Shown here one piece after another: positions 1 to 36,522 of a stretch of 36,522 nucleotides of DNA. Source of the stretch: Limimaricola pyoseonensis (lineage in GTDB: Bacteria; Pseudomonadota; Alphaproteobacteria; Rhodobacterales; Rhodobacteraceae). The stretch covers positions 1 to 36,522 of the forward strand of contig NZ_FNAT01000015.1 of assembly GCF_900102015.1 (NCBI RefSeq), given 5' to 3'. The notes under the pieces were generated by a model. The model searched no databases. It had not been told where the DNA came from and worked only from the letters and a program-made list of their open reading frames with translations. Positions within the stretch are counted from its first letter, which is position 1. Each line of letters begins with the position of its first letter. The position numbers and the translations under genes were made by a program.

Positions 1-303
1 CAAAGCAGGCACACCCACCCGTACGGCGCGGAACCGGACAGGGTCGAAGCCGTTTTGGAAACGCTCGCGAAGAGCAGGTCTCGACGCGGGACAGGCGAGG
101 CCGCGCCCGGGCCGGCGCCCTCGTGACCTTTGCCGGATCCGGGCAGAGATGTTTCTCTCGAAAGTTTCCCGATCGCTCTCGAGGAGCGCCGCGAACCATG
201 CCCCCGGCAGAGGTTTTTCATCTATATTACATAACCTAAGTTATCCGACTTCTCCTTCTCAGGAAACACGGCCCGCTCTCCACCGGAGCGGGCCGCGTGT
301 CGG
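1..303. other. Non-coding left edge, no supported gene
   Basis: I see no convincing gene here. An open frame at 149-427 has low-complexity Ser/Arg content, no ribosome-binding site and runs antisense into the RidA gene, so I treat it as chance. The stretch holds a slightly AT-richer patch (about 219-245) with the short inverted repeat ATAAC-ctaa-GTTAT at 231-244, and the terminator hairpin of the minus-strand operon at 269-295. Confidence 0.5.
269..295 (-). terminator. Hairpin terminator of the oxidase-cytochrome-RidA operon
   Basis: A perfect 10-bp stem (CGGCCCGCTC at 269-278 and GAGCGGGCCG at 286-295) with a 7-nt loop lies 9 bases beyond the RidA stop on the minus strand. Read on that strand it is followed by a short T-containing stretch (GTGTTTCC). 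It is a good intrinsic-terminator candidate, though the T tract is weak. Confidence 0.65.
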
Positions 304-792
304 TCAGGGCCGGACCGCGACCACCTCGATCTCCACCAGCCAGGCCGGGCTGGCGAGGCCCGCCACCTCGACCACCGAGCGGCTCGGCAGGTTCGGCTGG
401 TCCTCGGTGCCGAAGAACTGCGTGTAGCCGTTCATGAAGCCCGAGAAGTCCATCGCCCCGCCCTCTTCCGGCGCGACGAGGAAGACGGTCATCTTCACCA
501 CGTCCGACATCGTCAGGTCGAGGCGCTCCAGGTTGCCTTCGATCGCCTGCATCACCGAGACGGTCTGCGCCTCGGTGTCGCCATAGGCCGCGCGGCTGCC
601 CTGCTCGGCCTCCGTGTCGGTGACGCTCGGCACGGCGCCGCTGAGATAGACCAGCTCGGCATCGGCCGGCAGCTCGACCGCCATCGAGATCGGGAAGTCG
701 GAGTCGGGCAGCGGGTGGCGCGTCACCTCCTGCGCGGTGGCCGGCAGCGCCAGCGCCGCCAGCGCGGCGGCGGCCAGGATGCGCGCGGTCAT
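304..792 (-). CDS. Exported RidA-family (YjgF/YER057c/UK114) protein
   Basis: The product is 162 aa. Residues 1 to about 21 form a signal peptide (MTARILAAAALAALALPATAQ, basic start, Ala/Leu core, AxA-type cleavage). The rest is a RidA fold: the VYLSGAVP strand near the start of the domain, and the conserved Arg and Glu of the enamine/imine pocket in SRSVVEVAGLA and VEIEVVA near the C-terminus. RidA proteins hydrolyse reactive enamines and imines released by amino-acid-oxidising or PLP enzymes and are normally cytosolic. An exported one is unusual but fits its operon: its ATG overlaps the cytochrome c stop as ATGA (789-792), and that gene is likewise coupled to a Tat-exported flavin oxidase. 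The likely role is periplasmic hydrolysis of the oxidase's imine product. The family is clear; export and substrate are inferred. Confidence 0.85.
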   Translation of the reverse strand: MTARILAAAALAALALPATAQEVTRHPLPDSDFPISMAVELPADAELVYLSGAVPSVTDTEAEQGSRAAYGDTEAQTVSVMQAIEGNLERLDLTMSDVVKMTVFLVAPEEGGAMDFSGFMNGYTQFFGTEDQPNLPSRSVVEVAGLASPAWLVEIEVVAVRP

Positions 793-1292
793 GGCCGCAC
801 CGCCGCGACGTCCTCGGCCGTGGCCGCGATGCCGTTCTCGCCCTCGACGTAGTCGTTGCCGAAATGCGAGCGGATGTAGTTGGTGACCTCGGCCACCTGC
901 TCGTCCGACAGGATCCCGCCCAATGGCGGCATCGCCTTCTGCCCGTTGACGATCAGGTAGATCGGGTATTCGGGGAACTCCAGCATCTCGTTCTCGGCCA
1001 GCGCCGGGTACATGCCCGCGCCCACCGCGCCCTGGCCCTCGGGCATGTGGCAGCCCGAGCAGACGGCGTTGTAGATCGCCTCGCCGCTCTCCTGCGTCAG
1101 CATCGCGGAATCGGCGAAATAGGCGAGGTCGCCTTCGGAGGGCTCGAAGGTGCGGAACTGCTCGCGCTGGCCGGATTGCGCGATCTCGCCGCTCTCGGCC
1201 TCGGTCTCGGGCTGCTCCTGCTGCGCGAGCACCGGCAGGGCCGCGCCGAGCGCGAGGCCCGAGAGGATCAGCGTCAGGGGAAGCGGTTTCAT
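789..1292 (-). CDS. Secreted monohaem c-type cytochrome
   Basis: The product is 167 aa. It starts with a Sec signal peptide ([23 protein letters not shown], cleavage before QQEQ). An acidic/Gln-rich linker of about 45 residues follows, then one class I cytochrome c domain with the haem motif CSGCH and a distal Met ligand in the segment KAMPPLGG. Start and stop overlap both neighbours by ATGA (789-792 and 1289-1292), so translation is probably coupled along the oxidase-cytochrome-RidA operon. The likely role is to take electrons from the flavoenzyme to the respiratory chain, in which case the flavoenzyme would work as a dehydrogenase. That pairing is inferred from gene order only. Confidence 0.88.
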   Translation of the reverse strand: MKPLPLTLILSGLALGAALPVLAQQEQPETEAESGEIAQSGQREQFRTFEPSEGDLAYFADSAMLTQESGEAIYNAVCSGCHMPEGQGAVGAGMYPALAENEMLEFPEYPIYLIVNGQKAMPPLGGILSDEQVAEVTNYIRSHFGNDYVEGENGIAATAEDVAAVRP

Positions 1293-2878
1293 TGGGTGTC
1301 TCCCGTGTTGCCGTTGACCACCTGCGCATGCAGGCGCTGCATCGCGTCGAGCGCCGAGAGGATCGCGCCCTCCTGCCAGCCCGGCAGGTATGAGATGTGC
1401 TCGCCGGCCAGCACCACGCGGTTGTCGACCGCGGCCGCGGTCTCGTAATCGGCCTCGCGGTCCTTCCAGATGCCGTAGCAGCCCAGCACCCAGGGCACCT
1501 TGTGCCAGGCCACCGATATGCCGTTCGAGAACTCCTCGGTGTATTGCGGGTGGATGCGGCTGCCGTATTCGACCGCCCATTTCGTCCGCTCCTCGGGCTG
1601 CATGGCGTTGAACTGGTAGGCGGTGGCGCCCCAGACATAGCCGCCCAAGAGCACGCCCGGCCCGTCCTTGAAGAAGTCGTGCGACGGGTAGGAAATCAGC
1701 GCGATCGGCAGGTCGGTGTAGCTGATGCCGCCATAGATGCGCTCGTCCTCCTCCCAGAAGCGGCGCTTGAACTCGAGCCCGAACTTGACCGAGCCCGCGT
1801 AGTACATCGAGTCGATGATCGCGGTCTTGTCGCCCGAGAGGTTGTGCTCGATCTGGCCGAGGATCGAGAAGGGGATGGTGCAGATGCAGTAGTCGCCGGT
1901 GCGGGTCACCTTCTCGCCGTTGTTGGCGAGATCCTCGTATTCGACGGTGACGCCGTTTTCGTCCTGCATCATCGAAACCACCTTGGCGTTGTAGGTGATC
2001 AGGTCGCCGACCTCGCGCTCGAAGCCCTGCGCGATCATGTCCATGCCGCCCTTGGGCTGGAACATGGTGCCCTGGTGATGCGTGGTCTCGGCCTCGACCA
2101 GCCAGGTCCAGAGGTCGGATTGCAGGATCCGGTCGAGCGAAATGGGCTCGGAGGGCACCGGCGCGGCGTCCAGCCCGCCGCCGGGCCATGTCTCGTAGCC
2201 GCGATACTCGGAGGTGTGGTCGGATTTCACGTAGCGGTAGTTCTCGTCGAGCATCCCGTATTCGACGAGGCTGTCGAGCAGCTTGCGCTTGTCCTCCTCG
2301 GTCACCTCCTCGTCGAGCGCGCCCTGGTCGGTGACCTTGGCGAGCAGCTCGGCGATGCGGCCGCGATAGTCGGTCGCGATCTCGCGGTAGCGCTGCGGCT
2401 GGCCGTCGAAGGCCTCCTGCCGGTGCAGGTAGGCGTTGTGGTTCTCCTGGATGAAGGGCTCGAGCTCGACCCCGAGCCGCTTGCAGTAGTCGAGCACCGC
2501 GTAGTGGTGATGCGGGATCCGCCAGGGGCCGGGGTTGAGGTAGTTGCCTTCCGCGAACTCCACCTCCTGCGTGGCGCCGCCCAGCTCGGTGTAGCTGTCG
2601 CCGCCGCGCAGCGTCCAGCAGCGGCCGCCGGCCTTCTCGCGGTACTCGATGATCTCGACCTCGTAGCCCGCGGCGCGCATCTCGAGCGCCGCCGTCATGC
2701 CGGCGAGGCCGGCGCCGAGGATCAGCACCTTGGCGCCCTGCGGGTCGCCCTCGAGCCGGACCGGCCCGGTGTAGCTCGACTCCTGCGCGAAGCCGAGCGT
2801 GGTCATCGCCTGGTACATGGTCGCCGTTCCGGCGGCGAGGCCGACCATCTGCAGCAGGCTGCGGCGTGACATCGACAT
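1289..2878 (-). CDS. Tat-exported FAD-dependent amine / L-amino-acid oxidase family protein
   Basis: The product is 529 aa. A Tat signal (SRRSLLQ at residues 4-10, then a hydrophobic stretch to about 31) precedes a dinucleotide-binding motif GAGLAGMTAALE at about 55-66 and the GGRCWTLRGG FAD-contact segment. The C-terminal LAGEHISYLPGWQEGAI segment is typical of flavin amine oxidases, which bind FAD there. The family oxidises primary amines or L-amino acids to imines. The ATG at 2878 is preceded by GGAGGA at good spacing. It is the first gene of a three-gene operon with a cytochrome c and a signal-bearing RidA. The substrate cannot be read from the sequence; monoamine, polyamine or L-amino acid are all possible. 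Confidence 0.88.
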   Translation of the reverse strand: MSMSRRSLLQMVGLAAGTATMYQAMTTLGFAQESSYTGPVRLEGDPQGAKVLILGAGLAGMTAALEMRAAGYEVEIIEYREKAGGRCWTLRGGDSYTELGGATQEVEFAEGNYLNPGPWRIPHHHYAVLDYCKRLGVELEPFIQENHNAYLHRQEAFDGQPQRYREIATDYRGRIAELLAKVTDQGALDEEVTEEDKRKLLDSLVEYGMLDENYRYVKSDHTSEYRGYETWPGGGLDAAPVPSEPISLDRILQSDLWTWLVEAETTHHQGTMFQPKGGMDMIAQGFEREVGDLITYNAKVVSMMQDENGVTVEYEDLANNGEKVTRTGDYCICTIPFSILGQIEHNLSGDKTAIIDSMYYAGSVKFGLEFKRRFWEEDERIYGGISYTDLPIALISYPSHDFFKDGPGVLLGGYVWGATAYQFNAMQPEERTKWAVEYGSRIHPQYTEEFSNGISVAWHKVPWVLGCYGIWKDREADYETAAAVDNRVVLAGEHISYLPGWQEGAILSALDAMQRLHAQVVNGNTGDTQ

Positions 2879-3036
2879 TTCCGGTTCCTCCCTGACAGCC
2901 GGCGCGTTGCGGTGCGCACGGGGGAGAAGATCGTCCGCGAGACGCGGATCTCCATGCGGAGACCGGAAAAAATTGAATTATCTGCGATTCCCCTCGACCG
3001 GGCCACGAAACGCCCTAGGGTTGTGGGGCTGGCCTC

Positions 3037-4272
3037 TCAGCGCGTCAGCGCCGCCCGCATCCCCGCCTCCGGAAAACAGGTCGCCGGCCGGCCCGCCCGC
3101 TCCTGCCAGCGGCCGATCGAGCGGCGGGTCTTGTAGCCCGCGAGACCGTCGGCGCCGCCGACATCGTGGCCCCGCGCCTCGAGCGCGCGCTGCATCGCGG
3201 CCACGTCCGAGCGCATGAGCTCCGCCACCGGCCGCCAGCGCCCCTCGAAATCGCCCATCCCGTAGGCGATCCGGTCGCCGACATGGCCGACGAAGAGCGC
3301 GTAGAGGTCGCTCATGTTGTAGGCCTTGAGCACGTAGAAGTTCGGCGTGACGACGAAGGCCGGCCCGTGCCGCCCGGCCGGCATCAGCAGGTAGCCCTCG
3401 CCGCGCCGCTCGTGCTCGGGGAAGGGCTTGCCCGAGACCCGGCGCAGCCCCATCGCCTCCCATTGCGCGATCGTCCGGCCCTGGTCCGGCCCCTCGAGCG
3501 TGCAGGAGACCGTCTCGGGCACGGTCACCTCGAAGCCCCAGTCGCGCCCCGGCACCCAGCCGTGGTGGGCGAGGTAGCTGGCGATCGAGGCGATGGTGTC
3601 GGCCTCCGAGCGCCAGATGTCGGCCCGCCCGTCGCCGTCGCCGTCGGCGGCGTAGCGCAGGAAGGAGCTGGGCATGAACTGCGGCTGGCCGAGCGCGCCG
3701 GCCCAGCTCGAGCGCATCGCGCGCTGCGGCGCGTGCCCCGCCTCGGCGATCCGGAGCGCGGCGATCAGCTCGTCGGTGAAGTAGTCGGCGCGCCGCCCCA
3801 TGAAGCCCTTGGTGCCGAGTACCGCGAAGGCGTCATGCGGGATCGCCGCCCGGCCATAGCCGCTCTCGCGGCCCCAGATGGCGAGCGCGATCCGCCCCGG
3901 CACGCCGGTCGCGCGCTCGACCGCGGCGAGCGTGGCGGCGTGGCGGCGGGCCATCTCGCGCCCGACCGCGGCCGCCCCCTCGACTGCGCCGCGGCGGAAA
4001 TACCGCTCCGGCGCGCTGAACTCGGCCTGCCGCTGGCGGCGCGGCGCCGCCTCCGGTGCGCCCGGCGGCGCGAGGTCCGGCAGCTCCCAGTCCAGCGCCA
4101 CCCCGTCGAAGGCCGCGGTGAAGGTGCCGCGCGAGACGCCCGCCGCGCGGGCGCGCGGCCAGATCGTCTGCTCGAGCCAGCTCCTGAACTGCCGCTCCAG
4201 CGCGGCGCGGTCCTGCGCCATGGCCGGGCTTGCGAGGCAGAGGGCTGCGAGAATGAGGGCACGGATGATCAA
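3037..4272 (-). CDS. Lytic murein transglycosylase (MltB/SLT_2 family) with C-terminal peptidoglycan-binding domain
   Basis: The product is 411 aa. Residues 1-19 are a signal peptide ending in SPAMA. The central SLT_2 catalytic domain (about 30-320) has the catalytic Glu in IWGRESGYG, followed by the family blocks AGALGQPQFMPSSFL and DIWRSEADTIASIASYL. The last 60 or so residues resemble a PG_binding_1 domain (AALEARGHDVGGADGLAG). The family cleaves the MurNAc-GlcNAc bond, leaving 1,6-anhydroMurNAc ends in the periplasm. The start is a TTG (4270-4272) with AGGAG six bases upstream, and the frame offers no better ATG before the signal peptide. There is no lipobox, so it is soluble or periplasmic. 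It stands alone downstream of fahA. Confidence 0.9.
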   Translation of the reverse strand: MIIRALILAALCLASPAMAQDRAALERQFRSWLEQTIWPRARAAGVSRGTFTAAFDGVALDWELPDLAPPGAPEAAPRRQRQAEFSAPERYFRRGAVEGAAAVGREMARRHAATLAAVERATGVPGRIALAIWGRESGYGRAAIPHDAFAVLGTKGFMGRRADYFTDELIAALRIAEAGHAPQRAMRSSWAGALGQPQFMPSSFLRYAADGDGDGRADIWRSEADTIASIASYLAHHGWVPGRDWGFEVTVPETVSCTLEGPDQGRTIAQWEAMGLRRVSGKPFPEHERRGEGYLLMPAGRHGPAFVVTPNFYVLKAYNMSDLYALFVGHVGDRIAYGMGDFEGRWRPVAELMRSDVAAMQRALEARGHDVGGADGLAGYKTRRSIGRWQERAGRPATCFPEAGMRAALTR

Positions 4273-4400
4273 GGGCTGCTCCTGCGGCTCGGATCCTGCC
4301 CCGAGACTAGCGCAGCCCGGCCCGGGATCGCCCCCGTCGCGGCTTCGTCGCGGCGGCGATCGGCGGATTGCGGCCGGCGACCCGGATACCGGGCCGCGGC

Positions 4401-5660
4401 TCAGCGCGCGTAAGGATCAGACAGCGCCGGCAGCACCGTGCCCTCGCAGGCCCCGAAGCCGACCCTGTAGCCCGCGCCCTGCGCGTGGCCCCGCAGGGTC
4501 AGCCGGTCGTGGTCGGCGACGAAGGCGCGGGTCGTGCCGGCCACCGCGATCGGCTCCGCGCCGCCCCAGCTCAGCTCCAGCAGCGAGCCGCGCGCGTCGC
4601 GCGTCGCCCCCGAGATCGTGCCCGAGCCGAGCAGGTCGCCCACCCGCATCGGGCAGCCCGACACGGTGTGATGCGCCAGCTGCTGCGCCGCCGAGTAGTA
4701 GAGCTCGCGCGCATTGGTGCGCGCGATCACCTCGCCCGCCGCGCCCTCGGGCGCCAGCTCCACCGACAGCGCGATGTCGTAGAGCATCGGCCCCGGCTCG
4801 CGCAGATAGGGCAGAAGCTCGCGCGACCGCTCGGGCGCTTCGGTGCGGAACGGCTCCAGCGCCGCGCGGGTGACGATCCAAGGGCCGATGCTGGTCGCCG
4901 TCGCCTTGGCCTGGAACGGCCCGAGCGGCTGGTACTCCCAGGCCTGCACGTCGCGCGCCGACCAGTCGTTCAGAAGCACGTAGCCGAAGATCATCGCGTC
5001 GGCCTCGGCCACCGTGACCGGCCCGTCCGAGGGCTGGCCCACCACCGCGCCGAGCTCCAGCTCGATGTCGAAACGCGCGCAGGGCGCGAAGCGCGGCAGC
5101 GCCTCGTCGGGCCCCTTCACCTGCCCCCAGGGCCGCCGCACCGGCGTGCCCGAGACCACCACCGACGACGCCCGCCCGTTGTAGCCGATCGGGATCGACA
5201 GCCAGTTCGGCGGCAGCGCGTTCTCGGGGCCGCGGAACATGGTGCCCACGTTCTGGGCATGGTGCCGCCCGGCGTAGAAATCGGTGAACTCGGCCACCGC
5301 GAAGGGCAGGTGCATCCGCGCCCCGTCCATCGGCACCAGCAGCGGCTCCAGCCGCGCCGCCTCGGCCGCGCCCTCGGCCAAGAGCTCCGTCAGCCTTGCC
5401 CGGAGCGCGTCCCAGGCCGCCGGCCCCGCCGCCATCAGCGGGTTCCAGGCCCCCTGCCCCAGGAGCGGCCCGCCTTCGAGCAAGATCAGCCCCTCGGCCT
5501 CGGCCGCCGCCACGTCGAGGATCATCTCCCCGATCGCCACACCGCAGCGCGGCGCGCCGCCACCTGTCGAGAACACCCCGCAGGGCAGGTTGTTGAGCGG
5601 GAAGTCGGCCTCCGCGTCGTTGGCGCTCTCGACCCAGCTTCGGCGCAGGCCCTCGCTCAT
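4401..5660 (-). CDS. fahA: Fumarylacetoacetase
   Basis: The product is 419 aa, the usual length for FAH. It hydrolyses 4-fumarylacetoacetate to fumarate and acetoacetate, the last step of tyrosine/homogentisate catabolism. Family blocks visible are [19 protein letters not shown], the conserved [18 protein letters not shown] with its metal and active-site region, and [21 protein letters not shown] near the end. The ATG overlaps the hmgA stop (ATGA, 5657-5660), so the two are translationally coupled. Maleylacetoacetate isomerase, the step between them, is not in this window. Confidence 0.96.
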
Positions 5661-7024
5661 TCCCAGTTGCCCTCGGGCGTGCCGTCGAAGCGCTTCTTCA
5701 GGCTGTCCCAGCAGTCGATGTAGTCGTCCTGCAGCGGCGCCTCCTTCGCGGCGAACTCGGTCAGGTGCTGCGGGAAGCGGGTCTCGAACATGAAGGACAT
5801 CGTGTCGTCGAGCTTGCGCGGCTGCAGCTCGGCCCGGCTCGCGGCCTCGAAGGCCTCGTTGTCGGGCCCGTGCGGCAGCATCATGTTGTGCAGGCTCATG
5901 CCGCCCGGCACGAAGCCCTGCGGCTTGGCGTCGTACTGGCCGTAGATGTTGCCCATCAGCTCGGACATGACGTTCTTGTGGTACCAGGGCGGGCGGAAGG
6001 TGTTCTCGGCCACCATCCAGCGTTCGCGGAACAGCACGAAGTCGATGTTGGCCGTGCCCTCGACGCCGGAAGGCGCGGTCAGCACGGTGAAGATCGACGG
6101 GTCGGGGTGGTCGAACAGCACCGCGCCCACCGGGCAGTAGGTCCGCAGGTCGTATTTCACCGGCGCGTAGTTGCCGTGCCAGGCCACCACGTCGAGCGGC
6201 GAGTGCCCGATCCGGGTCTCGTGGAACCGGCCCTGCCACTTCACCGTGACGGTCGAGGGCGTCTCGCGGTCCTCGAAGGCCGCGACCGGCGTCTTGAAGT
6301 CGCGCCGGTTGGCCATGCAGTTGGCGCCGATCGGGCCGCGCCCCGGCAGGTGGAACTTCTGGCCGTAATTCTCGCACACGAAGCCGCGCGCCGGCCCGTC
6401 CAGCAGCTCGACCCGGTAGACCAGCCCGCGCGGGATGATCGCGATCTCGGCCGGCTCGAGGTCGATCACGCCGAGCTCGGTGCAGAAGCGCAGCCGCCCC
6501 TCCTGCGGCACCACCAGAAGCTCGCTGTCGGCCGAGTAGAAATAGGCGTCCTGCATGCTCTCGGTGACGAGGTAGATATGCGCGGCCATGCCGGCCTGCA
6601 CATGCACGTCGCCCGCCGTGGTCATGGTCCGCATGCCGGTGAGCCAGGTGAGGCGTTCTTCGGAATGCGGCACCGGGTCCCAGCGGTACTGGCCGAGAGA
6701 GGTCACGTCCTCCAGCACGTGCGGCGCCGATTTCCAGTAGGGCAGGTCGATCCGCTCGAACCGGCCGGTGTGCTTCACGGACGGCCGGATGCGGTAGCAC
6801 CAGGTGCGTTCGTTCTGGTGGCCCGGCGCGGTGAAGGCGGTGCCCGAGAGCTGCTCGCCGTAAAGCCCGTAGGCGCATTTCTGCGGCGAGTTCATTCCCT
6901 CGGGCAGCGCGCCGGGCAGCGCCTCGGTCTCGAAGTCGTTGCCGAAGCCGGGCATGTAGCCCGCATGCAGCGCCGTGGCCGCCGCGGCGCGGGTCAGGCC
7001 GGAGATCTCCTCGGTGCCGCTCAT
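5657..7024 (-). CDS. hmgA: Homogentisate 1,2-dioxygenase
   Basis: The product is 455 aa. It opens the aromatic ring of homogentisate to maleylacetoacetate using Fe(II) and O2. The sequence has the N-terminal [19 protein letters not shown] and [19 protein letters not shown] blocks and the iron-site region [16 protein letters not shown]. The start at 7022-7024 (MSGTEEIS) has GGGAG upstream; a longer reading to 7309 crosses the promoter region and is not credible. It is the first gene of the hmgA-fahA operon and diverges from a cytochrome c gene. A TAGTT/AACTA palindrome 38 bases upstream is a candidate operator. Confidence 0.96.
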
Positions 7025-7061
7025 CCTGCGTCTCCCTTCCGATGCGTCGCGCACAGGGTGA

Positions 7062-7079
7062 TAGTTGATTTTGTAACTA
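7062..7079 (-). promoter_or_regulatory. Candidate operator upstream of hmgA
   Basis: TAGTTGATTTTGTAACTA is an inverted repeat (TAGTT/AACTA, 8-nt spacer) in an AT-rich patch that stands out in GC-rich surroundings, 38 bases before the hmgA start. Its size and AT content resemble MarR-family sites, and MarR- or IclR-type regulators control homogentisate genes in other bacteria. No such regulator gene is in the window, so the binding protein is unknown. Confidence 0.45.
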
Positions 7080-7293
7080 ACAACGGGTTTCCGCCATGCC
7101 CGCCCGCGCCCGGTCCCTCCGGCCCGTCCGGCCCGCGCAGGCGGCCGGAATCTCGGTGATCGATATTTGCGGGATTGCGCTATTCTCTTGGTTGATCTGT
7201 CGCACCGCTCCCCCGGGAACCGCGGGGCGCGACGGCGGATTGCATTCCGGGGCGGCCGCCTGTCCGTCCCTTCATCGCAGAGAGGACATTCCG

Positions 7294-7830
7294 ATGAGGA
7301 CGCTTGCATTTTCCGCCCTGACGGCCCTGCTGGCCGGCCCCACCCTCGCCCAGGAGATGACCGGCGACGCCGCCAACGGCGAAACCGAGTTCTCGCGGCA
7401 ATGCGTGAGCTGTCACGTGGTCGCCGACGAGTCCGGCGAGGTGCTGGCGGGCCGCAACGGCCGGGTCGGGCCGAACCTGTACGGCGTCGCCGGCCGCCAG
7501 CCGGGCATCGTCGAGGATTTCCGCTACAGCGACGCCCTCGTGGCCTATGGCGAGCTCGCGCCGGACGCGGACGCCACCGGCACCGCCCCCACCGGCGAGG
7601 GGATCGAGACGGTGATCTGGGCGCAGGCCAACACCGTGGCCTACCTGCAGGACCCGACCGGCTTCCTGCGCGAGGCGCTCGACGACAGCCGCGCCCGCGG
7701 CAAGATGGCCTACAAGGTGCGCGACCCGCAGACCGCGGCGGATCTCTACGCCTATCTCGCCACCTTCAGCCCCGATCTCGAGATGACCGGCGAGGCCGAC
7801 ATGTCCGAGGGGGAGAGCGCCCAGAACTGA
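7294..7830 (+). CDS. Class I c-type cytochrome, periplasmic
   Basis: The product is 178 aa. The signal peptide [19 protein letters not shown] ends before QEMTGD. One haem site (CVSCH, about residues 38-42) is followed by [16 protein letters not shown], a segment typical of cytochrome c2/c-550 proteins, and a likely axial Met in GKMAYKV. The tail after the domain is acidic ([16 protein letters not shown]). The start at 7294 follows AGAGGA and places the signal peptide at the N-terminus; longer readings have none. It is monocistronic, divergent from hmgA, and probably a soluble electron carrier. The redox partner is not evident. Confidence 0.88.
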
Positions 7831-7873
7831 GGCGGCGCCTCTGCTTTCCCCGGGCCGGAACGGGCGTGCTCGC

Positions 7874-7902
7874 CACCGGCCGGTGCGCGAAACGCCCGTT
7901 TC
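7874..7902. promoter_or_regulatory. Palindromes between cytochrome c and amino-acid transporter
   Basis: Two perfect palindromes lie side by side: CACCGGCCGGTG (7874-7885) and GAAACGCCCGTTTC (7889-7902). The first could act in termination of the cytochrome gene; the second has the size of a repressor operator. No protein can be assigned. Confidence 0.3.
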
Positions 7903-7945
7903 CCGATCCGCGCCGCGCCGCGCCGCCGCGGTCTTTTCCCGTGCC

Positions 7946-7974
7946 ACGCATTGATGCCGCCGGCGTCGATGCGT
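7946..7974 (+). promoter_or_regulatory. Leader hairpin upstream of the amino-acid ABC operon
   Basis: This 29-base near-palindrome runs from ACGCATTGATGCC to GGCGTCGATGCGT. Its two mismatches become G-U pairs in plus-strand RNA, which suggests an RNA stem rather than a DNA operator. It lies 34 bases before the binding-protein start at 8009. It may be a terminator of the upstream gene or a leader structure. Confidence 0.35.
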
Positions 7975-8008
7975 AGGTCCGGTGTCCCGTAACCAAAGGA
8001 ACTTCGCC

Positions 8009-8767
8009 ATGTTCAGGTCTCTCGCCCTCGCGGCGCTCGTCACCGCCGCCGCCCCGCTCGCCTCGGCGCAAGAGGACGACACGCTGCAGGTCGGCATGTC
8101 CGGCGGCTACTTCCCCTTCACCTTCGTCCGCCAGGACGTGCTGCAGGGCTTCGAGGTCGACGTGATGAACGCCGTGGCCGAGGAGACCGGGCTCGAGGTC
8201 GAGTTCGTCACCATGTCCTTCTCGGGGCTGATCGGCGCGCTGGAATCGGGCCGCATCGACACCATCGCCAACCAGATCACCATCACGCCCGAGCGCGAGG
8301 AGAAGTTCGCCTTCACCCAGCCTTACGTCTTCGACGGCGCGCAGGTGGTGGTGAAGGCCGGCAACGAGGGCGAGATCACCGGCCCCGAGGATCTCAAGGG
8401 CCGCTCGGTCGCGGTCAATCTCGGCTCGAACTTCGAGCAGCTGCTGCGCGAGCTGCCCTATGCCGACGAGATCGACATCCGCACCTACGAGAGCAACATC
8501 GAGCAGGACACCGCGCTCGGCCGGGTCGACGCCTTCGTGATGGACCGCGTCTCCTCGGCGCAGGTGATCCAGGAAAGCCCGCTGCCGCTGGCGCTGGCCG
8601 GCCAGCCCTTCTCCGAGATCCGCAACGCCCTGCCCTTCCGCGACGACGAGGACGGCCGCGCGCTGCGCGACCGCATCGACGCCGCGCTGACCACGCTGAA
8701 GGAGGACGGCACGCTGGCCGAGATCTCCGACAAGTGGTTCGGCAGCGACATCACCACGACGGAGTAA
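8009..8767 (+). CDS. Polar amino-acid ABC transporter, substrate-binding protein (SBP family 3)
   Basis: The product is 252 aa. The signal peptide [20 protein letters not shown] is followed by a family 3 solute-binding fold: [12 protein letters not shown], then [15 protein letters not shown], then the ligand-site segment [17 protein letters not shown]. The C-terminus [13 protein letters not shown] is typical of amino-acid binding proteins. The ATG at 8009 has AAAGGA eight bases upstream; an in-frame GTG at 7982 would add nine residues and bury the Shine-Dalgarno site. It is the first gene of a binding protein-permease-ATPase operon. The ligand is probably a polar or modified amino acid. The convergent kynU makes a tryptophan-pathway compound possible but unproven. 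Confidence 0.9.
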
Positions 8768-8772
8768 GACCC

Positions 8773-9447
8773 GTGCGGGCACTCGACTTCGACTACATGC
8801 TGGGTCTGGTGCCCGTGCTCCTGGGCTACGTGCCGCTGACGCTGGGCATGGCGCTGGCCGGCATGGCGCTGGCGCTGGTGCTGGCCTCTCTGCTGGCGGT
8901 CGAGCGGGTGGCGAAGCTGCCCGTGATCGACCCGCTGGTGGTGCTGTTCATCAGCTTCTTTCGCGGCACGCCGCTCTTGGTGCAGCTCTTCCTGTTCTAT
9001 TACGGGCTGCCGCAGGTGCTGTCCTTCCTGACCCAGATCAACGGCGTCACCGCCGCGATCATGGGCCTGACGCTGCACTTCTCGGCCTACATGGCCGAGA
9101 GCATCCGCGCCGCGATCACCGGCGTCGACCGCAGCCAGTGGGAGGCGGCGCAGGCGGTCGGCATGACCCAGTCCCAGATGATGGTCCGGATCATCCTGCC
9201 GCAGGCCGCGCGCATCGCCGCGCCGACGCTGGTCAACTACTTCATCGACATGATCAAGGGCACCTCGCTGGCCTTCACGCTGGGCGTCACCGAGATGATG
9301 GGCGCGACCCAGAAGGAGGCCGCCGGCTCCTTCCTCTACTTCGAGGCCTTCCTCGTGGTGGCGGTGATCTACTGGATCATCGTCGAGGCGCTGTCCTTCG
9401 CGCAGCGCGGCCTCGAAACCCGTCTCAACAGGGCCTTCGCGCGATGA
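8773..9447 (+). CDS. Amino-acid ABC transporter permease (His/Glu/Gln/Arg/opine family)
   Basis: The product is 224 aa with several hydrophobic spans, including the N-terminal [20 protein letters not shown] and a C-terminal [15 protein letters not shown] helix. The EAA loop [22 protein letters not shown] is the docking site for the ATPase, and [20 protein letters not shown] is typical of this permease family. I chose GTG 8773, five bases after the binding-protein stop; the frame continues upstream only through sequence coding in the other gene. Only one permease is present, so the membrane part is probably a homodimer. The gene overlaps the ATPase by ATGA. Confidence 0.88.
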
Positions 9448-10175
9448 TCGAGATCACCGGACTGACCAAGGGCTTCGGCGGCGGGCCGGTGCTGAACGGC
9501 ATCGACCTTTCGATCGCGCCGGGCGAGCGGATCGTGGTGATCGGCCCGTCGGGCACCGGCAAGTCGACGCTGCTGCGCTGCCTCAACTTCCTCGACCGGC
9601 CCGAGGCCGGCACGATCCGGGTGGGCGACCTGACGGTGGACGCCGCCAAGGCCACGAAGGCGCAGATCCTCGCGCTCAGGCGCCGCACCGCCTTCGTGTT
9701 CCAGAACTACGCGCTCTTCGCCAACAAGACCGCGCGCGAGAACATCACCGAGGCGCTGGTCACGGTGCAGCGCAAGCCCCGCGCCGAGGCCGAGGCGCGG
9801 GCCGACTCGATCCTCGGCGAGATCGGCCTCGCCGAGAAGGCCGGCAGCTACCCCGCCGCGCTCTCGGGCGGGCAGCAGCAGCGCGTCGGCATCGGCCGGG
9901 CGATGGCGCTCGACGCGCAGCTGATGCTGTTCGACGAGCCGACCTCGGCGCTCGATCCGGAATGGGTGGGCGAGGTGCTCGACCTGATGCGGCGGGTGGC
10001 CGAGCAGCACCAGACCATGCTGATCGTCACCCACGAGATGCAGTTCGCCCGCGAGATCGCCGACCGGGTGATCTTCATGGAAGGCGGCCGCATCGTCGAG
10101 GAAGGCCCGCCCGCGCAGATCTTCGACGACCCGCGCGATGCGCGCACCAAGGCCTTCCTGCGCCGCGTGCGCTGA
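9444..10175 (+). CDS. Amino-acid ABC transporter ATP-binding protein
   Basis: The product is 243 aa. It has Walker [10 protein letters not shown] (about residues 34-42), a Q-loop in [13 protein letters not shown], signature [16 protein letters not shown], Walker [15 protein letters not shown] and the switch His in IVTHEM. This is the canonical polar amino-acid subfamily, coupling ATP hydrolysis to uptake on the cytoplasmic face. The ATG overlaps the permease stop (9444-9447). The gene ends three bases before the kynU stop on the other strand, leaving no room for a separate terminator. Confidence 0.93.
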
Positions 10176-10178
10176 GCC

Positions 10179-11378
10179 TCAGGTGACCTTGGCCCGGGCG
10201 TGGAACTCGGGCCGGTCCCAGCTGCCGCTGTCCAATATCTCGCCCAGCACCTCGGCCGCGCGGTCGAGATCGGCTTCGCCGATATAGAGCGGGGTGATGC
10301 CGAAGCGCAGGATGTCGGGGGCGCGGAAATCGCCGATCACGCCCTGCGCGATCAGCGCCTGCATTACCGCGTAGCCCTCGGGGTGGCGGAAGCTGACATG
10401 GCTGCCGCGGACCGCCCGGTCGCGCGGCGTGGCCAGCACGAGGCCCGGACAGCGGGCCTCGACCGCGGCAATGAAGTGGTCGCACAGATCCTGCGCCCGC
10501 GTCTCGAGCGCGGCGAGATCGCGCCCCTCGAACAGCCGCAGCGCGTCCTCGAGCGCGGTCATCGACAGGATCGGCGGCGTGCCGACCTTCATCCGCTCGA
10601 CCCCCTCGCCGGGCCGGTAGCCCGGGTCGAAGGCGAAGGGCGCCGCATGCCCCATCCAGCCCGACAGCACCGGCTCGACCGTCGCGGCATGGCGCGGCGC
10701 GACATAGAGGAAGGCCGGCGCGCCGGGCCCGCCGTTGAGGAACTTGTAGCCGCAGCCGATCGCGAAATCGGCGCCGCAGGCGGCCAGCTCGACCGGGAAG
10801 GCCCCGGCCGAATGCGCGAGGTCCCAGATCACCACCGCGCCCGCCGCATGGGCCTTCTCGGTCACCGCGCGCATGTCGCGGCGACGCCCCGTGCGGTAGT
10901 CCACCTGCGTCAGCATCAGCACCGCGACGCTCTCGTCGATCGCCGCCTCGACCTCCTCCGAGGGCTTCGCCTCGACCCGCCAGCCTTCGCCGCGGAAGCG
11001 GCAGATGCCGTCGGCGATGTAGAGATCGGTCGGGAAGTTGCCGGCATCCGACAGGATCACCCGCCGCTCGGGGTTGAGCGCCATCGCGGCGGCGAGCACC
11101 TTGAAGAGGTTGACGGAAGTGCTGTCGCCCACCGCCACCGTGCCCGGCTCGGCGCCGATCAGCGGCGCGATCCGCGCCGCCACCCGGTCGGGCAGGTCGA
11201 TCCAGCCGGCGTCGTTCCAGCCGCGCACAAGCTGCGCGCCCCATTCCGCGCCCACGGCGCGCGACAGCCGCTCGGCGGTGCCGCGCGGCAGCGGCCCCAG
11301 AGAGTTGCCGTCGAGATAGACCACCCCTTCGGGCAGGTCGAAGAGGTCGCGCTGCGGCAGGGCGGTGGCATCGGACAT
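10179..11378 (-). CDS. kynU: Kynureninase
   Basis: The product is 399 aa. This PLP enzyme cleaves L-kynurenine to anthranilate and alanine in tryptophan degradation. Visible family features are VVYLDGNSLGPLPRGT at the N-terminus, DLAHSAGAFPVEL with the PLP-pairing Asp, and GCGYKFLNGGPGAPAFLYV with the Schiff-base Lys. The start is preceded by AAGGAG. An in-frame TTG at 11432 would run through the operator region and is rejected. It is convergent with the amino-acid transporter and divergent from a GntR regulator. Tryptophan dioxygenase and kynurenine formamidase are not in the window. Confidence 0.95.
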   Translation of the reverse strand: MSDATALPQRDLFDLPEGVVYLDGNSLGPLPRGTAERLSRAVGAEWGAQLVRGWNDAGWIDLPDRVAARIAPLIGAEPGTVAVGDSTSVNLFKVLAAAMALNPERRVILSDAGNFPTDLYIADGICRFRGEGWRVEAKPSEEVEAAIDESVAVLMLTQVDYRTGRRRDMRAVTEKAHAAGAVVIWDLAHSAGAFPVELAACGADFAIGCGYKFLNGGPGAPAFLYVAPRHAATVEPVLSGWMGHAAPFAFDPGYRPGEGVERMKVGTPPILSMTALEDALRLFEGRDLAALETRAQDLCDHFIAAVEARCPGLVLATPRDRAVRGSHVSFRHPEGYAVMQALIAQGVIGDFRAPDILRFGITPLYIGEADLDRAAEVLGEILDSGSWDRPEFHARAKVT

Positions 11379-11439
11379 CGGGCTCTCCTTCGCGGTTTCC
11401 CCGGTGAAACCGCATGTCGTTCTGGAAATCAAGAATTAT

Positions 11440-11460
11440 ATACGATATGGCATTTCGTAT
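11440..11460. promoter_or_regulatory. Operator palindrome between kynU and the GntR regulator
   Basis: ATACGA (11440-11445) and TCGTAT (11455-11460) form a perfect inverted repeat with 9-nt spacing inside a short AT-rich island. It lies between divergent kynU and the GntR gene and covers the regulator's candidate start codons. The position suggests that the GntR protein controls both itself and kynU. Confidence 0.6.
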
Positions 11461-12199
11461 GGATTATGCCGCCAAAACCGAGACCGCCTTCGCCCGGCTG
11501 CGCGAGGACATCCTGAACGGGGTGCACGCGCCGGGCGCGCCGCTGCGGCTGAGCGCGCTGTCGCGGCGCTACGCGGTCAGCGCCACGCCGCTGCGCGAGG
11601 CGCTGTCGCGGCTCGAGGAAAAGCGGCTGGTGCTGGCCCGGCCCAATCGCGGCTGGCAGGTCGCGCCGGTGTCGCTGGCCGAGCTCGAGGATCTGGAGGC
11701 GGCGCGGCTGGCGGTGGAGGGGAGCCTCCTGCGCGACGCCATCGCGCGCGGCGGGCTCGACTGGGAGGCGGGCATCGTCGCCGCGCATCACCGGCTGAAG
11801 CAGACGCCCCTGCCGGTCGGGCATGGCGAGCCGGGGCTCCACGCCGACTGGATCGCCGCGCATGACGGCTTTCACGCGGCGCTGCTGGCGGCGGCGGCGT
11901 CGGAATGGCTCGGCCGCTTCCACGCCGAGGCCAGCGCCCAGCTCAGGCGCCACCACCAGGCGCTCTTGCTGCATCCCCGCGCGGTCCGGCCCGACGGCCC
12001 GGCGCGCCATCCGGAGGCGGTGCAGGAGCGGCTGCGCGACGCGCTCTCCCTGCCCCGGCACAGCGCGCTGATGGAGGCCGCGCTCGCCCGCGACACGGCC
12101 GCCGCGCTGCGGCTCCTGGGCGAGCATGTCGAGATCGCCGTCGCCCTCTACCGCGAGATCGCCGCGCCCGCCTCCGAAAGCGGCGCGGCGGCCGAGTAG
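11447..12199 (+). CDS. GntR-family transcriptional regulator (FadR/FCD-like)
   Basis: The product is about 250 aa from ATG 11447. An N-terminal winged helix (about 9-75) contains LRLSALSRRYAVSATPLREALSRLEEKRLV, and an all-helical C-terminal ligand domain of the FCD type has dispersed His/Asp (HDGFHAALL, HVEIAVALYREI) that often bind a metal. Starts at 11414, 11447 and 11459 are possible and none has a clear Shine-Dalgarno site, so the message may be leaderless. A palindrome at 11440-11460 spans the latter two. It is divergent from kynU and probably senses a kynurenine-pathway metabolite. Its last 52 bases overlap the end of nagA on the other strand. Confidence 0.85.
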   Translation: MAFRMDYAAKTETAFARLREDILNGVHAPGAPLRLSALSRRYAVSATPLREALSRLEEKRLVLARPNRGWQVAPVSLAELEDLEAARLAVEGSLLRDAIARGGLDWEAGIVAAHHRLKQTPLPVGHGEPGLHADWIAAHDGFHAALLAAAASEWLGRFHAEASAQLRRHHQALLLHPRAVRPDGPARHPEAVQERLRDALSLPRHSALMEAALARDTAAALRLLGEHVEIAVALYREIAAPASESGAAAE

Positions 12200-13290
12200 T
12201 CCGCCGCCAGCCGCACCACCCGCGACAGCGGCGCGCCGACGAGCCGCCCCGCCCCGCGCCGGTCGCGCAGTAGCGCCGCCGGCCGGCCGGTCGCCATGGC
12301 GATGGCGGTGCCCGGGTCGGTGCCGACCTCGCCCGTCATCACCGCGATCGCCCGCGGCATCGTCAGGTCGGCCCCGGCCAGCGTGCCGTCGGCCAGCGTC
12401 AGCCGCCCGTCGCGGCGCAGGATGCGGCGGCCGTTCAGCGTGAACTCCGCGATCTCCGACCCGACCGGCGCCATCGCGTCGGTCACGAGGAACAGCCCCT
12501 CGGGCCGCGCCCGCATCGCGATGCGGATCGCCGCGGGGTGGACGTGGATCGCGTCCGCGATCAGCCCCGCCGCGCCCGCGCCGTCGAGCGTCGCGCCGAC
12601 CAGCCCCGGCTCGCGATGCCCCAGCCCGCTCATCGCGTTGTAGAGATGCGTGGTGCAGCGCGCGCCGGCGGCAAAGGCGGCGCGGCAGGCGTCGTAGCCC
12701 GCATCGCTGTGGCCCAGAGAGACGATCACCCCCGCCGCGTCGAGCCGGGTGATCTGCTCGGGCGTCACCGTCTCGGCCGCGACGGTCAGCATCAGGTTCG
12801 GCAGCCGCGCCGCCGCGCCCAGCAGTATCTCCATGTCGGCCGCCCCGATCGGCCGGATCAGCCCCGGGTCGTGCGCGCCCTTCCGCGCCTGCGACAGGTG
12901 CGGCCCCTCGAGATGCAGCCCGAGGATGCCCGGCACCCCCTCGGCCACCGCCCGCGCCACCGTCTCGACCGCCGCGGCCGAGGCCTCGGGCCGGTCGGTG
13001 ATCAGGGTGGGCAGCAGCCCGACCGTGCCGGTGCGACGATGCGCGGCGGCGATGGTGCGCAGCGTGCCGACATCCGCGCCGCCGTCGAACATCACGCCGC
13101 CGCCGCCGTTCACCTGCAGGTCGACGAAGCCCGGGCAGAGCGTGTCGCCCTTGAGGTCGCGCCGCGCGTAGCCCTCGGGCACCGCCTCGGCGATCCCCTC
13201 GACCACCCCGTCCGAGACCAGGAGCACCCGGTTTTCGTGCAGCCGCGCGCCGTCATGGATCGCGGCGCCGACATAGGCCAGGCGTTCCAT
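12148..13290 (-). CDS. nagA: N-acetylglucosamine-6-phosphate deacetylase
   Basis: The product is 380 aa. It removes acetate from GlcNAc-6-phosphate. An amidohydrolase barrel shows FVDLQVNGGGG (Gln-x-Asn replacing His-x-His, as in single-metal NagA), the metal Glu in GLHLEGPHLS, His in VSLGHSDAGYD and TTHLYNAM, and the catalytic Asp in LVTDAMAPVG. The start shares one base with the stop of the upstream SIS gene (TGATG). It is the last gene of the kinase-regulator-deaminase-nagA operon. The C-terminal tail is divergent (LSRVVRLAADY where family members usually have an ADLV-type strand) and its coding end runs 52 bases into the convergent GntR gene. Confidence 0.93.
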   Translation of the reverse strand: MERLAYVGAAIHDGARLHENRVLLVSDGVVEGIAEAVPEGYARRDLKGDTLCPGFVDLQVNGGGGVMFDGGADVGTLRTIAAAHRRTGTVGLLPTLITDRPEASAAAVETVARAVAEGVPGILGLHLEGPHLSQARKGAHDPGLIRPIGAADMEILLGAAARLPNLMLTVAAETVTPEQITRLDAAGVIVSLGHSDAGYDACRAAFAAGARCTTHLYNAMSGLGHREPGLVGATLDGAGAAGLIADAIHVHPAAIRIAMRARPEGLFLVTDAMAPVGSEIAEFTLNGRRILRRDGRLTLADGTLAGADLTMPRAIAVMTGEVGTDPGTAIAMATGRPAALLRDRRGAGRLVGAPLSRVVRLAADYSAAAPLSEAGAAISR

Positions 13291-14321
13291 CAGCGCGTCT
13301 CCGTGACCTTGCGCAGGTGGCGCGGCGCGTCGGGGTCGATGCCGCGCGCCACCGCCACCCGTTCGACCATGGCGTAGAAGCTGGCGATCAGCGCGATCGG
13401 GTCGGTCAGCGGGTGGCCGGTGCGGATCACCGGCAGCGCCTGCGCCGCCCCGGCGCGGTCGCTGGTGACGAAGACCTGCGCGCCCTTGCCCGCCATCGCG
13501 TCGGCCACCTCGACCAGCGGCCCCTCGGCCGCATCCGCGGCGCAGAGCGCGATCACCGGAAAGCCCCGATCGACGATCGAGACCGGCCCGTGCAGCACCT
13601 CGGCCGAGGAATAGGCCTCGGCATGCAGCTGGCAGGTCTCCTTGAACTTCAGCGCCGCCTCGCAGGCCAGCGCGTAGGCCGGGCCGCGCCCGAGGCAGTA
13701 GAGCGAGCCGTTCGCCGCCGTCGCCTCGCGCGGCGCCGCCCAGTCGAGCGCCACCGCCTTCTCCAGAAGCGGCGGCAGCCCGCGCAGCGCCGCGCGCAGA
13801 TCGTCGTCGCCGACCCATTCCGCCAGCAGCCACAGCGCGCAGATCGCCGAGTTCACGAAGGTCTTGGTCGCCGCCACGCTCAGCTCCGGCCCGGCATGGA
13901 TGTCGAGCGGATGCGCGCATTCGGCCGCCAGCGGCGAGGCCGGGTCGTTGGTGATGGCGATGCCGAGCGCCTCGGCCTCGCGCGCCATCCGCGCCATGGC
14001 GACGATGTCCGGGCTCTGCCCCGATTGCGAGATCGCGACGCAGCCCGCCCCGTCGAGCCGCAGGCTGCGCCCGTAGACCGAGGCGACCGAGGGGCCGAGC
14101 GAGGCCACGGGCCGCCCGGCCAGGAGCTCGGTCGCGTATTTCAGGAAGGTTGCGACATGGTCCGACGAGCCGCGCGCCACGGTGACGAGCAGCGCCGGGT
14201 CGGCGTAGTGCAGCGCCGCGCCGGCGCGCGCCACCGCGTCGCCGCCGCGGTCGAGCAGCCGCGCCGCGGCCTCGGGGATCTCCAGGATCTCGCGGCGCAT
14301 CCGCGTGTCGGCTTTCGTCAT
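13290..14321 (-). CDS. SIS-domain aminosugar isomerase/deaminase (NagB-II / GlmS-like without glutaminase)
   Basis: The product is 343 aa with two SIS domains. The first (about 40-170) has TVARGSSDHVATFLKYA and the sugar-phosphate Ser-rich loop ISQSGQSPDIV. The second (about 190-320) has YCLGRGPAYALACEAALKFKE and EVLHGPVSIV. It is the C-terminal half of glucosamine-6-phosphate synthase without the glutaminase domain. Proteins of this form serve as glucosamine-6-phosphate deaminases (NagB-II), giving fructose-6-phosphate and ammonia. Co-transcription with nagA fits that role and no classical nagB is present. The ATG at 14321 has GAGGAGG upstream. A ketose isomerase of the AgaS type is the alternative. 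Confidence 0.87.
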   Translation of the reverse strand: MTKADTRMRREILEIPEAAARLLDRGGDAVARAGAALHYADPALLVTVARGSSDHVATFLKYATELLAGRPVASLGPSVASVYGRSLRLDGAGCVAISQSGQSPDIVAMARMAREAEALGIAITNDPASPLAAECAHPLDIHAGPELSVAATKTFVNSAICALWLLAEWVGDDDLRAALRGLPPLLEKAVALDWAAPREATAANGSLYCLGRGPAYALACEAALKFKETCQLHAEAYSSAEVLHGPVSIVDRGFPVIALCAADAAEGPLVEVADAMAGKGAQVFVTSDRAGAAQALPVIRTGHPLTDPIALIASFYAMVERVAVARGIDPDAPRHLRKVTETR

Positions 14322-14331
14322 CTCGGCCTCC

Positions 14332-15090
14332 TCAGTCCTGCGCCAGCCGCAGCTCGGCGACGAAGTTGTAGGCATCCCCGCGGTAGAGCGAGCGGGTGAA
14401 CTCGGCCACCCGCCCGTCCGGCAGGTAGGATGTCCGCTCGATGCTGAGCCCCGCCGCGCCCGGCGCGACCTCCAGCGTCGCGGCGTCCTCGCGGCCCACC
14501 GCGATGGCCGAGATCTTCTGCAGCGCCCGCACGGGGCGCAGCCCGGCCTCGGCCAGCGTGCCGTAGAGCGAGGTCTCGACCGCCTCCGGGTCGGGCAGGA
14601 TCGTCAGCGGCAGCGCCGCCCGCTCGATCGCCATCGGCCGCCCGTCGGCCAGCCGCAGCCGCGCCAGCCGCGCCACCGAGGCGTCGGCCGCGAGCCCCAG
14701 CGCCACCACCTCGTCGGGCGAGGGCACGTAGACGCCGCGGTCGAGCCAGCGGGTCGTGGTCGACAGGCCCCGCCGCCGCATGTCCTCGGTGAAGGAGGTG
14801 AGCCGCGACAGCGACTGCTCGAACTTCTCGGGCCGGGGCGCGACGAAGGAGCCCGAGCCGTGCTTCTGCACCACCAGCCCCTCGGCGGCGAGCCCGGCGA
14901 TCGCCTTGCGCACCGTGACCCGCGACAGCCCGGTCAGCGCCGCGATCTCGCGCTCGGGCGGCAGCGGCGCGCCGGGGGACAAAAGCCCCCGCGTCATCGC
15001 CTCCGACAGCCGGCGCGAGAGCTGCAGGTAGAGCGGCCCGCCATCGCCGCGCTGCCAGCCCGCGGGCGCGAGGAAGGCGGCGACGCTCAC
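14332..15090 (-). CDS. GntR-family regulator with UTRA domain (HutC type)
   Basis: The product is 252 aa. An N-terminal winged helix (about 18-85: PLYLQLSRRLSEAM, PLPPEREIAALTGLSRVTVRKA, GLVVQKHGSGSFV) is followed by a UTRA ligand-binding domain (about 100-250) with RLRLADGRPMAIERAALP and SLYRGDAYNFVAEL. UTRA regulators such as NagR/YvoA and DasR bind GlcNAc-6-phosphate or glucosamine-6-phosphate. The GTG start overlaps the kinase stop (GTGA, 15087-15090). It sits inside the operon it probably represses. The two 20-bp sites at 15956-15975 and 16059-16078 are its likely operators. Confidence 0.9.
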   Translation of the reverse strand: MSVAAFLAPAGWQRGDGGPLYLQLSRRLSEAMTRGLLSPGAPLPPEREIAALTGLSRVTVRKAIAGLAAEGLVVQKHGSGSFVAPRPEKFEQSLSRLTSFTEDMRRRGLSTTTRWLDRGVYVPSPDEVVALGLAADASVARLARLRLADGRPMAIERAALPLTILPDPEAVETSLYGTLAEAGLRPVRALQKISAIAVGREDAATLEVAPGAAGLSIERTSYLPDGRVAEFTRSLYRGDAYNFVAELRLAQD

Positions 15091-15953
15091 GCCCCCTCCT
15101 CCGCGAAGCGCCGCGCGAGGATCAGCGCGCCGTCGAGCGGCGTGCCGCGCGGATCGGCGAAGCGGCGGCCGGGCCGGTCGAGCGCCGCGCGGTAGGCCGG
15201 CCCCAGCCCGCCGATCAGGCAGATCGCCTCGTCGCGATGCCCGAGCGCGGCCAGAGCGCGTTCGCACCACGCCGCCCCCTCGGCCAGAAGCGCGGCCCCC
15301 ATCGCGTCGCCCCTTTCGGCGGCCCCGGTCACCAAGGGCGCCAGCGCGCCGTACTCGGCCGGGGTGGCGCGCGCGGCGAAGGCGACGATGCCCGGCGGCG
15401 CGCCGAAGCGGTCGAGCAGCGCCCGGCCCAGTCCGGTCTGCGCCCGCATCCCGTCCACCGCCTCCAGCGTCGCGGACAGCGCCGCGCGCCCCAGCCACGC
15501 GGCCGAGGCCACGTCGGAAAGCTGCAGCCCCCAGCCGCCCACGGCGCGGATCTTCCCCGCCCGGCGCAGCCCGACGAAGCTGCCGGTGCCGATGGCCAGC
15601 ACCGCGCCGTCGCCCCCGGGCCCCAGCGCGCCGGCGATGGCGATGTCGCGATCCTCCGTGACCCGGCAGCGGAAGGGCAGCCGCGCCGCCACGCCCCGCG
15701 CCATCTCGGCCGACTGCACCCCGGCGAGGCCGGCATGGGCCACGGCGGCGCGCAACGCCTGCGGGTCGAGCCCGGCGGCCTCGGCGGCGCGGGCCACGGC
15801 GGCGAGGATGTTGGCGACGCCGCCCTCGAAATCCGAAGTCAGGTTGGCCGGGCCCGCCTGCCCCGTGCCGATCACCGCGCCGTCGCGCCACAGCGCGGCC
15901 CGGCAGCCGGAGCCGCCGCCATCGATGCCGAGCACGGGAATCGCGAGGGTCAT
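15087..15953 (-). CDS. BadF/BadG/BcrA/BcrD-type sugar kinase, probable GlcNAc/MurNAc kinase
   Basis: The product is 288 aa, an ASKHA-fold ATPase with phosphate-1 loop GIDGGGSGCRAALW (about 9-22), phosphate-2 loop LAIGTGSFVGL and adenosine motif IGGLGPAYRAAL. This family includes eukaryotic-type N-acetylglucosamine kinases and bacterial MurNAc/GlcNAc kinases. It is the first gene of the minus-strand amino-sugar operon and diverges from murQ, so a GlcNAc or MurNAc substrate is likely and would supply MurQ and NagA with phosphorylated sugars. The start ATG has no independent Shine-Dalgarno site; the AAAGG within the operator repeat seven bases upstream may serve. Confidence 0.85.
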   Translation of the reverse strand: MTLAIPVLGIDGGGSGCRAALWRDGAVIGTGQAGPANLTSDFEGGVANILAAVARAAEAAGLDPQALRAAVAHAGLAGVQSAEMARGVAARLPFRCRVTEDRDIAIAGALGPGGDGAVLAIGTGSFVGLRRAGKIRAVGGWGLQLSDVASAAWLGRAALSATLEAVDGMRAQTGLGRALLDRFGAPPGIVAFAARATPAEYGALAPLVTGAAERGDAMGAALLAEGAAWCERALAALGHRDEAICLIGGLGPAYRAALDRPGRRFADPRGTPLDGALILARRFAEEGA

Positions 15954-15955
15954 GA

Positions 15956-15975
15956 CAAGACCTTTATGATACCTC
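15956..15975 (-). promoter_or_regulatory. Operator candidate 1 (kinase operon side)
   Basis: Read on the minus strand this is GAGGTATCATAAAGGTCTTG. It matches 17 of 20 bases of the site at 16059-16078 in the opposite orientation. Each copy holds two related half-sites (AGGTATCA and AAGGTMTT) about ten bases apart. It ends two bases before the kinase start codon, so the bound regulator would also cover the ribosome-binding site. The GntR/UTRA protein of this operon is the likely ligand. Confidence 0.65.
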
Positions 15976-16058
15976 TAACGGCAAGGAAACGGTCCGGGCG
16001 GTGGCTTTTCGTAATATTACCCGGTTCTCCCTACCCTGCGTCACTCGATCATGGACTT

Positions 16059-16078
16059 GAGGTATCAGAAAGGTATTA
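16059..16078 (+). promoter_or_regulatory. Operator candidate 2 (murQ-transporter side)
   Basis: GAGGTATCAGAAAGGTATTA is the plus-strand partner of the 15956-15975 site (17 of 20 identical), placed just before the murQ start region. The pair sits 83 bases apart, one in front of each arm of the divergent amino-sugar locus, which indicates one regulon for both arms. Confidence 0.65.
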
Positions 16079-16101
16079 GATTGATGCGGGAGGAGATTCG
16101 C

Positions 16102-17004
16102 ATGGTGCTGCCGCAGACCGAGCGGGTGGCGGAGCGTGCCGAGGCCATCGACCGGCTGGACGGCGCCGAGGCGCTCGCGCGCATGATCGAGGTGCAGATC
16201 GGCGCTGTCGAGAGCCTGCGCGCCGCGCTGGCGCAGATCGAGGCGGCGGCGCGGCTGATGGCCGAGACGCTGCGCGGCGAGGGCCGGCTGGTCTATGCCG
16301 CGGCGGGCAGCTCGGGGCTAATGGCGCTGGCCGACGGGGCCGAGCTGCCGGGCACCTTCGGCATCGCGCAGGACCGCATCGCGATCCGCATGGCGGGCGG
16401 CGTGCCCGTGGACGGCGCCATGACCGGCGAGACCGAGGACGACGTCGCGGCCGCGCGGGCTGTGCTGAGCGAGCTGCGCCCCGGCGACCTGGTGATCGCG
16501 CTCAGCGCCAGCGGCACCACGCCCTACCCGCTCGCCATCGCCCGAGGCGCGCACGACAGGGGCGCGCGCGTGGTCTCCATCGCCTGCAACCCCGGCACGC
16601 CGCTGCTCGACGCCGCCGACGTGGCGATCTGCCTTGCCACGCCGCCAGAGGCGCTGGCGGGCTCGACCCGGATGGGCGCGGGCACGGCGCAGAAGGCGGC
16701 GCTGAACCTGATCTCGACCCGCGCCGGCGTGCTGCTGGGCCACGTGCATGACGGCATGATGGTCAACCTGCGCGCCGAGAACGCCAAGCTGCGGGGCCGC
16801 GCCCGCGCCATCGTCGCCCGCGTGGCCGGGGTATCGGAACCCGAGGCCGCCGCCGCGCTCGACGCCGCGGGCGGGGCCGCCAAGCCCGCCTGCCTCGTCG
16901 CCATGGGCGCGCCGCCCGGCGCGGCGCGGCGCCTGCTCGACCGCCATGACGGCCACCTGGCGCCGGCCATGGCCGCGCTTCGAACGACATCACAAGACGC
17001 CTGA
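16102..17004 (+). CDS. murQ: N-acetylmuramic acid 6-phosphate etherase
   Basis: The product is 300 aa from ATG 16102, the usual MurQ length. It cleaves the D-lactyl ether of MurNAc-6-phosphate to give GlcNAc-6-phosphate and lactate. The SIS fold shows AAGSSGLMALADGAELPGTFG, which corresponds to the family's GTSGRLG...E block and holds a catalytic Glu, then TGETEDDVAAA with the second acidic site, and SASGTTPYPLAIARGA. The end resembles the helical C-terminal lobe. GGGAGGAG sits six bases before 16102; an earlier ATG at 16084 preceded by AAAGG of the operator is also possible. It starts the transporter operon. Confidence 0.92.
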   Translation: MVLPQTERVAERAEAIDRLDGAEALARMIEVQIGAVESLRAALAQIEAAARLMAETLRGEGRLVYAAAGSSGLMALADGAELPGTFGIAQDRIAIRMAGGVPVDGAMTGETEDDVAAARAVLSELRPGDLVIALSASGTTPYPLAIARGAHDRGARVVSIACNPGTPLLDAADVAICLATPPEALAGSTRMGAGTAQKAALNLISTRAGVLLGHVHDGMMVNLRAENAKLRGRARAIVARVAGVSEPEAAAALDAAGGAAKPACLVAMGAPPGAARRLLDRHDGHLAPAMAALRTTSQDA

Positions 17005-17037
17005 CAGGGGCGCCAACCACCAGCACGGGAGACCCAG

Positions 17038-18294
17038 ATGACCCAACGCAGCCTCGTCGGCGCCTTACTGGCCTCGACGCTTCTTGCCGGCGCCGCGCAG
17101 GCGCAGGACGTGACCCTGACCATCGAGAGCTGGCGCAACGACGACCTCTCGATCTGGCAGGACCAGATCATCCCCGCCTTCGAGGCCGAGCATCCCGGCA
17201 TCAAGGTGAACTTCGCCCCCTCGGCGCCGGCCGAATATAACGCCGTGCTGAACTCCAAGCTCGACGCGGGCTCGGCCGGCGACCTGATCACCTGCCGCCC
17301 CTTCGACGCCTCGCTCGCGCTCTACGAGGGCGGCAAGCTCGCCGATCTGAGCGACATCGAGGGCATGGCCAACTTCTCCGACGTGGCGAAGTCGGGCTGG
17401 AGCACCGATGACGGCGCCGCCACCTACTGCGTGCCGATGGCCAGCGTCATCCACGGCTTCATCTACAACCGCGACGCCTTCGCCGAGCTGGGGCTGGAGG
17501 AGCCCACCACCGTCGACGAGTTCTTCGCCGTGCTCGACGCGATCAAGGAGGACGGCAGCTACATCCCGATGGCGATGGGCACCAACGACCAGTGGGAAGC
17601 CGCCACGATGGGCTACCAGAACATCGGGCCGAACTACTGGAAGGGCGAGGAAGGCCGGCAGGCGCTGATCGAGGGCAAGGCCAGCCTGACCGACCCGGAA
17701 TGGGTCGAGCCCTACGCCCAGCTCGCCAAGTGGGGCGACTATCTCGGCGACGGCTTCGAGGCGCAGACCTATCCCGACAGCCAGAACCTGTTCACGCTGG
17801 GCCGCGCCGCGATCTACCCGGCGGGCTCGTGGGAGATCTCGGGCTTCAACAACCTCGCCGATTTCGAGATGGGGGCCTTCCCGCCGCCAGTGCCGGCCGA
17901 GGGTGACGGCTGCTACATCTCGGACCACACCGATATCGGCATCGGCATGAACGCCGCGACCGAGCACCCGGACGCCGCCAAGACCTTCCTGAACTGGGTC
18001 GCCTCGCCCGAATTCGCCACGCTCTACGCCAACGCCCTGCCCGGCTTCTTCCCGCTGTCGGACGCGGCGGTGGAGATCGAGGACCCGCTGGCGCAGGAAT
18101 TCGCGAGCTGGCGGCAGGAGTGTGAATCCACGATCCGCTCGACCTACCAGATCCTGTCGCGCGGCACGCCGAACCTCGAGAACGAGACCTGGAACGCCTC
18201 GGCGCAGGTGGTGAAGGGCGCCGAAAGCCCCGAGGACGCCGCCGCCCGCCTGCAGGAAGGCCTGTCGGGCTGGTACGAGCCGCAGCAGCAGTGA
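17038..18294 (+). CDS. Sugar ABC transporter, extracellular substrate-binding protein (family 1)
   Basis: The product is 418 aa. The signal peptide MTQRSLVGALLASTLLAGAAQA is followed by a carbohydrate-type binding fold: LTIESWRNDDLSIWQDQIIPAFE, then PGIKVNFAPSAPAEYN, and an aromatic-rich central region (NDQWEAATMGYQNIGPNYW) that would stack on sugar rings. The ATG has GGGAG upstream, 33 bases after murQ. The neighbours (MurQ, kinase, NagA) argue for an amino sugar or a muropeptide-derived sugar as ligand. A strong hairpin follows the gene and probably keeps its mRNA more abundant than that of the permeases. Confidence 0.9.
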   Translation: MTQRSLVGALLASTLLAGAAQAQDVTLTIESWRNDDLSIWQDQIIPAFEAEHPGIKVNFAPSAPAEYNAVLNSKLDAGSAGDLITCRPFDASLALYEGGKLADLSDIEGMANFSDVAKSGWSTDDGAATYCVPMASVIHGFIYNRDAFAELGLEEPTTVDEFFAVLDAIKEDGSYIPMAMGTNDQWEAATMGYQNIGPNYWKGEEGRQALIEGKASLTDPEWVEPYAQLAKWGDYLGDGFEAQTYPDSQNLFTLGRAAIYPAGSWEISGFNNLADFEMGAFPPPVPAEGDGCYISDHTDIGIGMNAATEHPDAAKTFLNWVASPEFATLYANALPGFFPLSDAAVEIEDPLAQEFASWRQECESTIRSTYQILSRGTPNLENETWNASAQVVKGAESPEDAAARLQEGLSGWYEPQQQ

Positions 18295-18302
18295 CGCCCC
18301 GC

Positions 18303-18327
18303 GCCCTGGGCGCCACGCGCCCGGGGC
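18303..18327 (+). promoter_or_regulatory. Intercistronic hairpin after the sugar-binding protein gene
   Basis: GCCC-T-GGGCGC pairs with GCGCCC-G-GGGC around a CAC loop (11 pairs including one T-G), between the binding-protein stop and the first permease. Such structures limit 3' decay and read-through, and commonly give binding proteins higher expression than membrane subunits. There is no T run, so full termination is unlikely. Confidence 0.5.
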
Positions 18328-18344
18328 CGACCCAAGGAGCCCGA

Positions 18345-19265
18345 ATGTCCGAGAGCCGACCGCGCATCCGCTGGCACATCGTCGTCTTCCTCGCGCCCGC
18401 GGTGCTGGTCTACACGGCGGTGATGATCCTGCCGCTGTTCGACACGCTGCGGCTGGCGCTCTACGACGAGGTCGAGGGCGAGCGGGTCTTCGTCGGCCTC
18501 GCCAATTTCCGCATCCTGTTCGGCGACCCGCTCTGGTCGGACGCCTTCTGGAACGCGCTGGCCAACAACTTCTGGTTCTTCCTGATCCACATGGCGGTGC
18601 AGAACCCGATCGGCATCGCGCTCGCGGCGATCCTGTCGCATCCGCGGCTGCGCTTCGCCGCGCTCTACCGCTCGGCCATCTTCATCCCGACGATCCTGTC
18701 CTTCGTGATCGTCGGCTTCGCCTGGAAGCTGATCCTGTCGCCGATCTGGGGCATCGCGCCCGGCATGCTCGACGCCATCGGGCTGAGATCGCTCTTCGCG
18801 CCGTGGCTCGGGCGCGAGGAGACGGCGCTGACCACGCTGGCGCTGATCTCGGTCTGGCAGTTCGTCGGCATCCCGATGATGCTGATCTACGCCGCGCTTC
18901 TCTCGATCCCCGAGGAGATCCTCGAGGCCGGCGAATGCGACGGCGTCACCGGCCTGTCGGCCTTCTGGAAGATCAAGCTGCCGCTGATCCTGCCGGCGAT
19001 CGGGATCATCTCGATCCTGACCTTCGTCGGCAATTTCAACGCCTTCGACCTGATCTACGCGGCGCAGGGCGCGCTGGCCGGGCCCGACTTCTCGACCGAC
19101 ATCCTCGGCACCTTGCTCTACCGCACCTTCTTCGGCTTCCAGCTGCAGCTCGGCGACCCGCATATGGGCTCGGCCGTGGCCTCGGCGATGTTCGCGGTGA
19201 TCCTGATCGGCGTCTGCATCTACCTCTTCGGGATCCAGACGCGGATCCGGCGCTACCAGCTCTGA
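18345..19265 (+). CDS. Sugar ABC transporter permease (MalF/UgpA type)
   Basis: The product is 306 aa with six expected membrane spans, the first at about 10-32 (IRWHIVVFLAPAVLVYTAVM). The EAA loop EEILEAGECDGVTGLSAFWKIKLPLI is the ATPase coupling site. The ATG at 18345 has AAGGAG upstream; the reading to 18291 overlaps the preceding gene and lacks support. It is the first of the permease pair and presumably forms a heterodimer with the next gene product. Confidence 0.9.
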   Translation: MSESRPRIRWHIVVFLAPAVLVYTAVMILPLFDTLRLALYDEVEGERVFVGLANFRILFGDPLWSDAFWNALANNFWFFLIHMAVQNPIGIALAAILSHPRLRFAALYRSAIFIPTILSFVIVGFAWKLILSPIWGIAPGMLDAIGLRSLFAPWLGREETALTTLALISVWQFVGIPMMLIYAALLSIPEEILEAGECDGVTGLSAFWKIKLPLILPAIGIISILTFVGNFNAFDLIYAAQGALAGPDFSTDILGTLLYRTFFGFQLQLGDPHMGSAVASAMFAVILIGVCIYLFGIQTRIRRYQL

Positions 19266-19273
19266 GGCCCGCG

Positions 19274-20113
19274 ATGCCTGCCGCCCGCCAGTCCCCGCTC
19301 AACAGCTTTGCCGCCCACGCGGCGCTGATCGCCTACACGCTCATCGCGCTGTTCCCGGTCTTCGTGATCGTCATCAACAGCTTCAAGTCGCGGCAGGCGA
19401 TCTTCCGCGAGCCGCTCGCCCTGCCCGACGCCGAGAGCTTCAGCCTGATCGGCTACCAGACGGTGATGAAGCAGGGCGACTTCGCGCTCTACTTCCAGAA
19501 CAGCCTGATCGTCACGCTGGCCTCGCTGTTCTTCATCCTGCTCTTCGGCGCGATGGCGGCCTTCGCGCTGTCGGAATACCGCTTCCGGGGCAACCTGCTG
19601 ATGGGGCTCTACCTCGCGCTCGGGATCATGATCCCGATCCGCATCGGCACGGTGGCGATCCTGCAGATGATGGTGGCGACGGGGCTGGTGAACACGCTCT
19701 GGGCGCTGATCCTCGTCTACACCGCGCAAGGCCTGCCGCTCGCCGTCTTCATCCTGTCGGAGTTCATGCGGCAGGTCTCGGACGACCTGAAGAACGCAGG
19801 CCGCATCGACGGTCTCAGCGAATACCGCATCTTCTTCCGCCTCGTGGTGCCGCTGGTGCGGCCCGCGCTCGCCACCGTGGCGGTGTTCAACATGATCCCG
19901 ATCTGGAACGACCTGTGGTTCCCGCTGATCCTCGCCCCGGCCGAGGAGGTGAAGACGCTCACCTTGGGCTCACAGGTCTTCATCGGCCAGTTCGTGACCG
20001 ACTGGAACGCGGTGCTCTCGGCGCTCAGCCTCGCGATCCTGCCGGTGCTGGTGCTCTACGTCATCTTCTCGCGGCAGCTGATCCGCGGCCTCACCTCCGG
20101 AGCCGTCAAATGA
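19274..20113 (+). CDS. Sugar ABC transporter permease (MalG/UgpE type)
   Basis: The product is 279 aa with an N-terminal span at about 12-34 (FAAHAALIAYTLIALFPVFV), then NSFKSRQAIFREPLALP as found in MalG-type subunits. The EAA loop is DDLKNAGRIDGLSEYRIFFRLVVPLV. The start at 19274 is eight bases after the preceding stop, and the stop overlaps the next ATG (20110-20113). It partners the upstream permease in the membrane channel. Confidence 0.9.
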   Translation: MPAARQSPLNSFAAHAALIAYTLIALFPVFVIVINSFKSRQAIFREPLALPDAESFSLIGYQTVMKQGDFALYFQNSLIVTLASLFFILLFGAMAAFALSEYRFRGNLLMGLYLALGIMIPIRIGTVAILQMMVATGLVNTLWALILVYTAQGLPLAVFILSEFMRQVSDDLKNAGRIDGLSEYRIFFRLVVPLVRPALATVAVFNMIPIWNDLWFPLILAPAEEVKTLTLGSQVFIGQFVTDWNAVLSALSLAILPVLVLYVIFSRQLIRGLTSGAVK

Positions 20114-21152
20114 CCCATCGCGTCCTGATCGCGGGGCTGGGCAACATGGGCCGCGCCCATGCGCTGGCCCATCACGCCCACCCCGAGGCCGAGATCGTCG
20201 GGCTGGTGAACCGCTCGGCCACCGAGCTGCCCGAAGAGCTGCGGGGCTACCCGCTCTTCACCGATTTCGAGACGGCGCTGGCCGAGACCCGGCCCGACAT
20301 CGCCGTCATCGCCACCTATTCCGACAGCCATGCCGACTATGCCTGCGCCGCGATGCGCGCGGGCGCGCATGTCTTCGTCGAAAAGCCGCTCGCCACCACC
20401 GCCGAAGACGCCGCCCGCGTGGTCGCCTGCGCCCGCGAGACCGGGCGCAAGCTGGTGGTCGGCTACATCCTGCGCCACCACCCGAGCTGGCAGCGGCTGA
20501 TCACGGAGGCGCGGGGCCTGGGCGGGCCATGGGTGTTCCGCCTCAACCTCAACCAGCAGTCCTCGGGGCCGACATGGGAGACCCACAAGGCGCTGATGCA
20601 GACCACCTCCCCGATCGTCGATTGCGGCGTCCACTACGTCGACGTGATGTGCCAGGTCACCGACGCGGCACCCCTGCGGGTCCACGGCATCGGGCTCAGG
20701 CTCAGCGAGGAGCTGCCCGAGGGCATGTACAATTACGGCCAGTTCCAGGTGGTCTTCGCCGACGGCTCGGTCGGCTGGTACGAGGCCGGCTGGGGGCCGA
20801 TGATGTCGGAGACGGCGAGCTTCGTGAAGGACATCGTCTCGCCCCACGGCGCGGTGTCGATCGCGCAAGGCAATCGCGGCCGCTCGGACGATGTCGACGG
20901 GCACACCAAGGTCGGCGCGATCCTCGTGCACCGCGCGCAGGGCGACGAGAGCATCGAGATGCCGGACGAGCCGGGCCACCAGGCGCTCTGCGACGCCGAG
21001 CAGGACTACCTGATCCGCGCCATCGCCGAGGACATCGACCTCGACCGCCACATGCGCGACGCGCTGCAGAGCCTGCGGATCTGCCTCGCCGCCGACGAGA
21101 GCATCCGCTCGGGCCGCCCCGTCGCGCTGACCACAGACCCCGAGGAGACCCC

Positions 21153-21156
<4 letters not shown>
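20110..21156 (+). CDS. Gfo/Idh/MocA-family NAD(P)-dependent oxidoreductase
   Basis: The product is 348 aa. An N-terminal Rossmann domain starts with VLIAGLGNMGRAHALAHH (about 4-21) and carries the family signature EKPLATTAEDA (about 94-104). The C-terminal alpha/beta domain has the DCGVHYVDVMCQ segment, whose Asp and His occupy the usual active-site place. The family includes sugar dehydrogenases and also NAD-using glycoside hydrolases such as GH109. The gene is coupled on both sides (ATGA with the permease, GTGA with the ATPase), so it is an integral part of the amino-sugar transporter operon. The substrate is unknown; an amino sugar or a GlcNAc/MurNAc glycoside is the natural guess. Confidence 0.85.
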
Positions 21157-22154
<998 letters not shown>

Positions 22155-22219
22155 CTGCCTGGTAGCCGCTTGCCCCCTCCCCGGCCGGATGCCACTGCTG
22201 GACCAAGGAGGACCCGCCG

Positions 22220-22654
22220 ATGAAGACCGTCTGCCTGCTGAACGGGCCGAACCTGAACCTGCTGGGCCAGCGCCAGCCCGAGATCTACGGCCGCGAGACG
22301 CTGGCCGATGTCGAGGCGGATTGCGCGAAGCTGGCCTCCGAACTGGGGCTGAATCTGCGGGCGCTGCAGTCGAACCACGAGGGCGTGCTGGTCGACGCGA
22401 TCCAGGCGGCGCGGCAGGACGCGGCGGGCATCGTCATCAACCCGGCCGCCTACTCGCACACCTCGGTGGCGATCCTCGACGCGCTCAACGCCTTCGACGG
22501 GCCGGTGATCGAGGTGCACATCTCGAACATCCACCGGCGCGAGAGCTTCCGGCATCATTCGCATGTCAGCGCCCGCGCCGACGCGGTGATCGCCGGGCTC
22601 GGCACCGAAGGCTACCGCGCCGCGCTCAGGCGGATGGCGCAGCTCCTGGCCTGA
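22220..22654 (+). CDS. aroQ: Type II 3-dehydroquinate dehydratase
   Basis: The product is 144 aa, typical for the dodecameric type II enzyme. It interconverts 3-dehydroquinate and 3-dehydroshikimate. The signature [18 protein letters not shown] is near the N-terminus, followed by the substrate-binding [12 protein letters not shown] and [17 protein letters not shown] with the catalytic His. AAGGAGG lies eight bases before the ATG. It is 65 bases downstream of the sugar-transporter ATPase and may be read through from it, but it has no obvious link to amino-sugar use. A biosynthetic or a quinate-catabolic role is possible. Confidence 0.95.
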
Positions 22655-22657
22655 GGC

Positions 22658-23440
22658 TCAGGCCGCGACCCGCAGCTCGATGCCGTGGCGCGCGCAGCCA
22701 TCGGCCAGCGCGCCCTCGGGCGGGCGGTCCGTGACCAGCATGCCGATCTCGGAGAGCGGCGCGACGCGGGCGAGGTCGCGGCGGCCATGCTTGCTCGAAT
22801 CCGCGAGCAGCACCGCCCGCGCGCTGGCCTTCAGCATCACCCGCTTGATCGCGTCGAAGCCGCGCACCGCCTCGCTCACCGTCTCGGCATCGACCGCAGA
22901 GGCGCCGATCACGCAGGTCTCGACCCGGTAGCGCGAGAGCGACTCCACCGCCTCGGGGCCGATCAGCGCCGCCTCCTCGGGCAGCAGCCGGCCGCCGCAG
23001 AGGATCACCTCGCTCTCGGCGGTCTGGCCCAGCAGGCTCGCCACCTGCAGGCAGTTGGTGATGGCGATGACCGGCGTGCCGGCGATGGCGAGGTAGCGGG
23101 CGAACTCGATCGTGGTGGCGCCGGCATCGATCATCAGCGTCTCGCCCGGCACCACCAGCCCGGCGGCGAGGCGGCCGATCCGGGCGCGCTCCTCGACCCG
23201 CTGGCCCTGCCGCGCCTGCAGATCGCGCCGCGCATCCGGATAGGGCACGGTCGCGCCGCCATAGGCGCGGCGGATCTGGCCCCGCGCGTCGAGCGCGCCG
23301 AGATCGCGGCGGATCGTCTCGGGGGTGACCGAGAAGCGCGCGGCCAGGTCGGCGATCCGCACATGCGGCCTGAGCTTCAGCTCGAGCAGGATCTGCGCCT
23401 GCCGCTCGGCCTTGGCCGGCCGCGCTTCGCTGGACGGCAT
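22658..23440 (-). CDS. DeoR-family transcriptional regulator
   Basis: The product is 260 aa from ATG 23440. The N-terminal DeoR helix-turn-helix (about 8-62) has LLELKLRPHVRIADLAARFSVTPETIRRDL, followed by the IRRAYGGATV hinge. The C-terminal sugar-phosphate-sensing domain has MIDAGATTIEFARYL and LLADSSKHGRRDLARV. A longer reading from 23482 would put the perfect palindrome at 23454-23479 inside the gene, so I prefer the internal start. It diverges from phnD and probably represses that operon. DeoR proteins usually respond to phosphorylated sugars or polyols, which hints at the transported compound. Confidence 0.88.
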   Translation of the reverse strand: MPSSEARPAKAERQAQILLELKLRPHVRIADLAARFSVTPETIRRDLGALDARGQIRRAYGGATVPYPDARRDLQARQGQRVEERARIGRLAAGLVVPGETLMIDAGATTIEFARYLAIAGTPVIAITNCLQVASLLGQTAESEVILCGGRLLPEEAALIGPEAVESLSRYRVETCVIGASAVDAETVSEAVRGFDAIKRVMLKASARAVLLADSSKHGRRDLARVAPLSEIGMLVTDRPPEGALADGCARHGIELRVAA

Positions 23441-23453
23441 GCCGTCGCCTCCC

Positions 23454-23479
23454 GAGAATGTCCGATCCCCGACATTCTC
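23454..23479. promoter_or_regulatory. Palindromic operator between deoR-type regulator and phnD
   Basis: GAGAATGTC (23454-23462) and GACATTCTC (23471-23479) are perfect 9-bp inverted arms with an 8-nt spacer, 14 bases before the regulator start. Its half-site GACATT resembles the AACATT of the neighbouring inverted repeat, as expected of two sites for the same DeoR protein. Confidence 0.6.
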
Positions 23480-23488
23480 CACCCGGAA

Positions 23489-23509
23489 AATGTTGCACTG
23501 TCAAACATT
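23489..23509. promoter_or_regulatory. Second operator-like inverted repeat upstream of phnD
   Basis: AATGTT (23489-23494) and AACATT (23504-23509) are inverted with 9-nt spacing, 10 bases from the first palindrome and 78 bases before phnD. The shared ACATT core suggests a pair of sites for one regulator, which could form a loop or cover the phn promoter. Confidence 0.5.
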
Positions 23510-23586
23510 CGGTGCTCAGATCGCGACGATCCGGCCGCCGTGGAGGAGCGGCTGCCGGACCGTTTTCGGGAGGAGGATTTTCGTAC

Positions 23587-24573
23587 ATGCCAAAGGACAC
23601 CACGCTTTTCGGCGCGGCGCTGACGGCCGCGGTCGCTCTGTCGGCGGGCGCCGCCTGGGCGCAGGACGACTGCGCTGAGCGCGGCGCGCTCGACACGATG
23701 TATTGCGACGCCGACGGCGACCTTGTCGCCGACGCGCCGGCCGACGAGAGCCAGCTGCGCGACCCCGACACGCTGGTCTTCGCCTATACCCCGGTCGAGG
23801 ACCCGGCGATCTACGAGGACATCTGGGACCCCTTCATCAGCCATCTCGAGGAGGTCACCGGCAAGGACGTGCAGTTCTTCGCGGTGCAGTCGAACTCGGC
23901 CGAGGTCGAGGCGATGCGCTCGGGCCGCCTGCACATCGCGGGCTTCTCGACCGGGCCGACGCCCTACGCGGTGAACCTCGCCGGCGCCGTGCCCTTCGCG
24001 ATCATGGGCTCGGATGACGGCCAGTTCGGCTACAAGCTGCAGATCTACACCCAGGCCGACAGCGACATCCAGGAACCGGCCGACATGGCTGGCAAGCGGA
24101 TCGCCCACACCTCGCCGACCTCGAACTCGGGCAACCTCGCGCCGCGCGCGCTGTTCCCCGATCTCGGCGTGGTGCCGGACGAGGATTACGAGGTGACCTA
24201 TTCGGGCAGCCACGACCAGTCGATGCTCGGCGTGGTCGCGGGCGACTACGACGCGGCGCCGGTGGCCTCAGAGGTGGTCGACCGCATGGCCGAGCGCGGC
24301 CTGTATGACCCCGAGGAGGTGCGCATCGTCTGGGAGAGCGACCCTTTCCCCACGACGTCATACACTTACGCGCATGACCTCACGCAGGACCTGAAGGACA
24401 AGATCGAAGAGGCGTTCTTCAGCTTTGACTTCGAGGGCACCGCTCTCGGCGAGGAATTCACCGGCGTGAGCAAGTTCATCCCGATCACCTACGAGGACCA
24501 GTGGGCGGTGATCCGGCAGATCCAGAAGGCCAACGGGGTCGAGTACACCCCCGAGGGTCTGGCCGCCGAGTGA
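23587..24573 (+). CDS. phnD: Phosphonate-type ABC transporter, substrate-binding protein
   Basis: The product is 328 aa. A signal peptide ends at AAWA before QDDCAERG. The PhnD fold shows LVFAYTPVEDPAIYEDIWDPFI and the oxyanion-binding Ser/Thr-rich segment HTSPTSNSGNLAPRALFP. The start at 23587 has GGAGGA upstream; the reading from 23458 crosses the operators. The family binds phosphonates, phosphite or phosphate esters. Adjacent phnC, two phnE and a HAD enzyme make a complete uptake operon like rhizobial phoCDET. No C-P lyase gene is seen. Confidence 0.92.
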   Translation: MPKDTTLFGAALTAAVALSAGAAWAQDDCAERGALDTMYCDADGDLVADAPADESQLRDPDTLVFAYTPVEDPAIYEDIWDPFISHLEEVTGKDVQFFAVQSNSAEVEAMRSGRLHIAGFSTGPTPYAVNLAGAVPFAIMGSDDGQFGYKLQIYTQADSDIQEPADMAGKRIAHTSPTSNSGNLAPRALFPDLGVVPDEDYEVTYSGSHDQSMLGVVAGDYDAAPVASEVVDRMAERGLYDPEEVRIVWESDPFPTTSYTYAHDLTQDLKDKIEEAFFSFDFEGTALGEEFTGVSKFIPITYEDQWAVIRQIQKANGVEYTPEGLAAE

Positions 24574-24581
24574 TGGCATCC

Positions 24582-24609
24582 GGCCCCGGCCCGGCCACGG
24601 GCCGGGGCC
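24582..24609 (+). promoter_or_regulatory. Intercistronic hairpin between phnD and phnC
   Basis: GGCCCCGGCCCG and CGGGCCGGGGCC form a perfect 12-bp stem with the 4-nt loop GCCA, between the phnD stop and the phnC ribosome-binding site. It probably protects the phnD 3' end and lowers expression of downstream subunits. No T run follows. Confidence 0.6.
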
Positions 24610-24625
24610 TCTACGGAGAGAAGAC

Positions 24626-25402
24626 ATGCTGAAGATCAGGGATCTGGTGAAGCGCTACGGCAGCGGCGAGCCGGTGCTGAAGAACCTCGACCTGACCATC
24701 GAGGGCGAGAGCGTGGTGTCGATCATCGGCTCGTCCGGCGCCGGCAAGAGCACGCTTCTGCGCTGCATCAACCGGCTGGTCGAGCCGACATCGGGCAGCG
24801 TCGAGCTGAACGGCACCGAGCTGACGCGGCTGAGGGGCCGCGAGCTGCGCGCCGCGCGGCGCAAGATCGGCATGGTGTTCCAGGGCTTCAACCTGGTCGA
24901 CCGGCTCACCGTCATGGAGAACGTGCAGTCGGGCCGGCTGGGCTACATCTCGACCTGGGCGGCCTTGATGCGCCGCTATCCACGCGAGGACATCCGCCGC
25001 GCCTACGAGCTGATGGAGCGGGTGGGCATCGCGCATTACGCCGACAAGCGCGCCGACGAGCTGTCGGGCGGCGAGCGGCAGCGCGTCGGCGTGGTCCGGG
25101 CGCTGATGCAGAAGCCCGAGATCCTGCTGGCCGACGAGCCGACCGCCTCGCTCGACCCCAAGACCTCGGAGCAGATCATGGAGCTGCTGCGGGCGCTGTC
25201 GCGCGAGCTGAAGCTGCCGGTGCTGATCAACATCCACAACGTGCACGAGGCCAAGGAATACACCGACCGGATCGTCGGCATGCGCTACGGCCGGATCATC
25301 TTCGACGACAAGCCCGCCGAGCTCGACCAGGAGGCGATGGACCGGATCTATTCCGGCAGCCCCGCCGCCGACCGCGCCGAAGGGCTGAAGGCGGCGTCAT
25401 GA
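24626..25402 (+). CDS. phnC: Phosphonate-type ABC transporter ATP-binding protein
   Basis: The product is 258 aa. It has Walker A GSSGAGKST (about 36-44), Q-loop VFQGFNLVDRLTV, signature LSGGERQRVGVVRAL, Walker B ILLADEPTASLDPK and the PhnC-type switch region INIHNVHEAKEYTDR, where His replaces the usual TH pair. GGAGAG precedes the ATG. The gene overlaps phnE by ATGA at 25399-25402. Confidence 0.94.
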   Translation: MLKIRDLVKRYGSGEPVLKNLDLTIEGESVVSIIGSSGAGKSTLLRCINRLVEPTSGSVELNGTELTRLRGRELRAARRKIGMVFQGFNLVDRLTVMENVQSGRLGYISTWAALMRRYPREDIRRAYELMERVGIAHYADKRADELSGGERQRVGVVRALMQKPEILLADEPTASLDPKTSEQIMELLRALSRELKLPVLINIHNVHEAKEYTDRIVGMRYGRIIFDDKPAELDQEAMDRIYSGSPAADRAEGLKAAS

Positions 25403-26199
25403 GCACGGCCCCGCAGGTTCGCGACCACTGGCGCAAGCCGTCCTTCATCGCCAACCCGGTGATCCGCTGGGCGGTCTATGCCGGCGTCATCCTCTACGTC
25501 GTCTGGACGCTGGCCACGCTGCCGATCGACTGGGCGCGTGTGGCCGAGGGGCTGGAGCGCGCGGGCCGGATCTTCGGCGGCGCCTTCCCGCCGAGCTTCG
25601 AGCGCTCGGGCCTGCTGATCGACGGCTTTCTCGAAAGCCTGAAGATCGCCATCCTCGCCACCTTCCTCGGCGTGCTCATGTCGATCCCGATCGCCTTCAT
25701 GGCGGCGCGCAACGTCGTGCCGCAGGCGGTGTTCTACCTCGGCCGCGCCATCATCATCGTGGCGCGCAGCTTCCACCCCGTCATCGTCGCGATCATCTTC
25801 GTCAAGGCGGTGGGCTTCGGGCCGCTGGCGGGCGTGCTGACGCTGACCGTCTACTCGATCGGCTTCGTGGCCAAGATGCTGGCCGAGCGGATCGAGGAGA
25901 TCGATTTCGGCCAGGTCGAGGCGATGAAGGCGGCCGGCGCCCCCTATCTCTCGACGCTGATCTACGCGGTGGTGCCGCAGATCATGCCGCGGCAGGTGGG
26001 CCTCACGATCTACCAGCTCGACAGCAACCTGCGCGCCTCGGCCGTGGTCGGCATCGTCGGCGCCGGCGGCATCGGCTCGACGCTGGCCAACGCCTTCGGC
26101 CGCTACGACTACGACTTCGCGCTCGCCATCACCATCGTCATCGTCGGGGTGATCCTGCTCTCAGAGGCGGTGTCGGGCCAGATCAGGAAACGGCTATGA
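25399..26199 (+). CDS. phnE: Phosphonate-type ABC transporter permease 1
   Basis: The product is 266 aa. A first span at about 20-40 (WAVYAGVILYVVWTLATLPI) is followed by the FLESLKIAILATFLGVLMSIPIAF core and the coupling loop IDFGQVEAMKAAGAPYLSTLIYAVVPQI. The C-terminal GIVGAGGIGSTLANAF segment is typical of PhnE. It overlaps both phnC and the second phnE by ATGA. The paired permease presumably completes a heterodimer. Confidence 0.92.
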   Translation: MSTAPQVRDHWRKPSFIANPVIRWAVYAGVILYVVWTLATLPIDWARVAEGLERAGRIFGGAFPPSFERSGLLIDGFLESLKIAILATFLGVLMSIPIAFMAARNVVPQAVFYLGRAIIIVARSFHPVIVAIIFVKAVGFGPLAGVLTLTVYSIGFVAKMLAERIEEIDFGQVEAMKAAGAPYLSTLIYAVVPQIMPRQVGLTIYQLDSNLRASAVVGIVGAGGIGSTLANAFGRYDYDFALAITIVIVGVILLSEAVSGQIRKRL

Positions 26200-26999
26200 C
26201 CCTGAGCGACCTCAACCGCGACGACTGGACCCGCTTCAGCTTCCGCCAGCGGATGCAGCGCTACGGCGTCTTCGCGCTCTGCGCTCTGGCGATCGGCTGG
26301 GCGCTCGGCTCGATCGAGGTGATCTGGGCCTGGGTCTGGGACGCGCCGGCGCAGATGGGCGACCTGTTCGGCCGAATGGTGCCGCCCGACCCGACCAATC
26401 TCGCGGCGATCCTGCGGGTGCTGTGGGAGACGGTGAACATCGCCACCATCGCCACCGCCTTCGCGGTGATCCTGTCGCTGCCGGTGGCCTATCTCGCGGC
26501 GCAGAACACCACGCCGAACCGGGCGACGCTGTGGATCGGCCGCTTCATCCTCGTCTCGTCGCGCTCGATCAACACGATCATCTGGGCGCTGCTCTTCGTG
26601 GCGATCTTCGGCCCCGGCATCGTGGCGGGCATCGTGGCGATCATGTTCCGCTCGATCGGCTTCGTCGGCAAGCTCCTGGGCGAGGCGATCGAGGAGATCG
26701 ACAAGCGGCCGGTCGAGGCGCTGGAGGCCACCGGCGCGTCGCGCTTCAAGGTGATCGCCTACGCGATCGTGCCGCAGGTGATGCCGACCTTCTGGGCGGT
26801 GTCGATCCTGCGCTGGGACATCAACCTGCGCGAATCCACCGTGCTCGGCCTGGTCGGCGCGGGCGGGATCGGCATCATCCTGCAGGGCGCGATCGACACC
26901 TTCAACTGGCCGGAGGCGGCGACGGTGCTGCTGGCGATCCTCGCCCTGGTGATCCTGGGCGAGATCGTCTCGGCCTGGCTGCGCCGCCGTATCCTGTGA
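26196..26999 (+). CDS. phnE: Phosphonate-type ABC transporter permease 2
   Basis: The product is 267 aa, a paralogue of the preceding permease. It has ETVNIATIATAFAVILSLPVAYLAA, the coupling loop DKRPVEALEATGASRFKVIAYAIVPQV and LGLVGAGGIGIILQGAI near the end. The start overlaps phnE1 (26196-26199) and its stop overlaps the GTG of the HAD gene (26996-26999), so four cistrons are translationally chained. Confidence 0.92.
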   Translation: MTLSDLNRDDWTRFSFRQRMQRYGVFALCALAIGWALGSIEVIWAWVWDAPAQMGDLFGRMVPPDPTNLAAILRVLWETVNIATIATAFAVILSLPVAYLAAQNTTPNRATLWIGRFILVSSRSINTIIWALLFVAIFGPGIVAGIVAIMFRSIGFVGKLLGEAIEEIDKRPVEALEATGASRFKVIAYAIVPQVMPTFWAVSILRWDINLRESTVLGLVGAGGIGIILQGAIDTFNWPEAATVLLAILALVILGEIVSAWLRRRIL

Positions 27000-27907
27000 G
27001 CCCCGCCCCCACCTCGGGCGCGGCCGCCTTCGAGAGCTATCTCGGGGTGCGGCACCGGCTGCCCGGGGCGGCGCCCGGCGCGGGCTTCGGCCGGGCCGCC
27101 GACCTGGGCGAGATCGCCGGGCCCTTCGACGTGGTGCTGTTCGACGCCTATGGCGTGCTAAACGTGGGCGAGACGCCGATCCTCGGCGCCGCGGCCCGCA
27201 TCCAGGCGCTGCGGCAGGCCGGCAAGCGGGTGATGGTGGTGTCGAACTCGGCCGGCTACCCGAAGCGGGCGATGCTGGCGCGCTACGACCGGCTGGGCTT
27301 CGACTTCGCGGCCAACGAGGTGGTGACCAGCCGCGAGGCGCTGCTGGCGCGGCTCGGGCACGAGCCGGCGCGGCGCTGGGGGCTGATGCTGGGCCCGGCC
27401 TACGGGCTGTCGGAGTTCGAGGGGATCGAGGCGCGGCTGCTGTGCGACCGCGCCGCCGATTACGACTGGGCCGAGGGCTTCCTGCTGGTCGGCTCGGACG
27501 GCTGGAGCGCGGCGCGGCAGGGCCGGCTCAGGGACGCGCTGCGCCGCCGCCCGCGGCCCGTTCTGGTCGGCAACCCCGACATCGTGGCGCCGCGCGAGGC
27601 GGGGCTGTCGCTCGAGCCCGGGCATTTCGCGCATGCCCTGGCCGATGCCGGACTGGCCGAGCCGGAATTCTTCGGCAAGCCCTTCCCGGCGATCTTCGGG
27701 CTGGCGCTCGACCGGCTCGAGCCGCGGCCCGACCCGAGGCGGGTGCTGATGGTCGGCGACACGCTGCACACCGACATCCTCGGTGCCCGCGCCATGGGCT
27801 TCGCCTCGGCGCTGGTGACGGATCACGGCGCGCTCGCGGGCGAGGACGTGGTGCGGGCGATCGACCGCTCGGGCATCGTGCCGGATTGGGTGATCCCGCA
27901 TATCTGA
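26996..27907 (+). CDS. HAD-superfamily class IIA-like hydrolase with DAYG nucleophile motif
   Basis: The product is 303 aa from a GTG overlapping the phnE stop. HAD motifs are present in order: VVLFDAYGVLN with nucleophile D50, VVSNSAG with the motif II Ser, the motif III Lys in FFGKPFPAIFG, and MVGDTLHTDILGA with the acidic motif IV. The spacing with a large cap between motifs II and III suggests the NagD-like IIA group. The second Asp of the phosphatase motif DxD is replaced by Tyr, as in haloacid dehalogenases; phosphonoacetaldehyde hydrolase (DWAG) also lacks it. Co-transcription with the phn transporter suggests action on the imported compound. Reaction unknown. Confidence 0.82.
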   Translation: MSPAPTSGAAAFESYLGVRHRLPGAAPGAGFGRAADLGEIAGPFDVVLFDAYGVLNVGETPILGAAARIQALRQAGKRVMVVSNSAGYPKRAMLARYDRLGFDFAANEVVTSREALLARLGHEPARRWGLMLGPAYGLSEFEGIEARLLCDRAADYDWAEGFLLVGSDGWSAARQGRLRDALRRRPRPVLVGNPDIVAPREAGLSLEPGHFAHALADAGLAEPEFFGKPFPAIFGLALDRLEPRPDPRRVLMVGDTLHTDILGARAMGFASALVTDHGALAGEDVVRAIDRSGIVPDWVIPHI

Positions 27908-27964
27908 GCCGCGCGGCGGCGTGTCGCGCCGCCTCGGCCCGGTGCCGCTCTATGTCTGTCGGTC

Positions 27965-28021
27965 ATGGAACCCGCCCGTATCAGGGCCCGCATCGAGGCC
28001 CGTATCGAGGATTGCCCATGA
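27965..28021 (+). CDS. Possible 18-aa leader peptide upstream of the small protein
   Basis: ATG at 27965 opens an 18-codon frame (MEPARIRARIEARIEDCP) whose TGA overlaps the ATG of the 56-aa gene (ATGA, 28018-28021). The frame covers three tandem 12-base units, giving an RIxAR-type repeat. There is no strong ribosome-binding site, so it may be incidental. Confidence 0.25.
   Translation: MEPARIRARIEARIEDCP
27975..28010 (+). repeat. Three tandem 12-bp repeats
   Basis: CCCGTATCAGGG, CCCGCATCGAGG and CCCGTATCGAGG follow each other without gaps just before the 56-aa gene. As DNA they could be a regulatory repeat; as part of the 18-codon frame they encode a repeated Arg/Ile/Ala peptide. Confidence 0.6.
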
Positions 28022-28188
28022 CGGACACCATCCGAACGCCGCTGGACCGGCCCGACCGCGACCTGGTCCGCCGCCAGACGCCCGAGCATGTCGATGTCGA
28101 GACCCGGCTGCGCGGCGCGCTGGAGCAGGGTCGCGACAGCTCGCAGCACCGCCGCTTCACCGCGCTCTACGACGATCTGCAGAACTGA
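28018..28188 (+). CDS. Small hypothetical protein, 56 aa
   Basis: The frame from ATG 28018 encodes a highly charged 56-residue protein (starts MTDTIRTPLDRPDRDLVRRQ, ends RRFTALYDDLQN). It has no signal peptide or membrane segment and is predicted mostly helical after residue 25. I do not recognise a family. It lies 110 bases after the HAD gene and before a perfect terminator hairpin, so it may be the last cistron of the phn operon. Codon use looks like the neighbours. Confidence 0.5.
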   Translation: MTDTIRTPLDRPDRDLVRRQTPEHVDVETRLRGALEQGRDSSQHRRFTALYDDLQN

Positions 28189-28191
28189 GAC

Positions 28192-28220
28192 CCGCGCCGC
28201 CCCGGACAGGGGCGGCGCGG
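28192..28220. terminator. Bidirectional hairpin between the small gene and glpQ
   Basis: CCGCGCCGCCCC and GGGGCGGCGCGG form a perfect 12-bp stem with a 5-nt loop (GGACA), three bases after the plus-strand stop and seven before the glpQ stop on the other strand. Placement between convergent genes indicates shared termination. T tracts are absent. Confidence 0.6.
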
Positions 28221-28227
28221 CAGGGGC

Positions 28228-29469
28228 TCAGAGGCCCATGCAGTTGGCGTAGTAGGTCACCGAGGCCGGCCAGTCGGAGAACACGCCCGCGACGCCCACG
28301 TCCTGCGCCAGCACGTCGAGCAGCTCGTAGTAGTCGCCGTCATCGTCGATCGCGTCGGTGACCGACTGGAAGTACCAGCCGCCGCCGCCGGCCAGCGGGC
28401 CGGAGCGCTCGAGCGTCCAGGTGATCAGGTTCAGACCGGCGGCCTTGGCCTCCTCGGCATAGGCCGAGGGCACGATCTCGCCCGCCTCGTCGAGCGTGAC
28501 CAGCATCCACATCGGCGGCGCGATGTAGTTCACGCCCATGTCCGCGAGTTCCTGCATGGTCGGCTTGAAGGTGGCGGGGTCGTTCGGGTCGATCAGGCCC
28601 TCGTCGTCATCCTCGGCCTCGTAGCGGTCGTCGAGATAGACCGCCTGTGCGCCGAATTCGGGCTCGTTCTCGATCCAGTACTTCACGTCGTCGAGGTTGA
28701 AGCTCTGCGCCCAGACCCGCGACGGGTCGATCTCGGCCGCCTTGTACTCGTCGATCAGCTTCTGCGCGTAGTCCTCCTGGCTGAAGCCGTCATGCGGCAT
28801 CTCGACCGAGGCCGATTTCAGCTCGGGCGTGAAGTCGGCGCCGAGGCTGTCGAACAGTTCGATCGACTCGGCATGGGTCATCAGCTCTGCGCCGTCGACA
28901 TAGAGGTCGGTGCGCCAGTCGGCGGTGCCGCCCTGGTACTCCTCGGCCGTGGTGGCGGCCTTGTTCGCCGCGTCCATCTTCGGCGACAGCTCGCGGAACT
29001 CGGCCAGGGTGAGGTCCGAGGTGCGGCACTCGGCGGCGGCCTCGGTGCCCTCGCCCGCCGGGCTGAACGGGGTGGTGCACTTCCCGGCCAGATCGGTGAC
29101 GAGGATGTCGGTCGTGGTGTGCAGGTCGTTCTGGGCGTGGCGGCAGACCAGCTCGTGATCGGCGGTGAAGGTCACGTCGCATTCGAGGATGCCCGCGCCC
29201 TGCCGCGCGGCGGCGAGGTTCGACTGCACCGTGTGCTCGGGGAACATCAGCGGCGCGCCGCGATGGCCGATCGAGAAGGCCGTGCGCTGCGGGGTCTGGC
29301 CCTCGCAGGACATCAGCTTCTGCTTGAGCTCGCCGTCCTCCATCTTGTCGATGAGATAGGCGGGGCGCTGTCCGTAGCTCACCGCCGGCCCCTCGCCCGC
29401 CATGTGCGCCTCGGCCAGAGCCATCGAGGGCAGCGCCGTCGCCAGCGCCAGTAGTGTCACGCGTTTCAT
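28228..29469 (-). CDS. glpQ: Periplasmic glycerophosphodiester phosphodiesterase
   Basis: The product is 413 aa. A signal peptide ([19 protein letters not shown]) precedes a GDPD domain with the catalytic [12 protein letters not shown] (both His), metal ligands in [18 protein letters not shown], and late segments NLDDVKYWI and [11 protein letters not shown]. It hydrolyses glycerophosphodiesters to glycerol-3-phosphate and an alcohol in the periplasm. GGAGG precedes the ATG. A Pho-box-like site lies 72 bases upstream. The convergent phn-type transporter could take up the phosphoester released, but that is inference. Confidence 0.93.
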
Positions 29470-29540
29470 ATGTCTTTCCTCCCTGTCGATCGGGTCCGGG
29501 GCTTTGCCCGGACCTTCTCGGGAACGAACATATGCGAAAG

Positions 29541-29558
29541 GTGACGCTACGATAACAG
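29541..29558 (-). promoter_or_regulatory. Pho-box-like site upstream of glpQ
   Basis: On the minus strand CTGTTAT-CGTA-GCGTCAC gives two 7-bp direct repeats with a 4-bp AT/GC spacer, the layout of a PhoB box (consensus CTGTCAT-N4-CTGTCAC). Five of seven or more bases match in each half. It sits 72 bases before the glpQ start. It implies induction by phosphate starvation. Confidence 0.55.
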
Positions 29559-29575
29559 TTTCGTAAATTTGCGGA

Positions 29576-29929
29576 TCAACTTCCGCGATAGGTGGAATAG
29601 CCGAAGGGCGAGAGCAGCAGCGGCACGTGGTAATGCGCGGGCTCGGACATGCCGAAGCGGATCGGGATCTCGTCGAGAAAGCGCGGGCTTTCGGGCGCGA
29701 AACCCTCGGCGTCGAGCCAGGCGCCGGCGCGAAACACCAGCTCGTAGGCGCCGGTTTCGAACTCGGCCTCGGGCAGGATCGGCCCGTCGGTGCGGCCGTC
29801 GGCATTGGTGGTCATGCGGCGCAGGCTGCGCCGGGTCTCGCCCTCGAGGCGGAAGAGCTCGATCTCCAGCCCGGCGGCGGGGCGGCCCCGCGCGGTGTCG
29901 AGCACATGCGTCGTCAGATAGCCGGCCAT
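29576..29929 (-). CDS. uraH: 5-Hydroxyisourate hydrolase
   Basis: The product is 117 aa, a transthyretin-like protein. It hydrolyses 5-hydroxyisourate, the product of urate oxidation, to OHCU. The family motifs are [18 protein letters not shown] at the N-terminus with catalytic His, [12 protein letters not shown] in the middle, and [19 protein letters not shown] at the C-terminus. GGAGGG precedes the ATG. It diverges from the gene for the next two steps. There is no signal peptide, so it acts in the cytoplasm. Urate oxidase is not in the window. Confidence 0.95.
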
Positions 29930-30080
29930 GGCGGTCCCTCCCCTGTGGTTGCGGCGTTTCTCGCCCGCCCGCGCGCGTAGACCAAGCGGCGGGGCGTGCG
30001 AGGGTGCCTTCTGCATTTTTTGAAAGCATGCCCCTGGGGCGCTGTCTATGATCCCCGGCGACACAGGACGGAGCTTGGAA

Positions 30081-31490
30081 TTGACCCGCTATCCCCGCGA
30101 CATGATCGGCTACGGCGCCACCCCTCCGGACCCGCGATGGCCGGGCGGCGCGAAGATCGCGCTGCAGATCGTGCTGAACTACGAGGAGGGCGGCGAGAAC
30201 AACGTGCTGCACGGCGACGCCGCCTCGGAGGCGTTCCTGTCGGAGATCGTCGGCGCCGCGCAGTGGCCCGGGCAGCGGCACTGGAACATGGAGTCGATCT
30301 ACGAATACGGCGCGCGCGCCGGGTTCTGGCGGCTGCACCGGATGCTGAAGGACCTGCCCGTCACGGTCTACGGCGTCGCCACGGCGCTGGCGCGCAGCCC
30401 AGAGCAGGTCGCGGCGATGAAGGCGGCCGACTGGGAGATCGCCTCGCACGGGCTGAAATGGATCGAGTACAAGGACGCGGACGAAGCCGCCGAGCGCGCC
30501 GACATGGAAGAGGCGATCCGGCTGCACACGGAAGTCGTCGGCGAGGCGCCGCGCGGCTGGTACACCGGGCGCTGCTCCGAGAACACGCTACGGCTGGTGG
30601 CCGAGAACGGCTCCTTCGCCTATGCCGCCGACGCCTATGACGACGAGCTGCCGCACTGGGTGCGCTATGGCGATCGCGACCAGCTGGTCGTGCCCTACAC
30701 GCTCGACGCCAACGACATGCGCTTCGCGACGCCGCAGGGCTTCAACTCGGGCGACCAGTTCTTCACCTACCTGAAGGACAGCTTCGACTGCCTCTACGAG
30801 GAGGGCGTCGCCGGCGCGCCGAAGATGATGTCGGTCGGGCTGCATTGCCGCCTCGTCGGCCGCCCCGGCCGGGCGCAGGCGCTGAAGCGCTTCCTCGACT
30901 ACGTGCGCGGCCATGAGGGCGTGTGGTTCGCGACGCGGCTGCAGATCGCCGAGCACTGGGCGGCGACGCATCCGCCGGTGGCGCGCGAGCGGCCCTCGCA
31001 GATGGATCGCGGCGCCTTCGTCGCCCGCTTCGGCGGCGTGTTCGAGCATTCCGCCTGGATCGCGGAGCGGGCCTTCGACCTCGAACTGGGTCCGGCGCAT
31101 GACACGGCTTCGGGGCTGCACAACGCGCTGGCCCGGATGTTCCGCTCGGCCGGCGCCGAGGAGCGGCTCGGCGTGCTGACCGCGCATCCCGACCTCGCGG
31201 GCAAGCTCGCGGCGGCGAAGCGGCTGACGGCCGAGAGCACGGCCGAGCAGGCCAGCGCCGGGCTCGACGCGCTGACCGACGAAGAGCGCGCGCGTTTCAC
31301 CGAGTTGAACGACGCCTATGTCGCGAAGTTCGGCTTCCCCTTCATCATCGCGGTGCGCGACCACGACAAGGCGGGCATCCTCGCCGCCTTCGAGCGGCGG
31401 ATCGACAACGACCGCGACGCCGAGTTCGCCGAGGCCTGCCGGCAGGTCGAGCGGATCGCCGAGCACCGTCTGCGGGCGATGCTGGGATGA
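30081..31490 (+). CDS. puuE: Bifunctional allantoinase (PuuE) / OHCU decarboxylase fusion
   Basis: The product is 469 aa. Residues 1 to about 305 are a cofactor-poor polysaccharide-deacetylase-type allantoinase ([59 protein letters not shown]). Residues about 310-469 are OHCU decarboxylase ([52 protein letters not shown]). The two activities make S-allantoin and open it to allantoate. I chose TTG 30081 because GGAG lies seven bases upstream and family members start at this point; ATG 30048 would add 11 residues. It is coupled to allA by ATGA. Confidence 0.93.
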
Positions 31491-31975
31491 GCCGCGAGAT
31501 CCGCACCGAGCCGCTGACGCGGGACGCCTTCGCGCCCTTCGGCGACGTGATCGAGGCGGTGGGCCCGCCCGACCGGATCATCAACCAGGGGCTCTGCGGC
31601 CGGCATCACGACCTCGCCCGGCTCGATTTCGGGGCCGAGGGCCGGGCCGGGATCTCGGTCTTCGACGCCGAGCCGCGCGTCCTGCCCTACGCGCTCGAGA
31701 TGGTCGAGCGGCACCCGGAGGGCAGCCAGGCCTTCCTGCCGATGAGCCTCGCGTCCTTCCTGGTGATCGTCGCGCCGGACGAGGACGGCCGTCCCGGCGC
31801 GCCGCGCGCCTTCGTCACCACGCCGGGGCAAGGGATCAACCTGCTGCGGAACACCTGGCACGGCGTGCTGACGCCGCTGTCGGCGCCGGGGCTCTTCGCG
31901 GTCGTCGACCGCATCGGGCCCGGCGACAACCTGCAGGAGCACTGGTTCGACACGCCCTGGCGCGTCATCGGCTGA
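31487..31975 (+). CDS. allA: Ureidoglycolate lyase
   Basis: The product is 162 aa. It converts ureidoglycolate to glyoxylate and urea, the last ureide step. Family segments are FAPFGDVIE, NQGLCGRHHDLARLDF, FLPMSLASFLVIVAP and NTWHGVLTPL with the conserved His, in a cupin fold. The ATG overlaps the puuE stop (31487-31490). Allantoicase, needed to make its substrate from allantoate, is not present here. Confidence 0.94.
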   Translation: MSREIRTEPLTRDAFAPFGDVIEAVGPPDRIINQGLCGRHHDLARLDFGAEGRAGISVFDAEPRVLPYALEMVERHPEGSQAFLPMSLASFLVIVAPDEDGRPGAPRAFVTTPGQGINLLRNTWHGVLTPLSAPGLFAVVDRIGPGDNLQEHWFDTPWRVIG

Positions 31976-31993
31976 GGCGGGCCCCCTGCCCGC

Positions 31994-33061
31994 TCAGCCG
32001 GCCTCCAGCATCTCGGCCCGCTTGCGGCAGAAGCCGACGAAGGCCGCCGTCGGATCGCGCGGCACGTCGCCGGCCCAGGCGCGCCATTCGGCCTCGAGCG
32101 CATGCACGTCGCAGCCCGGCGCCGCCCGTCGGGCCGCGGCATAGGCCTCGGCCGGCAGCTGCGGGATGGCGGTGATCTCGACCGGGCCGCTCGGTCCGCC
32201 GCAGCGGTTGCGGAACACGACCATGTCGGTCTCGTCGTCGTAATCGACGTGGTAGTCCGGCAGGTGGTCGCTCTGCGCCATCTCCTTCATCGTGTGGCGG
32301 AAGCGCTTGAGCTCGGAGCGCGCGCCGGTGCGCATCAAAAGCTTCTCGAGGCTGATCTGCCAGCGCGCCTGGCTGCCGCAGAGCTTGCGGGCGATCTCGT
32401 AGACGCGGCGCTCGATCGGCTTGCGCAGGCGGAAGTAGTCGCGGTGCAGCGTCAGCACCGACTTGCGCCGGATCGAGTTGTAGACCCATTCCGAGAGCTG
32501 GATCTCGGCATGCATGATCCGGCCCGTCTCCTCGTCGCCCTTGCGCACCACCACGGCGCGTTCGATCAGGTGGAACCAGCCGCGCGCCTCCTCCTCGCCC
32601 AGCGGTTCGTCGACGCTGGCGCGGGTGGTGATGTTGGTCTTGATCACCGTGCCCATCAGCCGGTCGAGCGCCTCGCAGAAGGCGTCGTAATCCTTGCCGC
32701 CCGTGCCGCGGTTGACGAAGATCAGCAGGTCGCGCGGGTTGAAGCGCAGCACCCGGTCGACGCTCTCGCCGCGGTTCAGCTTGTGCATGATCTGGCTGAC
32801 AGCGTAGATCAGGATGTCCTTGTCGTAGATCGTCGCCTGCCCCTTGGCCGAGGGAATCACCTCGACCCAGTTGCCGTCATGCTCGTAGCGCCGCACCGAC
32901 ATGTCCGGCTTCTTCGACAGCGCGTAGAAGGGATGCTCCATCGACGGCAGCAGGTCCTTGAGCACCGCCTCGGCGACGTCGCAGATGCTGTAGTCGATCT
33001 GCGGATGCCGATCGGGCAGCAGGTGGTCGAGGCTGCTCTGTTCCGCCTTTTGCTCGCGCAT
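31994..33061 (-). CDS. repA: Plasmid-type replication initiator RepA (Rhodobacterales)
   Basis: The product is 355 aa, matching in length and layout the RepA initiators of Rhodobacterales plasmids and chromids. The N-terminal part has LPSMEHPFYALSKKPDMSVRRYEH and ATIYDKDILIYAVSQIMH. The central winged-helix region has SVLTLHRDYFRLRKPIERRVYEIARKLCG, expected to bind iterons. GAGG lies six bases before the ATG. The first of five iteron-like repeats is only 11 bases upstream, so RepA probably represses its own promoter. It faces allA tail to tail and reads away from the origin. Confidence 0.92.
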   Translation of the reverse strand: MREQKAEQSSLDHLLPDRHPQIDYSICDVAEAVLKDLLPSMEHPFYALSKKPDMSVRRYEHDGNWVEVIPSAKGQATIYDKDILIYAVSQIMHKLNRGESVDRVLRFNPRDLLIFVNRGTGGKDYDAFCEALDRLMGTVIKTNITTRASVDEPLGEEEARGWFHLIERAVVVRKGDEETGRIMHAEIQLSEWVYNSIRRKSVLTLHRDYFRLRKPIERRVYEIARKLCGSQARWQISLEKLLMRTGARSELKRFRHTMKEMAQSDHLPDYHVDYDDETDMVVFRNRCGGPSGPVEITAIPQLPAEAYAAARRAAPGCDVHALEAEWRAWAGDVPRDPTAAFVGFCRKRAEMLEAG

Positions 33062-33072
33062 CTTCAGCCTCG

Positions 33073-33325
33073 TTCGGGGGATCGGGAACGATCCGGCCTA
33101 ATTCGGGGGAACAGGAACAGCAACCCCTGACCCATGGTCGTTTGGCCCGATTTCGGGGGATCGGGAACATCTATGCGGGAAAGAGCGCGTGATTTGAAAG
33201 ATCGCGACCCTCGTCCGCCTTGTTTCACTGCATGATCCCGCATTTCGGCAGCGCGGATTCGGGGGATCGGGAACCAACTGGCCCGAGCGAAGGGGGTTTG
33301 TCAATCGATTCGGGTGATCGGGAAC
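33073..33325 (+). repeat. Origin iteron block A (five copies)
   Basis: Five direct copies of TTCGGGGGATCGGGAAC lie at 33073-33089, 33102-33118 (variant GGAACAGGAAC), 33152-33168, 33258-33274 and 33309-33325 (one G to T). Spacing is irregular (12 to 89 bases). They adjoin repA and are probable RepA-binding iterons; the copies nearest repA may serve in autoregulation. Confidence 0.8.
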
Positions 33326-33366
33326 GTGACGCGGTCCGTGGCCCGAAATCGGGGCCGGCTTGGAAG

Positions 33367-33375
33367 TTATCCACA
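33367..33375 (+). promoter_or_regulatory. DnaA box 1
   Basis: TTATCCACA is a perfect match to the strong DnaA box and abuts the AT-rich segment, where host DnaA would help strand opening. Confidence 0.75.
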
Positions 33376-33393
33376 GGCCTGGGGCGTCTCTTC

Positions 33394-33480
33394 CCTGTGT
33401 TTATATGTGTATTATAGTGTTACGCCCCTCAAAACGACCGCCAACTCACTGTTATAAAAAGGAAATCCGAAAATCCCGGT
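33394..33480. other. AT-rich DNA unwinding element candidate
   Basis: A clearly AT-rich patch (core TTTATATGTGTATTATAG at about 33400-33416 and GTTATAAAAAGGAAATCC at 33451-33468) lies between the two iteron blocks, in otherwise GC-rich DNA. Position next to a DnaA box fits an unwinding element. Confidence 0.65.
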
Positions 33481-33702
33481 TCCTAATGTCCGCGTTTCGG
33501 TTCCTGATGTCCGCGTTTCGGTTCCTGATGTCCGCGTTTGCAGGGCCGACTTATCCACAGGCGGTTCCTGTTCTCCGCATGCCTCCGGACGGGTTCCCAA
33601 TGTCCGCATTCGGGGTTCCTGATGTCCGCGTTCGGCGGTTCCTGATGTCCGCGAACGCGGGTTCCTGATGTCCGCGTTTGGCGGTTCCCGATCTCCGCGT
33701 TC
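33478..33702 (-). repeat. Origin iteron block B (nine copies, opposite orientation)
   Basis: Nine copies of GGTTCCTGATGTCCGCG occur at 33478, 33499, 33520, 33563, 33592, 33614, 33637, 33660 and 33683. The first three are gapless 21-bp tandem units and the others are spaced 22 to 43 bases. Read on the minus strand the core is GGACATCAGGAAC, which shares GGNNATCRGGAAC with block A. Block B is therefore the same iteron in the opposite direction, diverged in its left half. Confidence 0.8.
33551..33559 (+). promoter_or_regulatory. DnaA box 2
   Basis: A second perfect TTATCCACA, between the third and fourth copies of iteron block B. Confidence 0.7.
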
Positions 33703-33791
33703 GGGGGTCGAGCGGACCGCCGGGGGGGCCGGAATCTCCCCTCCCCTCTCCTGCCGGGGGTGGGGCCAAGCGCCTCCCCGACGAGCTAGCC

Positions 33792-33915
33792 GATAGCTAT
33801 CAAATAGCCTGCAGGCCGGCTCCGAGGCTGCAGCAAGCCGATAGCTACCAGCTACCATCCTGTTACCCGCCGATCACACTTCGCCGGCCTCTACCAGATA
33901 GCTACCGGCTACCAT
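33792..33915 (+). repeat. Centromere-like (parS) repeats upstream of parA
   Basis: Two 19-bp direct repeats, GATAGCTACCAGCTACCAT (33840-33858) and GATAGCTACCGGCTACCAT (33897-33915), differ at one base and lie 57 bases apart. A related GATAGCTATC occurs at 33792-33801. Placement just before the parA-partner operon is typical of a partition centromere that doubles as operator. Confidence 0.6.
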
Positions 33916-33975
33916 GTCGATCCGGGCGCCGGCTGGCGTAACCTGCTCCCGAGCAGTCAGATCAGGAGCCGCAAC

Positions 33976-34662
33976 GTGCCCGTCATCGTATTCGCCAACC
34001 CCAAGGGCGGGGCCGGCAAGACCACCGCCGCGCTGATGCTCGCCTCCGAGCTCGCCAGCCGCGGCGCCCGCATCGCCAACCACGACGCCGACACCGAGAA
34101 GTGGATCACCCAGTGGTCGCGCCTGCCGGGCTGCCCGGAGAGCATCGAGGTGGTCTCCGAGATCACCGAGGACAGCATCCCCGACCAGATCGACGAGGCC
34201 GCGCAGCGCGCGCAGTTCGTGATCGTCGATCTCGAGGGCACGGCCAGCCTGATGGTCGCCAACGCGATCGGCATGTCGGATCTAGTGGTGATCCCGACCC
34301 AGGGCGGCAGCATGGACGCCAAGGGCGCGGCCAAGACCGTGAAGCTGATCCGCAACCAGGAGCGCATGGCGCGGCGTTCGCTGAACCACGCGGTGCTGAT
34401 GACCCGCACCAGCGCCGCGGTGGCGAGCCGCGCGCTCAAGAACGTGAAGGACCAGCTCGACAGGGCAGGGGTGCCGGTGTTCCGCAGCGCGCTGGTCGAG
34501 CGCGCCGCCTTCCGCGACGTGTTCGACTATGGCGGCCTGCTGGCCGACCTGCCCGAGGCGCAGGTGTCGAACCTCGCCAAGGCGCGGGCCAACGCCCGCG
34601 AGTTCGCCGCCGAGGTGGTGGCGCGGCTGCGTGAGTGGCAGGACGAGCGGGGGGCGGCGTGA
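33976..34662 (+). CDS. parA: ParA-family partition ATPase
   Basis: The product is 228 aa, a short ParA without the N-terminal DNA-binding extension (type Ib-like). The deviant Walker A KGGAGKTT is at residues 10-17, a Walker B-like strand FVIVDLEG near 80-87 and PTQGGSMDAKGAAKTVKLI further on. The start is GTG 33976 with AGGAG eight bases upstream. The stop shares one base with the next ATG. With its partner and the upstream repeats it forms a partition cassette for the repA replicon. Confidence 0.92.
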   Translation: MPVIVFANPKGGAGKTTAALMLASELASRGARIANHDADTEKWITQWSRLPGCPESIEVVSEITEDSIPDQIDEAAQRAQFVIVDLEGTASLMVANAIGMSDLVVIPTQGGSMDAKGAAKTVKLIRNQERMARRSLNHAVLMTRTSAAVASRALKNVKDQLDRAGVPVFRSALVERAAFRDVFDYGGLLADLPEAQVSNLAKARANAREFAAEVVARLREWQDERGAA

Positions 34663-35063
34663 TGAGCGACAGGGAACGCGCCGATCTCGGCTTCGGCGAC
34701 GCGCTGGACGATTTCGACCCGGCCGAGTGGGCGCCCGCGCCGCGCGCCCCCCGGCCGCGCCCGGCCGCCGAGGAGACCCGGCAGGCGGCCGAGAAGCTGG
34801 GCTTCCGCAGCCGCGAGGCCAGGGCCGTGCCCACGCCTGCGCCGGCGCCGGCCGCTCCGGAGCCGGCCGCACCGCCGCAGGGCGGGGCAGGGGGGCGGGT
34901 GCAGCGCCGCCGCCGCACCGGGCGCAACGCCCAGCTCAACCTCAAGGCCAGGCCCGAGACCATCGCCGCCTACACCGCCATCGCCGATGCGCAGGGCTGG
35001 GGCCTGGGCGAGACGCTGGAGCGCGCGGTCGAGCTCCTGGAGCGGACCTACGGCAAGGGCTGA
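34662..35063 (+). CDS. Small partition partner / stability protein (ParB-role candidate)
   Basis: The product is 133 aa. An acidic N-terminus (DRERADLGFGDALDDFDPAEW) is followed by a Pro/Ala-rich linker (about 25-75) and a basic patch RVQRRRRTGRNAQLNLKARPE. A short C-terminal helical domain follows (TIAAYTAIADAQGWGLGETLERAVELLER) that resembles a ribbon-helix-helix or HTH dimer. It has no ParB/Spo0J nuclease-like domain. Coupling to parA (TGATG) suggests it is the centromere-binding partner. Rhodobacterales plasmids carry similar genes annotated as stability/partitioning determinants. Confidence 0.75.
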   Translation: MSDRERADLGFGDALDDFDPAEWAPAPRAPRPRPAAEETRQAAEKLGFRSREARAVPTPAPAPAAPEPAAPPQGGAGGRVQRRRRTGRNAQLNLKARPETIAAYTAIADAQGWGLGETLERAVELLERTYGKG

Positions 35064-35068
35064 GCGCC

Positions 35069-35090
35069 GGCCGCCGCCTAGCCGGCGGCC
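35069..35090. terminator. Bidirectional hairpin between partition operon and rarD
   Basis: GGCCGCCG and CGGCGGCC form an 8-bp stem with loop CCTAGC, five bases after the plus-strand stop and covering the rarD stop codon on the other strand. It probably serves both convergent genes. Confidence 0.5.
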
Positions 35091-35974
35091 CTGGCGCGGG
35101 GCCGCCGCAGCATCGAGCCGGTGTAGAGCGCCAGCGCCGCCCAGATCATCGGGAAGGCCACGCGCCGCGCCGGGTCGAAGGGCTCGTCGAAGACCAGCAC
35201 CGCGGTGAGGAAGATCATGGTCGGCGCGATGTATTGCAGGATGCCGATGGTCGAGAGCCGGAGCAGCTTGGCGCCGTTGGCGTAGATCATCAGCGGCACC
35301 GCGGTGATCGCGCCGCAGCCCAGCAGCAGCCAGAAGTCGGAGCGCGTGCCGCCCAGGAAGTGCCCCTGGCCGGTCGCCGCCAGCCAGCCCAGATAGGCGA
35401 GCGCCGGCGCCATCAGGACCAGCACCTCGAGCAGGAAGCCCTGGTTCGGCCCGATCGGCAGCGACTTCTTGAAGAAGGCATAGGCGCCCCAGCTCAGCGT
35501 CAGCCCGATCGCCGCGACCGGCAGCCGGCCCGAGGCGACGGTCAGGATCACCACCGCCGCCGCCGCGAGCGCGATCGCCACCAGCTGCAGCCGGCTCAGC
35601 TTCTCGCCCAGCAGCACCGCGCCGAGGAACACGCTGAACAGCGGGTTGATGTAGTAGCCGAGCGCCGCGTCGAGCGCGTGGCCCGAGCCGATCGACCAGA
35701 CATAGATGCCCCAGTTCACCGAGATCAGCGCCGCGGTCACCGCGGCCATGAGCAGCATGCGCGGCGTGCGCAGCGCGTGCTTCAGGTCGCCCACGCGCCG
35801 GGTGCTCCACAGCACCAGCCCGGCGATCGGGATCGACCACAGCACCCGGTGCGCGATGACCTCGGCCGGCGGCAGATGCGCCAGCGCCTTCATGTAGAGC
35901 GGCAGGAAGCCCCAGATCACGTAGGCGGTGGTGGCCAGCACGAAGCCGCGCGCGCTGTCGTCGTTGTGCTGCAT
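35078..35974 (-). CDS. rarD: RarD / EamA-family transporter
   Basis: The product is 298 aa with about ten membrane spans in two EamA repeats. RarD hallmarks are GFVLATTAYVIWGFLPLYMKAL at the N-terminus, EVIAHRVLWSIP, YYINPLFSVFLGAVLLGEKLSRLQ and LQYIAPTMIFLTAVLVFDEPF. It is a drug/metabolite-type permease of unknown substrate. I chose ATG 35974 because GGGAG lies six bases upstream; the reading to 36031 has none. It separates the replicon backbone from the rRNA leader and its link to either is not evident. Confidence 0.92.
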   Translation of the reverse strand: MQHNDDSARGFVLATTAYVIWGFLPLYMKALAHLPPAEVIAHRVLWSIPIAGLVLWSTRRVGDLKHALRTPRMLLMAAVTAALISVNWGIYVWSIGSGHALDAALGYYINPLFSVFLGAVLLGEKLSRLQLVAIALAAAAVVILTVASGRLPVAAIGLTLSWGAYAFFKKSLPIGPNQGFLLEVLVLMAPALAYLGWLAATGQGHFLGGTRSDFWLLLGCGAITAVPLMIYANGAKLLRLSTIGILQYIAPTMIFLTAVLVFDEPFDPARRVAFPMIWAALALYTGSMLRRPRARAAG

Positions 35975-36083
35975 GGGGCGCTCCCTTGGTTCCCGCCTCA
36001 CAGCAGTCGCGCGCCAAGGGGGCGGGTTCAAGATCCCATGACGGGATCATGCAATGCCGCCGGCGCGGCCGGCCGGCAGAGCA

Positions 36084-36113
36084 GGGGGCGGGGCAGGGGG
36101 GGGGGAGGCAGGG
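36084..36113 (+). other. G-tract cluster with a run of ten G
   Basis: Four G-runs (5, 4, 10 and 3 G, the last after AGGCA) lie within 30 bases upstream of the rrn promoter. This fits a G-quadruplex motif on the plus strand and is a site prone to slippage. Confidence 0.5.
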
Positions 36114-36205
36114 CGCACGGGCCCGCCAAACCGCCATGATCGCCGCGCAATTTGACGGCCGTGTGAACTGACCCTGCGTCGTGCAAAATTCGTCGAATTT
36201 TTCTC

Positions 36206-36234
36206 TTGCGGGGGTCGGTGGGTATCCGTAGAAG
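36206..36234 (+). promoter_or_regulatory. Strong sigma-70-type promoter of a probable rRNA operon
   Basis: TTGCGG (36206-36211) and TAGAAG (36229-36234) are separated by exactly 17 bases. An AT-rich upstream element (CAAAATTCGTCGAATTTTTC, 36183-36202) precedes them, as in rRNA promoters. Transcription would start near 36241. Confidence 0.6.
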
Positions 36235-36240
36235 GCCCCT

Positions 36241-36522
36241 CACCGGCGGCGCTGAGGTGCTGCTGGGCTTCGGAAGATGAGGCAGGGCGGGGCGCCGCGA
36301 GTTAGGGCGCCTGGTTCTGATGTTCTTCCGTTGGCTCTTTGACATCGCGAGTATCTGAAGAGATATGCGGGCGGTCACGGGTTCATTTCGATGGATCAAC
36401 GTCTGTGTATCGCGTCTCTAGGCTTCGGCCGATGATGAGATGTCAGCTTCACCGTCTTGGACGGCTTTCGGTTCTCTTATGAGATCTGAAGCACAAGACG
36501 GATGACTGTCCCGGTCCTAGCC
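36241..36522 (+). other. Probable 16S rRNA operon leader (partial)
   Basis: No gene is supported in this stretch. It follows a strong promoter, contains a boxA-like antiterminator at 36334-36344, and continues to the window edge without reaching the 16S 5' end. The section after boxA (CTGAAGAGATATGCGGGCGGTC) resembles the leaders of Rhodobacterales rRNA operons as I know them. A minus-strand frame at 36028-36399 crosses promoter and boxA and is rejected. Confidence 0.6.
36334..36344 (+). promoter_or_regulatory. boxA antitermination element
   Basis: GCTCTTTGACA matches the conserved boxA (TGCTCTTTAACA) recognised by NusB/NusE in rRNA leaders, with a single internal change. It is the best evidence that an rrn operon begins here. 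Confidence 0.65.

Follow-up and report, generated by a model that had tools for sequence, protein, structure and literature searches.

A lao-cccA-ridA-type operon of Limimaricola pyoseonensis with a predicted exported Rid3 protein

Genes and features of the locus

The window, meaning the whole stretch of 36,522 bases of Limimaricola pyoseonensis DNA that was analysed, starts at a contig edge and carries three minus-strand open reading frames (ORFs) running from 2878 to 304, which read as translationally coupled. They encode a flavin amine oxidoreductase (FAO), a cytochrome c and a small Rid protein, with the following features.

1289..2878, minus strand: FAO, Tat-signal flavin L-amino-acid oxidoreductase of the L-amino acid oxidase (LAAO) branch, lao homologue; 529 aa, PF01593 (E 2.9e-59)
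2786..2878, minus strand: FAO Tat signal region, SRRSLLQMVGLAAG...GFAQ, in which RR precedes an unbroken run of 26 uncharged residues, read from the sequence
1289..1292, minus strand: ATGA overlap of the FAO and cytochrome genes, 4 bp, read from the sequence
789..1292, minus strand: monoheme cytochrome c with a Sec-type signal, cccA homologue; 167 aa, Pfam PF13442/PF00034
1047..1061, minus strand: CSGCH heme c attachment motif of the cytochrome, read from the sequence
789..792, minus strand: ATGA overlap of the cytochrome and Rid genes, 4 bp, read from the sequence
304..792, minus strand: Rid, predicted exported Rid3-type imine deaminase; 162 aa, Pfam PF01042
733..792, minus strand: Sec-type signal peptide of Rid, MTARILAAAALAALALPATA, from the sequence, the signal rule described below (locus L218) and an AlphaFold helix
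379..381, minus strand: codon of Rid Arg138, the equivalent by alignment of catalytic Arg105 of E. coli RidA
270..294, minus strand: perfect inverted repeat of 9 bp beyond the Rid stop, a possible operon end, read from the sequence

The FAO begins with MSMSRRSLLQMVGLAAGTATMYQAMTTLGFAQ... (its start is also given as MSMSRRSLLQMVGLAAGTATMYQAM), and Rid with MTARILAAAALAALALPATAQ (also given as MTARILAAAALAALALPATAQEVTRHPLP), after which the Rid domain follows. Pfam assigns the products to Amino_oxidase (E 2.9e-59), Cytochrome_CBB3 (2.8e-14, with Cytochrom_C as a further match) and Ribonuc_L-PSP (1.2e-17). ORFs, ATGA overlaps and Pfam agree with the original prediction of three coupled genes for a Tat oxidase, a cytochrome c and a Rid with its own signal peptide. 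The 4-bp cytochrome/Rid overlap recurs in 8 of the 38 relatives measured, and a terminator scan reported none 3' of Rid. The nearest named relatives found belong to Limimaricola, with an FAO identity of 90%, and the genome that contains the window has eight PF01042 copies in all.

The best match of the FAO in the PDB is 2jae, an L-amino acid oxidase (E 1.6e-90), and the matches that follow are likewise named LAAO. Three residues, Arg120, Lys365 and Tyr414, are invariant in all 81 aligned FAOs, the first aligning with the Arg of GATRIP in 2jae; we take them to be the carboxylate-binding and flavin-site residues of LAAO. An Amino_oxidase domain with LAAOs as its nearest structures, together with the retained Arg and Lys, places the enzyme in the LAAO branch. 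Deamination of amines or amino acids had been proposed; because the FAO is LAAO-like, the amino acids stand as predicted substrates and amines in general do not.

The small protein had been taken for a RidA. As a PF01042 protein it is indeed of the Rid family, a predicted imine deaminase, but RidA proper is rejected: it scores 47.4 bits against the NCBIfam RidA model TIGR00004, whose cut-off is 106.25, and has Ile instead of Tyr17. Its nearest solved structures, the best two both by sequence and by fold (Foldseek), are PSPTO3006 and PFL1385 (PSPTO_3006 and PFL_1385; PDB 9bka and 9bkc), which share with it sequence, fold, Ile for Tyr17 and the catalytic Arg. The available text of PMC5619798 assigns both to Rid3, and that of PMC4433059 describes Rid3 as having isoleucine at the RidA Tyr17 position with the catalytic Arg retained. 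All 55 operon Rid rows have Ile for Tyr17 and equivalents of Arg105 and Glu120. The control Rids were 105 from 15 genomes that carry the operon (their remaining PF01042 copies) and 7 from the window genome; just 3 of these 112 combine Ile and Arg, and 44 do not show the Arg105 equivalent. Given the Ile/Arg/Glu signature and the Rid3 nearest structures, the window Rid is, by sequence, a Rid3 protein. Its AlphaFold model has a pLDDT of 90.3, with a separate, low-confidence N-terminal helix. Annotated relatives carry the label "RidA family protein".

Distribution of the trio and predicted export of Rid

Among 244 genomes surveyed in the order, nine have the FAO, one of them being the window's. 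A cytochrome c ORF adjoins it in 9/9, so the pairing is not a matter of chance. Rid follows at the window and at three others of these nine loci, is fused to the cytochrome at one (L011), and was not found within the 1.5 kb examined at four. A nine-row FAO alignment was also searched against genome contigs, and the best 80 of 586 relatives, with titles mostly from Alpha-, Beta- and Gammaproteobacteria, were taken as named loci; a few of them are order-survey loci, and the two sets are not added. Among these best 80 of 586, all 80 have, no more than 1 kb downstream of the FAO, an open frame with CxxCH, 77 have a twin-arginine FAO start by pattern, and 53 have a Rid gene, which in 52 is co-oriented after the cytochrome and in one (L077) divergent. 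The search for the same gene order with an exported Rid in other genomes, which the original prediction had proposed, thus succeeded, and the trio is a real, widespread module.

Rid is absent from the DNA examined at 27 of the best 80 of 586 loci, with flanks of up to 4 kb, two of the 27 (L083 and L091) ending within 0.8 kb of the FAO. A search for the exported Rid clade in 18 of these 27 genomes gave eight strong matches elsewhere, with a signal and some of them adjoining a second FAO, one weak match, and no match in nine. An obligatory partnership is rejected on these counts: because 27 of the best 80 of 586 loci lack a linked Rid and 10 of the 18 genomes searched lack a strong match, Rid is useful but not required in the module.

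Signals were called by a hydropathy and cleavage rule with controls, asking for a net positive start, a 10-residue uncharged hydrophobic window and a cleavage site, at the best in-frame start. The rule is passed by the window Rid, as the original prediction had it, and by 52 of the 53 operon Rids among the best 80 of 586 loci, versus 7 of the 112 control Rids; the sole operon Rid that fails is L087, whose hydrophobic start contains neither K nor R. None of the window genome's seven other Rid copies passes. By eye, the seven passing controls comprise three genuine signals (L129, L138 and L190) and four starts inside the domain. Confinement of Rid export to the operon is accordingly rejected, those three paralogues looking exported. 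The hydrophobic start is kept across distant proteobacteria though its residue letters diverge. In a Rid tree, for which the program warns of long branches, all 55 operon rows fall on one side of a branch from the 112 controls (SH-aLRT 99). These patterns point to conserved export of Rid in the operon and to a single clade of operon Rids. A lipobox-like Cys is seen in the Rids of some relatives (L081 and L220-L223).

Of 13 genomes of one genus, three have a fused form, in which a single ORF of 295 residues joins a signal, a cytochrome c (CAGCH) and a Rid domain; the second and third fusion proteins share 85 and 86% identity with the first. All three genomes consist of one contig and the three fusions are alike, so a frameshift artefact is disfavoured. 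Since heme c attachment takes place in the periplasm, the Rid domain of the fusion is very likely periplasmic as well.

The picture from Rid itself comes from a 34-row Rid alignment run at E 1e-25 against a sample of 398 genomes from across the phylum. There are 25 Rid3-like loci in 24 of the 398 genomes, the window's included, and Rid has a signal in 23 of the 25. An FAO matching the A1 model lies in the examined DNA of 22 of these loci and within about 5 kb in the other three. A CxxCH ORF stands directly upstream of Rid in 16 and is missing there in nine, five of which (L231, L232, L237, L238 and L240, enlarged as L242-L246) have the FAO directly before Rid. L242, L243 and L246 have predicted signals on both FAO and Rid and no adjacent cytochrome; at L242 and L243, CxxCH motifs lie 1-3 kb away, in ORFs that measure 101 and 120 codons from stop to stop. 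An apparently exported FAO/Rid pair can thus exist without an adjacent cytochrome, and O2 may be the acceptor there.

The PSPTO_3006-like loci L244 and L245, unlike the window, lack both a Rid signal and a nearby cytochrome. Their FAOs have 12 uncharged residues after RR; among the best 80 of 586 loci this run reaches at least 15 in 79 and is 2 in the last. Charge counts are 5 and 4, versus 0-5 in the best 80 of 586, and mean hydropathies 0.85 and 0.65, versus a mean of 0.78 in the same set. A joint loss of export at these two near relatives is not confirmed by charge number or hydropathy, and is kept as a lead.

The contig of the trio also carries genes for homogentisate dioxygenase, fumarylacetoacetase and kynureninase. 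By tblastn against the best 80 of 586 loci, with flanks of at most 4 kb, four neighbouring proteins gave no match at E 1e-8 and four weak rows at E 1. The neighbourhood as a guide to substrate, pointing to aromatic amino acids, is rejected, since at E 1e-8 none of these four neighbours is matched in the best 80 of 586 loci. Pfam, for 56 of 75 picked neighbour ORFs, puts M20 peptidases in seven and TonB receptors, S9 peptidases and M28 peptidases in three each, among the 25 of 77 families listed. Some loci add apparently exported amino-acid enzymes, namely a Tat-type aminotransferase and an M20 peptidase.

Published relatives and the electron acceptor

The lao-cccA-ridA operon of Gluconacetobacter diazotrophicus PAL5 (GDI2456-2454) was described in 2016 (PMC5053998). 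According to the available text, a Tn5 insertion in lao abolishes formation of indole-3-acetic acid (IAA) from tryptophan, the substrate route of that operon, and the three transcripts fall together. The lao product has a Tat signal, cytochrome c and RidA are proposed there to assist the LAAO, and the text cites both G. diazotrophicus ccm mutants that make about 5% of the IAA and a periplasmic LAAO/RidA pair of Chlamydomonas. The Tat signal of the LAAO is discussed in this text, and export of RidA is not mentioned in it. The window has the same three genes in the same order and orientation, with a Tat LAAO, and its operon belongs to this published kind.

One published lao primer of the G. diazotrophicus operon matches 2 of 299 genomes of the Belnapia mucosa family (the family of G252, the genome of locus L050). 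Of the two loci so found, L265 contains all six published primers exactly, and L264 five. The ridA_F primer falls at gene position 142 of L265, as printed, if ridA starts MVKTMAGAAALAAVLGVGMASPTRAADIVRY. By eye that start is a clear signal; gene order is the same and the Rid3 residues are present. The Rid of L265 is 49% identical to that of the window over 148 aligned residues.

In Chlamydomonas, LAO1 and RidA are placed in the algal periplasm by the available text of PMC10805672. The LAO1/LAO2 (RidA) system is like the window in combining an extracytoplasmic LAAO with a RidA for the deamination of amino acids; it differs in belonging to an alga, in making H2O2 and in a cluster without a named cytochrome gene. 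As far as their available texts go, PMC9537276 treats OngD as a RidA-family protein of unknown role and mentions no signal for it, and PMC9368920 puts lao under a fur box. For Rid3, the available text of PMC5619798 reports that, in vitro, these proteins act as deaminases on imines produced by L-amino acid oxidase. That of PMC4433059 (2015) notes RidA "or sometimes Rid3" genes beside genes for FAD-dependent amine oxidases and calls the in vivo substrates of Rid3 unknown. In these two texts, as available, "periplasm" occurs 0 times, as do "signal" in PMC5619798 and "signal peptide" in PMC4433059. No report of an exported bacterial Rid was recognised among the papers listed by searches of the open-access PMC literature. 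The idea of a little-described role for Rid therefore survives in part: the operon and the notion of cooperation have been in print since 2016, but conserved Rid3 export and the heme-tethered form are undescribed, as far as the searchable literature goes.

For the electron acceptor, the closest precedents are NicA2/CycN/Pnao and other dehydrogenases in which, as in the window pair by sequence and pattern, a Tat flavin amine oxidoreductase adjoins a Sec cytochrome c (CytC). The available text of PMC12224317 reports that many of the Tat FAOs encoded next to CytC are CytC-using dehydrogenases with poor O2 reactivity, that clade 1 FAO-CytC pairs react poorly with CytC in solution, and that most tested Tat FAOs without adjacent CytC react fast with O2. 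This set was found by similarity to NicA2, and in the same text no Rid is named ("rida" has 0 occurrences) and "L-amino acid" has 0 occurrences, so the case for a cytochrome acceptor at the window rests on analogy. With these published precedents, cytochrome c is most likely the electron acceptor of the FAO.

A predicted periplasmic module and its alternatives

Gene order, coupling, conserved signals, LAAO and Rid3 signatures and the fusion suggest that the window trio is probably a periplasmic L-amino-acid:cytochrome c dehydrogenase combined with an imine deaminase. The FAO would be exported folded by Tat and would convert an L-amino acid by oxidation into its 2-imino acid. Electrons from the reduced flavin would go to the co-exported cytochrome c and through it into the respiratory chain, with O2 not the main acceptor. 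Outside the cytoplasm, the exported Rid3 would hydrolyse the released imino acid, yielding 2-oxo acid and ammonia. Net products would be 2-oxo acid, ammonia and respiratory electrons. Location, electron acceptor and imine-clearing role are all predictions here, and the substrates would be L-amino acids, perhaps aromatic ones by homology with the tryptophan/IAA operon of G. diazotrophicus. The proposed union of exported oxidase, cytochrome c and imine deaminase in one module thus holds as something conserved in sequence, and its extension to amines generally falls away.

Could the periplasmic LAAO instead use O2, with cytochrome c in another job or a side path and Rid still clearing the imine? 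The nearest solved relative, 2jae, is named an oxidase, the pairs at L242, L243 and L246 have both signals and no adjacent cytochrome, and most tested Tat FAOs without adjacent CytC are fast with O2 (PMC12224317, available text). However, a cytochrome motif follows the FAO in all of the best 80 of 586 loci and in 9/9 of the order, the combination of Tat and adjacent CytC goes with poor O2 reactivity in that same text, and G. diazotrophicus ccm mutants lose IAA (as cited in the available text of PMC5053998), which makes this reading unlikely.

Less likely again is that Rid serves mainly as a trimeric scaffold for FAO and cytochrome, or as a chaperone, and not in imine hydrolysis. The covalent fusion would suit a scaffold, imines also hydrolyse spontaneously, and the guarding of PLP enzymes, the usual reason for a Rid, is not expected in the periplasm. 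Such a role fits poorly with Arg105 and Glu120 equivalents in 55/55 operon rows, the Arg not being shown in 44 of 112 controls, with the in vitro deaminase activity of Rid3 proteins (PMC5619798, available text) and with the 27 of the best 80 of 586 operons that have no linked Rid. Least probable is a cytoplasmic Rid whose hydrophobic stretch is no working signal and whose true start lies downstream, for example at the GTG of Val23. That in-frame start exists, but ATGA coupling falls at codon 1, the hydrophobic start persists across distant proteobacteria with divergent letters, lipobox-like forms occur in L081 and L220-L223, relatives fuse Rid behind a heme c domain, and 0/7 other Rid copies of the window genome pass the signal rule.

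Beyond the dehydrogenase and imine deaminase module of the window, a broader model could have merit, though it is tentative and has somewhat less than an even chance: a dedicated exported Rid clade would supply, outside the cytoplasm, the hydrolysis step of a respiratory L-amino-acid dehydrogenase, sometimes tethered to heme c, with the imino acid handed over within one periplasmic complex and extra exported enzymes joining at some loci. If true, those extra enzymes would turn the periplasm into a place where amino acids are broken down. The usual account of Rid proteins has them in the cytosol, protecting PLP enzymes from 2-aminoacrylate. An exported Rid clade, conserved and tied to a respiratory amino-acid dehydrogenase, would, if real, mean that imine clearance is useful in the periplasm too. 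It would offer a concrete partner for the Rid3 subfamily and suggests that the Tat FAO-cytochrome rule extends to the LAAO branch. It would also explain why cytochrome c maturation and lao both affect auxin production in G. diazotrophicus.

Genes beside the operon

Among the loci of the best 80 of 586 relatives, found in genome contigs with an alignment of the flavin amine oxidase, three from Xanthomonas and Pseudoxanthomonas carry an aminotransferase gene directly after the predicted exported Rid gene:

L057, 6566-7765, plus strand: aminotransferase (Pfam, PDB)
L071, 6551-7750, plus strand: aminotransferase
L066, 6606-7829, plus strand: aminotransferase (Pfam)

Pfam, run on L057 and L066, assigns class I/II, and a PDB match makes the L057 protein histidinol-phosphate-type. 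Because an apparent Tat signal is present at all three loci, the aminotransferase is possibly an exported PLP enzyme.

Bradyrhizobium loci have an M20 peptidase gene in the post-Rid position:

L052, 6525-7931, plus strand: M20 peptidase (Pfam)
L054, 6502-8019, plus strand: M20 peptidase (Pfam)
L069, 6614-8116, plus strand: grouped with the M20 peptidases on the Pfam basis of L052 and L054

The N-terminus resembles that of an exported protein in these three; the post-Rid gene of Mesorhizobium/Aminobacter (L039, L043, L044 and L045), assigned to M20 by Pfam in L039 and L043, has no export-like N-terminus. The operon of Microvirga ossetica has a gene for an M20 hydrolase upstream of it.

The contig

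The window contig looks plasmid-like, since it carries these two genes:

31994-33061, minus strand: Replication initiator protein A (Pfam RPA, E 2e-75)
33976-34662, plus strand: ParA/VirC1-like ATPase

Relatives of the window Rid gene were found on 22 plasmid records, and both of those examined hold the trio. Aromatic amino-acid catabolism genes share the contig with the operon and lie near it:

4401-7018 and 10179-11432, minus strand: homogentisate dioxygenase, fumarylacetoacetase, kynureninase

Operon without Rid, Rid outside the operon

At L015, an oxidase locus of the order, the position expected for Rid is occupied by a second gene for a cytochrome, which has two CxxCH motifs. The Sulfitobacter delicatus operon (L053) also lacks Rid, and the two are probably one and the same locus.

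Rid paralogues outside the operon (L190, L129 and L138) have N-termini resembling signal peptides, and because of these starts it looks as if exported Rids also occur beyond the oxidase/cytochrome c/Rid module.
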